A stretch of DNA of 64,000 bases from assembly GCA_026014595.1 (NCBI GenBank), contig JAOZHY010000038.1, forward strand, positions 1 through 64,000, written 5' to 3'. A program made the translations under genes and the position numbers. Positions 1 through 64,000 of this stretch are shown here, piece after piece; positions within the stretch are counted from its first letter, which is position 1; every line of letters starts with the position of its first letter. Origin of the DNA: Candidatus Bathyarchaeota archaeon. Its GTDB lineage: Archaea; Thermoproteota; Bathyarchaeia; Bathyarchaeales; Bathycorpusculaceae. The notes under the pieces are model-generated. The model had not been told where the DNA came from. It did no database searches and was given only the letters and a program-made list of their open reading frames with translations.

Positions 1-2
1 GT

Positions 3-122
3 AGCCGCACTCTGATGAAAGCGCCAGCCCTGAAAAAAGAGGAAAACATCATTGACAGCGACTGCTGTTTTTGGCGGATTCAGCCAACAGCGACCTCTCC
101 CCTCTATAGGTTCCTGCAATAA
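3..122 (+). other. 3' end of an unrecognised reading frame (partial or decayed)
   Basis: An open frame enters from the window edge and ends at TAA 120-122. An ATG at 15 would give only 35 residues. The last residues read SPLYRFLQ. The same ending, with an in-frame TAG just before it, occurs on the minus strand near 63700. This suggests the 3' end of a mobile or duplicated gene whose other copy has decayed. I do not recognise the protein, and the part outside the window decides whether it is intact. Confidence 0.3.
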
Positions 123-151
123 ACCGCCATTAGGCGCCAAATATGCCGGTG
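67..151 (+). repeat. Dispersed repeat, copy 1 (inverted partner at 63670-63758)
   Basis: About 85 bp here match the reverse complement of 63670-63758. The core at 89-120 (AGCGACC ... CTATAGGTT ... CTGCAAT) is nearly identical in both copies, differing at about three positions. The match continues beyond the stop codon of the local frame through ATTAGGC, CCAAATA and GGTG, so it is a DNA-level match and not only a protein motif. It may be the end of an insertion element or a duplicated gene end. Confidence 0.7.
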
Positions 152-233
152 TTTTCTTTGCTGACATGCGTACTTATTAACGTGTGCCACGTTTCTTTAT
201 GGCTAAAGGAAAGAGAAAAGCAGGATCAGTTAA

Positions 234-842
234 ATGGCGCCAATCATCGAGTTGCTGGTAGTCTGGTTAACTTCGTTCGGGTTTAACCTAATACCCTTCG
301 CTGGACCATCAAACCTTTTCATCGCATCCACTGCTGCGTTAAGCTTACATTCTGCCGACCCGGCAACGTTGGTTGCTGTCGGATTTCTGGTCGCTCTGGG
401 CGCCACAATGGCAAAAAGCGTACATTACTTGGTCACCTTCTTCGCCAGCAAGCACCTGAACGAAAAAAGACGCCAGCTACTTGATGCTGACGCGGCAAAA
501 ATTAAACGCTGGGCTTTCTTGCTTCTCTATGCTGCAGCCGCCACGCCAATCCCCGACGAGCCAGTTGTCATACCGCTCGGTCTCATGAAGTACAGCCCAG
601 TCAAGTTCTTCACAGCCTTCTTCTTGGGGAAAATCTCCATAACCATAATCGGCGCGTACCTTGGCGCTTGGAGCGAAACCGCCTTCGCCCCATGGCTAAG
701 CCAAGAGGCCATGATAATTCTCTCCCTAACCCTCACCGTCGCCGTAACCATCATCCTGCTCAAGGTGGACGTGGCCAAAGTCATCGAAAAAATATTCAAA
801 CGGAAAATCAGCCTTCCTAAAGCCGGTGAGGAGAAGACTTAA
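234..842 (+). CDS. DedA/VTT-family membrane protein
   Basis: A 202-residue polytopic membrane protein with hydrophobic stretches near residues 5-35, 45-70, 93-115, 120-145 and 160-178. The motif PIPDEP near residue 105 and the following LGLMKYSP sit where VTT/SNARE-associated (DedA) proteins carry their conserved proline-rich re-entrant loop. DedA proteins are linked to lipid scrambling or envelope homeostasis; the substrate cannot be told from this sequence. The C-terminal tail is basic and probably cytoplasmic. The next gene starts about 30 bp downstream, suggesting co-transcription. The assignment rests on overall layout and the loop motif, so it is good but not certain. Confidence 0.65.
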   Translation: MAPIIELLVVWLTSFGFNLIPFAGPSNLFIASTAALSLHSADPATLVAVGFLVALGATMAKSVHYLVTFFASKHLNEKRRQLLDADAAKIKRWAFLLLYAAAATPIPDEPVVIPLGLMKYSPVKFFTAFFLGKISITIIGAYLGAWSETAFAPWLSQEAMIILSLTLTVAVTIILLKVDVAKVIEKIFKRKISLPKAGEEKT

Positions 843-869
843 TACTCGCTCATGCCGAGAGGATTCGTA

Positions 870-1373
870 ATGCGCCAAAAACAGCTGAGACACTCGCTTA
901 AGGCAAAGGAAGCCAAACAAATCCTAAACCAAGCCTCAGAAAACCTGAAATTAGACATGGAAACCTTGGTAGGAACCAGAGTGAACGTTGAGGTCGCAGA
1001 AGCCGACTTCGGCAGCATTTACCTCGTAAACCAAAAACCCATACTCTACAAGGCGGACGATGCCGTTCTGCCGACGCTCCTGTTTACCGATCTCCATGCA
1101 CGTATGCCTAAAATTGTAGTGGACATGGGCGCTGTCCCATACGTCTGCAAAGGCGCAGACACAATGGCACCTGGCATTGTGCGCATCGAAGGCGAGTTCA
1201 GCAAAGGTGACCTTGTCTTGGTCGTGGACATGAAGCATGGCAAAGCACTCGCATTGGGCGAAGCGCTCTACGACGCCGAAACCGTACGTCTGGCAAAGCA
1301 GGGCGCGGTCGTCAAAAACCTCCATTATGTCAGCGACAAAGTCTGGAACTTCGCCAAAACGCTCATCGAATAG
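870..1373 (+). CDS. PUA-domain RNA-binding protein (MCT-1-like)
   Basis: An archaeal protein of the MCT-1/PUA type. The N-terminal half is a basic helical region (MRQKQLRHSLKAKEAKQIL) followed by a small alpha/beta part. The C-terminal PUA domain spans roughly residues 80-145, with the pattern VPYVCKGADTMAPGI and the GDLVLVVD strand typical of the fold. PUA domains bind structured RNA such as tRNA or rRNA, and eukaryotic MCT-1 relatives act in translation re-initiation and ribosome recycling. I chose ATG 870 because GAGAGGA lies six bases before it. An in-frame ATG at 852 would add six residues. It sits between a membrane protein and the Cdc48 gene, which has its own promoter. Confidence 0.75.
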   Translation: MRQKQLRHSLKAKEAKQILNQASENLKLDMETLVGTRVNVEVAEADFGSIYLVNQKPILYKADDAVLPTLLFTDLHARMPKIVVDMGAVPYVCKGADTMAPGIVRIEGEFSKGDLVLVVDMKHGKALALGEALYDAETVRLAKQGAVVKNLHYVSDKVWNFAKTLIE

Positions 1374-1427
1374 CCAACGGTACGTCGTATATTAGCTTGG
1401 CACAGTCTCTTCATGTACGCTTTAAAG

Positions 1428-1436
1428 TTTATATAG
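1428..1436 (+). promoter_or_regulatory. TATA box of the Cdc48 gene
   Basis: TTTATATAG preceded by an A/T-rich BRE-like TTTAAAG. Transcription would start near 1458, leaving a leader of about 30 bases that carries GGAGGA at 1479-1484, six bases before the GTG start at 1491. Confidence 0.7.
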
Positions 1437-1490
1437 GAATAAACCTCTGTTTCAACACGTTTACCTTAACAACTATACGGAGGATTCTAC

Positions 1491-3662
1491 GTGAGCGAGG
1501 TTCAATTACGCGTCGGAGACGCACGGCAAAGAGATGTCGGCAGAGGCATCGCCCGCATCGACCAGCGAACCATGCAGAAACTAGGCATAAGCGCCGGCGA
1601 CGTCATCGAAATCGTCAACAAACGCACCACCAGCGCCATCGCTTGGCCAGCGTACAGCGAAGACCAGAACCGCGACATCATCCGCATAGACGGCTTTACA
1701 CGCAAAAACTGCGGCGTAGCTATAAACGAGTACGTTATTGTCCGCCCTGCAAAAGTCAAAACCGCGCTCGCCATAACGCTTGCGCCGGTGGATATGCGCT
1801 TGAACGTGGATGATGATTTCACAAACTTCGTCCGTAACCGCCTCATGGAACGCACACTCGTCGAAGGCGACACCACCCTTGTCATGATGCTTGGACACGC
1901 CATACCCTTCACGGTCAGCAAGACGCGCCCGCACGGCATAGTCAAAGTTACAGCTGAAACTAGGCTCACCATCCTGAATGAGCCCGCACCCGAAGCAAAA
2001 GGGCTGCCTAGAACCACGTACGAGGACATAGGCGGCTTGCACGAAGAAATTCAGCGCGTCCGCGAAATGGTTGAGCTCCCGCTGAGGCACCCTGAACTTT
2101 TCCAGCGTCTTGGCATCGAACCCCCAAAAGGTGTGCTGCTTCATGGTCCGCCAGGCTGCGGCAAAACCCTCTTGGCAAGAGCGGTGGCTAACGAGTCGGA
2201 GGCGAACTTTTACAGCATAAACGGTCCGGAAATCATGAGCAAGTTCTACGGTGAGTCCGAGGCAAGGCTGAGGGAAATCTTCCAGCAAGCCCAACAGAAC
2301 TCGCCCAGCATCATATTCATAGATGAACTGGACGCCATCGCGCCTAAACGAGAAGAAGTCACAGGTGAAGTGGAAAGACGCGTAGTCGCCCAGCTCCTCG
2401 CGTTGATGGACGGCTTGTCAGGAAGAGGAAACGTCATAGTCATAGGCGCCACCAACAGACCCGGCGCACTCGACCCTGCGCTCCGCAGGCCAGGCAGGTT
2501 TGACAGGGAAATCGAAATTGGCGTCCCCGACAAGCAGGGCAGATACGAAGTGCTCCAGATCCACACGCGCGGAATGCCCTTAGCCGAGGATGTTGACCTC
2601 AAGAAACTGGCGGAGATGACGCACGGCTACACGGGCGCTGACTTGGCGGCGCTTGGCAGGGAAACAGCCATGAAAGCACTTCGGAGGTACCTGCCTCAGA
2701 TAAACCTTGAAGAGGAACGCATACCCCCAGAGGTGCTGGAAAAGATGGAAGTGAACATGGACGACTTCGTCAACGCCTACAAGGAAGTTACGCCAACAGC
2801 CATGCGAGAAGTCTACATTGAAGTGTCCACTGTCCACTGGGATGACGTAGGTGGACTGGACGATGTGAAACAGCACCTGAAAGAAGCGGTGGAGTGGCCT
2901 TTGAAAAACCCTGAAATGTTCAGCAGGCTTGGCATAAAACCGCCGAAAGGCATACTGCTATATGGACCACCTGGCTGCGGCAAAACGTTGTTAGCCCGAG
3001 CGGTGGCGACGGAAAGCGAAGCCAACTTCATATCCATCAAAGGACCCGAGGTCTTCAGCAAATGGGTGGGCGAATCGGAAAAAGCCATACGCGAGGTCTT
3101 CCGTAAAGCCCGCATGGCAGCACCAGCCGTGATATTCCTCGACGAGATGGATTCACTTGCTCCACGCCGTGGCTTAGGCTTTTCCGACAGCGGCGTGACA
3201 GAACGCGTAATAAGCCAGTTGCTCACCGAGATGGACGGAATCGTCACGTTAGAAGACATAGTGGTCATTGCAGCCACAAACAGACCTGACATGGTAGACT
3301 CGGCAGTTCTGAGACCGGGAAGGTTCGACAGGCTGATTTACGTTCCCGAGCCAGATGAGAAGAGCAGGCTTCAGGTGTTCAAAATCTACACAAAAGGCAT
3401 GCCGCTAAGCAAGGACGTGGACCTAAACCAGCTAGCCGCCCTGACCAAGTATTACTCAGGTGCAGACATCGAAGCCCTATGCAGGGAAGCCGCCATGCAC
3501 GCTCTTCGAAGAGACATAAACAGCAGAGAAGTCACTATGAAGGACTTCCAAGACGCCATGAAGGAAGTTGGGCCATCGATAACGCCTGATATGGAGAAAT
3601 GGTACAAGAGTTTCCATCAGCAGTTCCGGCAAGTGCAGAAGCCGGCAACACCGGTGGCTTAA
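1491..3662 (+). CDS. Cdc48/VAT AAA+ ATPase
   Basis: The archaeal Cdc48/p97 (VAT) unfoldase. Residues 1-90 form the double-psi barrel and about 95-170 the second part of the N domain. Two AAA+ modules follow. D1 has a Walker A GPPGCGKT near residue 219 and Walker B FIDELDA near 275; D2 has a second GPPGCGKT near 491 and FLDEMDS near 548. Arginine fingers appear as RRPGRFD and LRPGRFD. The 723 residues match the family length. Family members thread proteins through a hexameric pore for proteasomal or quality-control turnover. The GTG start follows a strong Shine-Dalgarno. The C-terminus lacks an obvious HbYX motif (ends TPVA). The small gene downstream is ten bases away. Confidence 0.97.
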
Positions 3663-3671
3663 GGAGCAAAA

Positions 3672-3905
3672 ATGATGCCTACGGTTAAGACTTGGAAAAC
3701 CCGTCCTGCCTATGTTGTTTTGCTGGAAATCTTGGCCAAAAAAGGCGACATGGTTGATGACGACCTTTATGACGCGTTGAAAAGCGAGTTCGAGGATTTA
3801 GGGTACAAAGACTTTAACGACCTTCTGCTGACGCTGGAGGTCAGCGGCAAAATCCGCACTTCCTCCCTTTCACGCGGAAAGAGACGCGTCGAGCTTGTCC
3901 AATAA
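3672..3905 (+). CDS. Small winged-helix-like archaeal protein
   Basis: A 77-residue protein beginning ten bases after the Cdc48 gene, with an AAGGAG ribosome site around 3660. The pattern of short helices then a basic beta hairpin (SGKIRTSSLSRGKRRVELVQ) looks like a winged-helix domain. Residues 20-60 hold the helices, including LLLTLEVSGKI as a likely recognition-helix region. No specific function is recognised. Its placement immediately behind Cdc48 suggests co-expression. The last bases overlap the proposed TTG start of the next gene by 11, so translation may be coupled. Confidence 0.7.
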   Translation: MMPTVKTWKTRPAYVVLLEILAKKGDMVDDDLYDALKSEFEDLGYKDFNDLLLTLEVSGKIRTSSLSRGKRRVELVQ

Positions 3906-5145
3906 GTCCTTCACGATGACGCGCAACGCGCAAGATGCCATAGTCGTCGGAGGCGGACCTGTCGGCTCATTCGCCGCATTGAACTTAGCCAAACGTGGTG
4001 TTGGAGTCACGGTTTTTGAGGAGCACGCAGAGGTTGGCGTGCCTTCGCACTGCGCTGGGCACCTGAGTATCCGCAGCTTAAGAAACCTGGACTTGTACCC
4101 GCTTCCCGGTAAGATAGTTGAAAACACGTTTTCCGCTGCAAACTTTTACTCCCCCATGGGCACCAGATTCCCGGTTCGGCTTGCCCATCCCGTGACCGCC
4201 ACCGTTAACCGAGCGCTCTTTGACCAGTACTTGGCGGAGAAGGCGGAAACTGCTGGCGCCCATTACCGCCTGAACACGCGAGTTCAATCGTTGCTTGTAG
4301 ACGACGGGTTCGTTAAAGGCGTGACCTTCGCTGAGGGCGATAGGGCGGAAGAGAAAGCCTACGCAAAAGTAGTCGTTGACGCCGAAGGCATATCCTCCAG
4401 ACTTCTAAAACAAGCAGGTTTGTCAGCGCTTAACCGTGACGGACTGGTTTACGCCGTGGAGACTGAAGTGGAAAACGTTCAGGATGTGGAGCCAGACGCG
4501 GTTGAGGTGTACGTGGGAAGAACGTTCGCGCCTGGCTTTTACGCGTGGCTTATTCCGCGGCTGGACGGGACGGCGAAAGTTGGACTTGCCGCCAGAAACG
4601 GGAACCCGCGAGAGTTTCTGCAGAGGCTCATGCGGAAACACCCGGTGGCTTCGAAACAGCTTGCCAAGGCGAAAATCACTCGGACTGCGTTTCACTCCAT
4701 CTCGCTCGGCGGACCCATCCCCAAAACTTATGCGAGCGGTTTCCTTGCTGTTGGCGATGCGGCTTCGCAGGTTAAGCCCACCACGGGTGGTGGCGTAGTC
4801 TTCGGGTTAACATGCGCAGAAATCGCGGCGGAAGTTGCCACCGAAGCCATGCAGAGAAATGACGTGTCCTCAGATTTTCTGCGGATGTATCAGCAGCGTT
4901 GCGTTGACGCGTTGGGTTTCGACTTCACCGTGATGCTTCGGGCAAGACGTTTTTTGGATTCGCTTTCAGACGCGAAGTTGGATGAGGCTTTGCGGTTCTG
5001 TGCACGTGTAGGTTTGGGCAAAACGTTGGAGAGCGTGGAGGAAATTGATTTTCAGGGACAGGCGTTCCTTAAGCTTTTGACGAAGCCTGCCATGTTTGCA
5101 GCTTTGGCGTATTTCCTGCTGCTGTACTTGTCTGCAAACCCTTAA
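3895..5145 (+). CDS. Geranylgeranyl reductase family flavoprotein (archaeal lipid saturation)
   Basis: An FAD-dependent reductase of the GGR/digeranylgeranylglycerophospholipid reductase family, which saturates the isoprenoid chains of archaeal ether lipids. The Rossmann motif VVGGGPVGS lies near residues 17-26, an acidic end of beta-2 follows (TVFEEH), and the family cysteine motif appears as SHCAGHLS. A later GDAASQVKPTTGGG (near 280-295) is the second FAD-binding motif. The last 20 residues are hydrophobic and probably anchor the enzyme to the membrane. The start is uncertain: TTG 3895 overlaps the upstream gene, and ATG 3916 is an alternative; neither has a strong ribosome site. Assignment at family level is firm; the exact lipid substrate is inferred. 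Confidence 0.85.
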   Translation: MSNKSFTMTRNAQDAIVVGGGPVGSFAALNLAKRGVGVTVFEEHAEVGVPSHCAGHLSIRSLRNLDLYPLPGKIVENTFSAANFYSPMGTRFPVRLAHPVTATVNRALFDQYLAEKAETAGAHYRLNTRVQSLLVDDGFVKGVTFAEGDRAEEKAYAKVVVDAEGISSRLLKQAGLSALNRDGLVYAVETEVENVQDVEPDAVEVYVGRTFAPGFYAWLIPRLDGTAKVGLAARNGNPREFLQRLMRKHPVASKQLAKAKITRTAFHSISLGGPIPKTYASGFLAVGDAASQVKPTTGGGVVFGLTCAEIAAEVATEAMQRNDVSSDFLRMYQQRCVDALGFDFTVMLRARRFLDSLSDAKLDEALRFCARVGLGKTLESVEEIDFQGQAFLKLLTKPAMFAALAYFLLLYLSANP

Positions 5146-5188
5146 AATCTCAAATTAACAACCTTAGGAGACGCTGAGGAAAAATATC

Positions 5189-5551
5189 ATGGGTGATTTC
5201 GAATACAAGCAAGTCATCGTGTTCCGAGCCGACCTCAAGCTTAGCAAAGGAAAAATGGCAGCTCAGGCTGGGCACGCGGCGGTTTCCGCGGCTGAGGAAG
5301 CCCGCAAGCGCCACAGAAACTGGTGGGAAGCTTGGCTGTTCGAGGGACAGCGCAAAATAGCGGTCAAAGTGAAAAGTGAGAAGGAGCTTTTAGAACTTGA
5401 AGAATCAGCGAAAGACCTGGGGCTACCAAACGCCTTGATTGTTGACCGAGGCTTAACGGAGATTCCCCCAGACACAGTTACGTGTTTGGGGATTGGACCA
5501 GCGCCCGCAGAGCAAGTGGACAGGTTAACGGGCAAGCTCCCGCTACTGTAA
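5189..5551 (+). CDS. pth2: Peptidyl-tRNA hydrolase, archaeal type (Pth2)
   Basis: Pth2 releases tRNA from prematurely dropped peptidyl-tRNA. The 120-residue length is typical of the family. Signature segments are visible: KMAAQAGHAAV near residues 22-32, which carries the catalytic lysine and the conserved histidine, VDRGLTEIPP near 85-95, and DTVTCLGIGPAP near 96-107. The ATG at 5189 is preceded by a weak purine tract (CTGAGGAAAAA). The TruD gene follows after only 19 bases, so the two translation and tRNA genes probably share a transcript. Confidence 0.95.
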   Translation: MGDFEYKQVIVFRADLKLSKGKMAAQAGHAAVSAAEEARKRHRNWWEAWLFEGQRKIAVKVKSEKELLELEESAKDLGLPNALIVDRGLTEIPPDTVTCLGIGPAPAEQVDRLTGKLPLL

Positions 5552-5570
5552 ACGCGAGGCATGAAACCAT

Positions 5571-6944
5571 TTGCCTGCGCCAGAACTTGATAAGCTACTC
5601 GGCATCGGCACATATCTCACTGATACTCCGGGAATAGGCGGAGCCATCAAGCAGTCTGTTGACGACTTCGCGGTTGAGGAGATTCTGGTTGATGGCTCCA
5701 AAGCCACAATCGAAGCCGCGGAGAGCCGAGCGTTAGGCGCTTCATCTGATAGGCAGCGGTATCTGTTGTGCGTGTTGGTTAAGCGTAACTGGGATACGTT
5801 CATAGCCGTCAAAAACATCGCGCAGCAAATGGGCATAAGCCAAGGGCAAATTCGCATCGCAGGCATAAAAGACGCAAAGGCAGTTACCGCTCAGCACCTC
5901 ACGATTGAGCATGGTGCAGTGGAGGACGCCGCCCGAATCAAAGTTAAGGACATTAAACTTCGCCCAGTCGGGTATGTCCGCGAGGCATTGTCTCTGTTTT
6001 ACCTTTTGGGTAACAGCTTCACCGTAAAAATCACGACTATCCATCAGTCAGCCGAAGCCGTCAAAGAGCAGGTCACGGAAACGATGAGACAGCTTGAGTT
6101 TGCTGGCGGGTTGCCTAACTTTTTCGGGCACCAGCGTTTCGGAACAACACGCCCCATAACGCATCTGGTGGGCAAAGCCATGGTTAAGGGCGACTTGGAA
6201 GAAGCTGCCATGCTTTTTCTGGCTGAACCCAGCGCCAACGAGCACCCAGACTCTAGGCAGGCACGGCGGGCGCTGCAGTCAACTGGGGATTTTAAGGCGG
6301 CTCTTGAGGTCTTTCCCAGACAGCTTCGATTTGAAAGGCTTATGCTTGCGCGCTTAGCTGAGAATCCCGCTGACTTTGCTGGTGCTTTCAGGCGATTGCC
6401 GCGGAGGCTCGTGGTGCTTTTTGTTCAGGCGTACCAGTCGTACCTGTTTAACCGCTTTTTAACTGAGCGCCTCCGTAACGGTTTCTGTTTGAACAGGGCG
6501 GAAATTGGTGATTGGGTAGTTGGCGTGGAGCGTTCAGGATTGCCCATGGTTCACATGGCTAAAATGGTCGATGCAGACAATCGCGCGGAAACTAACGAGG
6601 CTGTCAAAGCGGGGCGTTTGCGTGTTGCCCTTCCAATCGTGGGAGCCAAACAGCGGTTTTCGCAAGGAGTTATGGGGCAGATTGAGCGTCAGATTCTTGA
6701 GGAAGAAGGCGTTGAAACAGAGAATTTCAGAGTCAGCGCCCTGCCTGAACTAGGAAGAAGAGGCGGGTTGAGGGCTATCGCGGCGCCAGTCAAGGGCTTC
6801 CAGCTTCTTGATGTTTCACCCCGCGCCGATGATGTTGGAGGGTGCGACGCCACGCTTAAATTCACTCTGTTGCGAGGCTGCTACGCCACGGTGCTGCTTA
6901 GGGAGATAATGAAGCCTGCTGACCCTGTAGGCGCCGGGTTTTAG
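5571..6944 (+). CDS. truD: tRNA pseudouridine(13) synthase TruD
   Basis: TruD isomerises uridine 13 of tRNA (and sites in other RNAs in archaea). The catalytic aspartate is D101 in GIKDAKAVTAQ. The family motif NFFGHQRFG falls near residues 182-190, and the TRUD insertion domain occupies the middle of the protein. The C-terminal FTLLRGCYATVLLREIMK segment closes the catalytic domain. The 457-residue length is normal for archaeal members. It starts at TTG in the sequence CCATTTGCCTGCG, with no strong ribosome site, 19 bases after pth2. No key residue is missing. Confidence 0.95.
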   Translation: MPAPELDKLLGIGTYLTDTPGIGGAIKQSVDDFAVEEILVDGSKATIEAAESRALGASSDRQRYLLCVLVKRNWDTFIAVKNIAQQMGISQGQIRIAGIKDAKAVTAQHLTIEHGAVEDAARIKVKDIKLRPVGYVREALSLFYLLGNSFTVKITTIHQSAEAVKEQVTETMRQLEFAGGLPNFFGHQRFGTTRPITHLVGKAMVKGDLEEAAMLFLAEPSANEHPDSRQARRALQSTGDFKAALEVFPRQLRFERLMLARLAENPADFAGAFRRLPRRLVVLFVQAYQSYLFNRFLTERLRNGFCLNRAEIGDWVVGVERSGLPMVHMAKMVDADNRAETNEAVKAGRLRVALPIVGAKQRFSQGVMGQIERQILEEEGVETENFRVSALPELGRRGGLRAIAAPVKGFQLLDVSPRADDVGGCDATLKFTLLRGCYATVLLREIMKPADPVGAGF

Positions 6945-6994
6945 GCAAGGAATAGCCGTGACAACACTGATAAGTAAGTGTAGAGACGATATAC

Positions 6995-7600
6995 ATGCAG
7001 GTGGCTTTTACCGTGCAGGATGAGCAGAAAGTTGTGGTGCCTGTTCACAGACCTGACTTAAAGGAGAACCTCTTCTTCTTCGCCTCCGGACTGCTGGTCG
7101 GCGTTCCATTCACCGTGGTTTTCATCCAGATAGTCGATGTCGTCTATTTAGCGGTTCCAGCATTGTTAGCGCAGCTCGGCTCCGTGGGAATCACTACGCC
7201 GTTTATAGAGGAGTTCGCCAAAGTTTTCCCACTGTTTTATCGCCATGGCGAAAACGAAAGGTCCATCATGACTTTGGGAGTCTTGGCTGGTTTAGGGTTC
7301 GGTTTGACGGCGTTCGCTATAGGAGTCGCCGCTTCAGGCTTATCGTACGTGGCATTGTTGCCGTGGATATTTTTTAATGCTGCAAGCGCTGGAATAACCG
7401 CTTTCGGCATAGCGAAGCATAGAACAGTGCCGTTCTTCCTCTTAGCAGCGGCGCTTCACGCGGCAAGCAACTTTTCGTTTTTCATAGGAGACCCGTTCTT
7501 CTATGGGGCAGGGCTCGCTTTGGTGGGCGTCACGATTTTTCTGGCGTGGCACCTATATCGAAGAACCTCAGAAGCAAAAATCGTAGATGTCGCGGCCTAG
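6995..7600 (+). CDS. PrsW-like intramembrane metalloprotease
   Basis: A 201-residue protein with about six membrane segments. The EExxK signature of the PrsW family is present as E72-E73-F-A-K76 at the end of one hydrophobic segment, and a conserved histidine appears later in LHAASNF (about residue 155). In bacteria PrsW cleaves membrane-bound anti-sigma factors; archaeal members have unknown targets. PrsW proteins usually have further conserved motifs (FxxxE, HxxxD/N), and here H155-xxx-N159 would fit the last. It begins 50 bases after truD and converges on nadM. Family assignment is moderately secure; protease activity is inferred from the motif alone. Confidence 0.65.
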   Translation: MQVAFTVQDEQKVVVPVHRPDLKENLFFFASGLLVGVPFTVVFIQIVDVVYLAVPALLAQLGSVGITTPFIEEFAKVFPLFYRHGENERSIMTLGVLAGLGFGLTAFAIGVAASGLSYVALLPWIFFNAASAGITAFGIAKHRTVPFFLLAAALHAASNFSFFIGDPFFYGAGLALVGVTIFLAWHLYRRTSEAKIVDVAA

Positions 7601-7605
7601 GGCTT

Positions 7606-8130
7606 TTAGATTTTGTCGGTTCGGTTCAAGTCGCGCAGTCTGTTCACGCCGTCGATTTCGTTTATGAATTCAGCCACGCTCTTGGGGACGAGCGTCATCC
7701 AGTTGTCGCCCTTAAGCATCCGTTCGCGCACCTGAGTTGAAGTGTAAAGTCTCCGCTGGAAGAAGCGAATACTCTTGACCTTGTAGCCTTTTTCCATGAA
7801 AAGCCTGCGCGTCAACGGCTCATTAGAGTAAACAACGTTGAAGCGTGGCGTGTAACCCTCCAGCGCGGAAACCCACAGCATGTGCAGGTGAACGTCTGCG
7901 ACTGGAACAATCCAGAGCCGAGAATAATCCACGCCTGCTTCCTGGAGGGCGCGGCGAATCATGACGAGTCTTTCGCCAGCCGTAAACGGGTTGTGGATGT
8001 TGTGGCTGTACTGGGCGCTGCCGATTACGATGACGAGCTCGTCAACTTCCTTTAAAACCTCTTTTATGGCTTCGAGGTGCCCCGTGTGGAAAGGTTGGAA
8101 TCTTCCGACGTAAAGACCGCGATTAACCAT
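7606..8130 (-). CDS. Nicotinamide-nucleotide adenylyltransferase, archaeal NadM type
   Basis: This enzyme joins NMN and ATP to make NAD. The nucleotidyltransferase signature GRFQPFHTGH is at residues 9-18, and the second motif, usually ISGTxIR, appears as YTSTQVRERM near residue 130. Total length (174) matches archaeal NadM. The SAQYSHNIHNPFTAGER segment near 38-54 is also typical. It is read leftward, convergent with the PrsW-like gene (five bases between the stops). The ATG at 8130 has no obvious Shine-Dalgarno, so the mRNA may be leaderless or short-leadered. The assignment is confident. Confidence 0.95.
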   Translation of the reverse strand: MVNRGLYVGRFQPFHTGHLEAIKEVLKEVDELVIVIGSAQYSHNIHNPFTAGERLVMIRRALQEAGVDYSRLWIVPVADVHLHMLWVSALEGYTPRFNVVYSNEPLTRRLFMEKGYKVKSIRFFQRRLYTSTQVRERMLKGDNWMTLVPKSVAEFINEIDGVNRLRDLNRTDKI

Positions 8131-8237
8131 TTGCGTCGTGCCTGCATCTTGAGGTTGACTGCACGGGCTTTTATGATTTGCGATTACAGAACCAGAAGAA
8201 CAGCAAGCCTAAAGGTAGCCAACTAGGTGTTTGCGGT

Positions 8238-8345
8238 TGGTGCCGGGGGCGGGATTCGAGCCCGCGACTTCTGGGTTAGGGCGTCTGGTCCCTTTTCTCT
8301 CCAGATTATGAGTCTGGCGCCCTAGCCAGGCTAGGCTACCCCGGC
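8238..8345 (-). tRNA. tRNA-Met (CAT, elongator type) with an apparent intron
   Basis: On the minus strand the acceptor GCCGGGG pairs with CCCCGGC before A73, and CCA is encoded at 8240-8238. The D arm (GCCT...GGGC), the anticodon arm CCAGA-CTCATAA-TCTGG with anticodon CAT and the T arm GCGGG-CTCGAAT-CCCGC are all clear. The acceptor and anticodon loop match archaeal elongator tRNA-Met; the initiator-type GGG/CCC anticodon stem is absent. Between the anticodon stem and the T stem there are 35 bases instead of about five, so roughly 30 bases look like an intron near position 43-46. No second TCTGG exists that would allow splicing at 37/38. Exact borders are not resolved. Confidence 0.88.
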
Positions 8346-8460
8346 GCATGCTGTTTCCAGTTTGGAGATAGCAGCTACTACCTGAGTTTCCCTTCTGCTT
8401 GATAAAGATTTTCGGTTAACGTCTTCACCCTTTTGGTGGCGCCGCCTGCTCGAGAAATGT

Positions 8461-8712
8461 TTAGGTTGAGGTTTTGGTTTGTTCTTGCATTATGCAGGGT
8501 TCTTTCTTGTTCGCTCTCCTGCAGCTGGCTTTTAAACTGTTAAACTCGGGACAGTCGAAACAGCTAACGGCTTTTTGGTCCTCCGCTGTGTCTGGTTTTG
8601 CTCTTTTTTGCGCCAATTTTCTCACGAGGGTGTCCAAGAATAGTTGTTTGACACCGTTAATTTGTTTTGCGTCTCCAACCAGGAGAGGGCTCCTCGCAAA
8701 GCGTTTAGCCAT
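8461..8712 (-). CDS. Small cysteine-containing protein
   Basis: An 83-residue frame whose ATG lies inside ATGGCTAA, sharing eight bases with the end of the upstream zinc-ribbon gene. This overlap is typical of coupled translation and is the best argument that the gene is real. The N-terminal half (residues 1-45) is basic; the C-terminal half holds SCFDCPEFNSLKASC and a further cysteine in EPCIM, giving four cysteines that could bind a metal. I do not recognise a family. It could be a chance frame, since no other evidence supports it. Confidence 0.45.
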   Translation of the reverse strand: MAKRFARSPLLVGDAKQINGVKQLFLDTLVRKLAQKRAKPDTAEDQKAVSCFDCPEFNSLKASCRRANKKEPCIMQEQTKTST

Positions 8713-8869
8713 CTATTATTTCAAGCATGGGTTGTCCGCAGCATACTGGGTTCTTCTGCGCATGGCAATCATGCGAATGCGTACAGCTGCAAGCTTCGTA
8801 GTCAGCTTCAACTTTTTTACCGCAGACTTTGCATTGAAACGTGGGCACTTTTACTCGCCGCCCAAACAT
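8705..8869 (-). CDS. Small zinc-ribbon protein
   Basis: A short protein of about 54 residues starting MFGRRVKVPTFQ. It contains CKVCGKKVEADYEAC, then a His/Cys-rich stretch (CSCTHSHDCH) and a C-terminal VCCGQPMLE. The CxxCG plus CCGxPM arrangement is the usual shape of rubredoxin-like or desulforedoxin-like small zinc or iron ribbons. The upstream frame extends to 8932, so ATG 8893 is another start. A TATA-like TTTAAGAG about 33 bases before 8893 (minus strand, around 8925) argues for a short leader. The stop overlaps the start of the next small gene by eight bases. Confidence 0.65.
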   Translation of the reverse strand: MFGRRVKVPTFQCKVCGKKVEADYEACSCTHSHDCHAQKNPVCCGQPMLEIIDG

Positions 8870-8932
8870 GAGAGGCGAGACCCTAAAAAGCATTGTTCTA
8901 AAGGAAAGGCTACAGATACTCTTAAATCGCAT

Positions 8933-9347
8933 AGTTTAATTCAATAATAATCGCGCAGTCTCTTACCCATGCTTATCCCCAAGACTGTGCAGGTTGGGGC
9001 AGCCGCTGCTTAGGCAGTTTTCTGCTGCCTCATCCTTCTGCTTACTTTTGAAGAGAATTGTGAAGCGTGTTTTGTGACGAAAAAGAGGGAGAGGGAAAGA
9101 GTGCGTGAAATTTTATGCACAGAGGCTGTGCGTGATGTGTTTGACAGTGATAGCAAAGTACTTAATGCTATTTGCGTAAGTTTGAACCCTTGTCACGTAG
9201 CTTCATGGTTGGGTGGTGTTTCCCTTGTTGTTGAAGCTCTGAGGTTTCCGGGATAGATTTTGACTCTTTCCCTCACGTAATAATAGGCATGAAAATTATT
9301 TAAGAATTGTGCACTGAGAATCCATCGCGGCTGAGATGCAGCCTGAA
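8933..9347. other. 415-bp stretch with no convincing gene
   Basis: No protein gene can be supported. A 60-codon frame from GTG 9074 has a basic start (TKKRERERVRE) but no ribosome site and no recognisable family. A hairpin with stem AGGCAG (9012-9017) and CTGCCT (9025-9030), followed by a pyrimidine-rich run, could be a transcript end or part of a small RNA. The right end borders the rpiA stop codon. Confidence 0.4.
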
Positions 9348-10064
9348 TTACCTTAAAATTTTTCTCTCAATCTTCTCCACGCCGGAAACCGTCCCAATAT
9401 ACGCGGCGTTTGCCAATCTTATGAAGAGTCCAGTTTCAACCACGCCTGGAATCATCTTCAGCTTGCGTTCAAGCTCCGCGGCGTCATCTATGACCCCGAA
9501 AACGGCGTCGATAACTGCGTTTCCGTTGTCCGTTATCACAGGTCCCAGCTTGCCTTTTCCCTCCCGCAGAACAGTTTTTCCACCAACCGCTTCTATTCTG
9601 CGCTGCACCACGGCTATGGCGAACGGCAGCACCTCGACTGGCACTGGATGACCGTTTTCGCCGAGTGCTGCCACTTTCTTGTGCTCGTCTGCGATGATGA
9701 TGTTCTGTTTTGACGCTGAAGCCACGATTTTCTCTCGCGCCAACGCTGCGCCCATGCCTTTAATCAGGTTCAGTTTCGGGTCTATCTGGTCAGCGCCATC
9801 AATCGTCACGTCAACCACTGGATGTTCTTCAAGCGTGGTCACCGGGATTCCATGTTTAACTGCCAACAGAAACGCTTGATAAGATGTTGGTATGCCAAGC
9901 ACGCTTAAGTGCTCACGTTTTGCTCTTTCGCCGAGTGCTTCTATGGCGTATGCGGCTGTGCTGCCGCTGCCTAAGCCGACGATGAAGCCGTCTTTAACGT
10001 GCTGGACTGCTGCGTAAGCCGCTTTCTTCTTCGCCGCTTCCACTAGTTCCTGTTCAGGTTTCAA
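9348..10064 (-). CDS. rpiA: Ribose-5-phosphate isomerase A
   Basis: RpiA interconverts ribose 5-phosphate and ribulose 5-phosphate for nucleotide synthesis. The phosphate-binding loop GLGSGSTAAYA is at residues 30-40. The motif DGADQIDPKLNLIKGMGAAL near residue 90-110 carries the active-site aspartates and the conserved lysine, and REKIVA follows. The length of 238 is typical. Its start overlaps the end of the upstream coiled-coil gene by 11 bases (shared region 10054-10064), so the two are probably translated from one mRNA whose promoter lies near 10815. Confidence 0.96.
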   Translation of the reverse strand: MKPEQELVEAAKKKAAYAAVQHVKDGFIVGLGSGSTAAYAIEALGERAKREHLSVLGIPTSYQAFLLAVKHGIPVTTLEEHPVVDVTIDGADQIDPKLNLIKGMGAALAREKIVASASKQNIIIADEHKKVAALGENGHPVPVEVLPFAIAVVQRRIEAVGGKTVLREGKGKLGPVITDNGNAVIDAVFGVIDDAAELERKLKMIPGVVETGLFIRLANAAYIGTVSGVEKIERKILR

Positions 10065-10788
10065 TTTCCATCTGCCCCAGTTTGTCCAAGACTTTCTCCA
10101 CTTCGCTCCTGATTTCGTCTATTCGCTTTTCGGCTTCGGTCTTCTGGCTTGGCTTCTCCGAAGGCTCTTTCTTTTTCCGTTTCTGTTTCGGCTTGCCCTC
10201 TTCCTCTTCTTCCTCTTCCTCCTCAGCTTCCTCGATCTCCTCCGGTTCAGGAGCTTGCGCAGGCATTTTGACGGGTATCTCTTTTATGGGTTTGATGTCG
10301 ATTTTTGAGCGAAGCTCTTCCACTTTCAAGTTTAGTTCGCCGAAGCGTTCGCTGAAAAGCTTCATGAGGTCTTCCTGCATGCTCTCAAGCTCATGCAAAG
10401 CCACTATGGTTTCATCTTTCGCCATGGACTCTTTTATAGCCATCATGCGAGTCTTATACGAAGCTGCAAGCCTTTCGCGTTCTTGCTCGCTGATTTTCCC
10501 TTCCGCATGAGCCTCATACAACCGCCGTATGGCGTCGCTTAAAATCTCCCGCTCCAACTCCAAAATCCGCAGCTCATCCTTAGCCTGAACTGCATCAGTC
10601 GCCTGCACACTCTTAGAAATTTTAAAAGGCAACCCTGCAAGCGCTGGCTCCACTGCTGTCTGCTGCGGCTTTTTTTCTGGTTTGCTCCCGCGTCTGCGCA
10701 TGGCGTAGATGATGATGGCACAGGCGATAATCACCGCTACCACTATTGCTATGAGGATTGTAGGGTCATCGAGAGCCATGCTATCCAC
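10054..10788 (-). CDS. Membrane-anchored coiled-coil protein
   Basis: A 244-residue protein with a single N-terminal membrane helix (about residues 9-30) followed by a basic RRRGSKPEKK stop-transfer. Residues 70-165 are predicted helical and charged, a likely coiled coil. Around 185-200 lies an acidic run of glutamates, then a lysine-rich block, then another helical segment at the C-terminus. The layout is an N-out anchored, cytoplasmic helical protein. No enzymatic motif is visible and I do not recognise a family. Operon partner of rpiA by an 11-base overlap. A TATA-like stretch sits about 20-35 bases upstream (10806-10830 region). Confidence 0.75.
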   Translation of the reverse strand: MDSMALDDPTILIAIVVAVIIACAIIIYAMRRRGSKPEKKPQQTAVEPALAGLPFKISKSVQATDAVQAKDELRILELEREILSDAIRRLYEAHAEGKISEQERERLAASYKTRMMAIKESMAKDETIVALHELESMQEDLMKLFSERFGELNLKVEELRSKIDIKPIKEIPVKMPAQAPEPEEIEEAEEEEEEEEEGKPKQKRKKKEPSEKPSQKTEAEKRIDEIRSEVEKVLDKLGQMEIET

Positions 10789-10993
10789 TGTACTTCATAA
10801 CCTTTGGTGTATATATAAATTAATATAACCGATTCCAACCGTGCAGCACATGTCTTCTGGCGGAAATGACTATCATGTGAAGGAGGTCGCCCCATTCCAA
10901 TTTTAAAAGCGCAGCGGAACTCGCTGGTTACGGCGCATGCGGCAGCAGTTGGCTTAGTTTAGGGAAATCTTTAACATCTCTGGGCTTCCAATC

Positions 10994-11004
10994 TATTAAT
11001 ATAG
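10994..11004 (+). promoter_or_regulatory. TATA box of the radical SAM gene at 11028
   Basis: TATTAATATAG is centred about 29 bases before ATG 11028, so transcription should start at or just before the start codon. This fits a leaderless mRNA, and no Shine-Dalgarno precedes the ATG. Confidence 0.6.
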
Positions 11005-11027
11005 GTTTACGCGTCAAGGGAACACTG

Positions 11028-12449
11028 ATGAGTCTGCTAAGCCACGACAGCTTCTGGAACGCCATAATCAGCCTGCCTACCACGAAAAAAATGTTAGACC
11101 TGTCCCTGAAAAAATGCAGCGCTTGCGGCAGAACCATACTTGAAGCGGCACTGGACGATTACGTAGGCAGAACGGACAGAAGGTGCCAGAAGTGCAGCGG
11201 CTTCTATTCGCAGGTGATACGGTTCTGGATTGAATTCCTCCGCAAAAGCCTATCCCTGAAGAGGGATAAGGTGGAGAAACTCTTAGGTGACCCATACGCG
11301 AGAAGAGCAATCACCAACATAGCGCGCTCCTTCAGACACTACGGCATAAAAAAGCCGCTTTCGCTTTACGCACCGTTTCTGGTAGTGTGGGATTTCACAC
11401 ACAAATGCAACCTAAGCTGCAAACACTGCTACTCAAACTCAGGCGCAGTTGCACAGGCAGAACTCAGCACCACAGAGGCGCTGGACGTGGTGGACCAGTT
11501 GGCGGATTTCGGCGTTACGGCACTCGCGTTCTCAGGAGGCGAACCCTTAACCCGCAAAGACTTCTTCGAAGTCGCAAGCCACGCCGCCAAACGTGGACTG
11601 TACGTTTCCGTCGCCACAAACGGCACCCTCCTTACCAAGGAGAACGTGAAGAAGCTGAAGCAAGCACGAATCAACTACGTGGAAGTCAGCATCGACGGCG
11701 CCACCGCACAGACCCACGACACTTTCAGAGGAGTCCCAGGCGCGTTCGACAAGGCAGTGGCTGGGCTGAAAAATTGCGTGGAAGCAGACTTGTGCGCGTG
11801 CATCGCCACCACGGTAACCAAGAGTAACTTAGATGAGATGCCTGGAATCTTGGATTTGGCGGAGGAAATCGGGGCGGAAAGGTTCACTTACTTTAACTTC
11901 ATCCCGACTGGGCGCGGAAAAGAGCATTTCGACCAAGACCTGACAGTTGAGGAACGGGAGAAGCTCATGCTGTACCTGCTTAATAGGATGTCGAAGGGCT
12001 GCAAAACCACGATTCTAACGACTGCGCCGCAGCTGGCAAGAGTCGCGCTTCAATGTCAAGGACCAAAAGGAACAGGAGAAATAACCATGTCTATGGCACA
12101 CATGCAGACCGCCCGCGTAAGCAAGAAAGCCGTGCCGCTGGCTGACTTCATCGGTGGATGCGGCGCCGGACGCTTGTACTGCTCAATCAGTCCGCAGGGC
12201 GACGTGCACCCGTGCGTTTTCTTCCCCGTAAACGTGGGCAACCTGAAAACCGAGAAGTTCAGGAACATCTGGCTGAACAGCAGACTCTTCAACGCCCTGA
12301 GAGACAGGAGCAACCTGCGAGGCGCGTGCGGCACATGCAGGTACAAGTACATCTGCGGCGGATGCCGAGCCCGAGCGAACGCTTATCATGATAATTTCTT
12401 GTCTTCCGACCCTGGCTGTGTATTAGCGAAGGGAGCGAGCGGTGCATAG
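11028..12449 (+). CDS. Radical SAM/SPASM enzyme with N-terminal zinc-ribbon-like segment
   Basis: A 473-residue radical SAM enzyme. The N-terminus has CSAC (C30, C33) and CQKC (about C55, C58), likely a zinc ribbon. The radical SAM cluster cysteines are C127, C131 and C134 (CNLSCKHC), followed by FSGGEPL as the SAM-binding GGE motif. A SPASM-type C-terminus carries GGCGAGRLYCSISPQGDVHPC and CGTCRYKYICGGC, which would hold auxiliary Fe-S clusters. The architecture resembles heme-maturation or peptide-modifying SPASM proteins, but the substrate is unknown. Its end overlaps the DUF362 gene by eight bases, suggesting a joint task. Its C-terminal domain is clearly related to that of the enzyme at 32456. 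Confidence 0.9.
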   Translation: MSLLSHDSFWNAIISLPTTKKMLDLSLKKCSACGRTILEAALDDYVGRTDRRCQKCSGFYSQVIRFWIEFLRKSLSLKRDKVEKLLGDPYARRAITNIARSFRHYGIKKPLSLYAPFLVVWDFTHKCNLSCKHCYSNSGAVAQAELSTTEALDVVDQLADFGVTALAFSGGEPLTRKDFFEVASHAAKRGLYVSVATNGTLLTKENVKKLKQARINYVEVSIDGATAQTHDTFRGVPGAFDKAVAGLKNCVEADLCACIATTVTKSNLDEMPGILDLAEEIGAERFTYFNFIPTGRGKEHFDQDLTVEEREKLMLYLLNRMSKGCKTTILTTAPQLARVALQCQGPKGTGEITMSMAHMQTARVSKKAVPLADFIGGCGAGRLYCSISPQGDVHPCVFFPVNVGNLKTEKFRNIWLNSRLFNALRDRSNLRGACGTCRYKYICGGCRARANAYHDNFLSSDPGCVLAKGASGA

Positions 12450-13404
12450 GATGCAGCCGAAAACCGTCAAAATCACCCGAGTCCATGAAGTTACAGGTGA
12501 AATTCTGAAGGAAGCGGTTAGAGACGTGGGTTTGCATGGGAAACAGATGGTTTTCGTGAAGCCCAACCTGAGCCATCCTGAATATGTTCCCGGCGTGGTG
12601 ACGAGTCCTGCACTGATGCGGGAACTGGTCGGTTTGCTCCGCGACGGCGCCAAGGAAGTGGTGATTGGCGAGTCCAACGGTTTCAACTATCCATGCTGGT
12701 CCGCGTTTGAGAAAACAGGACTGGAAAAAGCCGTGAAGCAAGCAGGCGGCACAGTGATTAACCTGTCAGAGGACAAGGTCGTGAAAGTAAAATTATCTGG
12801 CAATGGTCCTTTGAGGAACCTGTTTCTGCCCAAAACCGTGCTGGACGCGGACGCGGTTGTTGATGTTGCACTCATGAAAACCCACGAGTTCGCCGTGTAC
12901 AGCGGCGCCATAAAAAACCTCTTCGGTTGCGTGCCCAGCAACAGGCGTATCTACCTCCACCCGTACTTGCCAGAGGTCTTCTACTGGTTATACGCCATCT
13001 TTAAGCCGCAGCTAACAGTTATGGACGCAAGAACAGGAATCGAAGGCAACGGTCCCACCAAAGGCAAACCCGTCAAAATGGATTTAATGCTAACAAGCGA
13101 TGATGCATTAGCTCTCGACATTATCGCCACACGAATCATGGGCTTAAACTGGAAACAGACTTATCTCAGCTACATCGCTGCGAAAACAGGCTTGCGCGAG
13201 GAAGTCATCAAGGTGGATGGTTTGCAGGTTAATGAAGTAAAGCGTCGATTCGAGCCTCCGAGAATCGATTTACCCGTGAGGGCGCAGATGGAGATTTACA
13301 AGCACGAGTTCTTGACGAAGCTGCTTTTCTGCTCGCTGGGTGTGGTTAGGCTCTTTCAGAAAGTAACCGTGGCGTACAGGGGAGAGCCAATAGAAGTCGG
13401 CTAA
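12442..13404 (+). CDS. DUF362-domain protein
   Basis: A 320-residue protein matching the DUF362 family: VFVKPNLS near residue 33, VVIGESNG near 73, DAVVDVALMKTHEFAVYSGAIKNLFG near 135-155 and a C-terminal DALALDIIATRIMG. The family is widespread in anaerobes; its biochemical role is not established, and this copy lacks the ferredoxin-type cysteine clusters seen in longer members. The start overlaps the SPASM radical SAM gene by eight bases (GTG 12442; ATG 12451 is the alternative), which points to functional linkage. It converges with the glycosyltransferase gene, sharing four bases at the stops. Confidence 0.85.
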   Translation: MHRMQPKTVKITRVHEVTGEILKEAVRDVGLHGKQMVFVKPNLSHPEYVPGVVTSPALMRELVGLLRDGAKEVVIGESNGFNYPCWSAFEKTGLEKAVKQAGGTVINLSEDKVVKVKLSGNGPLRNLFLPKTVLDADAVVDVALMKTHEFAVYSGAIKNLFGCVPSNRRIYLHPYLPEVFYWLYAIFKPQLTVMDARTGIEGNGPTKGKPVKMDLMLTSDDALALDIIATRIMGLNWKQTYLSYIAAKTGLREEVIKVDGLQVNEVKRRFEPPRIDLPVRAQMEIYKHEFLTKLLFCSLGVVRLFQKVTVAYRGEPIEVG

Positions 13405-14594
13405 CCCAGCGCTTCATCATAAACCCTGAGCACTTTTTTGACGATGAGGCGCCAGTCAAACCGTTCCTCGATGACTTTCCTCGCCAGAAACGCCATCTTC
13501 GACGCGGCACTGGGATGTTCAAGGAAATAGAGAATTCTATCCGACAACTCCTGCGAGTTGAAGGGCTGCACCAGAAAACCGTTCCTCCCATTCTCAATCA
13601 TCTCGGGGATGCCGCCGACGCGGGTGGTCACCACGGGCAGCCCGGTTGACAGCGCTTCCAGCACGGCGAAGGGAAGGTTCTCGTAGAACGTGGAGAACGC
13701 GAAAACGTCAGCCGCCTGATAAAGCCTAGGCAGCTTCCTGTCGGGATAGTACCCCGTGAAGACTATGTTGCCGTTTACACCAAGTTTCTGGGCGTGCGCC
13801 ACCAGCTTCTTCATTTCGTCGCTCTGCCCTTTGCCGCTGATTATGAACTTGGCACGCGGGAACCTGCGAACCACGGCGGGCATGCTCTCTATGAGCGTGA
13901 ACAATCCTTTCCTAGCGTACAACCTGCCGACGGAGAGTATCGCGATGTCATCGGGGCTAAAGCCAAGCTCCTGTTTGGCTTTGCGTTTGTCGCTTGCGGG
14001 CTGGAACTTGTTGGTGTCAACGCCGTTGTGGATGACGCGAATCTTGTCCTCCCTCACCTTGTAGTACTGTAGCAGTTCGCGCCTCGTGAAGTCGCTCACG
14101 GCAATAATCTTGTCTGAACGCTTCAGCATGCTCTCCTCGAAGATGCGCAGGAACCAGTTGAAGCTCACCATGAATTTCTCGTTCGAGTTAAGCCTGCTGT
14201 ACGGCTCGCCTCGGATTGCTTCGGCTTCGCCCTTCCACGTGGAGTGCACAGTAGAAATTAGCGTTTTTCCAAAGTTTGGAGGAACAGCGAAGTTGGGAAC
14301 CAGAGGAAGGTTAGCGTGCGTGATGTCCACGTGAACGCTGCCGCGGACACTGTTCAGCTTCCTGAAAGAAGACCCAGCAAACAGGAACGATTTCACAATC
14401 GGAGTTTTAGATGTTCTGAGGAAGAAGACAGAAAGCTTCTCGTTAACCTGGACGTCGCCGGCTTGACTGTACCCTGTCACTATACAGACAGAGTACCCGT
14501 GCTTCATGAGTTCGTTGGACAAGTAGTAAACGTAGGCTCCCGTGCCTCCAGACAACGGCACATACTCCGGAGAGATAAAGCACACTTTCGGCAT
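13401..14594 (-). CDS. GT4-family glycosyltransferase
   Basis: A 397-residue GT-B glycosyltransferase. The N-terminus MPKVCFISPEYVPLSGGTGAY has the glycine-rich loop of the acceptor domain. The donor domain shows SVGRLYARKG near residue 215 and the E-x7-E signature in FYENLPFAVLEALSTGLPV near 305-325. Such enzymes transfer a sugar from a nucleotide sugar with retention of configuration, usually in surface polysaccharide or protein glycan assembly. It is first of a leftward run with two GT2 genes upstream on the same strand, only six bases from the nearer one. Specificity cannot be read from the sequence. Confidence 0.92.
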   Translation of the reverse strand: MPKVCFISPEYVPLSGGTGAYVYYLSNELMKHGYSVCIVTGYSQAGDVQVNEKLSVFFLRTSKTPIVKSFLFAGSSFRKLNSVRGSVHVDITHANLPLVPNFAVPPNFGKTLISTVHSTWKGEAEAIRGEPYSRLNSNEKFMVSFNWFLRIFEESMLKRSDKIIAVSDFTRRELLQYYKVREDKIRVIHNGVDTNKFQPASDKRKAKQELGFSPDDIAILSVGRLYARKGLFTLIESMPAVVRRFPRAKFIISGKGQSDEMKKLVAHAQKLGVNGNIVFTGYYPDRKLPRLYQAADVFAFSTFYENLPFAVLEALSTGLPVVTTRVGGIPEMIENGRNGFLVQPFNSQELSDRILYFLEHPSAASKMAFLARKVIEERFDWRLIVKKVLRVYDEALG

Positions 14595-14600
14595 CTTTCG

Positions 14601-15575
14601 CTACCGCCTGTCTCCTGCTATGTATCTGACCGAGGTAATGACTGCCCCCGCGAACCATGCGAAAGACCTGACAAAATACAGCACCAAGAGCCGCATGGCG
14701 GTTTTATCCTTGAACTTGACCGCAACCCTAACAGCGGAAAATAAGTAGTAAACAAACATAACCAACAGGAGCGCACCCGCAACGTACCACAAAAGCCGCA
14801 GCACCTCAAAAGTGCCCAAGATGGCGAAGACCACGACTGCCAGAATCAGAATGGGCTGAACATTCATGGCGAAATCGGTTATCTCGTCGCCCCTCGCCAG
14901 ACCCGCGTGTTTAAAGTAGAGTTTGAGAGTGTTTTTTCCGTACTGAAGCTGCTGCCTAAAATACGCACGCACCGTGGACCTGTTGAAGTGGTAGCACTTG
15001 GCGCTCGGCTCGTAAGCTATCTTGTAGCCCATAGCCGATATTCTGAAGCCCAAGTCTGTGTCGTACTGCGAGGGCAGTTTCTCGTCGAATCCGCCAGCTG
15101 CTTCGATGATGCTTTTCTTCAGCAGGAGGTTCATGGTGGCGACGCGCCCAACATATTTTCCTATGCGTGCATAGCGGTTCTTGAGGTCGTATCCGATGCA
15201 CCGCGCCCAAGCGTTCTCCACGTTCCAAGTTTCGATGCTGCCGCTGGCGCCTGCCACCTGTGGGTCTGACAAGTGACCAACCAGCTTGCTCAGCCATTCT
15301 TTCTCCACCTTCGCGTCGGCGTCTATGAAGCCCACTACTTCGTTGGTGATGGTTTTCATGGCGTAGTTGTACGCTGCGGGAGCGTTAAGAGGCGCGGATA
15401 CAACCTTGGCGGGGTATTTCTCAGCTATTTTCACGGTGGCGTCTCTGGAACCGCCGTCCATAACAATGACTTCCAGCAAGTCTTGAGGGTAGTCTATCTC
15501 AAAAATCGACTTAAGACACTCACCGATGGTCTGTTCGCTGTTAAGCGCCGCCACAATTATGGAAACTTTGGGCAG
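14601..15575 (-). CDS. GT2-family glycosyltransferase with C-terminal membrane segments
   Basis: A GT-A inverting glycosyltransferase. DGGSRDAT and the metal-binding IDADAKVEKEWL are visible, and the C-terminus has two membrane helices (around 225-275), so the enzyme faces the membrane. The first strand of the fold, PKVSIIVAALN, is encoded upstream of the first ordinary start (GTG 15554). In this frame the only codons upstream run back to a TGA at 15599-15597, which is the stop of the preceding GT2 gene. CTG 15575 is the nearest plausible start. Alternatively one base is missing near 15570, since ATG 15583 would then read straight into the protein. Confidence 0.85.
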   Translation of the reverse strand: MPKVSIIVAALNSEQTIGECLKSIFEIDYPQDLLEVIVMDGGSRDATVKIAEKYPAKVVSAPLNAPAAYNYAMKTITNEVVGFIDADAKVEKEWLSKLVGHLSDPQVAGASGSIETWNVENAWARCIGYDLKNRYARIGKYVGRVATMNLLLKKSIIEAAGGFDEKLPSQYDTDLGFRISAMGYKIAYEPSAKCYHFNRSTVRAYFRQQLQYGKNTLKLYFKHAGLARGDEITDFAMNVQPILILAVVVFAILGTFEVLRLLWYVAGALLLVMFVYYLFSAVRVAVKFKDKTAMRLLVLYFVRSFAWFAGAVITSVRYIAGDRR

Positions 15576-15596
15576 AGACGCATCAGCCGTCGTTCC

Positions 15597-16298
15597 TCAG
15601 AGACCTCCCAGATACGCTGAAACTATCGACAAGAGAATCTTGAAACCGTCAACCAAAGGGTCCACACTTGACCTGCCATAAGTACGCTGCTCAAACGTTA
15701 TCGGCACCTCCACGACCCTGAAGCGCTGTTTAGCGGTCTTTACGAGCATCTCTGATTCTATCTCATACTCCCCAGATTTTAAACGCATGCGCGTTAAAAC
15801 CTCGGTTTTCATCACGCGGTAACCTGACTGGGAATCGGAAACCGCAGTTTTCGTGAAAATTCTTATCAGGAAATTGAAGAGGCGCACGCCGAACGCGTTA
15901 AGTTTCCGGGCTGTAGCTGGATTTTGATTTAAGTACCGGGAGCCGATGACGAGGTCGGCTTGGTTTCGTAGCACTGGAGCCAGCAGCAGCGGAAGCTCCT
16001 CAGGGCGGTGCGACCCGTCTGAGTCTATGGTCACGATTATTTCGCCCGTGGCCTTCGCCAAACCAGCCCTCAACGCGTAGCCCTTTCCCATGTGCTTCTT
16101 CAACTGGTAAACCTTGACGCCTTTTCTTTTAGCCATTTCCAGCGACCGGTCTCTCGAAAAGTCATCCACCACTATCACCTCATACCTGAAGCCAAGCTTT
16201 TCCATGACCGCTTTTATCCGCTGGATAACGTCGCCTACTGTCTGTTCCTCATTAAACATGGGAATTATAACGGAAAGCAACATTTCACGGTTGACCAT
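15597..16298 (-). CDS. GT2-family glycosyltransferase, dolichol-phosphate-mannose-synthase-like
   Basis: A 233-residue soluble GT-A domain like archaeal dolichol-phosphate sugar synthases. The start LSVIIPMFNEEQTVGDVI is followed by VDDFSRDRS (nucleotide binding) near residue 42 and the metal-binding TIDSDGSHRPEE near 90. The later motif SDSQSGYRVMK near 150 is typical of this subfamily. It probably charges a polyprenyl-phosphate carrier with a sugar for surface glycan assembly. It ends with TGA in the same reading frame as the next GT2 gene, separated by a few codons. Its promoter is likely the shared TATA at 16324. Confidence 0.9.
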   Translation of the reverse strand: MVNREMLLSVIIPMFNEEQTVGDVIQRIKAVMEKLGFRYEVIVVDDFSRDRSLEMAKRKGVKVYQLKKHMGKGYALRAGLAKATGEIIVTIDSDGSHRPEELPLLLAPVLRNQADLVIGSRYLNQNPATARKLNAFGVRLFNFLIRIFTKTAVSDSQSGYRVMKTEVLTRMRLKSGEYEIESEMLVKTAKQRFRVVEVPITFEQRTYGRSSVDPLVDGFKILLSIVSAYLGGL

Positions 16299-16323
16299 TT
16301 TACTAAGATGCTGAATGAAAGAA

Positions 16324-16331
16324 TTTATAAA
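16324..16331. promoter_or_regulatory. Bidirectional TATA element between divergent genes
   Basis: TTTATAAA reads as a TATA box on both strands (GAATTTATAAAG and CTTTATAAATTC). On the minus strand it is about 28 bases before ATG 16298, consistent with a leaderless GT2 mRNA. On the plus strand transcription would start near 16352, which excludes the earlier in-frame ATG 16315 and favours ATG 16375 for the rightward gene. Confidence 0.55.
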
Positions 16332-16374
16332 GTTTGGCTGTAAACTCTATCAAGCGCTTAACAGAACAAGATTG

Positions 16375-16941
16375 ATGCAAAGAATGGAAACGAAAATGCA
16401 GGGCAGAACCGAAACAGAACAGCCAGTTTGGTTTTCCATGTGGTTTTTGGCGTCAATCGCCACTTTCGGCGCCGCGTTTTTCCCCATGTTCTACCGTCTT
16501 GTCGAAAACAGGAACAAACATTTCCGCTACGAGGCACAACTGGAAAAGCAGATTGCAGCCTTCCTGAAAAAGCAAGGCAAAGAACCGCTTGCGGCAGCCG
16601 ATGAGTCCCGTGAGATGAACGCGAAGGCGTGGGCTGCCGCCATCATTCTGGTAGTCCCAGCGTTTGCGATAGCTTACATCCTCTCCAGAGATTTGCTTGT
16701 TCACGAGAGACGCCAAGACATGTTTCTCGCAGCTGCTTTCCCAGAGAGAATGTTTATGCCACAGACGATACCGATAAAAAAATATGTCCTGATAACCATA
16801 GTTACTCTGGGCGTTGGAATAGTTTACTGGCTCTACAAGGTCATCAATCAGTATAACGCCCACTTTAAAGCAGACCGAGAGATAGAAAAAGAGATAACAA
16901 AGCTATTGGAGGACGAAAAAGTTGGCGAGCAACGCATGTAA
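16375..16941 (+). CDS. Membrane protein of unknown function
   Basis: About 188 residues from ATG 16375. Three hydrophobic segments are visible (about residues 17-38, 82-102 and 133-155 from this start), with charged helical linkers containing FRYEAQLEKQI and a similar FKADREIEKEI after the last one. The two related linkers suggest an internal duplication of a helix-membrane unit. No enzyme motif is seen. The frame extends up to ATG 16315, but a TATA box lies inside that extension. The stop overlaps the aminotransferase start by 20 bases, so translation is probably coupled. Function is unknown. Confidence 0.65.
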   Translation: MQRMETKMQGRTETEQPVWFSMWFLASIATFGAAFFPMFYRLVENRNKHFRYEAQLEKQIAAFLKKQGKEPLAAADESREMNAKAWAAAIILVVPAFAIAYILSRDLLVHERRQDMFLAAAFPERMFMPQTIPIKKYVLITIVTLGVGIVYWLYKVINQYNAHFKADREIEKEITKLLEDEKVGEQRM

Positions 16942-18040
16942 AAAACGCAGGTTCGTTAGCCACGGCGGAGATGTCTGGGGTTTCAGCAGGAAATATAACA
17001 TTCCCGTCGAGAAAGTGCTTGACTTCAGCGGACCCATAAATTTCCTCGGACCTTCACCTAAGGCGCTGGACGCTGTGAAACAAAACGCCAAGCTAATAAG
17101 GTTCTACCCTGACCCAAACCCTGTAGAGCTACAGGCAGAAATCGCCAAGTATGTGGGGCAAGGCGTTGACGTCGCCAACATCATTCTGGGAAACGGTTCG
17201 ATAGAACTCATCTACATGATAACAGAAGTGTTTCACCCTGGCTTCAAAGCCATCATTCCCGTGCCGTCGTTTACGGAGTACGAGAAAGCCGCGTTAAGAG
17301 TAGGCGGCGAGCCAGTCTTCGTGCAGCTACCAGAAAACTTCGCGTTAGAAACGGAAAGCGTAAAGAAGGCAATCACGGACGACACGCGAATAGTATGCAT
17401 CTGCAACCCGCATAGCCCTTCAGGAACACGCTACAGCAGAGAAACAGTTTTAGACCTCCTAGAATTCTGCCACAAAAAAAACGTCATCCTCAGTGTTGAC
17501 GAGAACTACATTGAGTTCACGGAAAAAGCCCAGGACACCACCATGGCGGGCTACGTGAAGAAGTACGAGAATCTTTTCGTGATAAGGTCAGTTACAAAAT
17601 TCTACGGCATGCCCGGCATACGCTTCGGTTACGGCATAGCAGCCGAAACCCTAATCGACACGCTGCAGACTGTGAGGCAGCCATGGAGCATCAATAGCTT
17701 AGCAGGCTTCGCCACGCTGGCGGCGTTCAAAGACACCGAATTCATCGAAAACACCAAACGCACCATCGCGAAGGAAAGAGAGCAGTTCGCGAAAATGCTC
17801 AGCGAAATAGGCGCCTTGCGTGTGTTTCCGTCTGAAACGAATTTTCTGCTGGTGAAAATCCTGAACGGGAGAATCACCTCAACCGCCTTGCGGGAAGAGA
17901 TGTCTAAAAAGGGAATCCTGATACGGGATTGCAGCACGTTTGTGGGTCTGGACGACAGCTACTTCCGTGTGACAGTTAGGTCAGCCGCGGACAACTTGAA
18001 GCTCGTAGAAACTTTGAAAGAAGTTTTCAAGAAAATCTGA
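16922..18040 (+). CDS. CobD/HisC-like class I aminotransferase-fold enzyme
   Basis: A PLP enzyme of aminotransferase fold I. The N-terminus HGGDVWGFSRKYN plus VLDFSGPINFLGPSP is characteristic of threonine-phosphate decarboxylase (CobD), which makes the aminopropanol arm of cobalamin. The PLP lysine is K226 in SVTKFYGMPGIRFGYG, preceded by NPHSPSG near 161-167 and SVDENYIEF. Histidinol-phosphate aminotransferase is the main alternative, but the HGG start favours CobD. The TTG start has GGAGG eleven bases upstream and overlaps the previous gene. A cobalamin role would suit the five B12-binding radical SAM genes that follow; that link is inference. Confidence 0.8.
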   Translation: MASNACKKRRFVSHGGDVWGFSRKYNIPVEKVLDFSGPINFLGPSPKALDAVKQNAKLIRFYPDPNPVELQAEIAKYVGQGVDVANIILGNGSIELIYMITEVFHPGFKAIIPVPSFTEYEKAALRVGGEPVFVQLPENFALETESVKKAITDDTRIVCICNPHSPSGTRYSRETVLDLLEFCHKKNVILSVDENYIEFTEKAQDTTMAGYVKKYENLFVIRSVTKFYGMPGIRFGYGIAAETLIDTLQTVRQPWSINSLAGFATLAAFKDTEFIENTKRTIAKEREQFAKMLSEIGALRVFPSETNFLLVKILNGRITSTALREEMSKKGILIRDCSTFVGLDDSYFRVTVRSAADNLKLVETLKEVFKKI

Positions 18041-18050
18041 CTAGAAAGAA

Positions 18051-19412
18051 TCAGCCGGAAAAGTAGGCTGGGCTCTTTTTTAAGACTGTGAAAAAGCCTT
18101 CACGCCTTATCTTTCTGAGAATCCGCTTCGGCGACCTGTTGAAGTTCCTGTGGAAACGCCTCTGGATAGCAAGCAGCGAGTCGTAGTCGAAGTCTTCGGT
18201 TCTGACGTAGGCGACAAAATCCTCAAGTCGACTGTAGAGATGCTTCTGTATCACTTCTTGGTACAAGCTGCTGCCAGGAACCGCCACGAATATGTTGAAT
18301 CTGCACCAGTCAGGGTCCAGTTTCCGCGCAAACCTAAACGTAGCTTCCATATCTGCGACTGTCTCGCCAGGGATGCCCATCATGAAGGAGCAGGCGGTTT
18401 GGATTCCTTCCTCCCTAGCAATCTTGAACGCGTGCTCAATCTGCTCAAGAGTGACACCCTTGTTCAGCTTTTCCAATATGCGGGGTGACCCTGATTCTCC
18501 TCCGAACCATATTGTTTTGCATCCCGCGGCTTTCATTTCTCTGAGCATTTCCCTCGAGACTAAGTCGACACGGGTATCACAAGCCCATTCGATGTCCAGT
18601 CTGTTTTTCTTCATCAGAGCACATAATTCTAGGGTTAGGTTTTTTTTGACCGTAAAATTGTCGTTGATGAAGTAGATTCCTCGTGTGCCAAAATTCGTTT
18701 TCAAATGCTCGATTTCCTGCACCACTCGGCTGGGGCTGAAGGAGCGGCACGTTTTTCCCCATAAATGGCTGATTTCGCAGAAGGCGCAGTTGAAGGGGCA
18801 GCCTCGCATTATGCTCATGTTATCCACGGGCTGAACATCCAGATACTCAATTTTTCTCTCGTAAAGGTGCATAGGCAGCAGATGCCGCGCTGGGAAAGGA
18901 ATCTCGTCCAAGTTGTTGATGAATTTGGGAGGCGTTTTCACGACCTTGCCTCCGCGTCGGAAAGCAACACCAGCAATCGCCGCAGCACCTTGGTCGCCTT
19001 CGCCTTTGGAGAGGCTTGTGGCAAGCTCAACCATGGCGCGTTCGCCCTCGCCAATCACAACGTAGTCTATCTCGGGATGCTGCAGCATGCTGTCCGGCTC
19101 GTAGGAGGGGTGCCAGCCGCCGACAATCACTTTGCAGGAGGGAAGCACCTCCTTGACAGCCTTAGCGGTTTCAATGCACTGCCTGTAGGTTGCTGAGCCG
19201 CAGGTTATGCCCACGATTTCCGGGTTAAGCTGCTTAACTTCGAGTTTCACCTCGTCTATTGGCTTCTCAAGCAAGTAGTTATCGAAGATTTCTACCTGGA
19301 AACCTGCTTTTTCGAGGGCGCCGGCAATGTAGGCTAGTCCCAGCGGCAGAAAATGTCTGCCGTGAATCCATGGTCCGTGACTGGGCGGAGCCGTCGTCAT
19401 TAACAAAATCAC
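18051..19412 (-). CDS. B12-binding-domain radical SAM protein (group A)
   Basis: A 453-residue protein with an N-terminal cobalamin-binding Rossmann-like domain (about 1-150, with VIVGGWHPSYEP and YVVIGEGE) and a radical SAM domain with C205, C209 and C212 in RGCPFNCAFC. The SAM-binding region continues with IYFINDNFTVK and GESGSPRILEKLNKG. The DxHxxG histidine motif that ligates cobalt in methylmalonyl mutase is absent, as is common in this class. Enzymes of this type methylate unactivated carbons or rearrange rings. It starts at GTG 19412. With 24731-26182 it shares the H-LLPM and SPxxVVxEIE features, forming one subgroup. Substrate unknown. Confidence 0.9.
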   Translation of the reverse strand: MILLMTTAPPSHGPWIHGRHFLPLGLAYIAGALEKAGFQVEIFDNYLLEKPIDEVKLEVKQLNPEIVGITCGSATYRQCIETAKAVKEVLPSCKVIVGGWHPSYEPDSMLQHPEIDYVVIGEGERAMVELATSLSKGEGDQGAAAIAGVAFRRGGKVVKTPPKFINNLDEIPFPARHLLPMHLYERKIEYLDVQPVDNMSIMRGCPFNCAFCEISHLWGKTCRSFSPSRVVQEIEHLKTNFGTRGIYFINDNFTVKKNLTLELCALMKKNRLDIEWACDTRVDLVSREMLREMKAAGCKTIWFGGESGSPRILEKLNKGVTLEQIEHAFKIAREEGIQTACSFMMGIPGETVADMEATFRFARKLDPDWCRFNIFVAVPGSSLYQEVIQKHLYSRLEDFVAYVRTEDFDYDSLLAIQRRFHRNFNRSPKRILRKIRREGFFTVLKKSPAYFSG

Positions 19413-19528
19413 TTGTTAGCTATTCCCCTCAACGTCCTGAACTGCATGTACGTACACTGATGAATCCCTTAAATAATGATTTCTGAAATAAGAACTTTTA
19501 GCCACAAAAAAACCAAGTAGCTGCAGAG

Positions 19529-19633
19529 GTGAGCGCGTTTATGGCCACATGCAATCTTAATTGTCTGCTTTGCTGTACGTTGGACCTCTATCATGGGCGA
19601 TATGCAAAATATATTAATTGTGCAGGTTGGTAA
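19529..19633 (+). pseudogene. Radical SAM N-terminal remnant
   Basis: A short frame, with starts at GTG 19529 or ATG 19541, reads MATCNLNCLLCCTLDLYHG and stops at TAA 19631. The CxxxCxxC spacing (C4, C8, C11 from the ATG) and the following aromatic/hydrophobic pattern match the beginning of a radical SAM domain. GAGGTGA precedes it around 19526. No continuation is present in any frame, and the TATA box of the next gene lies inside it. It is most likely the relic of a tenth radical SAM gene; a chance match is possible. Confidence 0.4.
19607..19616 (+). promoter_or_regulatory. TATA-like element before the radical SAM gene at 19669
   Basis: AAATATATTAAT lies about 55 bases before ATG 19669, leaving a leader of about 30 bases that ends in AGGGAAGAAAC. 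Confidence 0.5.
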
Positions 19634-19668
19634 TACTTCTGTCTAACAGATGGCATTAGGGAAGAAAC

Positions 19669-21063
19669 ATGAGAATACACGTAACATTGATAAACCCTCC
19701 CTACCCTGTAGGGTCTCATTTGCATCCACCCTTCCTCCCTCTGGGTCTTGGTTATTTGGTTGCTGTCTTGGAAAAGGCCAATTATGAAGTTGACGTGATC
19801 GACTGCCAAGCCCTTAGAATCTCATATGAAGAGGTACGGAGTGAGCTGGAGAAACGTCAGCCCACCGTGGTCGGATTAACCTCAACCACCCTCACGTACA
19901 AGTCCGCCCTGCAAATCGTGAAAATAGCCAAAGAAACTTGCCCAAGCTGTGTAACGATCATCGGAGGCTCTCACGTCACGTTCTGGGACGATAAAGCATT
20001 GCAGGAATGCCCTCAGCTAGACGTTGTCGTAAGGAAGGAGGGAGAAAATACTCTGCTGGAACTGGTGCAGAAGATTGAAGCGGACAAAAGCTTCGATGAT
20101 GTGCTGGGAATAACTTACAGAGAGAACGGAGAGATCGTTCGAAAACCGGATAGACCGTACATCGAGAACCTCGACGAACTGCCCTTTCCAGCGTTACATC
20201 TATGGCCTATTGATCGCCTTCGCCAATACGGCGAGGTGATATTTCCTTTAACGACTAGTAGGGGCTGCGTATTTTGGTGTAACTTCTGCACAGCAGTCAG
20301 AATGTTTGGCAGAAAATACCGCATGAGAACCCCCCAGAACGTGGTGGAAGAACTTGTATTACTTAACAAAAAGTTCGGTGCTGACCACTTTACATTCTAT
20401 GACGACGCATTCACCGTTGATCAATCCAGAACAAGAGAATTATGCCAAGAGATAATAGACCGAAAACTGAAGATACGATGGAACTGTGAAACTCGCGTTG
20501 ACATGGTTACAAAAGATTTGCTCGCCAAAATGAAAGAGGCTGGCTGTACGGATGTATGGTTTGGGGTTGAGTCGGGTTCACAGCGTGTCCTAGCTGCAAT
20601 GGACAAAGGAATCATGACTGAACAAACCGTTAAGGCATTTAAATGGGCAAAAGAAGTTGGCTTAATGACTGTTGCAAACGTAATCCTTGGCTTCCCCACC
20701 GAAACCAGAGAAACAGCTTGGGAAACAGTAAGGTTTGTGGAAAGTCTAAACCCTGATGATGTGGGCTACTATATAGCTACGCCCTACCCAGGCACACCTA
20801 TGTATGAGCAGGTCAAAGCAAATGGGTCGCTAAAAATAACTGACTTCGACAAATATGATACAGCAACGCCAACATTTGAAATTCCAAACCTAAGCGCGGA
20901 AGAATTGAGAGACATACGCGAGCAAGCTTTCCATAGATTGTACCTTCGCCCCGGCTACTTCTTCAAAGTGCTAATAAAAGGCGGAGTGTATGGCTCTGCA
21001 TCAAAAAGACTCGTGCTTGCACATCTACGCAGATCTGTAAAATCTAAACTTGGTATGAGTTAG
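19669..21063 (+). CDS. B12-binding-domain radical SAM protein (group B)
   Basis: A 464-residue protein. The cobalamin-binding domain (about 1-140) starts VTLINPPYPVGSH and contains VGLTST and IIGGSHVTFWD. The radical SAM cluster is C200, C204, C207 in SRGCVFWCNFC. Then come ADHFTFYDDAFTVD and FGVESGSQRVLAAMDKGI, family-typical strands around the SAM site, and the ATPYPGTPMYEQ motif near residue 370. The C-terminal part (about 385-464) is basic and helical. It is closely related to the proteins at 22095 and 28147. Its own promoter precedes it; the Dph6-like gene follows after 100 bases with another promoter. Substrate unknown. Confidence 0.9.
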   Translation: MRIHVTLINPPYPVGSHLHPPFLPLGLGYLVAVLEKANYEVDVIDCQALRISYEEVRSELEKRQPTVVGLTSTTLTYKSALQIVKIAKETCPSCVTIIGGSHVTFWDDKALQECPQLDVVVRKEGENTLLELVQKIEADKSFDDVLGITYRENGEIVRKPDRPYIENLDELPFPALHLWPIDRLRQYGEVIFPLTTSRGCVFWCNFCTAVRMFGRKYRMRTPQNVVEELVLLNKKFGADHFTFYDDAFTVDQSRTRELCQEIIDRKLKIRWNCETRVDMVTKDLLAKMKEAGCTDVWFGVESGSQRVLAAMDKGIMTEQTVKAFKWAKEVGLMTVANVILGFPTETRETAWETVRFVESLNPDDVGYYIATPYPGTPMYEQVKANGSLKITDFDKYDTATPTFEIPNLSAEELRDIREQAFHRLYLRPGYFFKVLIKGGVYGSASKRLVLAHLRRSVKSKLGMS

Positions 21064-21164
21064 TGACGAAACAACTTGCTAAGAGAGATTTGGCAAAATG
21101 CACAAAAGAGGGAAGTAAGACTTTATATCATAATCCGCCTCTTTCCCCAGTTTGGTGAAATTAA

Positions 21165-22022
21165 ATGAAAGTCGCTTCTTTGTGGAGCGGGGGAAAAGAT
21201 AGCTGTCTGGCTACTTACGAAGCTGCTGCTAAAGGTTTTGAGATATCGCATCTTCTGAGCTATACTTACAAGAGCTCTAGCAATGTGGGTTCAGGAGGTA
21301 TCTCGAAAAATCCTCTCAGTGCCATTTATGATCGCGTGGGAAGGGCGAGCCCAAGCATTGTTAATAACCTCTTAAGTTTTGTCTATAAAGACCTCAGCAG
21401 GATGATACCACATGAAGTTGCTCCGGAAATCATCGCTGGGCAAGCCAAGGCAATGGACGTGCCATTGATTCAAGGTGAAGTTAAATGGGATAATCTGGAC
21501 CCGTTTTTAAAGTCAAGTTTAAGGAAATTAAAGCAAAGCGGCGTTGAAGGACTAGTTTTCGGAGTTGTCCCTCCCCACTACCCCATCGACAGTAGCGAAA
21601 AACTGAGAGAACATAGAACGCTAGTTGCACACAAGGAATGGATGAACCAAATCTGCCTTGAGTTAGGTATAACGCCGATAACACCGCTATGGGAAAGCAA
21701 CCCAGAGCAAATTTTGAGAAAAATTGTCGCTGAAGACTTCGAGACAATCATCGTAGTTGTAGATTCTAAATACTTCGGTAAAGAGTGGCTGGGGCGAAAA
21801 ATAGATTCTAACTTCATAGATGAGGTACATAGACTGAACCGGGAAAAAAGCGTACACATCGGAGGCAGCGGATATCATACTCTTGTTACGGATTGCCCAT
21901 TATTCAAAAAACGCCTAAAAATTGTTCGCAGCAGAAAAATACGGAAAAACGGCTATGGCGTCCTAGAAATATCAGCATTTGAACTCGCAAAAAAATTAAA
22001 ATCTGCTAAAGCAGCCCTTTGA
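21165..22022 (+). CDS. Dph6-like ATP-pyrophosphatase (paralogue)
   Basis: An adenine-nucleotide alpha-hydrolase/PP-loop protein. LWSGGKDSCLATYEA near residues 6-20 is the PP-loop. The later VEGLVFGVVPP and PLWESNPEQILRKIV segments correspond to the conserved region of diphthine-ammonia ligase (Dph6). At 285 residues it is longer than the canonical copy at 57871-58554 (227): it has an insertion near residues 40-85 rich in Ser/Asn. A TATA box at 21122-21130 and GGTGA at 21154-21158 precede ATG 21165. Since a normal Dph6 is present in the window, this one probably acts on something else, possibly amidating a product of the adjacent radical SAM enzymes. That is inference. Confidence 0.8.
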   Translation: MKVASLWSGGKDSCLATYEAAAKGFEISHLLSYTYKSSSNVGSGGISKNPLSAIYDRVGRASPSIVNNLLSFVYKDLSRMIPHEVAPEIIAGQAKAMDVPLIQGEVKWDNLDPFLKSSLRKLKQSGVEGLVFGVVPPHYPIDSSEKLREHRTLVAHKEWMNQICLELGITPITPLWESNPEQILRKIVAEDFETIIVVVDSKYFGKEWLGRKIDSNFIDEVHRLNREKSVHIGGSGYHTLVTDCPLFKKRLKIVRSRKIRKNGYGVLEISAFELAKKLKSAKAAL

Positions 22023-22094
22023 CGCCAAAATTCGGTGATTTGGAAACTTTATTAACTTTGATCATCGTATATTTGTGCAAATTGAAAAGCGCTC

Positions 22095-23525
22095 GTGTGC
22101 ATGCCAATGGTGGAAAAGAAAAGCTCCAAGGTAATTTTGATTAACCCGCCTTTTTTGAAAGGTTCTTTTCGACATCAACTTTACATACCAATGGGCTTGG
22201 CATATCTAGCAGCTTTTCTAGAAGAAAAGGGACATCAGGCAAAAATAATTGATTGCTTGGCACTTAACATTGACCATGAGAAACTGAAATCAGAAATAAG
22301 CAGTTTCGAACCAGACATAGTCGGAATCACCTCGATAACCCCGTTAACTAGATCAACTCTTCTGGCAGCAAAGGCGGCGAAAGAAGCACTGCCCGATGTC
22401 ACAGTTGTTTTGGGAGGCCCACACGCCACATTTATGGATGAACAGATTATTGCAGAAGAAACAGCGGTCGATTTTGTCGTGCGAGGGGAAGGTGAGCTAA
22501 CTCTTTTGGAAATCGCGGAAAACATCCACAGCTCACGCAAAATAGACAGCATTGAGGGTATAACGTTTAGAAGGAACAAGCAGGTCATTCGAACACCGAA
22601 TAGACCATTTATTCAAGATCTGGACAAATTGCCCAAGCCTGCCTACGACCATTTTGAGCTTGATAGGTACCGGCTATTCGGGAAAAAATTACTGCCAGTG
22701 ATAACTAGTCGCGGGTGCCCATTTCAGTGCGCATTTTGTGTAGCGACCCGCATGTTCGGTAAAGCATACAGGATGAGAAGTGCTGAAAATGTTCTAGACG
22801 AGCTTGAATGGTTAAAGAACGTGCATGGAGCTGAAGCGTTCACATTCTACGATGACACATTGACGTTTGATAAAAACAGGCTTCTTAAAATCTGCGATGG
22901 AATGAAGAAGCGGCAGATCAATCTCCCGTGGGACTGCCAAACCCGTGTTGATCAAGTTTCCCAAGAGATTTTGAACCAAATGAAATCTGCTGGTTGTCAA
23001 CAAGTTTTCTTCGGGGTAGAGTCAGGCTGCCAACAGATCCTCGATTCAGTAAATAAGAAGACCTCAATTGAACAAAACGAAAAAGCAATCAAAATGGCTA
23101 AACAGGCCGGTCTTTTCGTGACTATTTCTTTGATGATCGGGTACCCTGGAGAGACACGCGAAACATTAAAACAAACACTCGATTTTGTTAAAAGATCAAA
23201 ACCCGACGACGTATACGTTTGCGTAGCAACGCCTTATCCAGGAACCGTACTCCGCAACATCGTTGAAAAGAATGGGTGGAAAATGTCTTCTAACATAGAC
23301 CTTTACGACACCATGACACCTGTTTTTGAGAACCCTGACTTGCCATCGGACGAAATAATCAAGTTTAGGCGAGACTTCTACGATAGCTTCTATTCTCCAA
23401 GTTACATCTTGCGACAAGCGTTAAAGAGAAACCCCTACAGCAGAATGATGGCGCGAACCGCTCTTAACCACATTCTCTGGCGCTTCAGATCCCGTCGAAA
23501 AATCGAAAGGACAGCGCAAACTTAA
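22095..23525 (+). CDS. B12-binding-domain radical SAM protein (group B)
   Basis: A 476-residue protein of the same build as those at 19669 and 28147. The cobalamin-binding part starts KVILINPPFLKGSF and includes VVLGGPHATFMDEQ near residue 105; the radical SAM cysteines are C208, C212, C215 in SRGCPFQCAFC. The segments LPWDCQTRVDQVSQEIL and FFGVESGCQQILDSVNKKT are shared almost word for word with the 28147 protein. The C-terminal NPYSRMMARTALNHILWRF is also common to both. GTG 22095 is the first start; ATG 22101 or 22107 are possible. A TATA-like TTTATTAAC lies at about 22048. Substrate unknown. Confidence 0.9.
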   Translation: MCMPMVEKKSSKVILINPPFLKGSFRHQLYIPMGLAYLAAFLEEKGHQAKIIDCLALNIDHEKLKSEISSFEPDIVGITSITPLTRSTLLAAKAAKEALPDVTVVLGGPHATFMDEQIIAEETAVDFVVRGEGELTLLEIAENIHSSRKIDSIEGITFRRNKQVIRTPNRPFIQDLDKLPKPAYDHFELDRYRLFGKKLLPVITSRGCPFQCAFCVATRMFGKAYRMRSAENVLDELEWLKNVHGAEAFTFYDDTLTFDKNRLLKICDGMKKRQINLPWDCQTRVDQVSQEILNQMKSAGCQQVFFGVESGCQQILDSVNKKTSIEQNEKAIKMAKQAGLFVTISLMIGYPGETRETLKQTLDFVKRSKPDDVYVCVATPYPGTVLRNIVEKNGWKMSSNIDLYDTMTPVFENPDLPSDEIIKFRRDFYDSFYSPSYILRQALKRNPYSRMMARTALNHILWRFRSRRKIERTAQT

Positions 23526-23576
23526 GTTTCGCTTATCTCATTGAAAGTGCTCGACTGCCTCGAAAAGGAAGGAGTT

Positions 23577-24641
23577 CTATTTTGGAAATGCACCAAGGAC
23601 CTTCAGAGCGCTTTTGCCAAGTTTTCGTTTTCCGTATCTGATCTGGACAGCCTGCAAGATTTCTTTAGACGGAAACAGAAAATTAAGAGGCTGGGTCAAC
23701 TCAAAAATAGGTGTACCTTCGAAATGGGAGAAGTTGTGAATGTAAAAGAGAAGTGCTTGCTTACGTGAATAGAAATGAGGAATGTAATTCGGAACCTTAT
23801 ATTTCTGACATAGAGATATGAATTTTGAATATCGGTCATACAAGTAAGACTCTTCCATGTTGCCGCAGGATGGGGCTGTTGGCTTGCCCTTGTACAGAAA
23901 TTCATATCGCGGGGCAATTTGTTTGTAATGTTCCGCTAAGAATCGTTTGAAACGATACGAACCCCTCATGTCTAGCATGCCAGTTAAAACAAATTTGGCG
24001 CCGTTTTCTGTTGCGGCTTTGATAACGTTCGCCATGTTTTGATCTGTGTCATTCACGTACGGCATCAGGGGAATCAGCCATACACCAACCGTTATCCCTT
24101 CATTTGAAAGCCTTCGGACCGCTTCGAGTCTGCGTTTTGGGGATGGCGCATCTGGTTCCAAAAGCTTGGCTAATTTCTCATCTAGCGTAGTTATCGTGAT
24201 GCCTATGCAACTCCAAGCCTTTTGTGATGCTTGCACTATTAGGTCTAAATCTCGTAAAACAAGATCAGACTTGGTGCCAATCGCAAAGGGCCACTCGTTA
24301 TCCTTCAAAACTTCCAAAAGCTGTCGCGTGATTTTGAATTTCTTTTCTGCAGGTTGGTAGGGGTCTGTGTTAAGGCTTAGTCTGAGAGTGCCCTTTCGTT
24401 TAAACTTGGATAATTCTCTTTTCAACACTTTGGGAGCGTTTGTCCTGGCGTATATGGGAGCTAAAAACTCCTTAGAACCATCGTATTTCTGAGCAGCGGT
24501 GTGGCAGTACACGCAATTGAAACCGCAGTTAACGTAAGGATCAAAGCAGTAGCTAGTCCAAAATTGAGTGTTTAATACCCCAAGTTTGCCTAAAACGCTG
24601 TGGCAAATAGTTTCTTGGCAGATAGGCATGTCTGAAGGCAT
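23577..24641 (-). CDS. SPL-like radical SAM protein
   Basis: A radical SAM protein of the spore-photoproduct-lyase-like/Rv2578c type. CGFNCVYC (C39, C43, C46 from ATG 24641) is preceded by the conserved aromatic YCFDPYVN. Later segments are LSLNTDPYQPAEKKFKITR near residue 85, a characteristic DPYQP box, and VGVWLIPLMPYVND. There is no B12 domain. Members in archaea are uncharacterised; true SPL repairs thymine dimers, but that role should not be assumed. The open frame extends to 24707; ATG 24641 starts MPSDMPICQET just before the conserved core. It converges with the 22095 gene. The C-terminal 60 residues resemble nothing I recognise. Confidence 0.85.
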   Translation of the reverse strand: MPSDMPICQETICHSVLGKLGVLNTQFWTSYCFDPYVNCGFNCVYCHTAAQKYDGSKEFLAPIYARTNAPKVLKRELSKFKRKGTLRLSLNTDPYQPAEKKFKITRQLLEVLKDNEWPFAIGTKSDLVLRDLDLIVQASQKAWSCIGITITTLDEKLAKLLEPDAPSPKRRLEAVRRLSNEGITVGVWLIPLMPYVNDTDQNMANVIKAATENGAKFVLTGMLDMRGSYRFKRFLAEHYKQIAPRYEFLYKGKPTAPSCGNMEESYLYDRYSKFISLCQKYKVPNYIPHFYSRKQALLFYIHNFSHFEGTPIFELTQPLNFLFPSKEILQAVQIRYGKRKLGKSALKVLGAFPK

Positions 24642-24730
24642 TAAATCACGATTAAAAACAAACCTTCTGAACCTTATTAACTTTGACCATAACACTAGCG
24701 AAAACATTGTGCTCGAGTTCTGACTTGTTC

Positions 24731-26182
24731 TTATTCTTTACCTAACAAAAACTTCACTGCTCTCTTTGGTTCTCGAATTGCCTTTACGAGCTTTCCAATG
24801 GTAAAGGTCTGATTTATCATGTTAGCTCTTGCACAAAGTTCGAGCAAATCGTCTGCCGTGAATTCTGGAGTTTCAATCAAAGGTTCGACTCCAGCCAAAG
24901 CTTCGTCGCTGAATGTGGACTTTAAGAAACCGCCTTTTCTGGCTTGCTCATAGAGTTCAGTGCCATAAACAGGCATAGCTAAACTGAAGTAGAACCCTTC
25001 AGCGCCGAGGCGTTTAAGCTTGTAGGCGAAATTTATGGTGTCGTTTATGTCCTTCTTTGTCTCCCCGACAAGTCCAATTACGAAGAAACAGCCTACTTTG
25101 AGCCCCACTTTTTTTGATAAAATAACTGCCTTTTCTACATCTTTCAGGTTCAGGTTCTTCTTAACAATATTGTCTAAAACCTTTTGCGAACCTGACTCTG
25201 GAGCAACTCGGATTTTCTTGCAGCCTGAAGCTTTCATTTTTCGGAGAAGATTTTCGTCCAGAGTATCCGCCCGAACACCGTTAGGAGTATACCATTCTAT
25301 TTTCAATCTTTTTTCTACAATTAAGTCACAGATTGCTTCCATCCGCTTCTTGTTCAACGTCATGTTGTCGTCGTAGAAGTCGATTTGTTCAATTTTGTAA
25401 GTTTGAATTAACTGCTCTATCTCCTCGACCACATTTTGAGGACTCCTTCCGCGCCATTTTTTGCCCATAACATTATGGATCGAGCAGAAAACGCAGTCAT
25501 ACGGGCAGCCTCTACTGGTGATCATCATCGCCCATGGTTTGCAGATTTCGCCGCGCATGGGATTTTCTCTTACAGCTTCAAAATAGATGTTCATTGGAAG
25601 CAAGTGTCTTGCGGGAAATGGTAGAGAATCCAAATCTTCAATTGGAGGTCTTGGAGATGTAATGACTATTTTTCCATCCTTGACAAAGCCGATCCCTCTC
25701 ACTTTTGCAAGGTCTTCAATTTTTCTTTGCTCCAAGGTGTCTACCAATTCGAAGATAGTTTGTTCCGGTTCGCCTATCACAACGAAATCGACGTCGGGAT
25801 TTGCGAGGCATTCTCTGGGTCTTGCAGAGGGATGTAAGCCGCTTAATACGACAATTATATCTTTGTTGACACTCTTCACGGCAGAAATTACTTCGCGTGC
25901 AGATTTCCACCAGCCAGAGAATGGAACGGTGATTCCGACAACATCTGGAGACCACTGTTTGACCCTGTTTGCTATCTCTTTGTTTGATAAACCCTGTCGG
26001 TATTTCGTTCCATCTATTTCTTCAAGATTTTTCCAGCCTTCTGTAGGTGCGTCTATAATACTTACCGTATGTTGCTTTTCTAGCAACGCTGCTATGTATG
26101 CTATGTCTAACGGTTGAAATACTCCTGGTTTTCCCCACAGTTTCGGTTGAATACGAGGTGGATTAATTAAGCAAACACGCAT
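24731..26182 (-). CDS. B12-binding-domain radical SAM protein (group A)
   Basis: About 483 residues from ATG 26182. The cobalamin-binding domain begins MRVCLINPPRIQPKLWG and includes VVLSGLHPSARPRE and FVVIGEPEQ. The radical SAM cysteines are C226, C230, C233 in SRGCPYDCVFC, followed by IEQIDFYDDNMTLNKKRM. It resembles the protein at 18051 more than the other three (shared FPARHLLPM near residue 190). The reading frame extends upstream to 26257, but an AATAAATATAG element near 26215 lies inside that extension, so the start at 26182 is preferred. Function unknown. Confidence 0.9.
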   Translation of the reverse strand: MRVCLINPPRIQPKLWGKPGVFQPLDIAYIAALLEKQHTVSIIDAPTEGWKNLEEIDGTKYRQGLSNKEIANRVKQWSPDVVGITVPFSGWWKSAREVISAVKSVNKDIIVVLSGLHPSARPRECLANPDVDFVVIGEPEQTIFELVDTLEQRKIEDLAKVRGIGFVKDGKIVITSPRPPIEDLDSLPFPARHLLPMNIYFEAVRENPMRGEICKPWAMMITSRGCPYDCVFCSIHNVMGKKWRGRSPQNVVEEIEQLIQTYKIEQIDFYDDNMTLNKKRMEAICDLIVEKRLKIEWYTPNGVRADTLDENLLRKMKASGCKKIRVAPESGSQKVLDNIVKKNLNLKDVEKAVILSKKVGLKVGCFFVIGLVGETKKDINDTINFAYKLKRLGAEGFYFSLAMPVYGTELYEQARKGGFLKSTFSDEALAGVEPLIETPEFTADDLLELCARANMINQTFTIGKLVKAIREPKRAVKFLLGKE

Positions 26183-26410
26183 TCCTGAGATACGCTCATT
26201 TGAAGATGCACTATATTTATTGTGTAGAGTTTCGGTTTGAACACGTTTCTCATACAAAATAGAAACCAGCCGTGATTAATACGTTTTGCATGCGGGAAAA
26301 TAAATGCAAGATTATCCAAATAGAAAAGGTGCAATCGGGCTAGTAAAAATATGACAAGAAATAATATAGGTATCGTTTATCCCAAATCTTCAACAGTACT
26401 CATCGTTTTA

Positions 26411-28027
26411 TTATGAAGCTAAATTTTTTCTTTTGAAAACCATGCGACCGCCAATGAAGGTCATCTCAACTTGGATGTCACCAATCTTGTTCGGTGCAGT
26501 GGCTAACGGATCACGCGAAAGAACCACCATATCAGCCAGTTTTCCTTCTTCAAGTGACCCCTTTATGTTTTCCTCTCCAGAAGAATATGCAGCATCACTC
26601 GTGTAGATGCGGAGAGCCTGATCAACAGAGATGCGTTCCTCAGGGAAGAACTCTCTTGCCACAGCCGCTTGAATCCCCAGCAAAGGACTTAGGGGTTCCA
26701 TTGGGCAGTCAGAGCCACCCACCACCCGCACACCCTCTTCAAGTAACGTTTTGAGCGGGTAAAGCCATCTAGCCCTGAGAGGACCCAAGTTTTCCGAGGC
26801 AGACCAGACTGAAAATTCAGATGCGGCAACACAGGGTTGAACAGACACAACCACCTCTATCTTTTTTATGCGTTCAATCAGCATCTTGTCAAGAAGTGCA
26901 GCTTGCTCAATGCGAAAGCTAATACCTTTGCCAGACGCTTCGCTTGTTAGTTGCTCAATCGTTGTCAAAACTGCATCCACAGCCCTGTCGCCCATGGCGT
27001 GAATGACTGGCTGAAGACCGGCTTCAAGTATTCTGGATGCCGCTGAATATATTTCCTCCTGCGTGCAAAGCAGGGTTCCACTTGTTTGTGGTTCCCCATT
27101 ATAGGGCTGAAACAACGCAGCGCTTTTTGCGGCTAAATAGCCGTCAGCATTAATCACGACGCCGCCAATCCTCAATGATAGCTCATGGGTTGATCTAAAA
27201 TGCGCCACACTGTCCAAGAGGTTTACTGGAATTATTAAGTACACCCTAATGGGGAGTTTTCCTTGAGCATAAAGCTTTTCAACGATCGGAATCTCAACTG
27301 GTGAAAGAACCATCCAGTGCACACTTGTCACGCCTGCTGCTGCGATCTTTTTACATGCCAAGGCTGTGGCGTCTAAGAGTTCATTTTCGCTGGGTTCAGG
27401 CACTGCCTTCCACAATAGATCAGTAGCGCTGTCCCGAAAAATGCCTGTAAGCTCACCCGTTTTCTGGTCTCTGTCAATCGCGCCATCCATAGAAGCAGGA
27501 GTCAGTCTTGTTATATGAGACATTTCCAAAGCTTTGCTGTTCACTACGCACATCATTGCGGATTCGTGGTAGAGAATTACGGGGTTATCTGGCGAAACTG
27601 AATCCAGGTCGGAAAGCGTTGGTAAACGTTTCTCTTCAAAACGATCTTGGTTCCATCCTCGACCTATAATCCACTTTCCGCTAGAAGTTTTCTGTACGCG
27701 CTCTTTGAGGGAACTCTGGAGTTCCTTGATGGACTTTACGTGTTTTAGGTCTAGCCACATCAGGAACCTTCCAAAGTCCGCAACGTGAATGTGAGTGTCT
27801 ATAAAGCCTGGAACCACAGTTTTCCCGTTTAGATTGATTATCTTTGTATTTTTTCCAATCCACTGATTGATCTCATCGTTAGTGCCGACCTTGAGTATTC
27901 TGTCCTTTCCTACGGCGATTGCTTCAGCAGTGGGCTGAGCAGGATTCATTGTCCGAACTTTTCCGTTAACGAGAGCTAAATCCGCGAACAAAGCTGGCAT
28001 TTTTCCCCGAAGTTTTATAGACGACAT
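26411..28027 (-). CDS. Amidohydrolase-family protein (YtcJ-like)
   Basis: A 538-residue metal-dependent amidohydrolase. The metal-binding VPGFIDTHIHVADFG near residues 70-85 has the DxHxH motif. Later conserved histidines or lysine equivalents occur in VIHAMGDRAVDA (about 340), and VGGSDCPMEPLSPLLG near 440 holds the catalytic aspartate. The C-terminal KGSLEEGKLADMVVL is the usual small beta domain. YtcJ-like enzymes hydrolyse amides such as formamides; archaeal substrates are not known. It is read leftward, divergent from the radical SAM gene at 28147. It may act on a product of this region, but nothing demonstrates it. Confidence 0.9.
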   Translation of the reverse strand: MSSIKLRGKMPALFADLALVNGKVRTMNPAQPTAEAIAVGKDRILKVGTNDEINQWIGKNTKIINLNGKTVVPGFIDTHIHVADFGRFLMWLDLKHVKSIKELQSSLKERVQKTSSGKWIIGRGWNQDRFEEKRLPTLSDLDSVSPDNPVILYHESAMMCVVNSKALEMSHITRLTPASMDGAIDRDQKTGELTGIFRDSATDLLWKAVPEPSENELLDATALACKKIAAAGVTSVHWMVLSPVEIPIVEKLYAQGKLPIRVYLIIPVNLLDSVAHFRSTHELSLRIGGVVINADGYLAAKSAALFQPYNGEPQTSGTLLCTQEEIYSAASRILEAGLQPVIHAMGDRAVDAVLTTIEQLTSEASGKGISFRIEQAALLDKMLIERIKKIEVVVSVQPCVAASEFSVWSASENLGPLRARWLYPLKTLLEEGVRVVGGSDCPMEPLSPLLGIQAAVAREFFPEERISVDQALRIYTSDAAYSSGEENIKGSLEEGKLADMVVLSRDPLATAPNKIGDIQVEMTFIGGRMVFKRKNLAS

Positions 28028-28146
28028 GTCGCTAGTGAAGGCCTTGCATAAAAAGCCTTGTGCTTTGTGCCGACTGCAAATTATAAAAGGAGCATCATGT
28101 CAAGCTTATCTGCAAAACACATAATAGTCGGCAAGAGCGATTTTCC

Positions 28147-29634
28147 ATGATTAACCGTCGAGGAACCAGCGTGAAAGCTCATGTGACTCTTGTAAATCCA
28201 CCCTACCCAGTTGAAGCTCCGCAAGCCATCTTTATTCCCCTTGGCATCAGCTACCTCGCTGCGGTGCTGGAGGAAAACGGGTTCGAAGTTGACGTAATCG
28301 ACTGCCCAATTTCTCGAATGACACAAAATGAGTTGGAAGCAGAGTTCAAAAAGCGCCAACCAGACATAGTGGGTGTGACCTCGGCTACAGTCACTTACCT
28401 TCCTGCACTTGAAGTAGTGAAAGCCGCGAAACATGCTCTACCAAACTGCTTGACTCTTATGGGCGGTCCGCACGTCACGGTGATGGATGAGCAGACCCTC
28501 AGCGAAAACCCTGAAGTGGACATTATTGTCAGGGGCGAGGGCGAACAAACCATGCTGGAACTTGCGAAGCTGGTTTCTGACCGCAGCCTGCAAAACCTTG
28601 GTGAAGTTGCAGGTATAACGTTCAGGAAAAACGATCAAATCATCCGCACTCCTGACAGACCCTTCATAAAAAACATAGATGTGCTTCCTTTCCCTGCCCA
28701 TAAACACTTCGAAGTCAACAAATACCGTATACTAGGGAAAATGTACCTTCCAATAATCACCAGTAGAGGATGCCCATTTCAATGCGCCTTCTGCTTATCA
28801 TCACGAATGTGTGGAAGAGGCTTCAGGGCCAGAAGTCCAAGCAAAGTTGTTGACGAACTTGAATGGCTCAGAGACAAGTACGGAGCTGAAGCCTACACTT
28901 TCTACGACGACACATTCACGTTCGATGTGAAAAGAGCGCTTGCAATTTGCGACGAAATGAAGAACAGAAAAGTGAACCTTCCATGGGACTGCCGAACCAG
29001 AGTTGACCGAATCTCCAAAGAGGTTTTAACCAAACTGCGTAATGCAAACTGCCAACTCATTCACTTCGGAATTGAATCAGGATCCCAAAAAATGCTCAAT
29101 GCCATGAAAAAAGGCACAACCGTAGAACAAAATGCAACCGCCATTAAATGGGCAAAGGAAGTTGGAATGTCTGTCGCCATATCCGTAGTGATCGGTTATC
29201 CGGGTGAAACACCTGAAATGATGAAACAAACCATAGACTTCATCCGAAGAACGGAACCAGACTACGTTTACATGTGTGAGGCTGTTCCATATCCAGGCAC
29301 CGAACTTTACAACTTGGTAAAAGAACTGGGCTGGGAAATGCCCGCGAGCTGGAATCAATACCATGAACAAACACAAGTCTTCAAAAACCCTATATTGCCA
29401 CTTCAAAAGATGGAAGAGATGAAGAAAGCCTTTTACGACGAGTTTTTCTCCCCCGCATATTACTTCCGAAAATCCAGAAGAAAAGATTTTTACAGCCAAA
29501 TCATGGCGCGCACAGCATTAAATCACCTTATAGGAGAGTACAAAATTTCAAGATGGGCTCTCAAACAAATAGGCAAACTACGAGGCCCCAAAAAGACTTC
29601 AGGAGGGCACAACCCTCCGAGCAAAACCGGCTAA
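28147..29634 (+). CDS. B12-binding-domain radical SAM protein (group B)
   Basis: A 495-residue protein. The cobalamin-binding domain begins VTLVNPPYPVEAP and includes LMGGPHVTVMDEQT near residue 105; the radical SAM cluster is C209, C213, C216 in SRGCPFQCAFC. It shares LPWDCRTRVDRISKEVL and SQIMARTALNHLIGEY with the 22095 protein, marking a duplication. GTG 28171, which follows GAGGAACCAGC, is an alternative start that would remove eight residues. TATA-like TTATAAAAG sits at about 28080-28089. It converges with the propeller gene on its right. Substrate unknown. Confidence 0.9.
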   Translation: MINRRGTSVKAHVTLVNPPYPVEAPQAIFIPLGISYLAAVLEENGFEVDVIDCPISRMTQNELEAEFKKRQPDIVGVTSATVTYLPALEVVKAAKHALPNCLTLMGGPHVTVMDEQTLSENPEVDIIVRGEGEQTMLELAKLVSDRSLQNLGEVAGITFRKNDQIIRTPDRPFIKNIDVLPFPAHKHFEVNKYRILGKMYLPIITSRGCPFQCAFCLSSRMCGRGFRARSPSKVVDELEWLRDKYGAEAYTFYDDTFTFDVKRALAICDEMKNRKVNLPWDCRTRVDRISKEVLTKLRNANCQLIHFGIESGSQKMLNAMKKGTTVEQNATAIKWAKEVGMSVAISVVIGYPGETPEMMKQTIDFIRRTEPDYVYMCEAVPYPGTELYNLVKELGWEMPASWNQYHEQTQVFKNPILPLQKMEEMKKAFYDEFFSPAYYFRKSRRKDFYSQIMARTALNHLIGEYKISRWALKQIGKLRGPKKTSGGHNPPSKTG

Positions 29635-29676
29635 GATAGGTCTTATAACTACCACATGAGCCTTTAGAAGGCAGGT

Positions 29677-32187
29677 CTATTTTTTGCTACGTCTCTTAAT
29701 CAAATAGCCAACTACAACAACCACAACTATAACGCCTGCAAATATAGCGCCAAGCACTGCAATTATTAAAATAGTTCCAGGCGTGCTAATGTTCTGTGAC
29801 GGAGTCGAGGATTCGGTTGTGATGTAATTTGAGAAGCAGTAGACGTTCCAATCATTACATCCCACATATAATCTTCCGTTAGCTATGGTTGGTGAAGACC
29901 AGCAACTTGAAGGCGTTGTGAGGCTTGCGATTTTTGTGCCGTTAGTTGTCGTGTCAAGAATGTATATGTGGCGTTGACTGGTTACTATGTAAATTTTGCC
30001 ATCAGCGTAGGATGGAGAAACATTTAGTTCGTCCCCGGTGAAGGAGCTCCAAAGGGTGTTACCGTTACTTGCGTTAAGGCACGCGATGTTGAATTTGTCG
30101 ATGATGAAAAGTTCACCGTTAACATAAATTGGAGAAGATATTATGAACTCGCTGGCATAAGGGTTTGTGAATTTCCATACGATGTCTCCGGTTGTCGTGT
30201 TTACACCGTAATATGTCCTCAGGTTGGAGGATGTAAAGACCAAGCCGGCTGCGACTGATGGAGAACCAAGCATCTCTGTGCCTCCTTGATACTGATATTC
30301 ATAGGGAAGTGCTTGCCTCCAAATCACATCCCCCGTATCGGCGTCCAGTTTGTAGAGAGCACCCTCTGTTGGTTCTTCTGAAGTGAAGTAAACAGCGCCG
30401 TCGACAACGGCTGGAGAAGACGCGATTTGACCACCAGTTTTGGTCCTCCAGACGACGCGGCCGTTGTTTGCGTCAAGAGCGTACATGTAGCCGTCCAGCG
30501 ATCCGACGTAGACTTTACCGTCAGACACTGTGGGCGATGACTTAAGTACTAACGCCCCGAATGTGAAAGGTTGGTCGCCGTTGATGAATGTTTTCCACAA
30601 GAACCCACCTGTGTAAGCATTGAGACAATAAACGTAGCCGTCATCGCCTCCCGTGTAAACTTTGCCATTTGCCACGGCTGGTGAAGATTCGATGGCATGT
30701 TGAGTGGTGAAATTCCAGATTAGATTGCCACTCCATGCTCCGAGGGCGTATATGTTTTTGTCCTGCGAACCCACGTAAACTATTCCATCGGCTACACTTG
30801 GAGAAGATATAACTGACCCATCGGTTGTGAATTTCCAAGCTAAAGTGAGGTTTGAGGGGCCTACTTGAGCGGTAGAGGAGTGTATTGGATCAGCTCGCCA
30901 CATAGGCCAAGAACTTATCGATATGGAGCTGGATCCTATAGCCCATATTTCATCAGTTCTAGCATATTCATTCCCGGAGATTGCGTCAACTGAGGTTGTC
31001 ACGTTGCCTGGAATAATGTATAAGTTGCCATATGCTATGGCGACAGATTCTCGTGGAGCGAGCGCCTCTATGGGAAGTCTCCAAATAGGCTGCCCCGTAA
31101 ATGCATTTAAACACGCAAATTCAGAGATACCCACTTGACCGCCATACATCGCAACTTCGCCTGTTGTCACATAGACCTTACCGTCAGCGACCGCGGGCAT
31201 TCCTGGCCAGAGAAGTGACTCGTCTGGCCCTTTGTATCTCCACACTAGATTGCCAGATTCTACGTCAATAGCGTAAAGATACCCATCTTTGTTCATCTCA
31301 TAAACCATCCCATACGCTACTGCGCAGCCTGTAACAAAGTATCCCTCCGTGTCTTCTGGTGGCTTGTATGTCCAAAGAATCTGACCACTCGTGGCATTAA
31401 AACAGTAAAGCGTGTTGTCATCAGTTCCTCCTCTAAAAAATCTGCCATCAGAATAGGCGCCGTTGAAGATCATAGGTCCCTTTGTAAGTGTAGTCCATAG
31501 AATTGCGCCTGTTTTGGCGTCGAGCGCAATTTGCTGATTCTCGAAAGAGCCGCAAAACACCCTGCCGTCCCCATATGTTGTTCCGATGCCGGTTCTTCCA
31601 CCACCAGGAATGTAAGTTTTCCAAGCAAGAGTTGGTGGGTTCGATGGATCAGAAAAATCCCAAGCTTCAATGTAGGAGTTTATCTTGACGTAGAACATTT
31701 TCTCTTCTGGACTGTAAACGTTAGCGGTGAAAATTCCAGTGTCTGGGCAGAACGACGAACTAGTCCATAGCAGTTTTCCCGTTTTCGGGTCAAGACAACT
31801 ACTTTCCACAATCATATGTGAATCATCAATCTTGTACGCTATAGGCCACGTTCTGTTCATTGGAATGGGCGTTTCCCAAACAATTTTTCCTGTTTGGTCT
31901 AGTGCAACAACTGAAGTGTTGGTGCAGACAAAAATCATGCCGTTAAATGCTGCAATGTAACTTTGTATCCCTGGTATGTTGACTTTCCAGAGTATGTTTG
32001 GTGTGTCAGGGGCTGGTCCTGCTGAAAAGCGAGTAAATGAGGAATCGCCTTGAAACTGCGGCCATTCATATTGATTCAAACTGCCAGAATTGGCAAGTGG
32101 AGAGTTGGCTTGTGCGCTCACAAGATTATTGGAATCTGCCTGAAAGGCTGAGATTGAGGCGAAAACTGCTGAAAGTAACAGAGTCAA
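29677..32187 (-). CDS. Exported PQQ-type beta-propeller protein, membrane-anchored
   Basis: An 836-residue extracellular protein of WD/PQQ-like repeats: units such as GKVYVGSLDGYMYALDA recur about every 45-60 residues through roughly residues 45-790. A C-terminal membrane helix near 805-828 ends in KRRSKK, so the protein is anchored with the propeller outside. The listed start is TTG 32187, but the in-frame codons upstream read KIIKKLQVIAVLTLLL, a proper signal-peptide n-region, back to about 32217. No ATG, GTG or TTG occurs there, although GAGGGGGG lies just upstream. Catalytic PQQ residues cannot be confirmed, so a binding or structural role is likeliest. Confidence 0.85.
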   Translation of the reverse strand: MTLLLSAVFASISAFQADSNNLVSAQANSPLANSGSLNQYEWPQFQGDSSFTRFSAGPAPDTPNILWKVNIPGIQSYIAAFNGMIFVCTNTSVVALDQTGKIVWETPIPMNRTWPIAYKIDDSHMIVESSCLDPKTGKLLWTSSSFCPDTGIFTANVYSPEEKMFYVKINSYIEAWDFSDPSNPPTLAWKTYIPGGGRTGIGTTYGDGRVFCGSFENQQIALDAKTGAILWTTLTKGPMIFNGAYSDGRFFRGGTDDNTLYCFNATSGQILWTYKPPEDTEGYFVTGCAVAYGMVYEMNKDGYLYAIDVESGNLVWRYKGPDESLLWPGMPAVADGKVYVTTGEVAMYGGQVGISEFACLNAFTGQPIWRLPIEALAPRESVAIAYGNLYIIPGNVTTSVDAISGNEYARTDEIWAIGSSSISISSWPMWRADPIHSSTAQVGPSNLTLAWKFTTDGSVISSPSVADGIVYVGSQDKNIYALGAWSGNLIWNFTTQHAIESSPAVANGKVYTGGDDGYVYCLNAYTGGFLWKTFINGDQPFTFGALVLKSSPTVSDGKVYVGSLDGYMYALDANNGRVVWRTKTGGQIASSPAVVDGAVYFTSEEPTEGALYKLDADTGDVIWRQALPYEYQYQGGTEMLGSPSVAAGLVFTSSNLRTYYGVNTTTGDIVWKFTNPYASEFIISSPIYVNGELFIIDKFNIACLNASNGNTLWSSFTGDELNVSPSYADGKIYIVTSQRHIYILDTTTNGTKIASLTTPSSCWSSPTIANGRLYVGCNDWNVYCFSNYITTESSTPSQNISTPGTILIIAVLGAIFAGVIVVVVVVGYLIKRRSKK

Positions 32188-32455
32188 AACAGCTATTACT
32201 TGAAGTTTTTTGATGATTTTATTTACCCCCCTCTTACGCGGAAATTATGAACCTATCGAGTTTTGACTCTCTGCCACCAATAAACTATGACTCTTTATTT
32301 CACTATAAATCTTGCGGAAACTTGGCTACTGCCATAATTTAGTTATATGTGAACAGCAAACATGTGAAGTTGCCTGAAAACCTGAAAAAAGAGATTAGCG
32401 CACAATCTTTTTTAAGTTGAAAAGGACCTAAAGTAAATGATGAATCATCGAAAGT

Positions 32456-33547
32456 TTGAAGGTGGGTTTTAGTTTGGCGAACAAGGGTCCCTTGCTTATG
32501 ACTTCTTGGAGGGCAACAGGCGCCTGCAACGCTCGATGCGCATACTGCAACGTTGACGCCACTGGTGCCCATGCTCCACGGGAGTTAACAACCGAAGAGG
32601 CGTTGCACATGGTTGATGAGGTCCGCAACTTCGGTGTCAAATGGTTCGGTATTAAAGGTGGCGAACCGCTCCTCCGAGAAGACATATTTGAGATAGTGGG
32701 CCACGCAAAAAGTTTAGGCTTAAACGTGTGCCTATTAACCAACGGCTGCTTTGTTGACGGAGAAATCTACGACAACCTCGTCAAGAACCAGGTCTGGACA
32801 TCCGTCAGCATAGACGGACCAGAAGAAATAAACGACCAGTTACGCGGGAAAGGCTCGTACAAAAAGGCGTTGGCAGCCATCCAGAAACTGTCAAAGGGCA
32901 AAATCCTGAACGGGTTAGCAGCAGCCATCACAACCATAAACTACCAGCACCTCGACCATGTTACCGAGCTGGCAGAGAAGTACCACGCCAACTTCGTCTG
33001 GTTCAATCATTTGGTTCCGAGCGGAAGAGCAAAAGAAACAATGGAGTTAACTCCGACACCGGAACAATACGAGTGGGTTCTGAATCACATATGGGACCTG
33101 ACCCAGAAGTACGAGAACAAATTTGAAATTCATGTACACTGCCCCCACTATGCACGCGTGGTCAAGCAGAGGAACCCGCCGAACTTTGAAGAGTGGTATG
33201 AACACAAATTCCACGGAAAATGCACGTACTTCGCCTTTGGCGGATACATAAGCATAACAGAAAACGGCGACCTGATACCCTGCTTCTACACGGATCTGAC
33301 GCCCTCAGAACCCATGATGCTTGGAAACATAAGACAGAAAAGCCTGACGAAAGCCTGGGAAGAAGTGCAGAAATCACCTTACTACAACAGCTTCAGCGAC
33401 AGAAGCAACCTGAAGGGCAAATGCGGAGTCTGCGAGTACCGCGAAATCTGCGGCGGCTGCAGAAACCGAGCTTACGCTTACACTGGGGACATATACGAGT
33501 CTGACCCAGCGTGCGCGTACATTCCGAAGAGTCTCAGGAAAGAGTAA
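32456..33547 (+). CDS. Radical SAM/SPASM enzyme
   Basis: A 363-residue radical SAM protein. The cluster cysteines are C24, C28, C31 in CNARCAYC, with a GGEPLLRED box near residue 68. A SPASM-type C-terminus carries GKCTYFAFGGYISITENGD, then CGVCEYREICGGCRNRA and SDPAC. SPASM proteins include peptide modifiers (for example PqqE) and heme-maturation enzymes. It is related to the 11028 protein across the C-terminal third. It lies between two exported propeller genes (29677 leftward, 33758 rightward). No short precursor peptide was found beside it. The TTG start has no strong ribosome site, and a TTTTTTAAG element about 45 bases upstream suggests a short leader. Confidence 0.9.
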   Translation: MKVGFSLANKGPLLMTSWRATGACNARCAYCNVDATGAHAPRELTTEEALHMVDEVRNFGVKWFGIKGGEPLLREDIFEIVGHAKSLGLNVCLLTNGCFVDGEIYDNLVKNQVWTSVSIDGPEEINDQLRGKGSYKKALAAIQKLSKGKILNGLAAAITTINYQHLDHVTELAEKYHANFVWFNHLVPSGRAKETMELTPTPEQYEWVLNHIWDLTQKYENKFEIHVHCPHYARVVKQRNPPNFEEWYEHKFHGKCTYFAFGGYISITENGDLIPCFYTDLTPSEPMMLGNIRQKSLTKAWEEVQKSPYYNSFSDRSNLKGKCGVCEYREICGGCRNRAYAYTGDIYESDPACAYIPKSLRKE

Positions 33548-33757
33548 GTGTGAAATGTTCCCAATTTCTTAATTTCCAAGACAACAAGCGGCAAAACGCC
33601 CTGAATGCGAAAGCGGCATTAGAATAAGAACATACGCCCAATAAATCTATATTTTATTGTCATTGATTTACCGTATGTAGAAGGGTTATGAGTTGGGCTT
33701 GCATCCGATTCAACTTAATCTTGGCTTTAGCGTAAAGCTAACATAGGTAGACAAAAT

Positions 33758-36241
33758 ATGAAAGGAACGGCAATCGCTGGTCTCGCCCTAATCATACTGT
33801 TTTTGGTAGCGATTTTTGCAGCAAGCCTTTTCTCCTCTTCTCCCACTTCCAGTGCACCGCTTGGGGCAGACGAGTGGCCTATGTTTCACCACGACCTCGC
33901 ACATACAGGCAGCACGGAATCAGCGGCGCCAAGCACGAACCAGACGCTGTGGAAATTTAACACTGGTGGTCAAATGGGTTCTCCTACCGTCGCTGGTGGC
34001 TTGGTTTATGTGGGTTCCTATGACCGAAAGGTTTACGCTTTCAACGCTTCCGACGGCGCTCTGGTATGGAGTTATTTGACAGGCGGCGTGGTGGTTTCCC
34101 GTCCTGCTGTGGCGTATGGCTTGGTTTATGTGGGCTCCGAAGACCACAACCTCTATGCGCTGAACGCCACAGATGGCAGTTGCGTGTGGAATTACACGAC
34201 AGGATACTACGTGGATTCAGACCCTGCGGTCGCTAACGGCATTGTGTACGTGGGTTCAGAGGACAGGAACGTTTACGCTCTGAACGCCACCACAGGCGAA
34301 CTCGTATGGAGCTATACGACAGGCGGCCAGATCATGCTTTCTTCCCCCGCCTTGAGCGAAGACAACAGCATAGTTTACATCGGCTCCTTAGACCACAGAG
34401 TCTACGCCTTGAACGCTTCAAACGGCGAAAAATTGTGGAGCTGCACCACAGGCGACAGAGTGGTCTCCTCGCCGACTGTTGCCGCCGGCATAGTCTACGT
34501 GGGCTCAACAGATGACAAAGTCTACGCTTTGACCGCTTCCACAGGCGCCGTCAATTGGAGCTATGCAACAGGCGGTGATGTGCTTTCATCTCCCGCCGTT
34601 GCTGGCGGCTTGGTCTATGTTGGGTCCGTGGATGACAAAGTCTACGCTTTGAACGCCGCTGATGGCACTGAAGTATGGAATTACACCACGAATGGTGATG
34701 TGGTTTCTTCGCCTACGGTTGCTGGCAACGTCGTTTACGTTGGTTCAATGGATGGGAGGATTTATGCTTTGAACGCTTCAAACGGCGAAAAATTGTGGAG
34801 CTACACCACAGGCGATATGGTTATTTCCCGTCCCGCCATCGCTGAGGACACTATTTACGTGGGCTCATGGGATGGCAAACTTTACGCTTTAAATGCTTCC
34901 AACGGCGACTACTTGTGGAGTTACGCAACAGGAGGCAAAGTGGATTCTTCTCCAGCGGTGGCGGATGGCGTCGTTTACATTGGTTCGCATGATGGCAAAG
35001 TTTATGCTTTGAACGCTTCCACAGGCATGGTTGGCTTCGACTGGGAACTGCACAACAACGTCATATGGAGTTACTCAACAGGTGACATTGTTCTGTTTTC
35101 GGCACCTGCCGTTGCTAACGGCTTGGTTTATGTGGGTTCATACGATTACAAAGTCTACGCCCTAAACGCCACCACAGGTGCATACGTGTGGAGTTATACA
35201 ACCGGCGGCCCCGTGGTTTCTTCTCCTGCCGTGGCAGACGGCATAGTTTACATAGGTTCAGAGGACAACAAAGTTTACGCTTTAAACGCCACCACAGGGC
35301 TCAGCATATGGAACTACACGACAGGTGATATGATCCATGTTTCTTCCCCAGCAGTTGCTGATGGTGTAGTTTACGTGGGATCAAATGATCATAACGTTTA
35401 CGCCCTAGATGGCTCCAGCGGCGCTCTTGTGTGGAACTACACAACAGGAGGCCATGTGGTTTCCTCTCCCGTGGTCGCAGATGGCATGGTCTACGTGGGC
35501 TCATACGACCGTAATATCTATGCGCTAAACGCTTCTACAGGAAGCCTCGTTTGGAAATATGTTACCGGGGATGGGGTTGCATCCTCGCCTGCTGTAACCA
35601 ACGGCGTAGTCTATGTTGGGTCAGGAGACAACCGGATTTTTGCTCTAAATGCTTCCACAGGCATCGTCAAATGGAACTATACGACTGGCGGAGATGTGGC
35701 ATCTTCGCCCGCCGTTGCCGATGGCTTAGTTTATGTGGGTTCTTATGATGGCAAGGTTTATGCTCTTAACGCCACTTCAGGTGCGCTCGTGTGGAGCTAC
35801 GCAACAGGCGACATGGTAGTCTCCTCACCAGCTGTTGCAAATGGCATCGTGTATGTGGGTTCTTACGATCACATGATTTACGCGATCGGCACTTCGCTTG
35901 GCTCTCAAACATATTCTGTGACGTTTGTCGCGTTAGGTTTGCCTTCGGCGGAACGCTGGGAAGTAACCTTAAATTCATTTGTTCAAAGTTCAACCTCAAA
36001 CTCCATTAAATTTTCTGTACCAAATGGTATCTATGCCTTCTCGGTGACTCCGCCAGCTGGATATTTGGCTTCTCCCTCATCAGGACTAATTACAGTGAAC
36101 TTTTCGGACGTTAACCAGCAAATCACTTTTGTCCCAGAAACCTCTGAATTAATCGCAATAGTTGCTTCATTGATTATCGTGACAACAGGCTTAGTAATTA
36201 TAGCACTAGCAGTTCTAATTTATAGAAAAAGACGGACCTAA
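33758..36241 (+). CDS. Exported beta-propeller protein of 16 near-identical repeats
   Basis: An 827-residue cell-surface protein. Residues 5-27 form a signal or anchor helix, followed by a short low-complexity linker. From about residue 70 to 715, sixteen units of about 40 residues repeat (consensus GxVYVGSxDxKVYALNAxxGxxVWSYTTGGxVVSSPAVA), typical of PQQ-like propeller blades. Unit nine carries an insertion of about 12 residues (MVGFDWELHNNV). An Ig-like region (YSVTFVALGLPSAERW) follows, then a C-terminal membrane helix near 800-822. I count about 19 N-x-S/T sequons, many at equivalent positions, consistent with N-glycosylation by AglB. Ligand and role are unknown; a structural or adhesive role is possible. 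Confidence 0.9.
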   Translation: MKGTAIAGLALIILFLVAIFAASLFSSSPTSSAPLGADEWPMFHHDLAHTGSTESAAPSTNQTLWKFNTGGQMGSPTVAGGLVYVGSYDRKVYAFNASDGALVWSYLTGGVVVSRPAVAYGLVYVGSEDHNLYALNATDGSCVWNYTTGYYVDSDPAVANGIVYVGSEDRNVYALNATTGELVWSYTTGGQIMLSSPALSEDNSIVYIGSLDHRVYALNASNGEKLWSCTTGDRVVSSPTVAAGIVYVGSTDDKVYALTASTGAVNWSYATGGDVLSSPAVAGGLVYVGSVDDKVYALNAADGTEVWNYTTNGDVVSSPTVAGNVVYVGSMDGRIYALNASNGEKLWSYTTGDMVISRPAIAEDTIYVGSWDGKLYALNASNGDYLWSYATGGKVDSSPAVADGVVYIGSHDGKVYALNASTGMVGFDWELHNNVIWSYSTGDIVLFSAPAVANGLVYVGSYDYKVYALNATTGAYVWSYTTGGPVVSSPAVADGIVYIGSEDNKVYALNATTGLSIWNYTTGDMIHVSSPAVADGVVYVGSNDHNVYALDGSSGALVWNYTTGGHVVSSPVVADGMVYVGSYDRNIYALNASTGSLVWKYVTGDGVASSPAVTNGVVYVGSGDNRIFALNASTGIVKWNYTTGGDVASSPAVADGLVYVGSYDGKVYALNATSGALVWSYATGDMVVSSPAVANGIVYVGSYDHMIYAIGTSLGSQTYSVTFVALGLPSAERWEVTLNSFVQSSTSNSIKFSVPNGIYAFSVTPPAGYLASPSSGLITVNFSDVNQQITFVPETSELIAIVASLIIVTTGLVIIALAVLIYRKRRT
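33960..35890 (+). repeat. Internal tandem repeats of about 120 bp
   Basis: Sixteen coding repeats of about 120 bp within the propeller gene. Some units are almost identical at the DNA level: the stretch at 34407-34450 recurs at 34767-34810, 360 bp (three units) away, differing mainly at one codon. This suggests recent duplication or gene conversion of blocks of three blades. Such repeats are prone to copy-number change and to assembly collapse. Confidence 0.85.
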
Positions 36242-36419
36242 CCTCTTAGGAAATATGTCTGGTGAAACAATTGAAGAATTTCGAAGTATGTTTTGGCCAA
36301 TGTGTTGCGATAAAGAGAAAAATTGCACGCTATTGCCAAGGTCTTGTTAAGAGCTTTATTTACAGAAACTTTATTACGGTACCAAGCGGTTTCTAAAAGT
36401 GCAAGCGAGGAGGTTCACG

Positions 36420-37703
36420 ATGAAATCGGCTACTCAAGTTTACGCTTCGAGGGAGAACTGGCCGCCCTATACTTACAGGGATTACCCAGACATCAAGCCT
36501 GAAACCTACGAGTCTTTCATAAAGTTCTTGTCAACGGAGAACACGTCGAAGAGATTAATGGAGCTGCAGCCTTGGATAAGCATCTGCGACTCAAGATGCG
36601 CCTTCTGCTATTTCCCAACTACAGCCACCACCAAAATCCGGATAGAACCGTACCTTGAAGCTTTGAAGAAAGAGCTTGAAATGTATGCAGGAACGAGGTA
36701 CGTGAAAACAAGCGTTTTCGACGAGATAGTTCTAGGCGGCGGAACCCCAAGCGTGCTCTCTGCGGAGCAGATGATTGACCTCATAGAGTTCTGCAAGGCA
36801 CGATTCAACATTAATGATGAGTACTTCATCAAAGTCACAGGATCATCGAAGACGCTGGCGCTCAGCAAAATAGACAAACTCGCCGAGTACGGCGTTTACC
36901 AGATGGACATGGGCGCACAAACCTTCGACGATAAACTCAGGAAAATGATGTGCTTGCCTGACAGTGCAGCAGATGTGGAAAAGGCCATTCGCCACGCCAG
37001 AAAACTGGGCTTATGCGTGTGCGTGGACCTCATGTACAACCTGCCAGGCCAGACGATGGAAAGCTGGATAAACACGCTGAAGAAAGCCATCGAATTGGAC
37101 GTAGAGGTTGACACTTACTCGCTGCATGTGGACCCGGGCACGCTGCTCGAAAAAATGATAAAGACAGGCAAGTCGCCTCCGCCTGGAGACGCAGAATACG
37201 AGAAGCAAATGTACCTTACCGCCTACAGAATGCTGACTGACGCGGGCTACAAGGCTGTTGGGCACGACCGCTTCAGCCGGGTGGAATGGCACATGCGAGA
37301 AAACTGCCTGAACGGCTGGCCATGGGGCGGCATCCTAACCACCGGCGCAGGTTGCTTCATGGGGTACCTGCAGCGGTTCTCGTATTCGAACATTGAGGAT
37401 ATAAACCAATATATGGAAACTGTTAACTCTGGGAAACTGCCCATCAGCCGACTATCAGAATCCACAGACGAAGATATGATGCGGCGTGAAATGACGCGGC
37501 TGTACCTGCGCTTGCCTGTGAGCAAGAAAGAGTTCATGGAAAAATTCGGAAAACTACCCGAAGATGTTTTCCCTCAGCAGCTGAAAAGACTTAAGGAAAA
37601 GGGATTAATTGAGATTGACGACAGAGAAATCAGGATAACAAAGCAGGGCGAAGTGTGGAAGGGCAACATCGCTTGGGAATTCGCGCCGAAGCAAACTAGC
37701 TGA
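36420..37703 (+). CDS. HemN-like radical SAM protein
   Basis: A radical SAM protein resembling the HemN/HutW (oxygen-independent coproporphyrinogen oxidase-like) group. The CxxxCxxC motif CDSRCAFC is at C56, C60, C63, followed by GGGTPSVLSAEQM (about 107-119), QMDMGAQTFDDKLRKMM and DLMYNLPGQTMESW, all family hallmarks. A C-terminal winged-helix-like HemN domain (about 330-425) is present. True HemN carries an extra cysteine after the cluster; here the next residue is Tyr, so coproporphyrinogen oxidation is not assured. Heme chaperone or methyltransferase roles are alternatives. ATG 36420 is preferred to GTG 36399 because GAGGAGG lies just before it. Confidence 0.88.
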   Translation: MKSATQVYASRENWPPYTYRDYPDIKPETYESFIKFLSTENTSKRLMELQPWISICDSRCAFCYFPTTATTKIRIEPYLEALKKELEMYAGTRYVKTSVFDEIVLGGGTPSVLSAEQMIDLIEFCKARFNINDEYFIKVTGSSKTLALSKIDKLAEYGVYQMDMGAQTFDDKLRKMMCLPDSAADVEKAIRHARKLGLCVCVDLMYNLPGQTMESWINTLKKAIELDVEVDTYSLHVDPGTLLEKMIKTGKSPPPGDAEYEKQMYLTAYRMLTDAGYKAVGHDRFSRVEWHMRENCLNGWPWGGILTTGAGCFMGYLQRFSYSNIEDINQYMETVNSGKLPISRLSESTDEDMMRREMTRLYLRLPVSKKEFMEKFGKLPEDVFPQQLKRLKEKGLIEIDDREIRITKQGEVWKGNIAWEFAPKQTS

Positions 37704-37807
37704 CAAGTTATTCCACTTGCTCTCTATTTTTGAATATGCTTGCAAGCAAATACATTGTTAGATCAACGGAGTATCAGCTTAAAAATCAAAAAGAAAGAGA
37801 GGGGATT

Positions 37808-38467
37808 TTAATGCCTCAGGGGCTGGATTCCGTACCAAGTCATGACTTTGGCTATAATCGGCACTATAATGCCTAACGCAATGCTTGGAACAAAGTTTAT
37901 CACGATCGCATATGGAATATCTGTCCACAGTTGCTGCGCCATTTGTCGGGCTGGTTCAAGCGAGATGTGGTAATTCATAATCGCTTGGATCACTGCAGTA
38001 ATTAGCGCGGCAGTCAAGCCTGCACCCAGCATGCGTTTGAAATTCGTTGATCCTTTGTTGAGCGCTCCAGCCATATAGCCTATGATGACAGCATTGACGA
38101 GATAGAAGAGCATGCTTATGTCGCCGAAGAAGTTGTAATTGGTCATTCCATAACTTGCGTACATCCCGTTGTATTGACCCGCGCTCGCTACGTAATAGAT
38201 GCCACCCATGATAAAGCCTGCTGCACCGCCTGCCCATTTATTCCATAACAAGCCGAGCACTAGTGGAACACCGAGAACGATCATTTGAGCAAATCCTTGG
38301 GTTAGAATGACGGCTATGATGCTTCCTGTGCCCTCCGCTCCGAGTACATGGTATTGTCCGGTGACGTTAACGTAAACAGCTAGAACGTAGATCAGTATCA
38401 CTAGAATTATTGGTATGATGATGCCGTAGAGGATGTCAGCTATTTTGAATTTTTCTGGTTCTCCCAA
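37808..38467 (-). CDS. Multi-pass membrane protein of unknown function
   Basis: A 219-residue protein with about six hydrophobic segments (roughly residues 14-33, 45-75, 80-100, 115-135, 143-165 and 185-210) and no soluble domain. Small and glycine-rich helices such as GGAAGFIMGGIYYVASAG and LGAGLTAALITAVIQ suggest a transporter-like or S-component-like fold. No substrate motif is recognised. It is convergent with the HemN-like gene and stands alone on its strand. ATG 38467 is the natural start, with AAAAGGGATGAAAA (minus strand) just upstream as a possible ribosome site. Confidence 0.7.
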   Translation of the reverse strand: MGEPEKFKIADILYGIIIPIILVILIYVLAVYVNVTGQYHVLGAEGTGSIIAVILTQGFAQMIVLGVPLVLGLLWNKWAGGAAGFIMGGIYYVASAGQYNGMYASYGMTNYNFFGDISMLFYLVNAVIIGYMAGALNKGSTNFKRMLGAGLTAALITAVIQAIMNYHISLEPARQMAQQLWTDIPYAIVINFVPSIALGIIVPIIAKVMTWYGIQPLRH

Positions 38468-38693
38468 TTTTCATCCCTTTTCACTATTACGTTTGGGCGT
38501 GTTAATAAATTTAATCCTCTAGGCTTCGACCCGATGGTTATTTTGACATAATTAACACAACAATGAGCGAAAAAATTCCCAAAAACTGACCTAATTAAGA
38601 GTTGGGGTACCGAGAAAACGAATCGCCATTCTTCTTGAACAGCTCATCTACCCTGCTATGGTTTTCGTTTTATTTTTGGTTTTGCCGCGATGG

Positions 38694-38702
38694 TATTTAT
38701 AG
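38694..38702 (+). promoter_or_regulatory. TATA box of the endonuclease III gene
   Basis: TATTTATAG lies 49 bases before GTG 38751. The predicted leader of about 27 bases contains AAAGGGGAAGA, a usable ribosome site. Confidence 0.6.
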
Positions 38703-38750
38703 CCTGCCGACTTCCTAATTAGCACTTAAAAAAAGGGGAAGACGGCGAAA

Positions 38751-39413
38751 GTGAAAAACGCGCAAGCAGCAACGGTGTTGCAGATACTTCGGCAAGCAAT
38801 GGCTGTGCCTAAATGGGTCAAATCGCAAAGAGACCCGTTCGAAACACTAATCGTGACGATTATTTCACAGAACACGGCGGACAGGAACACCGCGAGAGCT
38901 TTCGAAAACCTTTCGAAGCGGTTCGAAATAACTCCCGAAGTGCTGGCAAACGCGGAAACGAGCCAGATTGAAGATTGCTTGCGCGTGGGTGGTCTTTACA
39001 AGAATAAGGCGCGAACGATAAAACAGGTTTCACGAATAATCCTTGAAAAGTTTCACGGTTCGCTTCAGCCCGTCTTGTCGTTGCCGCTTGAAGAAGCAAG
39101 AAAAGCGTTAATGCAGTTGCCTGGGATAGGACCGAAGACAGCAGATGTGGTTTTGCTCTTTTCCGCAAAACAGCCCACCATACCCGTGGACACACATGTG
39201 AATCGGGTGGCAAAACGATTGGGCTTTGCGCCCCCAAACGGGAGCTACGAGGTTGTCCGCGAGAGCCTCCAGGCGCTTTATGACACGAGTGACTACTTGA
39301 CGGTTCACGTGTTGCTGATTGCGCACGGTAGAAGATTCTGCACAGCCAGGCATCCGCGTTGCGACGAGTGTCCCGTGAACATGTGCTGTCCAACCAGAGG
39401 ACTGTGGAATTAA
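38751..39413 (+). CDS. nth: Endonuclease III (Nth)
   Basis: A base-excision-repair DNA glycosylase/AP lyase that removes oxidised pyrimidines. The helix-hairpin-helix LPGIGPKTADVVL (near residues 122-135) includes the catalytic lysine, and VDTHVNRVAKRLG (near 146-158) carries the catalytic aspartate. The C-terminal Fe-S cluster is intact, with C-x6-C-x2-C-x5-C in FCTARHPRCDECPVNMCC. The length of 220 is normal. The GTG start has a purine-rich leader (AAGGGGAAGACGGCG). The XPD-like helicase gene begins two bases after its stop, so the two repair genes form an operon. Confidence 0.96.
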   Translation: MKNAQAATVLQILRQAMAVPKWVKSQRDPFETLIVTIISQNTADRNTARAFENLSKRFEITPEVLANAETSQIEDCLRVGGLYKNKARTIKQVSRIILEKFHGSLQPVLSLPLEEARKALMQLPGIGPKTADVVLLFSAKQPTIPVDTHVNRVAKRLGFAPPNGSYEVVRESLQALYDTSDYLTVHVLLIAHGRRFCTARHPRCDECPVNMCCPTRGLWN

Positions 39414-39415
39414 AG

Positions 39416-41341
39416 ATGAAGCTACCCAAGGAAGTTGCACATTATTTCCCTTACGATGCGGTGCGACCGCATCAAGACCAGTTCATCGAAACGGTTTTCA
39501 CCGCCGTTCGAGACAAGCGTTCCGTTCTCATCGAAGGAAGCAACGGCTTGGGTAAAACGATATCCGCGCTTTCCGCGTGTCTCCCAACTGCGGTTGAAAA
39601 AGACCTGAAAATACTCTATGTTGCCAGGACTCACCGGCAGCATGACCGCGTTATAGAAGAACTGCGTGCGATCTTCAGGAAATACTCTGTTTCGGGTATT
39701 TCTCTTCGCGGACGCCATGAGATGTGCCTCAACAATGCGATGTCTCGCAGTAATTTCGACGCGAAATCGCTCATGGAAGCGTGTGAACTGCTGAAATCTC
39801 GCGGCAGGTGTCTATACTACAAGAGCGCGGATGAGCAGACGTATGAGTACCTCTATCTTCAGCAGCAGATAGCCGCTCGCCCCTACAAGGCGTCTGAAAT
39901 CCAGCGTGTGTGCCGAAAAAAGGAGGTGTGCTCGTACGAGCTTGCTAAAGCTTCGTTATCCGACCTCAAAGTCATCGCGCTCAGCTACCTCTATGTCTTC
40001 GACCCCGTGATTCGTGCTGCTTTCCTGAAGAACCTTGATACCGAACTGCAGAAAATCATATTAATCGTGGATGAAGCCCATAACCTGCCTGAAACAGCCA
40101 TCGACATCTCGAGCAGCACCCTTTCGCTTTTCGTCATGAAGCAAGCCGAACTCGAAGCGCAGAAATTCGGCAACAAGGACATCGAGGCGTTCGTCAACTT
40201 TTTCAGAAGCGAAATCGAAAAAATGACGGAGAACATAAGCAAGGAAGAGATAATCTCTCCTGAAACCATAATCGACATAATCCAGAAACAGGGAAGCATA
40301 GCTAAACCCAGAGAATTCTTCGAGCACCTCCACGAGGTCGGTGTCTCCATTAGGAAGAGCTTGCTGGCGGAGGGAAAAAACCCGCGCTCGTACATTCATG
40401 GCATGAGCGAGTTCCTGTTGAGGTGGCTGGAAACTCTGGGCGACGAATCCTTCGTAAACGTCATAAGCAAGTACTACAACAGGGAAGGAGCGAAAACGGC
40501 GAAGCTGGAAATTGTAGCGTTGGACCCTTCTAAAGTCACCGCACCAGTTTTCGCGAACACTTACTCCAACGTGGTGATGTCGGGCACGCTTCAGCCCTTA
40601 GAAGCGTACGCGCAGATAACGCGGCTTCCAGAGAACACAGTGCAGTGTGTCGTGCCGTCGCCGTTTCCCAAGGAGCATGTGCTTTCGCTTGTTTGTCTCG
40701 GCGTAACAACCGCCATGGAAAAAAGAGCCTCCAGCATGTACCAAACGATAATAAGGCGAATCGGCGAAGTTGTGGAGAATACTCCGGCGAACACTGGGGT
40801 TTTTGCTGCCTCTTTCGAGGTGTTAAACTCTTTAATCTCTGAGGGGCTGGAAAACGCCTTGAGCAAGCCGTTGTTCCATGAACGCAGGGATATGACTTCG
40901 AAAGCAAACGAGAAACTGGTGGCTGAATTCAAGGATTGCGGCGAAAAAGACGGCGCTGTTTTCCTTGGAGTTCAAGGCGGAAGAACGTCCGAGGGCGTGG
41001 ATTTCCCTGGGAACCAGATGAATGCTGTCGTAATTGTGGGCGTTCCCTATGCTGAGCCGACGCCAAGGGTGAAGGCGCAAATCGCCTATTACGAGAAGTG
41101 TTTCCCCAAAATGGGACGCGAATACGGCTACGTTCTTCCTGCAATGAAGAAGGCGTCTCAAGCTGCTGGACGACCTATCAGAACGTTGGAGGACCGGGGC
41201 GCCATAGTTTTCTTGGATTACCGTTTCGCTACAAGCTACTGCCGTGGTTTCTTGCCTTCATGGATAACCCGCGAAATGAAGATATTGCCGAACACTGATG
41301 GAATTTTGGCTCAGGAGATTCAGAACTTCTTCAAACTCTGA
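39416..41341 (+). CDS. XPD/Rad3-type Fe-S helicase
   Basis: A superfamily-2 DNA helicase of the XPD group, about 641 residues. Walker A GSNGLGKT is near residues 40-47 and the DEAH box appears as VDEAHNL near 218. The inserted Fe-S domain is visible between them, with cysteines in HEMCLN, EACELLKSRGRC and CRKKEVC. The helicase domain 2 ends with QGGRTSEGVDFPG, VGVPYAEP and QAAGRPIR (arginine finger). XPD unwinds DNA 5'-3' in repair. The frame extends back to TTG 39359 inside nth, but ATG 39416, two bases after nth, gives the natural N-terminus MKLPKEVAHYFPYD. Confidence 0.93.
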   Translation: MKLPKEVAHYFPYDAVRPHQDQFIETVFTAVRDKRSVLIEGSNGLGKTISALSACLPTAVEKDLKILYVARTHRQHDRVIEELRAIFRKYSVSGISLRGRHEMCLNNAMSRSNFDAKSLMEACELLKSRGRCLYYKSADEQTYEYLYLQQQIAARPYKASEIQRVCRKKEVCSYELAKASLSDLKVIALSYLYVFDPVIRAAFLKNLDTELQKIILIVDEAHNLPETAIDISSSTLSLFVMKQAELEAQKFGNKDIEAFVNFFRSEIEKMTENISKEEIISPETIIDIIQKQGSIAKPREFFEHLHEVGVSIRKSLLAEGKNPRSYIHGMSEFLLRWLETLGDESFVNVISKYYNREGAKTAKLEIVALDPSKVTAPVFANTYSNVVMSGTLQPLEAYAQITRLPENTVQCVVPSPFPKEHVLSLVCLGVTTAMEKRASSMYQTIIRRIGEVVENTPANTGVFAASFEVLNSLISEGLENALSKPLFHERRDMTSKANEKLVAEFKDCGEKDGAVFLGVQGGRTSEGVDFPGNQMNAVVIVGVPYAEPTPRVKAQIAYYEKCFPKMGREYGYVLPAMKKASQAAGRPIRTLEDRGAIVFLDYRFATSYCRGFLPSWITREMKILPNTDGILAQEIQNFFKL

Positions 41342-42446
41342 CAGGTTCGCTCTCGCCAGAAGATGCTGTCTCTCTCAGGTTTTTGTCTAATCTTACTTTT
41401 CCAAAGGCAACAACGGCGGGCTTCTCGGAAACAGAGGTGAGAATCTTAAGGGTTTTTCTTACGTTGTCAAATTCGTGCAAAACCCCGATGCCTAAAAATT
41501 TCCTCTGAGAATCATACAATCCCAACAGCGCTCCTTTCACCTCATCCAACTTGTTCAGCGCCACGTTTTCCTCTTCGATTCTCAGGTGGCTTAACGGCAG
41601 CGCCCTCACCTTGGCGTCAATCATGTATTTCGCGTAGTTCAGTTCCCGCAGGTTCTTGCGTTTTTCCATGCCTCGCTGCTTCACCGCCGAAGGAGATTCC
41701 ACCACAGTTTTCACGAATTTTTCCAACACCGCCAGCAGAGGTTCCAGCTCATTTTGCCGTTGAATGCACAAGACCGTGTCTGGCTCGAGTTTCTCGGCAA
41801 GCCGCAGCTTGTACTTGACAGCGTCTTCTCCTTCAACCCAGCCATCGGTGTTTACCAAAATGAAATCAGGTGTTTTGCCTAGAATCTCAGTTTTCATCAA
41901 CGCCATGCCTTCAACCGTTTTGTCTGGTGCTTGGCTGGGTGAGGTGGCGCCTACAAAAAAGGCGTTTTCCGCCTTTAAGCTGTAGAGTTCGGTGAGGTGT
42001 TTGGAAATGAAGGCGTAAGCTACTGTGCACGGTGGACCGATGTCTGATTGTCCCAGGTCACCGTCTATAATTGCGATTTTGTGTTTGGGGCTGAGCAGCT
42101 TGTTTATGAGGTACGTGCAGTAACTTGTTTTTCCCGAGTCAGCTTTCCCCACGATCATGGCGACCGCTGGTTTTTTCTGGAGACCCTTGAGCACGCTGAG
42201 AGATTCAGTCCACGAAGGCGGAATCGTGTCGCCATCAACCACTTCTACACTCGCGTTTTCTCCTAACGCGACGTCAAAATCGGTTTTCTCCGCCACGAAA
42301 AACGGTAGCCGTTTTCCTTCTCGAATCACAATCTTATGCGTATGCCTCACTGGAGAGCCGAAAACTTCAACCCTGCCAGAGCCAACTGTAACCGAGGCTG
42401 GTCCATCAACTAATAGCGTCTTGCCTTTGTCAACTGTTTGATTCAT
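41331..42446 (-). CDS. Clp1/Grc3-family polynucleotide 5'-kinase
   Basis: A 371-residue P-loop protein of the Clp1/Grc3 family, which phosphorylates 5'-OH ends of RNA or DNA. The Walker A is G100-KADSGKT-107, followed by IDGDLGQSDIGPPCTVA near 143-160, the family signature with Walker B-like aspartates and the lid. An N-terminal beta domain (1-90) and a C-terminal domain (about 270-371) flank the kinase core, giving normal length. Archaeal relatives act in tRNA splicing, rRNA processing or RNA repair. Both tRNAs of this window contain introns, which fits the context. Overlaps the upstream RuvC-fold gene by 17 bases and the XPD gene stop by 11. Confidence 0.88.
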   Translation of the reverse strand: MNQTVDKGKTLLVDGPASVTVGSGRVEVFGSPVRHTHKIVIREGKRLPFFVAEKTDFDVALGENASVEVVDGDTIPPSWTESLSVLKGLQKKPAVAMIVGKADSGKTSYCTYLINKLLSPKHKIAIIDGDLGQSDIGPPCTVAYAFISKHLTELYSLKAENAFFVGATSPSQAPDKTVEGMALMKTEILGKTPDFILVNTDGWVEGEDAVKYKLRLAEKLEPDTVLCIQRQNELEPLLAVLEKFVKTVVESPSAVKQRGMEKRKNLRELNYAKYMIDAKVRALPLSHLRIEEENVALNKLDEVKGALLGLYDSQRKFLGIGVLHEFDNVRKTLKILTSVSEKPAVVAFGKVRLDKNLRETASSGESEPVRV

Positions 42447-43083
42447 CTTTTTGCCTCCGTTGATAAATGTAGCCTGTTCTGCCTGCTATGCGTATGGCTG
42501 AGGCTATATCTCTTAACCCACGCCTGTGCTTGTCATGGTTAATGGGACGGTTTGTTCCGGCTTCACCGACTACTTCCAGAACCACCTGAGGCGGCAGTTC
42601 GCCATCTAAAGTCTCTAATAGTTCTTTGTAGGCTGGTACCCCGCTGCCGATTTTCACGGAAACGCTCGTCGCTGAGACATCAACGTTCTTCAAGATGCTC
42701 TTAATCTTGGATGTCGCTTCTTGTATGCTGAAGCAGTTTTCTGTTTCGTTAACTTTTCCGTCGGCGATGACTGCCAAGCCAAACACGTCTCCTGGATCTA
42801 TCCCTATAACAATCTTCTCGTATGACTCTTTCCCCTCCAGCGCTTTCAAGGCTTCATTCACTATCGTGTCGGGCTCCGTTTCCGCGTCGTACACGAGCAC
42901 TTTGTCATAGTTTATCAGCTGCCGCTCTTTCTGAGTAGTTATCGCTACCTTGACTTCCGCAGGTATGGGTTCGCCTGGAATCAAGCTTACGAAGGGAATG
43001 TTCCTTTCTCTTAACTTTTCCACTATCAAGAAGTAGGCTTTCCCTTGAACTGTGGCAACGGCGACCTTCGCTTTCATACACAC
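42430..43083 (-). CDS. RNase H/RuvC-fold protein
   Basis: A 217-residue conserved archaeal protein. The segment IVIGIDPGDVFGLAVIADG near residues 91-108 is the first strand pair of an RNase H-like fold with D96. A second acidic pair lies at E170 and E174 (LEVVGEAGTNRP), and D192 in LRDIASAIRIAGRTG occupies the position of the last metal ligand. This D-E-D arrangement resembles RuvC-type nucleases, but activity is unproven. The N-terminal 80 residues form a separate small domain. It overlaps the Clp1-like kinase gene by 17 bases and diverges from radB, which places it in a nucleic-acid-processing setting. ATG 43077 is another possible start. Confidence 0.7.
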   Translation of the reverse strand: MCMKAKVAVATVQGKAYFLIVEKLRERNIPFVSLIPGEPIPAEVKVAITTQKERQLINYDKVLVYDAETEPDTIVNEALKALEGKESYEKIVIGIDPGDVFGLAVIADGKVNETENCFSIQEATSKIKSILKNVDVSATSVSVKIGSGVPAYKELLETLDGELPPQVVLEVVGEAGTNRPINHDKHRRGLRDIASAIRIAGRTGYIYQRRQKDESNS

Positions 43084-43132
43084 TTCCTAACGATTATACG
43101 CTTAAGTACAAAACAGATTATTAGCTAAGCAG

Positions 43133-43140
43133 TTTATAAT
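43133..43140 (+). promoter_or_regulatory. TATA box of radB
   Basis: TTTATAAT lies 18-25 bases before GTG 43158. Spacing predicts transcription starting almost at that GTG, so a leaderless mRNA from GTG 43158 fits better than the earlier TTG 43143. Confidence 0.55.
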
Positions 43141-43157
43141 CCTTGGCGTGTGTTAAC

Positions 43158-43862
43158 GTGATAAAGAAAATCCTAACAGGCTGCGGCTGCATCGACGCCC
43201 ACTTGAATGGCGGCATCTCTCCCGAAAGCCTTACACTAATCTACGGCGAACCCGAAACTGGAAAAACTACACTTGCGATGCAGTGCGCCGTGAACTGCGC
43301 CATGCAAGGCTACAAGACCCTGTTCGTGGACTGCGACAACACGTTCGCGGCTAAACGGCTCGAGCAGGTGGCTGCGGGAAAATTTGATGAAGTTGCCGAA
43401 ATCATCATCCTGATGCGACCAGTGGACTTTAAGGAGCAAGCAGCCGTCATAGACCGCCTTTCAGAGTACACTGCGAAAAACTTTGGCTTAACAGTGATTG
43501 ACACCCTCACGTCATTGTACAGAGTCAAAGTCGCAGAGGCTTCTGGAAAAGCGTTTGAGCTTAACCGCGAGTTAAACAGGCAAATGGCTATCTTGGCGCA
43601 AACCGCAAAAACCCAGAAAATCCCAGTCATAGTAACTAGTCAGGTGCGGAGCGTTTTCGATGAGCCGCAGGTGAGTGTGGAGCCTGTGGCGACCAGAGTT
43701 TTAAAATTCTGGGCTGACACAATAATCGCCATGAAACCCACCGAAAACCCGCAAGAAATCAAGGTGGTGTTGGAAAAAACACCAGAAATGGCTCGCGAAG
43801 CAGTTTGCAACTTGACGATAGACGAAACAGGAATTCATGATTCCTTATTCCACCACTACTGA
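43158..43862 (+). CDS. radB: RadB recombinase-like protein
   Basis: A RecA-fold ATPase lacking the N-terminal helix-hairpin-helix domain of RadA, hence RadB. Walker A GEPETGKTT is near residues 30-38; LTVIDTLTSLYR near 110-122 is the Walker B strand; VIVTSQVRSVFD near 155-165 follows the usual sensor position. About 234 residues, normal for the family. RadB assists homologous recombination and binds DNA. The start is taken at GTG 43158 from the TATA spacing; TTG 43143 would add five residues. Its TGA overlaps the ATG of carS in TGATG, so the two are translationally coupled. Confidence 0.9.
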   Translation: MIKKILTGCGCIDAHLNGGISPESLTLIYGEPETGKTTLAMQCAVNCAMQGYKTLFVDCDNTFAAKRLEQVAAGKFDEVAEIIILMRPVDFKEQAAVIDRLSEYTAKNFGLTVIDTLTSLYRVKVAEASGKAFELNRELNRQMAILAQTAKTQKIPVIVTSQVRSVFDEPQVSVEPVATRVLKFWADTIIAMKPTENPQEIKVVLEKTPEMAREAVCNLTIDETGIHDSLFHHY

Positions 43863-44380
43863 TGGTTGACAGCAACATGGAAATAGCCACATTGCTCGCT
43901 GAAGCATTAAAATTCATCTTCCCCGCCTACTGTGCAAACGCCGCACCAGTGCTAGCTGGCGGCGGGCTACCGATGGATTTTGGAAAAAACTTCCTCGACG
44001 GAAAACGAATTTTTGGAAAAAATAAAACTTTCAGAGGGTTTTTCTTCGGCTGGGCAATCGGCATAATCGTCGGTTTGGTGGAGGGCGCCGTTTTCGGTTT
44101 CCAGTCTTACAGCGTGCTCTTCAGCGTCCTTACACCTCTCGGCGCGTTATTTGGAGATTTAACAGGGGCTTTCCTGAAAAGGCGCTTAAACATTGCGCCG
44201 GGCGGATTGCTTCCAATTGTTGATCAAGTTGACTTCGTTGTTGGTGCACTTGTGTTCTCGTTGCCTTTAGCGATGGTGTACTGGCAGTTGGCGGTCGCTG
44301 TCATCATAATAACTCCTCCAATCCACCTGCTCACCAATTACGTGGCGTACAAGTTGAAACTGAAGAGCAATCCCTGGTAA
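43862..44380 (+). CDS. carS: CDP-archaeol synthase
   Basis: CarS transfers CMP from CTP to unsaturated archaetidic acid (DGGGP), giving CDP-archaeol, the precursor of polar lipid head groups. The 172-residue membrane protein shows the family motif PMDFGKNFLDGKRIFGKNKTFRG near residues 38-60, including the conserved Asp-Gly and Lys-Thr-Phe-Arg-Gly. PIVDQVDFVVGALVF near 118-132 is the second signature. Four to five membrane helices surround these loops. It overlaps radB by one base. With the GGR enzyme at 3895 it shows that the organism makes ether lipids. Confidence 0.95.
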   Translation: MVDSNMEIATLLAEALKFIFPAYCANAAPVLAGGGLPMDFGKNFLDGKRIFGKNKTFRGFFFGWAIGIIVGLVEGAVFGFQSYSVLFSVLTPLGALFGDLTGAFLKRRLNIAPGGLLPIVDQVDFVVGALVFSLPLAMVYWQLAVAVIIITPPIHLLTNYVAYKLKLKSNPW

Positions 44381-44388
44381 CGCAGTGC

Positions 44389-44802
44389 TCAGCCTGTCTT
44401 GATGTGGATTGCGTCTTCAATGAATATGTATGCTATAAGCAGCAGCGTCACGCCTACAATCATCATCATGTAAGCTTGCCTCGGTTTATAGGCGTATTTT
44501 GTGCTCTGGTAAATGGACAGCAACCCAGCGAAGCCGATGGCGTAAAGCATTATTGCGATGATGGTGTCCGAAATGAATTGTGAACCAAGTTCGGGGTAGA
44601 GGAAATAGAATTTGCCGCCGTAATAGGCTGAGGGCAGCGGCTGCGATATGATAGTCAACAATCCACCGCTGAAAAAGAATATGGCATACGAAACTATGAT
44701 TATAGTGATAACGAAGGTTGACGGCTTCGCCGTTGAAATCCTGCGGAACCATCGGTCTGAAAAAGACGTCGGTGCCTCGCGTTTTTTAAATTTCTTCGAC
44801 AC
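44389..44802 (-). CDS. Small multi-pass membrane protein
   Basis: A 137-residue protein with a basic N-terminus (MSKKFKKREAP) and three clear membrane segments (about residues 29-53, 80-98 and 111-130), plus an extracytoplasmic loop with YYGGKFYFLYPELGSQF between the first two. The arrangement resembles small archaeal proteins associated with the oligosaccharyltransferase or Sec machinery, but I cannot tie it to a named family. It converges with carS (nine bases apart). No close downstream partner on its strand. Real by its typical membrane topology and good codon pattern; function unknown. Confidence 0.65.
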   Translation of the reverse strand: MSKKFKKREAPTSFSDRWFRRISTAKPSTFVITIIIVSYAIFFFSGGLLTIISQPLPSAYYGGKFYFLYPELGSQFISDTIIAIMLYAIGFAGLLSIYQSTKYAYKPRQAYMMMIVGVTLLLIAYIFIEDAIHIKTG

Positions 44803-44973
44803 TGCTGTTTTCCCTCAACGTGTTCAGCGCTTTGCTACTTCTTTAGCACCTTCTCCTGTTAATGAATTTTTCCCAACTTCATTTAAATATCCTTCCGCAA
44901 GCCTGAGCGGGTTCCCTCCGCACATGCACTTCAACCGTGGTTTCTCAGGTTTTTGGGTACAAGTGCAAAACTT

Positions 44974-47124
44974 TCACTGTTTTGTCTGCTGTAAATTTCG
45001 CAGTTCAGTGCTCCTCTTGCCTTCTTTCTTCAAAGGGCATTCACGATTGATACATAAGTTCCAGAAACCATGTCCTCGCAGCCAGACGCGCACAGTAGGC
45101 CAGCCGCAGCCGCGGCAAGTTTTGCCTGACGGTTTCACAGAGCCTCTTTGCGGGAGAGGAAAAGCGGTTTTACAAGTGCCCTCGAAGTAGTTTGTGCAGC
45201 CGGCGAATCGTTTGCCCGTTTTCTTCGAGCGCAAAATTACGAGTTTTCCGTTCTGGCAGTTCGGGCAGGCACCGACCGTTCTTTCTTCGAGTTTGGATTT
45301 TTTTATGGCTTGACTCAGGCTTGCGCCTATGACTTTCTCGTTTTCCTTAAGTTTCAGCGCCACCGGCTTCAGTATCTCAATCGTGTCTCTCAGCGTATTT
45401 TCTCGTGTTTCGTTTCCCTGTTGAATCGCATCCATTCTTTCCTCCAGTTTCCGAGTCAACTCTGATGATATGACCGAGGGACAGTACTTCTTCATGACTT
45501 CAACAACTTCCAAGCCTAAGTCAGTCACTTCAATTCTTTCTCCGCGTATGTACTTCCTGTCATAAAGCGTCTGTATGATTCCCGCCCTCGTTGCTTTGGT
45601 TCCTATTCCCTCCTTCTCCATTTTCCTGAGGAGACTGCCGGGATTGTATCTCGCAGGCGGCTGCGTCCAGTTCTCCTCTGCCGCCACTTTTTTGACCTCA
45701 AGCTTCTGCCCTTCCACCAGCGGCGGCAAAGGTTTGTCTTCATCTCGAACGTAGGGTTTGTAAAAACGAAGCCACCCTTCCTCTAAGGTTTGCTTGCCGT
45801 CCAGCAGGAACCTGTTTCCGCCGATGCTTATGGCGACTTTCACGCTTTGCACGGTTGCGGCGTCGCCGAAAACCGCCATGAATCTTCTGACGATAAGGTC
45901 AAGGATTTTCTTTTCAACTCTGTTAAGGCTCCGCTCAGGCGTGTTTCCAGTTGGGTAAACCGCGGGGTGCGCGGGGTCATCCATTTTTCCCTCGTTTGGC
46001 TTTAGCGCTGGCTTGGCAAGCAGTTCAGCTGCATACCTCTGGTACTCCATGTTTCTGCCCAGCTTCTTCAGTATCGTTTCGTAACCGATTGTTGGGGGAA
46101 GTTTCTGGCTGCTTGTGCGTGGGTACGAGATTAACGCGTCCAAGTACAGTCGCTGGGCGATGTTCAAGGTCTGCATGGGCGTGAACCTGAAAAGGCGGTA
46201 GGCTTCGCTTTGAAGAGAACCTAAATCGAAAGGGAACGGCGGCTTCTGCAGAAAAACCTCCGTCGCAATCGTCTCCACTGCCCCCTCTTTTCCTCGGCAA
46301 CTGTTCACTACCGCTTCTGCTTCCGCCCGCGTTTCCACAGGGTTCTTTTCGTATTCAACATCGAAAACTGCTCCGCTTGCGCTGACTTGAGCTTTTATGT
46401 TCCAGTACTGGGTCGGCACGAAGCACCTTATGCTTCGTTCGCGTGTTTCCAGAAACTTGAGGGTTGGTCCCTGCACTCTTCCCGTGCTCAGAGTCGCGTA
46501 GTACCCGCTGTGGTTTTTTGCTGCGTTCGTCAGGGCTCTGGACAGGTTTATGCCGTAGAGCCAATCAACCTCGTGTCTTGTCAATCCAGCCTCGATGAGC
46601 GCGAAATCTAAGCTGGGCAGGGTTTGCGTGTATGACTCTTTAAGCTCTTCCAATGTCAGAGTAGAGTACTTCATCCGTTTTGCGGTCTTCTCCTTGCCGG
46701 CGCAGGCGTATTTCAGTATGCAGTAGCCGATTATGCTTCCTTCTACGTCGTAGTCGCAGCCGTCGATGAACACGTCTGCGTTCTCCGCCAGTTCCGAGAT
46801 AACTTTAAGCCAGGTGCGGATGCGTGTTGCGCCGCGCTCGGCTAAGTGTCGTGGAACCCACTTAAAGTCAAAAACGGGGTACTCGCTTCTTTCCTTCTTG
46901 GCACCTGTGACGGTGTATAAGTGTCCCAGCGCTGGAACCACAATTATGTCCTCGCTCTGCCGCTTCGCTGAGTAGTATGGGACTCCGTTTTTTGTTTTTT
47001 TCTCAGCTTTGCCTGAAGAGTCCAGTGCAAACGCTATTCTTTTTGCGGCATCAGGTTTTTCAGTGATGATGAGCGTGTACTTTTGCAAGTGTCGCCGTTC
47101 ACGATTCTCCATTGGTTTTTTCAC
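44974..47124 (-). CDS. topA: DNA topoisomerase I (type IA)
   Basis: A 716-residue type IA topoisomerase that relaxes negative supercoils. The toprim domain has E22 in TEKP and acidic D121-x2-D124-x-D126 in DGCDYDVEGS. The active-site tyrosine is Y334 in LISYPRTSS. YNPGSLLRKMEKEGIGTKATRAGII near 515-540 is the conserved domain-I segment. The C-terminus carries two Zn modules: CPNCQNGKL with a later CTNYFEGTC, and CRGCGW with CINREC. Length is normal for archaeal TopA. ATG 47124 begins MKKPMENRERR; ATG 47112 is an alternative. Divergent from the cation exchanger gene. Confidence 0.96.
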   Translation of the reverse strand: MKKPMENRERRHLQKYTLIITEKPDAAKRIAFALDSSGKAEKKTKNGVPYYSAKRQSEDIIVVPALGHLYTVTGAKKERSEYPVFDFKWVPRHLAERGATRIRTWLKVISELAENADVFIDGCDYDVEGSIIGYCILKYACAGKEKTAKRMKYSTLTLEELKESYTQTLPSLDFALIEAGLTRHEVDWLYGINLSRALTNAAKNHSGYYATLSTGRVQGPTLKFLETRERSIRCFVPTQYWNIKAQVSASGAVFDVEYEKNPVETRAEAEAVVNSCRGKEGAVETIATEVFLQKPPFPFDLGSLQSEAYRLFRFTPMQTLNIAQRLYLDALISYPRTSSQKLPPTIGYETILKKLGRNMEYQRYAAELLAKPALKPNEGKMDDPAHPAVYPTGNTPERSLNRVEKKILDLIVRRFMAVFGDAATVQSVKVAISIGGNRFLLDGKQTLEEGWLRFYKPYVRDEDKPLPPLVEGQKLEVKKVAAEENWTQPPARYNPGSLLRKMEKEGIGTKATRAGIIQTLYDRKYIRGERIEVTDLGLEVVEVMKKYCPSVISSELTRKLEERMDAIQQGNETRENTLRDTIEILKPVALKLKENEKVIGASLSQAIKKSKLEERTVGACPNCQNGKLVILRSKKTGKRFAGCTNYFEGTCKTAFPLPQRGSVKPSGKTCRGCGWPTVRVWLRGHGFWNLCINRECPLKKEGKRSTELRNLQQTKQ

Positions 47125-47272
47125 TCTTCAAAAAGCTTTCCGATTCTTGGCTTTTTGATATTAACACTTCACAATGTTTATTAATTTATTAAGGGATTGT
47201 TTCACCGCATTTTACCATAACTCTGGTGGGTTTAGAGCACAATGGGAACGAAGCATAAAGGAAGGTGAAGCG

Positions 47273-48277
47273 ATGTTCGAAGAGCTTGGACTATTGGGCA
47301 ATGCGCTGATTCTCATTGCTGCACTGGTTATACTCTACAAAGCCAGCGACCTTACAATCACTCACTCGATAAACGTGGCGAGCGTAACGGGTTTAGGGAA
47401 AACAACGATAGGATTTATTCTCGTTGCTTTTTCCACTTCACTGCCTGAGCTTTTCGTGGCGTTTTTCTCAGTGCTGAACCCTGAAGATGTGGGTGTGTCT
47501 ATAGGGAACGTGTTGGGCGCAAACATTGTGAATATATGCTTTATACTTGGAATTTGCTTTATTTTAGTGGCTTTTAGAGGTCCAGTGAAATCGCAGGTTC
47601 TGCCAAAGATGGCGCAGAGTGAGATGGAAAGCCTGTATTTTGGTCTTTTCATCGCTTCGATCGTTCCTTTAGCTCTGATTTACATCGGCCATGCAAGTCG
47701 GTTCATAGGCGCTATCCTATTGTTTATTTTCATATTTTACATGTACCAGCTTTCTAAGGCTAAAACTCCTAAAGAGCAACCTCCATCGGGAGCAGAGAAA
47801 CAGCAACTGCGTAAGTACGTAAGTCTGACCTTTGTTGGTGCTGCTGGAATCATTGCCTGTGCTTTTTTGATAGTTGACTCAGCATCTTACATAGCTAGCA
47901 GCGCTGGAATCCCAACGATTATAATAGGCGCTACAATTGTCGCTTTCGGAACAACCATACCTGAATTGGCAACAAGTGTTGGCGCCGTTAACAAAGGACA
48001 CTTAGATATGGCGCTGGGGAACATTGTTGGAAGCGGTTTCGTAAATATCACGTGCATTCTTGGAGTGACCTTGATATCATCACCCCTGAGCATCGATATC
48101 CGTGCTTTCTCAAACGTGGCTATTTTCGCGTTGATGGCGAATCTTCTCCTATGGTACTTCCTCTCAAACGAGAGAGCAGGTCGGCGAGAAGGGGCAATTT
48201 TGCTTTTCATGTATGCTTTGTTCCTTGCCATTAGCTTTGGTGCAATACAGGTAACGTCGCCTACATCCGTTACCTGA
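47273..48277 (+). CDS. CaCA-family sodium/calcium exchanger-like protein
   Basis: An integral membrane antiporter with two homologous halves. Repeat one has FSTSLPELFVAFFS near residues 50-63 and GNVLGANIVNIC; repeat two has GTTIPELATSVGAVNKGH and GNIVGSGFVNITCILG. These alpha-repeats hold the acidic residues that bind Ca2+ or Na+. About ten membrane segments are visible in 334 residues. The open frame extends to 47174, but a long TATA-like TTTATTAATTTATTAA at 47177-47192 lies within that part and AGGTGAAGCG precedes ATG 47273, so the later start is favoured. Ion specificity is unproven. Confidence 0.92.
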   Translation: MFEELGLLGNALILIAALVILYKASDLTITHSINVASVTGLGKTTIGFILVAFSTSLPELFVAFFSVLNPEDVGVSIGNVLGANIVNICFILGICFILVAFRGPVKSQVLPKMAQSEMESLYFGLFIASIVPLALIYIGHASRFIGAILLFIFIFYMYQLSKAKTPKEQPPSGAEKQQLRKYVSLTFVGAAGIIACAFLIVDSASYIASSAGIPTIIIGATIVAFGTTIPELATSVGAVNKGHLDMALGNIVGSGFVNITCILGVTLISSPLSIDIRAFSNVAIFALMANLLLWYFLSNERAGRREGAILLFMYALFLAISFGAIQVTSPTSVT

Positions 48278-48369
48278 GTTGTTCGCAAGCGCCTTTCGCT
48301 TGGAAAACTAGTAACCGATAAATACATCGCAGATGTTAGTGTTGACTATCACAAGGGGTGGATTGCTGG

Positions 48370-48534
48370 TTGCCGCAACGTGTCGTTTGCCACGAATGCC
48401 GCCATGTACTGTACGAGGGCGCTGAGCTTAAGCCCCCAGATGAAATTATGCGCCAGTATGATGGGAATTGCCCGAAATGTGGCAGGAAACTGTCCTTGCT
48501 GCCTCTGGACGTTGAAGTGAAACCCGTAAAATAG
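48370..48534 (+). CDS. Small zinc-ribbon protein (54 residues)
   Basis: A short gene beginning at TTG 48370 (MPQRVVCHECRHVLYEG) with GGGGTGG about nine bases upstream. Two CxxC pairs, CHEC near residue 7-10 and CPKC near 34-37, frame the motif LYEGAELKPPDEIM and are followed by GRKLSLLPLDVEV. The spacing and the GRKLS motif are typical of small archaeal zinc-ribbon proteins; no function is assigned to them. It sits between the cation exchanger and aglB. Confidence 0.85.
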   Translation: MPQRVVCHECRHVLYEGAELKPPDEIMRQYDGNCPKCGRKLSLLPLDVEVKPVK

Positions 48535-48843
48535 CATTTACAGTGAAGTAATTTGAAAAATAACTTCCGATGCTATCACTAACACAAGCATATTTGCTGA
48601 GACACATTGGGAAAAGGCAGCCCAAACTCGCATGGGCAAATACTTGACACAGAAGCCCTTGGATTATAGTTCATGCCGTAAAAACTGACAAACTTGTCAA
48701 ACCCTTTTCTGAGGGTTCTTGACCTAAATTTTGGAAAGCCATAAATAAACGAGCCCTGAGTATAAACGATATTAACCACAAAAATAAATAGAGACCTCAT
48801 CAATCTATGTGAAGAGATGGCTTAACTCGGAGGAAGGAAAACA
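48535..48843. other. 309-bp region upstream of aglB
   Basis: No further gene is visible. The right end holds AAAAATAAATAGAG near 48779-48792, a likely TATA region for aglB, and GGAGGAAGG at 48829-48837, a strong ribosome site that serves the non-ATG start at 48844. Short inverted pieces such as GACAAACTTGTC near 48687 form a perfect 12-base palindrome and might be a regulator site. Nothing else is supportable. Confidence 0.45.
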
Positions 48844-51081
48844 CTGTCGAAGGAACGGGTCGTTAACGGTCTGAAATCGTTCGGGAGACTGCGCATCCAA
48901 ACAAGCCATGCATCAATAATCTGTTATTCGGCTTTACTGCTTATACTCTTCGTATCTTTCACTATCCGTATTCTGCCCATACGCTGGGAAATCCCCTCAG
49001 GTACCGTGCGCCTCAACGAGTTCGACCCCTACTACCAGTACAGCATCACGAATCACATGGTTCAGTATGGTTTGCTTTCGCCTTATTGGCCTACACCTTG
49101 GATAAACACTCAGCAGTGGTATCCCGCTGGGCTGGACATGGCTACTTCTCTGCCTGCCTTGCCAATGACCGCAGCAACACTCTACACCATCGTATCCTTT
49201 TTTGGAGTGAACATTGACTTAATGTCGTTCTGCTCCATCCTGCCCGCCGTGATGGGCACACTTGCTGTCCTAGTACTTTATTTGGTCGGCAAGGACATGG
49301 GCGGCAGAGCAGTTGGTTTGCTCGCTGCACTTTTTCTAGGATTGGCGCCGTCGTTCTTACAGAGGAGTGCACTAGGATTCTTTGACACCGAGGTTCCAGG
49401 AGTGCTGGCGCTTGTGCTTTTCATTTTCCTGTTCTTGAGGGCAATCGAAGAAACCAGGCCGCTGCGTTCATGTTTAATGTATTCTTTAGGAGCCGGAGCC
49501 ACCTTAGCATACTTCATTTTAGGCTGGGGTGCAGCATACTACTTGCTTGGTTTAACAGCACTTTTCGTTTTTGTCTTAATCTTGCTAAAAAGATATAGCC
49601 AACGCTTGTTGCTCAGCTATAGCGTAAGTTTTGGTATAGGGCTTCTTATCGCTACAAAATTTCCATACATATCCCTTAATTATTTAACGTCTGGGGCAGT
49701 TATACCTGTCGCTGGGGTTTTCGTCTTGCTTGTCCTATCGGAAATTCTGCGTAACAACATATCAGCTAGAACGAAAGCCACTTTGACAGCTGCATCATTT
49801 GCCGTGATAATAGGCGGTTTCGCTTTATTGTGGATATTCGGTGACATATCAAATATAGCGGGGAAATTCATCAGCGTAATAGATCCATTTGCTCGCGCAT
49901 CAGCGCCTCTCATAGAGTCAGTAGCTGAACATAGGATTTCGTCTTGGGGAAACATTTACTTTGACTTAGGCATAAGCATCCTGTTCTTTATTGCAGGTTT
50001 GTATTTCACTGTGCGGAATCCAACTAACAGAAACGTGTTCTTGCTTATTTTCAGCTTAACCTCGCTTTATTTCGCGTCCTCTATGGTGCGCTTGCTGGTT
50101 ATTTTCGCTCCAGCCTTCAGCCTACTAGTAGCCGTTGGGGTGCTTGGCATACTGAAACCGTTCTATACTCTGTTGCGAGAAGCACCGCAACTCGCCGTTA
50201 AATCGAAACGCAAGCTAGAGCGAGTAAGTAAAGAATACAGTGAAATAGCTGTTTTCCTGATTTTCATCATACTAGTCACCAATCTTGCTTTTTCACCCCA
50301 AACTGGCGGAGTGCCAAGGGTTTACGGTCAAGCCTATACCCCTTTAACGATTAGTGCATCCAGTCTTCCAATAGTGCCTAGCGACCAGATACCGGAATGG
50401 CTGGATATGCTCAGCTGGACCAAAAGCAATCTCCAGTCAACGACTGTTGTATGTGCTTGGTGGGATTATGGGAACTGGTTAGGCTACCTTGGCAATGTTA
50501 CAAACTTGGCAGATAACACTACGGTGAACGGCACGCAGATAGAAAATATAGGCTTCATATTCATGGCTAACGAGACACAAGCGCTGAAAATGCTGCAGCT
50601 TTACGACGCTAAATACATCCTTGTCTTCACCGTTCTCGCTATAGGACAATCTGGTCAGCAACTCGTAGCTACTCCTGCCAATCTCGGAGACGAAGGCAAA
50701 TGGATATGGATGGCCAGAATCTCAGGGCAAGCACATGACAGACTAATCAAGCAAGGTTTCATAAGCGCACAGGACATGTGGACAGATGAAAAACCTTTCG
50801 GCTCTGTCAACAACCAGACCAACAGGTTCCAATGGAGCGACAAAGGAATGAACTCAACGGTATACAAGCTGATGAGCACTGCATGGAAGCAATGGGAAGA
50901 CACTTCAGGCTCGCCGTCGGGCATAACTTTAAGCGAAACGGCGGTCGCGCCTACCTATTTTAAGCTGGCATACATCACAGGTGCGAACGTACCATACTAT
51001 AAATACGGTGGCCTCATACCTCTGGTGGCTCTGTACGAAATTAACTATCAAGCCTACTACAACGCTACAGGAACAAGCTGA
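48844..51081 (+). CDS. aglB: AglB/STT3-type oligosaccharyltransferase
   Basis: The catalytic subunit that transfers a lipid-linked glycan to Asn in N-x-S/T sequons on the outer face of the membrane. About 745 residues from CTG 48844. The first membrane helix lies near residues 26-45; the metal-binding EFDPYYQY follows with D61; the C-terminal WWDYG box is at residues 539-543. About a dozen membrane segments occupy the first two thirds. The first ATG/GTG/TTG in frame is GTG 49006, but it would delete helix one, which must precede D61. GGAGGAAGG ends seven bases before CTG 48844, so that codon is the probable start. The GlcNAc-1-P transferase-like gene follows after 18 bases. Confidence 0.93.
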   Translation: MSKERVVNGLKSFGRLRIQTSHASIICYSALLLILFVSFTIRILPIRWEIPSGTVRLNEFDPYYQYSITNHMVQYGLLSPYWPTPWINTQQWYPAGLDMATSLPALPMTAATLYTIVSFFGVNIDLMSFCSILPAVMGTLAVLVLYLVGKDMGGRAVGLLAALFLGLAPSFLQRSALGFFDTEVPGVLALVLFIFLFLRAIEETRPLRSCLMYSLGAGATLAYFILGWGAAYYLLGLTALFVFVLILLKRYSQRLLLSYSVSFGIGLLIATKFPYISLNYLTSGAVIPVAGVFVLLVLSEILRNNISARTKATLTAASFAVIIGGFALLWIFGDISNIAGKFISVIDPFARASAPLIESVAEHRISSWGNIYFDLGISILFFIAGLYFTVRNPTNRNVFLLIFSLTSLYFASSMVRLLVIFAPAFSLLVAVGVLGILKPFYTLLREAPQLAVKSKRKLERVSKEYSEIAVFLIFIILVTNLAFSPQTGGVPRVYGQAYTPLTISASSLPIVPSDQIPEWLDMLSWTKSNLQSTTVVCAWWDYGNWLGYLGNVTNLADNTTVNGTQIENIGFIFMANETQALKMLQLYDAKYILVFTVLAIGQSGQQLVATPANLGDEGKWIWMARISGQAHDRLIKQGFISAQDMWTDEKPFGSVNNQTNRFQWSDKGMNSTVYKLMSTAWKQWEDTSGSPSGITLSETAVAPTYFKLAYITGANVPYYKYGGLIPLVALYEINYQAYYNATGTS

Positions 51082-51099
51082 TGCTGAGGACGCGATAAG

Positions 51100-51972
51100 T
51101 TGTTTCCAAAAGTTCCCGACCAACACAAGCCAGGAAAACCTTTAATTCCAAACGGGTTGGGCGTTTTTTACGTCCTATTTGCCACAGTCTACCTTTTCTT
51201 TGTTTACCTAATGGGTATAGACCGCTCGGCAAATGGCGTTTCATCGCCGCTGACTTTCGCTGTATGCATCTTGTTCGGCGGTTTCATGGGCTTGCTCGAT
51301 GACTGGATGGACCTAAAATGGCGCTACAAAGCCTTTATGCCGTTGATTGCAGCGTTGCCGCTCATATACTTGGCGATTGAGAACGGTTTGCGAACTTCAA
51401 TCACCGTGCCTTTCATAGGTGTGCTACAGTTTTCTCCTCCAGACGTATACTATTTCCTAATAATTCCCTTAATCGTCATGATAGTCACCAACACCGTAAA
51501 CATGCTGGGCGGACTAAACGGTTTAGAAACAATCTGCCCCGCCATAGTCCTAATTGGACTAACGACTATAGCATCTCAAACATCCCAAATTCTTATAATT
51601 GGGCCATTAATTATGTGGCTTATCCTCGCGGCGTTGAATGTTCAAGGAAAAATCTTCGTCGGAAACACCGGGTCATTCGCCATAGGAATGACGATAGCCT
51701 CGTTCGCGGTGATTACAGACTTGAAATCAACCCTTTTGATTTCGATTCTTCCCTACGTTTTCAACTCAGCCTTGATACTTTTAACCATATTCTTCTTGAA
51801 GAAACGGGCAAGCCTCTCCATGACAGGTGGCAAACTCGTATCTGACCATCGGCGAAGCTTAGTCACTCTTATAACTTATCGACGACCCTTAACTGAACGC
51901 CAAGTGGTTGCCATAGTGTCAGTAATTTTTGTGGTGTTCACCACGATTGCCGTGTTCACAGGGCTTTTCTAA
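51100..51972 (+). CDS. GlcNAc-1-phosphate transferase-like enzyme (polyprenyl-phosphate linked), N-terminally short
   Basis: A polytopic membrane enzyme of the MraY/WecA/DPAGT1 (GT4-like) family that loads a sugar-1-phosphate onto a polyprenyl phosphate carrier. DDWMDLKWRYKA near residues 67-78 is the Mg-binding DDxxD-like motif, NTVNMLGGLNGLET near 128-141 and FVGNTGSFAIG near 186-196 are conserved, and SDHRRSLV near 249 closes the active site. At 290 residues it lacks the usual first membrane helix; the frame cannot extend upstream because stop codons lie close. It follows aglB by 18 bases, supporting a shared role in N-glycan assembly. Confidence 0.85.
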   Translation: MFPKVPDQHKPGKPLIPNGLGVFYVLFATVYLFFVYLMGIDRSANGVSSPLTFAVCILFGGFMGLLDDWMDLKWRYKAFMPLIAALPLIYLAIENGLRTSITVPFIGVLQFSPPDVYYFLIIPLIVMIVTNTVNMLGGLNGLETICPAIVLIGLTTIASQTSQILIIGPLIMWLILAALNVQGKIFVGNTGSFAIGMTIASFAVITDLKSTLLISILPYVFNSALILLTIFFLKKRASLSMTGGKLVSDHRRSLVTLITYRRPLTERQVVAIVSVIFVVFTTIAVFTGLF

Positions 51973-52034
51973 TAATTCTTCGCATACCCGTTCCACTTTG
52001 ACGGTGCATGCGCCAAACACATGGCTTGTAATTC

Positions 52035-52131
52035 GATAAGCTTAATAGTTTATCTGCAGTGCATATGCAAATGGCGGGTAGGTGGACCTCCACCCGTTCC
52101 GCCAAAGAAACCCCGGTGTAGGAGGTGTATG
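52035..52131 (+). promoter_or_regulatory. Structured leader with a possible SD-sequestering pseudoknot (candidate riboswitch)
   Basis: TTAATAG at 52042-52048 would start transcription near 52072. The RNA then begins with GGCGG (52073-52077) pairing with CCGCC (52099-52103), and inside it GGTGG (52081-52085) pairs with CCACC (52090-52094), loop ACCT. After an A-rich joint (AAAGAAA), the ribosome site GGAGGT (52121-52126) is complementary to ACCTCC (52086-52091), the loop plus two stem bases. The hairpin loop could therefore pair with the ribosome site, as in H-type pseudoknot riboswitches. It controls a QueT-like transporter. A palindromic GATAA ... TTATC flanks the promoter (52035-52054). Confidence 0.55.
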
Positions 52132-52132
52132 A

Positions 52133-52681
52133 GTGAAGTTTGATAGTCGAGATGTTACTTCGACCGCTGTGTTTGCGGCTTTGTACGTGGTCATAAACGT
52201 GGTTGAGTCCTTTGTTGTCGGCAGTCCAGTGTTCACGTACGGTCCAGTGCAACTACGCGTGGCTGACGCCTTGATAGCTTTGGCGGCTTTGTTCGGCTGG
52301 CCTGTGGTCGGCGGGGTCACCTTAGGCTGTTTCGTGACTAACGCGTACTATTTCCTCGGTGCTCCAGACGTGGTTTTCGGCCCCATAGCCAATCTGGTTG
52401 CTGCTTATCTGATAATGCGCCTCAGGAAGCGCCGTTTGCTGGCGTGCGTGGTCGGCGCGTTGCCCATAGGCTTAATCGTCGGCGGCTACCTTTGGCTGTT
52501 CTTTCCGCCGCCAGAAATTCTGGGCGCTTTCCCAGCGTGGGCAGGAATGATTGTCAGCATAACCATCAGCAGCCTCGTCGCCATAGCAGTCATAGGATAC
52601 CTGCTACTCTCAGCACTCAGCCGCCCAGGCATCCTAGAACCGTTAAAGTCTCGCGGACTAAAAGTCACGTCTAAAAAATGA
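52133..52681 (+). CDS. QueT-like ECF-type membrane transporter component
   Basis: A 182-residue membrane protein resembling the QueT family, proposed S components for uptake of queuosine precursors. The N-terminus VTSTAVFAALYVVINVVES is a membrane helix with the alanine-rich groove, and GPVQLRVADALIALAALFGWP near 43-63 is the family signature. Five to six hydrophobic helices are present. Archaea make archaeosine and not queuosine, so the true ligand (preQ0, queuine or another compound) is open. The GTG start has GGAGG seven bases upstream, part of the structured leader. No ECF ATPase subunits are in the window. Confidence 0.75.
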   Translation: MKFDSRDVTSTAVFAALYVVINVVESFVVGSPVFTYGPVQLRVADALIALAALFGWPVVGGVTLGCFVTNAYYFLGAPDVVFGPIANLVAAYLIMRLRKRRLLACVVGALPIGLIVGGYLWLFFPPPEILGAFPAWAGMIVSITISSLVAIAVIGYLLLSALSRPGILEPLKSRGLKVTSKK

Positions 52682-52999
52682 TCTCTGCCATTAGGAGAAG
52701 CCGTTTCGCTAGCAAGACACATATCCAAAATCTTACTTTTCTTGTAATCCTTCAAATAAGGACGCGAGGATAATTCTCAGAGCAGGGTTCAAACTTTTCT
52801 CACTAAGCCTTGTTTTCGACAAGAAGTTGAAGCTATAAATAGCTTGAACCAATAGCTGACTAAATCAGCAAGCTGAAACAAGCAGCCTAATGAGGCATCC
52901 GCTGCCGATTAATCCTCCTCACAGGTTGAGCTGCTGCATTCAACAGAGTTAAATACTCATCCATCGAATATTACATTGAGGTCTTTTGAGGCATAATCC
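52682..52999. other. 318-bp region with two promoters ahead of the metal ATPase
   Basis: TATAAAT sits inside the palindrome AAGCTATAAATAGCTT at about 52829-52844, a TATA box overlapping a potential operator. A second TATA, GTTAAATAC, lies at 52948-52956 and fits the ATG at 53000. Between them GCAGC ... GCTGC pairs form hairpins (about 52890-52920). The first promoter may drive a small RNA or a long regulated leader. No protein gene is seen. Confidence 0.4.
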
Positions 53000-55102
53000 A
53001 TGGGACATGGACATTTTTCTCACCATACGAAGGTTGCGGTGGTCGGCGCTGGGTTGCAGCACAGCATGCATGCTGGAATGAAGCATGAAGCTTCGGGACA
53101 TATGATGCACACTGGAATGTTCAAGAGAAGATTCTTCGTTTGCCTCGCCCTCACAATCCCTGTTTTGGTTTTTTCAGACGCTATACAGACTTGGTTTCAT
53201 TACACCCTCACCATACCGTATCAGGCTTACATCCTCCTGATTCTATGTGCCATAATCTACGGTTACGGTGGGTGGCCTTTCCTTTCAGGGCTGACGCAAG
53301 AGCTGAGACGGTTACAGCCCGGCATGATGACGCTTGTTGGCACGGCGATTTCAGTGGCGTTCTTCTTTTCAGCCGCGACAGTCTTCGTCCCCGTTGGAAA
53401 GGATTTCTTCTGGGAACTCGCTACCCTGATAGACGTAATGCTTCTCGGGCACTGGATAGAAGCGCGGAGCGTTCTGGGCGCTTCAAGAGCGCTAGAAGAA
53501 CTTGTCAAGATAATGCCCACGATGGCGCACTTAGTGAAGAACGGCGACATCAAAGATGTGCCAGTTTCTGAGTTGCAGGCAGGCGACGTGGTTTTGGTTC
53601 GTCCAGGCGAAAAGATACCGTCGGACGGTGTCGTGGTCGAGGGAGAATCATACGTTAATGAGGCGCTTCTCACAGGAGAGTCGAAACCTGTTCACAAGAC
53701 GAAAGAAGACAAGGTCATAGGCGGCGCCATAAACGGAGACGGCGCACTCAGAACCAAGATTGAGAGAACAGGCGAAGAAACCTATTTGGCGCAAGTGATT
53801 AAGCTTGTGCGACAAGCGCAGGAAAGCAGGTCCAGAACCCAAGACCTTGCCAACAGAGCCGCCGCGCTTCTGTTTTACGTGGCTGTCGCGGTGGGAGCAA
53901 TAACTTATGTCGTTTGGGCTGCTTTTGGAAATGCTCAGTTTGCTCTGACACGTACCGTAACAGTCCTCGTGATTGCTTGCCCGCACGCGCTTGGATTGGC
54001 AATACCTCTTGTCGTCGCTCTATCCACATCTATCACGGCGAAGAGCGGGATTCTCATCAGAGACCGAAAAGCCTTCGAGATGGTGAAGGACGTGAACGCT
54101 GTAGTGTTTGACAAGACTGGAACGCTAACAACGGGTCGATTCGGCGTAAGCGATGTGGTTTCATACATTTCGGAAGAAGAACTTTTACGGTTGACCGCTG
54201 CTGTTGAGAAGAATTCTGAACACATAATCGCGAAGACAATCGTGGACTACGCCAGCAAGAAGGGCGTCAAGGTTCCTGAAACCCGAGACTTCAAAGCCGT
54301 ACCAGGCAAAGGGGTGCAAGGAACAGTTGAAGGTAAGGAGGTGTATGTGGGAAGCCCGAATCTTCTGAAGGAAATGAACATCGAGGTAAATGACGAGAAA
54401 ATACTTACGCTGCAAGAAGGCGGCAAAACTGTAGTTTTCACGGTGGTGAATGGCAAGCTTGCAGGCGCTTTTGCTCTTGCCGATAAGGTGCGGGAAGAAT
54501 CCCGCGGGGCAATTCACGATTTGAAGGCGGCGGGCGTGAAGGTGTTCATGCTGACTGGTGACGCCGAAGTAGTTGCAAAGGGCGTTTCAAAAGAGTTGGG
54601 CATTGATGACTATTTTGCTCAGGTTTTGCCCGACCAGAAGGCAGAGAAGATTAAATCGCTGAAGGAGAAAGGTTACCGTGTTGCCATGGTCGGCGACGGC
54701 ATAAACGACGCTCCAGCCTTGGTCACCGCAGACGTTGGCATCGCCATCGGCGCTGGAACCGACGTGGCGATAGAAAGCGCGGACATAATTCTCGTGAAGA
54801 ATGACCCTCGAGATGTTCCCAAAGTGGCTGACCTTTCAAAGAAAACGTATTCCAAGATGGTGCAGAATCTATGGTGGGCTGCAGGCTACAACATATTTGC
54901 CATCCCCTTGGCGGCAGGCATCCTTGCCAACTTCGGAGTGCTCATAGACCCTGCCGTGGGCGCTATACTGATGTCGCTCAGCACCGTCTTAGTGGCAGTT
55001 AACAGTCAAACCTTGCGAAGATACGAGCCTAAAACAGAAACGCCAATGGATAAGGCGCCTGCTCCAAAGCGTGAAATGGAACATGCACACATGCAACATT
55101 AA
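53000..55102 (+). CDS. CopB-type heavy-metal P1B ATPase
   Basis: A 700-residue metal-transporting P-type ATPase. The N-terminus is rich in His and Met (MGHGHFSHH, MHAGMKHEASGHMMHTGM), a cytosolic metal-binding tail with no CxxC domain. The transmembrane metal site is C327-P328-H329, the CPH signature of the CopB subgroup, which is associated with Cu+, Ag+ or Cu2+ export. D371 in DKTGTLT is phosphorylated; LTGES near residue 226, a nucleotide-binding domain and GDGINDAP near 566 are intact. The C-terminus again ends HAHMQH. A regulated promoter region lies upstream. Direction and ion are inferred from the family. Confidence 0.95.
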   Translation: MGHGHFSHHTKVAVVGAGLQHSMHAGMKHEASGHMMHTGMFKRRFFVCLALTIPVLVFSDAIQTWFHYTLTIPYQAYILLILCAIIYGYGGWPFLSGLTQELRRLQPGMMTLVGTAISVAFFFSAATVFVPVGKDFFWELATLIDVMLLGHWIEARSVLGASRALEELVKIMPTMAHLVKNGDIKDVPVSELQAGDVVLVRPGEKIPSDGVVVEGESYVNEALLTGESKPVHKTKEDKVIGGAINGDGALRTKIERTGEETYLAQVIKLVRQAQESRSRTQDLANRAAALLFYVAVAVGAITYVVWAAFGNAQFALTRTVTVLVIACPHALGLAIPLVVALSTSITAKSGILIRDRKAFEMVKDVNAVVFDKTGTLTTGRFGVSDVVSYISEEELLRLTAAVEKNSEHIIAKTIVDYASKKGVKVPETRDFKAVPGKGVQGTVEGKEVYVGSPNLLKEMNIEVNDEKILTLQEGGKTVVFTVVNGKLAGAFALADKVREESRGAIHDLKAAGVKVFMLTGDAEVVAKGVSKELGIDDYFAQVLPDQKAEKIKSLKEKGYRVAMVGDGINDAPALVTADVGIAIGAGTDVAIESADIILVKNDPRDVPKVADLSKKTYSKMVQNLWWAAGYNIFAIPLAAGILANFGVLIDPAVGAILMSLSTVLVAVNSQTLRRYEPKTETPMDKAPAPKREMEHAHMQH

Positions 55103-55176
55103 TGCACAGCGCAGTTGTAGCCTCGCCAAAATAAGTCAGATATTTCAGATATGATTAAAGTAAAAAAGTTTGCAGG

Positions 55177-55662
55177 TTAGCCACCTGGGGCGCCGTGGAA
55201 AGGCACTTCTTCCCAGAGCATCTTCCACCAGTCAGCTTCCGTTATAGTTTCTCCATGAACGATTATCTCGAGAACCTGCTTCAGCAGCCCGTGATGTCGC
55301 CGTTCGTCAGCCAGTATCGACTCCAGAAGGAACTTGACCTTGCTGTTCTCAATCGCGGGCATCATCCGCTCAATTTTCTTGATGAGTTCCGCTTCCAGCT
55401 GGATGTGCTTCTCCACTAGCGACCTTTGAGCGTCAAGGTTCTCTTGTGTCATCGCCTGAGAAGTCTTCGTCAGCAGCACAAGCGCTGAAGAGTAGAGTTC
55501 CGCGTGCTTCACAGAATCCAGCGAGATTCCCTTCAAAACGCCTTTAACGGGTGGGTTCTTGATGTCTACAATGCCCTTGTTCAGCGAGTCCACGATTTCT
55601 TTCTCGATAAGTATCTGCCGCTTTATGAACTCGATTAGTTCATCCTTAGAGTTTGAACTCAA
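55177..55662 (-). CDS. Ferritin-like diiron domain protein
   Basis: A 161-residue helical protein with the ferritin/rubrerythrin-like pattern of Glu and His: IEKEIVDSL near residue 20, DSVKHAELY near 50, QLEAELIKKI near 92 and LADERRHHGLL near 118. These could coordinate a diiron centre. There is no rubredoxin domain, so it differs from classical rubrerythrin. Ferritin-like proteins handle iron or peroxide. Next to a metal ATPase and a flavodoxin, a metal or redox stress role is plausible. ATG 55662 follows GGGAGGAGAA on the minus strand. Function not further assignable. Confidence 0.75.
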   Translation of the reverse strand: MSSNSKDELIEFIKRQILIEKEIVDSLNKGIVDIKNPPVKGVLKGISLDSVKHAELYSSALVLLTKTSQAMTQENLDAQRSLVEKHIQLEAELIKKIERMMPAIENSKVKFLLESILADERRHHGLLKQVLEIIVHGETITEADWWKMLWEEVPFHGAPGG

Positions 55663-55689
55663 GTTTTCTTCTCCTCCCGATAAAGCATG

Positions 55690-56130
55690 CTAAGCTTGCT
55701 GAATAAGGGTTTCGGAAACGCGCCTTCCCAGTTCGCGGCACATGTCCAACGTCTTCTGGTCAGGCGCATACTTCGCCAGCAACGGCTCCCCAACCACTCG
55801 CATTTCGAACTTGTTCTTCATTATCTCAAGAACAAATCGTGGCGCTTCACCGCTCCAGCCGTAAGAGCCGAATGTTCCGCCTACCTTGCCCTTCAGGTTT
55901 ATGCCCTTCACGGCTGCATCCTCAAAAAGCCGCTCCATGTCAATTGGAATCTCATGATTATACGTCGGCGCACCAACAAGAACCGCATCGAACATTGATA
56001 GGTCTTCGGCGTCAACGTGATAGCTTAGCTCCACTTCCACGCCGAAGTTTTTGGCTCCTTCCGCTATGGCGTGAGCCATTTTCTCCGTGTTTCCAGTTCG
56101 GCTGTAATAAAGAACCAATATTTTGGGCAC
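55690..56130 (-). CDS. Flavodoxin-like protein
   Basis: A 146-residue flavodoxin. The FMN phosphate loop is LYYSRTGNTEKMA at residues 8-19. Later segments VLVGAPTYNHEIP near 50-62 and GTFGSYGWSGEAPRF near 85-99 surround the flavin, the latter typical of the C-terminal half of FprA-type proteins. It probably carries electrons for an oxidoreductase; it could also pair with radical SAM enzymes, which need a reductant, though no linkage is visible. Read leftward, 27 bases before the ferritin-like gene, so the two probably form one transcript. Confidence 0.9.
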   Translation of the reverse strand: MPKILVLYYSRTGNTEKMAHAIAEGAKNFGVEVELSYHVDAEDLSMFDAVLVGAPTYNHEIPIDMERLFEDAAVKGINLKGKVGGTFGSYGWSGEAPRFVLEIMKNKFEMRVVGEPLLAKYAPDQKTLDMCRELGRRVSETLIQQA

Positions 56131-56300
56131 TGAATCACCGCTGATAGTAGAGCCAGAAAATCATATGAACCTTTTGCACTGGAAAAACATTGCCTTGCCG
56201 TTGGAGAACATATTTTTCTTGAAGGCATATTCTTAAATCTGAAACATGCATTTTTAATGCCTTCAAAAAGTCACTATGATGAAGAAAGGAGAAGCCCATA

Positions 56301-57815
56301 ATGCAAATATTGAAAACCCAAAAAGCACGCACGACAGTTTCTATCCTAATTTTCACAATATTAATGTTGCAGCTAACAACCTTCACATCAGTCAGTCAAG
56401 CCTGCACGCCAGTTCCCTCGGAGCCGGAGGTAAAACTGGACGTTGAGGCAAACGTCGGCGCAATGCACTTCAACGGGGAGATGGCTGAGTTCTACATCCT
56501 CGTTTCTCTATCGGGAAATCCAACGGACGCAGCGGTTAAAGCCAACCTTTACTATAACGGCACGGTCTTTGCTAACGTAACCAATCTGATTCAGCATGTC
56601 GCAACTGGACTTTACCGAGTGCCCTACACAATTCCATGTAACGCTTCAGCCGGCACATATGCTCTGGTTGCTACCGCACGCTACTACACAGCTGAAGGAA
56701 CCGCCTTAACATCCTTCCTGCTGAGCCCGACCCTATCTGGTTGGAATGCATGGCTAACCGAAATCCGAAACAACGTCGCCACCATCAAAACCGACATCAA
56801 CACTATTCAAGTGTCGCTGGCAGACATAAATGCGGCCATAACCAACATTGAAGGAAACATCGTCACGATTCAGACAAACATCGGCATTATCCAGACAGAC
56901 TTAAACGCCATCGGGTTGACGCTGACCAGCATCGAAGGAGACGTGGCAACCATAACCACCTCAATAGGCGCCATTACGGGCAACATCGTTTCAATCCAGA
57001 ACGACATCGCCATTATCAAAACTGACATAGGCTCAGTTCAAGTGGACATCAGCAACCTGAACGCCACGGTGACCAGTATCCAAAACTCGCTCGTGACCAT
57101 CCAAACTAACATAGGCCAAATACAAGTTAACCTAAACCAAGTAAACGCCACGCTGGTCCAGCTGAACGGTACGGTGGCAATGGTGCAAACCAGCATTAAC
57201 ACGATACAGACGAACATCACGGACATCCAGCTGACCATCACCAAAATCCAAGGAAACAACACGGACATAACCACCAGCATAAGCAACCTGACAGGCACCA
57301 TAACCGCTCTGCAAGGCGACATAATCACCATCAAAACCAGCATAGGCACAATCCAAGCAAACATGACAGCCCTGAACGCCACGTTAACAGCGATCAACGG
57401 GACAATAGCCACCATCACAACGAACGTAGGTCAAATGCAAACCACACTGAACCAGATAAACGCCAGAATAGTCGAAGTAGACGGCGACATAGCCACAATC
57501 AAAACCAGCATTGGCACCATACAAACCGACCTTAGCAGCATTAACGCGAAATTGACAAACATCCAAGGCGACACCGCAACCATCACAACCAGCCTCGGCG
57601 ACCTGAACGGCACCTTACTCTCAATCCAAAACGACATCGCCACCATAAAAACAGACATAGGCGAAATCAAAATCACCTTAGACGCGTTGAACACCAAAAC
57701 GACGGAAAGCGGCGATGCCACTTCACTATGGATAGTCCTCGGAGCAGTCGCAGTAATCGCGGGCATCACGGCAGCAGCGCTTCTACTAAGAAGACGCCGA
57801 AAATCCACCGCTTAA
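56301..57815 (+). CDS. Cell-surface stalk protein with uninterrupted heptad repeats
   Basis: A 504-residue exported protein. Residues 1-35 form a signal peptide (KKARTT-like basic start, then hydrophobic). About 45-155 is a beta-rich domain with DAAVKANLYYNG and two cysteines (CTPV and IPCNAS). Residues 159-466 are a heptad array with Ile/Val/Leu at a and d (units such as IATIKTSIGTIQTDL), with no skip residue. A C-terminal membrane helix near 478-494 ends RRRRKSTA. The layout matches the archaeal S-layer stalk protein SlaB (beta-domains, coiled coil, C-terminal anchor), although no SlaA partner is seen here. Several N-x-S/T sequons (NAT, NGT, NIT) lie in the array. Confidence 0.85.
   Translation: MQILKTQKARTTVSILIFTILMLQLTTFTSVSQACTPVPSEPEVKLDVEANVGAMHFNGEMAEFYILVSLSGNPTDAAVKANLYYNGTVFANVTNLIQHVATGLYRVPYTIPCNASAGTYALVATARYYTAEGTALTSFLLSPTLSGWNAWLTEIRNNVATIKTDINTIQVSLADINAAITNIEGNIVTIQTNIGIIQTDLNAIGLTLTSIEGDVATITTSIGAITGNIVSIQNDIAIIKTDIGSVQVDISNLNATVTSIQNSLVTIQTNIGQIQVNLNQVNATLVQLNGTVAMVQTSINTIQTNITDIQLTITKIQGNNTDITTSISNLTGTITALQGDIITIKTSIGTIQANMTALNATLTAINGTIATITTNVGQMQTTLNQINARIVEVDGDIATIKTSIGTIQTDLSSINAKLTNIQGDTATITTSLGDLNGTLLSIQNDIATIKTDIGEIKITLDALNTKTTESGDATSLWIVLGAVAVIAGITAAALLLRRRRKSTA
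56775..57698 (+). repeat. Heptad-based repeat array, units of 28 and 21 residues
   Basis: Twelve units of 84 or 63 bp, each a whole number of heptads. Their lengths run 28, 28, 21, then 28, 28, 28, 21 twice, then a final 21, so a higher-order period of 105 residues is seen in the middle. Every unit starts with a T-I-x-T pattern and most end in a GN, GD, GT or ND. The array has no phase break over about 44 heptads. Confidence 0.85.
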
Positions 57816-57870
57816 CCTCGACAAAACCACCTAAAACATGGACGGCGCCGAAGACCGCCCAGCTCCAATT

Positions 57871-58554
57871 TTATTTTTCATGCTCAAACGCAGGCAACAA
57901 ATCACAGTAGTAGAAGCGGTTTTCTCTCAGCACGACCTCGCCCTTCTTGAACGCAATTTTTTCGCGGAACATCGGTCCGTCATAAACGAACGAGTGAAAC
58001 TCGCCATTTTCGCCGCACGGATCCACGTTCGCGGGGAGGTCAGACAAGAACTTTTCATCGTAGTCTCTTCCAGCAAACTCTTTGCCTAGAACGTTTCCGT
58101 CAACGACGGTGACTACTGCTTTGAACCCAAGCTTCAGGAATGCCAGAGCCAGTTCAGCGGTATTTCTATTCCATAAGGGGAAAACGCTCTTCAACCCTGC
58201 TTTCTCTAAGAGGCGTTCGCGGTATTGCCGCACGTCTTCTAGGAAAATGTCGCCGCACACGACCGAAGCAACGCCATTAGTCCGTTGCTCCGTGAGCAGT
58301 TTCAGCAGTTCGCGCTCATATTCCACGTCAGAAGCGCCCTTCATGATAAACATCTCCTCAAGAGGAAAGCCCAACGCCTCAGCCTGCCGCTCAAGCAGGA
58401 CGCGGCGTACGCCGTGTATGCTTATCCTGTCGTAATCTTTGGTAATGGTTGTCAGCAGAGCCGCCACCTCAAAACTGCCAGCTTTCAAGATTTCGTGAAG
58501 CGCGAGGGCGCTATCCTTTCCCCCACTCCATAAAACAACTGCCTTTTCCTTCAC
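57871..58554 (-). CDS. dph6: Diphthine-ammonia ligase
   Basis: A 227-residue PP-loop ATPase that amidates diphthine on elongation factor 2, the last step of diphthamide synthesis. LWSGGKDSALALHE at residues 8-21 is the PP-loop; the family regions GVRRVLLERQAEALGFPL near 49-66 and VCGDIFLEDVRQYRERL near 98-114 follow, and the C-terminal GENGEFHSFVYDGPMF is the classic Dph6 signature. Length is normal. It ends near the stalk protein gene (convergent). A second, divergent relative lies at 21165-22022. Confidence 0.94.
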   Translation of the reverse strand: MKEKAVVLWSGGKDSALALHEILKAGSFEVAALLTTITKDYDRISIHGVRRVLLERQAEALGFPLEEMFIMKGASDVEYERELLKLLTEQRTNGVASVVCGDIFLEDVRQYRERLLEKAGLKSVFPLWNRNTAELALAFLKLGFKAVVTVVDGNVLGKEFAGRDYDEKFLSDLPANVDPCGENGEFHSFVYDGPMFREKIAFKKGEVVLRENRFYYCDLLPAFEHEK

Positions 58555-58649
58555 GGCGAGGCGTCTCCCAAAACACGCAGACCTCGCTACTACTACGGCT
58601 ACCTAATTATTTATGCATAACCTCTCTTAATGTAGGTCACGCAGCCACG

Positions 58650-58745
58650 TGGCGGGCCCGAGGGGATTTGAACCCCTGTTCTTCGGCTTTCTTCCGCCTG
58701 TGCGCCCGGAGGCCGACGCCTTAATCCGTGCTGGGCAACGGGCCC
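58650..58745 (-). tRNA. tRNA-Arg (CCG) with a 17-base intron
   Basis: On the minus strand the acceptor GGGCCCG pairs with CGGGCCC before G73, and CCA is encoded (58652-58650). The T arm AGGGG-TTCAAAT-CCCCT is complete. The anticodon stem TCGGC/GCCGA encloses a 24-base loop beginning CTCCGG: anticodon CCG follows T33, and the exons give the loop CTCCGGA once 17 bases (GCGCACAGG ... GAA) are removed after position 37, the usual archaeal intron site. The pattern matches archaeal tRNA-Arg. Confidence 0.93.
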
Positions 58746-58787
58746 TCTTGGGACATTGATTGTTCCGCCATAAAAAGCTGTTCGCTG

Positions 58788-59288
58788 TTATTCTTGGATT
58801 AGTTCCTCGTTTATCCACCACGCCTTCTTCTTTCCTGACTTCTCGCCGGCGTAGTAGTCGATTACGGGTTTGCCGAACTGTTTTTTCGAGTTTCGCTGTA
58901 TCTTCCTCAGCCTTCCCAGCACGAGCCACCTGTTTGTCTTAGTGTACTCAGCAAGTTCAGGGGTAGTGGCGCCCTTGTAGTGCAGCAGGTAATCCATTAT
59001 TTGGTGGTCTGTTTCGTCGATGCAGAATGTGTGTGGGTTAATCCGTCCGTGCTGGTACGTGAGCAACTCCAAGTCAGCGAGGTACTTTCTCACCTCGCCA
59101 AGCTCACTCTCAACCTTACTCACCCTCTTCTCCAGTTCAAGGAGTTTGTCCGCTCGGGGGGTTTTTTGAAGCTTCTCCATTATGGCTTCTCGGATAAAGT
59201 TGCTCCTGTCGCCTTCTGGGACACGCAGAACCATCTCGCTGTAGACTTCTTCGGGAATCTTAACTGAAACTACTCTGACGTCGCTCAC
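58788..59288 (-). CDS. Transcription regulator, ribbon-helix-helix plus winged helix
   Basis: A 166-residue two-domain DNA-binding protein. The N-terminus (about 1-45) reads VRVVSVKIPEEVYSEM, then RSNFIREAIMEKLQ, the strand-helix-helix of a CopG-type ribbon-helix-helix. A coiled coil (about 48-76) links to a C-terminal winged-helix-like part (about 92-165) with DHQIMDYLLHYKGATTPELAEYTKTNRWLVLGRLRKIQ, the second helix and recognition helix. Combining two DNA-binding folds is common in archaeal regulators. Target genes are unknown; it is divergent from the FBP aldolase/phosphatase gene. Confidence 0.75.
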   Translation of the reverse strand: MSDVRVVSVKIPEEVYSEMVLRVPEGDRSNFIREAIMEKLQKTPRADKLLELEKRVSKVESELGEVRKYLADLELLTYQHGRINPHTFCIDETDHQIMDYLLHYKGATTPELAEYTKTNRWLVLGRLRKIQRNSKKQFGKPVIDYYAGEKSGKKKAWWINEELIQE

Positions 59289-59412
59289 CGCTTGTACTCT
59301 CCGGCATTGAGTATATCGCTCTTATTATTTCATGGTTTCTCCCAACAATTTCTTCCGAGACATCTGAAAACCTTAAATGTAATCCGCACCGAGGTCTAGA
59401 ACGGGGTGTGCG

Positions 59413-60540
59413 TTGCCTAAAAAAACCACAATCTCCATAATCAAATGTGACGTCGGCTCCTTAGCCGGACACCACATTGTTCCTAAACCCATATTTGATG
59501 TCGCAGAAAAAAACCTGAAAAAAGCCTCCGAGGAAGGTGTGATAAACAGTTTCTGTGTTTTCAACGCTGGCGATGACCTTGAACTTCTCATGGTGCATGA
59601 GAAGGGTGAACAGAACCACATGATTCACGAGCTTGCCTGGAACATCTTCAGGGAAGCCGCAGACAAAGCGTCGCAGTTGAAGCTCTACGCTGCTGGCCAA
59701 GACCTTTTGAAGGATGCATTCAGCGGCAACGTCCGCGGGATGGGTCCGGGTGTGGCGGAAATTGAGATAGAGGAACGTAAATCAGAGCCTATCGTGGTTT
59801 TCGCGGCTGACAAAACTTCTGCCGGTTCATTCAACTACCCGCTTTTCCGCATGTTCGCTGACCCTATGAACACTGCTGGGCTGGTTATTGACCCCAACAT
59901 GCTTTGCGGTTTCAAGTTCGAAGTGATAGACACGTTGGAAGACAAATCTATAACCCTCAAGTGCCCCGAGGAAATGTACGAGTTGCTGGCTTTGATTGGA
60001 ACGGTCGGGCGTTACATTGTTTCTCGAGTTTGGCGAGCAAGCGACGACTTAATCTGTGCCGCAAGCAGCGTGAGTAAACTCTCGTTGATAGCTGGAAAAT
60101 ACGTTGGTAAAGATGACCCTGTCATGATTGCCCGCGCACAGCACGGTTTGCCCGCGGTGGGTGAAATCCTGGCGCCTTTCATGCACAGCTATTTCGTTCA
60201 GGGCTGGATGCGGGGAAGCCACTGGGGTCCCTTGATGCCTGTTGGACTTAAAGCTTCAAAGTGCACGGTGTTCGATGGTCCCCCAAGAATTGTTGCTTTA
60301 GGTTTTCAGGTGGCAGACGGCAAAATCGCATGTGATGATGATGGAAACTTGCTTATCGCGGACTTGTTTGATGACCCAGCGTTTGCTACAGCAAGACGTG
60401 AAGCCATACATAACGCCTGCACGTTGCGGAACATGGGCGAGTTTGAACCAGCGAGGCTAAGCGCTGAGGACATGGAGTACACGACTATTCAGCAGGTTCT
60501 GGAAAAGCTTGGACCGCGCTTCAAGCCTCTAGATGCATAA
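59413..60540 (+). CDS. fbp: Bifunctional fructose-1,6-bisphosphate aldolase/phosphatase
   Basis: The archaeal class V FBPase, which condenses DHAP with glyceraldehyde 3-phosphate and dephosphorylates the product to fructose 6-phosphate, driving gluconeogenesis one way. D13 and H20 in KCDVGSLAGHH, VVFAADKTSAGSFNYPLF near 125-145, and PVMIARAQHGLP near 235-250 are conserved, as is the GSHWGPLMPVGLKASKCTVFDGPPR stretch. The length of 375 is typical. TTG 59413 is the start, just before the CCTAAAAAAACC coding run; TTAAATG at 59373 is a TATA-like element. It sits two genes before a glycogen-synthase-like GT, a sensible pathway neighbourhood. Confidence 0.96.
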   Translation: MPKKTTISIIKCDVGSLAGHHIVPKPIFDVAEKNLKKASEEGVINSFCVFNAGDDLELLMVHEKGEQNHMIHELAWNIFREAADKASQLKLYAAGQDLLKDAFSGNVRGMGPGVAEIEIEERKSEPIVVFAADKTSAGSFNYPLFRMFADPMNTAGLVIDPNMLCGFKFEVIDTLEDKSITLKCPEEMYELLALIGTVGRYIVSRVWRASDDLICAASSVSKLSLIAGKYVGKDDPVMIARAQHGLPAVGEILAPFMHSYFVQGWMRGSHWGPLMPVGLKASKCTVFDGPPRIVALGFQVADGKIACDDDGNLLIADLFDDPAFATARREAIHNACTLRNMGEFEPARLSAEDMEYTTIQQVLEKLGPRFKPLDA

Positions 60541-60549
60541 GCGGAAAGT

Positions 60550-61113
60550 TCACTGAAGAGGAACGATGGGGCTAGCTTTTCTAGATAATACTGTGCACCT
60601 GTTTGCAACCAGTTCCTGCAGTTTTCTGCCCAATTCCTCACCATTCAATTTCTTTTCCTTCAGAAGCGCCGCTTTTTTAGCCAGTTCCGCATCGCCGAGT
60701 CCAGCGAACCAAGCTTCAAAGTCTCCTCGGTTCATGTGAAACTCCACTGAAGCCGCGTTGACTGTGAGGATTTTGTCGCTGAAGTCTTGAAGGCTCTGGG
60801 CGCAGAGACCCAATGGTTTTCCTATGTCCTCGTAGAAATAGAATTCCTTATCGCTGGGCACCTGTGTCAATATTGCTTTGGCGGTTTCCATGTTAATTTC
60901 ATCCAAACCTAAGGCTTTCTTGCCTTTCTCGGTTATGGCGTACTGCCCTTTCTCAGGCGAATACGCGTATCCCATGCGGGTGAGCCCGATGATGTGCATC
61001 ATCACGGATGGAAACTCTTTTCCAGCTTCCTCCGCTATCTCCGTAGCTCTCGCGGGTTTGTCATGCAAGAGCATAGTTTCCAGTATCGCAAGTTTGACAG
61101 GTGATAAACTCAT
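60550..61113 (-). CDS. Winged-helix regulator with a C-terminal DUF5752-like domain
   Basis: From ATG 61113 (MSLSPVKLAILETM) it has about 187 residues. Residues 1-60 form a winged helix with KPARATEIAEEAGKEFPSVMMHIIGLTRMGYA, and the C-terminal part carries LQDFSDKILTVNAASVEFHMNRGDFEAWFAGLGDAELA, a domain found in several archaeal proteins (DUF5752-like as I read it). GGTGG precedes ATG 61113 on the minus strand, and a TATA-like GAATATAG is inside the longer frame up to 61158, so the later start is chosen. Converges with the FBP gene and diverges from the glycosyltransferase gene. It may regulate that neighbour. Confidence 0.75.
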   Translation of the reverse strand: MSLSPVKLAILETMLLHDKPARATEIAEEAGKEFPSVMMHIIGLTRMGYAYSPEKGQYAITEKGKKALGLDEINMETAKAILTQVPSDKEFYFYEDIGKPLGLCAQSLQDFSDKILTVNAASVEFHMNRGDFEAWFAGLGDAELAKKAALLKEKKLNGEELGRKLQELVANRCTVLSRKASPIVPLQ

Positions 61114-61212
61114 TTCTGCATTCCACCTGTAGATATTATGCACAAACGCTATATTCAAACTTTTTCAGTTTTTGAAGAATAGGCTCGGGTTTAATTGATG
61201 GGAAATTAGCAA

Positions 61213-61245
61213 AGCTTTAGTATGAAGAGACGTTATGCTAAAGCT
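61213..61245. promoter_or_regulatory. Inverted repeat in the shared intergenic region (candidate operator)
   Basis: AGCTTTAG (61213-61220) and CTAAAGCT (61238-61245) form a perfect 8-base inverted repeat with a 17-base spacer, in the region between the leftward regulator and the rightward glycosyltransferase start at 61269. It could be an operator for the regulator or a leader hairpin in the glycosyltransferase mRNA. Confidence 0.4.
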
Positions 61246-61268
61246 GGAAAAAATGGTGAAAGCCCAGA

Positions 61269-62519
61269 ATGAAAATTGCTGTGCTCGTCTATGAGTATCC
61301 ACCCAAAATCGTCGGTGGATTGGGAACCTACGCCGCTGAGATTACACGCAAATTTGTCTTGATGGACCATGACGTGACCGTTTTCACCATGAATGATGAT
61401 GGCGGTACGCTTCCCACTCGAGAGATTTGGCGCGGCATAGAAATTCATCGTCCCCTGCACCTTGATGTCTCTGATTCGCTGCCCGACGTGATTGCGGATG
61501 ACATTAAGAAGTGGGGTAGAGGGCTGAACTTGTTCGGCAAGCTTCTGGTTTACAATTACCTCACCGCCTCCAAACTCGTTAATGAACTGATAAAGAAGGA
61601 AGGCGTCAACTACGATGTTGTAGTGGCTCATGACTGGCTTTCAGTGATGGGCGGAATCACCGTGAAGAAAGAAAGTGGACTGCCCTTGGCGTTTCATGTC
61701 CACTCAACTGAGAAGGGAAGAACTCTGGGAAACGGCTCCAGCGTAGTAAGCAACATCGAGCTGCGCGGCGCCAACATAGCCGACATGATTATTACGGTGT
61801 CGTACGCCATGAAGGATGAGTTGATACAGCTTGGGTTCCCAAAGGACAAAATAGAGGTAAACTACAACGGCGTTGACCCACAAAAATACAACCCCGACAA
61901 CTTCGCCGCTGAGGATGTGCGAAGGATAAGGGAGTACTACGGCATGAAGGACGGGGACTTCATGATTCTGTTTCTGGGCAGACTTGTAGGCGTGAAGGGC
62001 GTTGACAAACTTATCATGGCAATGCCGCATGTTTTAACCAAGTTTCCCACGGCAAAACTCGTCATAGTGGGCGTGGGCGAGCTGCAAGAGTACTTAACAA
62101 ACTTGACCCGCACAATGCGGTTGGAACAGTACGTCAAGTTCCGTTTCGACTTTATCCCAGAAGAAGAGCGCATCTTGCACTATGCAGCCTGCGACGTCGC
62201 TGTTTTTCCAAGCTTCTACGAACCCTTCGGCATCGTCGCTCTTGAAGCGATGAGCATGAAAAAACCTGTTGTGGTAGGCGCTACAGGCGTTAGCGGCATG
62301 CGAGAGATAGTCATTTGCCGTGGTGAAGAGCAATGTGGCTACCATGTAGATCCAAACAATCCCTCGGACATCGCGTGGGGCATAATAAACGCGCTGGAAA
62401 ACCCGGAGAAGCGGAAATGGCTTGGGGATAACGGAAGAAAACGAGTTTTGAACGAATTCACGTGGACTAAAATCGCTGAAAAAACGGTTGAGCTGTACGA
62501 AAAAATACTTAAACGCTGA
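61269..62519 (+). CDS. GT4-family glycosyltransferase, glycogen-synthase-like
   Basis: A 416-residue GT-B glycosyltransferase of the archaeal glycogen/starch synthase-like group. VYEYPPKIVGGLGTYAAEIT at residues 6-25 holds the K-x-G-G-L loop that contacts ADP-glucose in synthases, and VVAHDWLS near 116 is another synthase hallmark. FLGRLVGVKG near 233-242 and the E-x7-E box FYEPFGIVALEAMSMKKPV near 316-334 complete the donor site. It may extend alpha-glucan or make surface polysaccharide. The FBP aldolase/phosphatase gene upstream supports the sugar-storage idea. The nucleotidyltransferase gene begins about 25 bases after its stop. Confidence 0.88.
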   Translation: MKIAVLVYEYPPKIVGGLGTYAAEITRKFVLMDHDVTVFTMNDDGGTLPTREIWRGIEIHRPLHLDVSDSLPDVIADDIKKWGRGLNLFGKLLVYNYLTASKLVNELIKKEGVNYDVVVAHDWLSVMGGITVKKESGLPLAFHVHSTEKGRTLGNGSSVVSNIELRGANIADMIITVSYAMKDELIQLGFPKDKIEVNYNGVDPQKYNPDNFAAEDVRRIREYYGMKDGDFMILFLGRLVGVKGVDKLIMAMPHVLTKFPTAKLVIVGVGELQEYLTNLTRTMRLEQYVKFRFDFIPEEERILHYAACDVAVFPSFYEPFGIVALEAMSMKKPVVVGATGVSGMREIVICRGEEQCGYHVDPNNPSDIAWGIINALENPEKRKWLGDNGRKRVLNEFTWTKIAEKTVELYEKILKR

Positions 62520-62541
62520 CCCGTCTCGGTTACATGGTGAA

Positions 62542-63162
62542 GTGTTGAGCGCTAATTCTGATTTAAGGCGACGCGTCGCAAGGGAAGCGGCTGTCCAACT
62601 GTATTTTGGAGCGGAGAAAGAGTACAAACAGGCTAAGTTGAAAGCTGCAAAGGCTCTGCGGGTCCATCTCCTACCGACGAACCTCGAGGTTGCAGTGGAA
62701 CTTGATAAAGTCGCCGAGGAGAACGAGGGACCAGCTAGAAACGAACGGCTAATCCAGATGCGCAGAGAAGCCCTGAAAATAATGAAGCTCCTCAAGGCAT
62801 ATAACCCTGTCTTAATTGGGAGCGTCTGGCGCGGAACAATCCGCCGCGGAAGCGACATCGACATAGCCGTGTATCACGATGCACCAGAAGACATCGTAAC
62901 GCTACTGAAGAAAAACAGCGGCTTAAACATCAGCAGCACCGAGTGGGTGACTGTCACCAAAAGAGGAAAACCTGAAGCATCCTTCCACCTGCACGCAACG
63001 ACATCTGACGGGCAGAAGGTTGAAATCGTTGTTCGAGGCGCGGAAGAAGCAAGCCGAAAGAGGAAATGTGAGATTTTTGGAGATGAACTTAAAGGTCTCA
63101 GCGTCGCGGAACTGGAAACAGTGCTCGAGGAGAACCCTGCACAAAAGTTTGTTCCCATGTGA
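62542..63162 (+). CDS. Nucleotidyltransferase-domain protein
   Basis: About 206 residues from GTG 62542 (TTG 62545 is also possible; GGTGA lies just upstream). The polymerase-beta-type motif GSVWRGTIRRGSDIDIAV near residues 95-112 has the hGS ... DhD signature, and the second catalytic acidic strand is KVEIVVRG near 160. An N-terminal helical region (about 1-80) precedes it. Members add nucleotides to RNA, proteins or antibiotics; the substrate is unknown. The open frame runs back into the glycosyltransferase gene, and the internal start avoids a 30-base overlap. Confidence 0.8.
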   Translation: MLSANSDLRRRVAREAAVQLYFGAEKEYKQAKLKAAKALRVHLLPTNLEVAVELDKVAEENEGPARNERLIQMRREALKIMKLLKAYNPVLIGSVWRGTIRRGSDIDIAVYHDAPEDIVTLLKKNSGLNISSTEWVTVTKRGKPEASFHLHATTSDGQKVEIVVRGAEEASRKRKCEIFGDELKGLSVAELETVLEENPAQKFVPM

Positions 63163-63258
63163 GTTTAACAAATTCAGCATGTTTAGGGCTAAAATTGATT
63201 CTAGGGGCAAAAAGGCACATAAAGGTGGATTCCCCTATTTTCATCAAACAGACCTGTG

Positions 63259-63612
63259 ATGCCTGTGGAGTTTGACAAGAAATCGTTCAAAAAAATGTTC
63301 CCTCACCTGTCGGATGAAATGGAAGGCAAAGAAGGCACGGTGCCGATAAACTCAGTGCGAACTGATTCCGACACCGCAGAACAAGCGGTTTCTGACAAAT
63401 TTCGCCACTACGAACCCACCGTCATTGACTTCATTCGGCGATGCGACACGGAAACAGAAGCAGAAGCGATTATCACGTTTTTGGAGAAGCGAGGCGAGCT
63501 AACCGAAGATTACGCTGTGAAGCTCCGTGAGCAGCTGAAGAAGGAAGGCGTGAGAAGCTTCGGCTCCAAGAAGGAAGACAACTACTATTTCAGAAAAGGC
63601 GGACTCTGCTAA
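63259..63612 (+). CDS. DUF2095-family protein
   Basis: A 117-residue conserved archaeal protein. The segment EPTVIDFIRRCDTETEAEAIITFLEKRGELTEDYAVKLREQLKKEGVRSFGSKK near residues 55-110 matches the DUF2095 pattern. It is mostly helical and charged and has no cysteine cluster or membrane segment. No function is known for the family. GTG 63256 and ATG 63259 are adjacent starts; the ATG is preferred. It ends 57 bases before the inverted copy of the left-edge repeat. Confidence 0.85.
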   Translation: MPVEFDKKSFKKMFPHLSDEMEGKEGTVPINSVRTDSDTAEQAVSDKFRHYEPTVIDFIRRCDTETEAEAIITFLEKRGELTEDYAVKLREQLKKEGVRSFGSKKEDNYYFRKGGLC

Positions 63613-63669
63613 AATTCCCGAAATAATCAGTCATAAAATAGCTGGTTCTCCATTTTCTCTTTTTCACCT

Positions 63670-63758
63670 CACCAATCTATTTGGAGCCTAATAGAAATTC
63701 ATTGCAGAAACCTATAGAGGGGAGGGGGTCGCTATTGACGCAGAAACCCACCAAACCC
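63670..63758 (-). repeat. Dispersed repeat, copy 2 (inverted relative to 67-151)
   Basis: On the minus strand this segment matches 67-151: the 33-base core 63701-63733 (CTGCAAT at its end) differs at about three positions, and the flanks match more weakly to about 63670 and 63758. The local frame matching the left copy contains a TAG (…RQ stop RPPPLYRFLQ stop), so this copy looks decayed. No gene of the surrounding 63613-63868 stretch is recognised apart from this repeat. Confidence 0.7.
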
Positions 63759-63868
63759 AATCAAGACCGCACAACGAAAAAGCGCAAGTACTGCTCGCTG
63801 GCACCACCGCCATCGCAACTTCTTTAAAACCAAACCAACTATAATATTACCGCTTGAGGAGTCAGGTT

Positions 63869-64000
63869 ATGCCCATAGAAAAAACGCCCGAAAAAAACTC
63901 TGTCCTCTTCGTCTGGTTCAACCACTACGCTGGAGTGCTCATAAAAACCCCTTCAAAAACCCTTATCATAGACCCAGTGGACGTAAAAGCACGCAGTTTC
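63869..64000 (+). CDS. Metallo-beta-lactamase-fold protein, N-terminus only
   Basis: Forty-four codons are visible before the window ends, starting MPIEKTPEKNSVLFVWFN. The HYAGVLIKTPSKTLIIDPVDV pattern is the typical opening strands of metallo-beta-lactamase-fold hydrolases (UPF0173-like). The zinc-binding HxHxDH motif lies outside the window. GAGGAG about eight bases upstream of ATG 63869 is a good ribosome site, and TTTAAAA near 63822 is a TATA-like element. Partial gene; assignment from the N-terminus only. Confidence 0.55.
   Translation, partial: MPIEKTPEKNSVLFVWFNHYAGVLIKTPSKTLIIDPVDVKARSF

Follow-up and report, generated by a model that had tools for sequence, protein, structure and literature searches.

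The three bacterial classes of preQ1 riboswitch have been reviewed without the word archaea (PMC11625349). According to the same review, it was likewise upstream of queT that classes II and III were discovered, and the control of queT through a pseudoknot between a loop and the Shine-Dalgarno (SD) sequence is a known bacterial logic (PMC11625349). Here we analyze a leader that has the look of an archaeal riboswitch not described before, located upstream of a QueT gene in the window (the whole stretch of DNA that was analyzed, 64,000 nt of a “Candidatus Bathyarchaeota” contig). A sequence-only reading of this region had interpreted the leader as a possible translational riboswitch; both the loop-SD pairing and the QueT target hold, and the interpretation is supported overall. 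At the gathering threshold no Rfam class matched the leader, with nothing relevant for the copy in the window at E ≤ 10 and only chance matches to other families for a divergent member, and among open-licence papers on archaeal or preQ0 riboswitches we found neither a description of this element nor an archaeal counterpart.

Architecture of the leader

The leader described earlier corresponds to a single element of 58 nt (52071 to 52128), directly 5′ of the QueT gene and, like all its parts given below, on the forward strand. The whole conserved leader, predicted to comprise aptamer and expression platform, scored 78.4 bits (E 1.8e-19) in a genome search with covariance model R1, which includes this copy among the sequences used to build it. 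The leader is real, far beyond chance. The minimum free energy (MFE) fold of 52035 to 52135 had a z-score of -3.5, none of 200 shuffles folding equally well, and the consensus P1-P2 hairpin pattern occurred once in the window and not at all in 100 shuffles.

The two nested helices proposed from the letters, GGCGG/CCGCC and GGTGG/CCACC, were found in their places. The outer one, P1 (52073 to 52077 with 52099 to 52103), covaries, with compensatory changes from GC to CG, AU, and UA, while the inner one, P2 (5′ strand at 52081 to 52085, GUGG in most relatives; 3′ strand at 52090 to 52094), is indicated by both fold and covariation. The hairpin loop and the first two bases of the P2 3′ strand make up ACCTCC (52086 to 52091), the 5′ strand of the pseudoknot or anti-SD, which therefore overlaps P2 by two bases. 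Its exact complement is the SD, GGAGGT (52121 to 52126), which is the 3′ strand of the pseudoknot judging from its sequence and the partner-swap test (see below).

Candidate pocket nucleotides are the GU that follows P1 (52078 to 52079), invariant in alignment A2, and the joining segment CCGTT 5′ of the P1 3′ strand (52094 to 52098), also invariant in A2 and showing some variation in distant members. The linker that leads from the P1 3′ strand to the SD, usually of 14 to 20 nt and with no consensus helix, contains the conserved A-rich/C-rich stretch AGAAACCCCGG (52106 to 52116; consensus AUAAACCCCGG). Its AAA-CCC-GG is invariant in A2, and the GG becomes AAAA in a few distant families. The consensus of the aligned homologous leaders can be written as GGCGGGUGAGUGG-N-CCUCCACCCGUUCCGCC-N-AUAAACCCCGG-NNGUAGGAGGUG. 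Two further pairings were rejected. One, between the conserved CCCC and the SD, appeared in the nested MFE fold, and the CCCC stays constant while the SD changes (e.g., L114 and L160); the other, between the CCG of the joining segment and the CGG of the linker, fails in families with the linker AAACCCCAAAA.

Upstream, a TATA-like box, CTTAATAG (52041 to 52048, forward strand), is by eye a near match to the box of the homologues. Among 96 homologous leaders, TTTAWW boxes form a sharp peak 31 to 35 nt upstream of P1 (37 boxes in the 5-nt bin from -35 to -31, against 0 to 9 in the other bins). From the usual archaeal spacing, the transcript start is predicted ca. 25 nt past the box, near 52066 to 52072, so that the RNA would begin about at P1 and the aptamer would be the 5′ end of the mRNA. 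Thus, of the interval 52035 to 52135 that had been proposed as the leader, the placement of the helices near a transcript start agrees with this prediction, whereas the first ca. 30 nt (52035 to 52065) are probably promoter rather than RNA, given where the box peaks. A hairpin that the MFE fold shows at 52035 to 52054 was dropped from the RNA on the same grounds, as it is probably untranscribed promoter DNA.

Covariation of the helices and of the loop-SD pairing

Both P1 and P2 covary, as does the pseudoknot. In 94 distinct sequences, 96% of the P1/P2 cells were paired and seven of the nine pairs had two-sided changes, with 31 two-sided cells compared to 4.1 in shuffles. The covariation score was 0.156 against 0.067 in shuffles and was reached by none of 500 of them, although the alignment had been fitted to P1 and P2 and is biased in their favor; slid controls gave far lower values. 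In eight sequences the closing pair of P1 changes from G-C to C-G.

For the loop-SD pairing no register was fitted. Instead, the best helix between each loop and its own SD was compared with those obtained after swapping the SDs among leaders; since all SDs are GGAGG-like, swapped pairs already score well and only the excess counts. Matched pairs scored 16.9 and swapped ones 15.3 ± 0.18 (z = 9.0, 0/20,000). Relatedness of the sequences inflates shuffle statistics, an effect only partly removed by taking one leader per taxonomic family (26 leaders; 17.9 versus 14.8, z = 7.9, 0/100,000). The complementarity of ACCTCC to the SD, noticed in the sequence-only reading, is therefore not only exact in the window but kept by compensation among relatives. 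A lack of conservation or covariation in homologous leaders had been named beforehand as a result that would refute the idea, which passed strongly: the leader is conserved, and covariation was found for P1/P2 and for the loop-SD pairing alike.

In several leaders the helix is replaced as a whole (loop/SD): UUUCCGA/UCGGAAA in L114, GCCCCCU/AGGGGGC in L150, CCACC/GGUGG in L024, UUGCCUCC/GGGGGCAA in L119, and UUCCUCCC/GGGAGGAA in L023. A new pairing, GCUCCG/CGGAGC, was seen in L160 and represents an independent confirmation, because the model that found this leader contains no pseudoknot. The weak match L153 was left out of the pseudoknot evidence.

Distribution within the phylum

A search for the same leader in related archaea had been proposed as a check, and the leader proved widespread. 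With the QueT protein as query, homologues were retrieved from 53 of 61 related genomes, and the same leader preceded nearly all of them, with proteins down to ca. 33% identity; one such relative (L031) comes from a “Candidatus Bathyarchaeota” MAG. Within the class Bathyarchaeia, covariance model R1, whose only helices are P1 and P2, detected the leader in 183 of 257 genomes, and it also had matches in families outside the class. For a further model (R2), 98 matches were used and the pseudoknot was again left out; it detected the leader in 79 of 398 genomes over the phylum, the one phylum that our distribution searches cover, with matches in seven families outside the class (f30, f43, f46, f47, f52, f55, and f71). 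A genome with the leader usually has a single copy and sometimes two.

Six leaders (L115, L148, L150, L151, L152, and L160) form a variant subclass with the linker AAACCCCAAAA in place of AAACCCCGG and with a weak or missing P2; this may be a minimal form, or its ligand preference may differ. An exact-pattern scan of viral contigs gave three matches, when about four were expected by chance according to our estimate, and these were rejected; their model scores are weak or absent, no QueT gene lies close to any of them, and the surroundings of two (L156 and L157) are phage structural genes.

Genes downstream of the leader

The gene following the leader in the window (52133 to 52681, forward strand, GTG start) encodes a QueT-family transporter, an ECF S-component (PF06177, E 3.1e-25), which agrees with its earlier description as a queuosine-precursor-type transporter. 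The association is general, as the next ORF was QueT in 95 of the 98 leader loci. Of the other three, two had flanks too short to judge, and in the third (L118) the leader heads an unknown protein of 239 amino acids followed by QueC. QueC, the preQ0 synthase, is part of leader-headed operons in at least 25 loci, L118 included. A place before pathway genes for synthesis or import is one of the features expected of a 7-deazaguanine-sensing riboswitch.

At L118 (genome G535) the leader spans 201 to 257 and the ORF 267 to 986, with QueC at about +900. The 239-amino-acid protein looks membrane-like by eye, had no Pfam or NCBIfam match, and is a candidate for a new transporter of preQ0 or a related base. 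The order leader-QueT-QueC-QueT, with divergent QueT paralogues on either side of the synthase, was found in three loci (L017, L019, and L023; the QueC of L019 was identified as TIGR00364 and PF06508) and suggests two substrates or split roles. In a genome of the same genus (L018, G001:C37:56688-57228), an intact leader precedes an interrupted QueT, with pieces in different frames and one in-frame stop; this genome has a second leader (L102) heading an intact QueT-QueC operon.

Over the phylum sample, QueT was present in 186 of 398 genomes, among which were 75 of the 79 leader-bearing ones (lists compared by reading). The four leader genomes without QueT include one with the leader at a contig end (G405) and the one with the L118 arrangement. 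The QueT genes of eight sampled families (f28, f34, f35, f39, f45, f48, f57, and f73) had no such leader, so that the element does not simply come with any QueT gene.

The genome to which the window belongs carries a TGT gene, and no QueC match was detected in it (genome ca. 89% complete), which makes preQ0 salvage by QueT plausible. Elsewhere in the window, genes for N-glycosylation, an STT3/AglB-like oligosaccharyltransferase followed by a glycosyl transferase family 4 gene (49006 to 51972), lie directly upstream of the QueT unit, and two tRNA genes on the reverse strand (8241 to 8345 and 58653 to 58745) have lengths, 105 and 93 nt, compatible with introns.

Proposed mechanism and alternative explanations

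We consider it quite probable that the element is a cis-acting riboswitch for a free 7-deazaguanine base, with preQ0 as the likeliest one, and that it turns translation OFF by means of an H-type pseudoknot. The covariation of P1, P2, and the pseudoknot, the identity of the SD, and the gene association were observed. We infer the ligand, its pocket, the mutual exclusion of P2 and the pseudoknot, and the OFF direction as follows. The 5′ end of the RNA would lie a few nucleotides upstream of P1. In the ligand-free state P1 would form together with the competing hairpin P2, which, by holding part of the anti-SD, would leave the SD free for translation of QueT (and of QueC in operons). Binding of the ligand among the conserved joining segments (GU, CCGUU, and AAACCCCGG) would stabilize the pseudoknot, whose anti-SD/SD pairing would keep ribosomes from starting, and import and synthesis of the precursor would stop.

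Since P2 shares at least two bases with the anti-SD, P2 and the pseudoknot would compete; nearest-neighbor estimates average about -5 kcal/mol for P2 hairpins and about -10 kcal/mol for pseudoknot duplexes. In the nested-fold calculation the SD is on average only ca. 36% unpaired even without the pseudoknot, which leaves the ON state somewhat blurred. Several distant members (L151, L152, L115, and L150) have a weak P2 or none, and the switch between P2 and pseudoknot may thus not be universal. The universal core is P1 plus the pseudoknot.

The alternative that survives best is a protein-bound translational operator, in which a 7-deazaguanine-responsive regulator or a pathway protein would bind the hairpin or pseudoknot and block the SD while the RNA senses nothing. 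Structure and SD pairing would fit this equally well, and the core is unusually conserved (alignment A2). However, genomes carry about one copy of the element, nearly always at queT or queC and across many families, an unsystematic look found no accompanying regulator gene, and in bacteria the queT leaders with a loop-SD pairing bind their ligand directly (PMC11625349), all of which makes protein binding unlikely in our view.

As to the ligand, gene context is what led us to choose preQ0 as the most likely one rather than preQ1, because QueT-QueC operons are among those headed by the leader and because preQ0 serves archaea for making archaeosine. Archaeal TGT puts preQ0 into position 15 of tRNA (PMC11298593); archaeosine synthases act on the preQ0-tRNA, and the free archaeosine base is reported to be unstable (PMC5485725). 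The product of QueC and substrate of arcTGT would accordingly be the natural feedback signal. The same pseudoknot mechanism might respond instead to archaeosine base, to guanine or another purine, or to preQ1 taken up from bacteria, given that QueT/QrtT relatives vary in substrate (PMC11130926); with a preQ0-making QueC in the same operon, arcTGT using preQ0, and the instability just mentioned, we give this still less credence than a protein operator.

Two explanations are left with hardly any probability. Nested inverted repeats at a fixed distance from a TATA-like box could be a transcription-factor site just downstream of it, a DNA operator already disfavored in that the loop covaries with an SD ca. 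30 nt away and the conserved segments are asymmetric and run on into the SD. An SD hairpin that is unregulated or responds to temperature (RNA thermometer), in which SD pairing alone would bring about the temperature dependence, has no need of a ligand, of the conserved unpaired segments, or of so strict a pathway association, and is just as improbable.

Comparison with known riboswitches

The riboswitch reading, with preQ0 as ligand, places the element next to several described classes. One of similar size (about 58 nt) is preQ1-II (RF01054), found upstream of queT/COG4708 in Bacillota, which likewise has the SD wholly within the pseudoknot helix and acts on translation, as proposed here. Its covariance model did not match the archaeal element and its consensus differs; its linker from the P1 3′ strand to the SD contains a P4 hairpin, which the archaeal linker lacks, and only the latter element is archaeal and has a nested P2 overlapping the anti-SD.

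With preQ1-I (RF00522, types I to III) it shares the H-type pseudoknot, an A-rich 3′ linker (L3, here AUAAACCCCGG), and the control of queCDEF and queT genes, and type III also pairs the SD. Distant members in which only P1 and the pseudoknot remain (L115 and L150 to L152) resemble this minimal bacterial fold. However, this model did not match either, and the archaeal element is longer, with an extra P2 and a conserved CCCCGG. In preQ1-I, bacterial only in the review, the P1 3′ strand is preceded by UC or AC (PMC11625349), while the archaeal element has GUU with the last U conserved. PreQ1-III (RF02680) is also a pseudoknot upstream of queT, but of ca. 100 nt and five helices with the platform far from the pocket, and it gave no model match to our 58-nt element. 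The SAM-II and SAM/SAH riboswitches follow the same loop-to-SD H-type pseudoknot logic, with other genes and another consensus, and no Rfam match connects them to the archaeal leader.

On the best reading, the element differs in structure from all three bacterial preQ1 classes and works by the same kind of mechanism. We lean, with somewhat less assurance than for the riboswitch itself, toward a class confined to archaea that evolved independently of those three, the first with preQ0 as natural ligand (for archaeosine, not queuosine) and with a pseudoknot that captures the SD. Archaeosine is a nearly universal tRNA modification of archaea, and such a class would give a direct handle on its regulation, mark QueT as a salvage route, and point to metabolite-controlled translation in the uncultured Bathyarchaeia. 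Compared with the bacterial classes, it would be a separate solution to the sensing of 7-deazaguanines, with a fully covarying pseudoknot that captures the SD.
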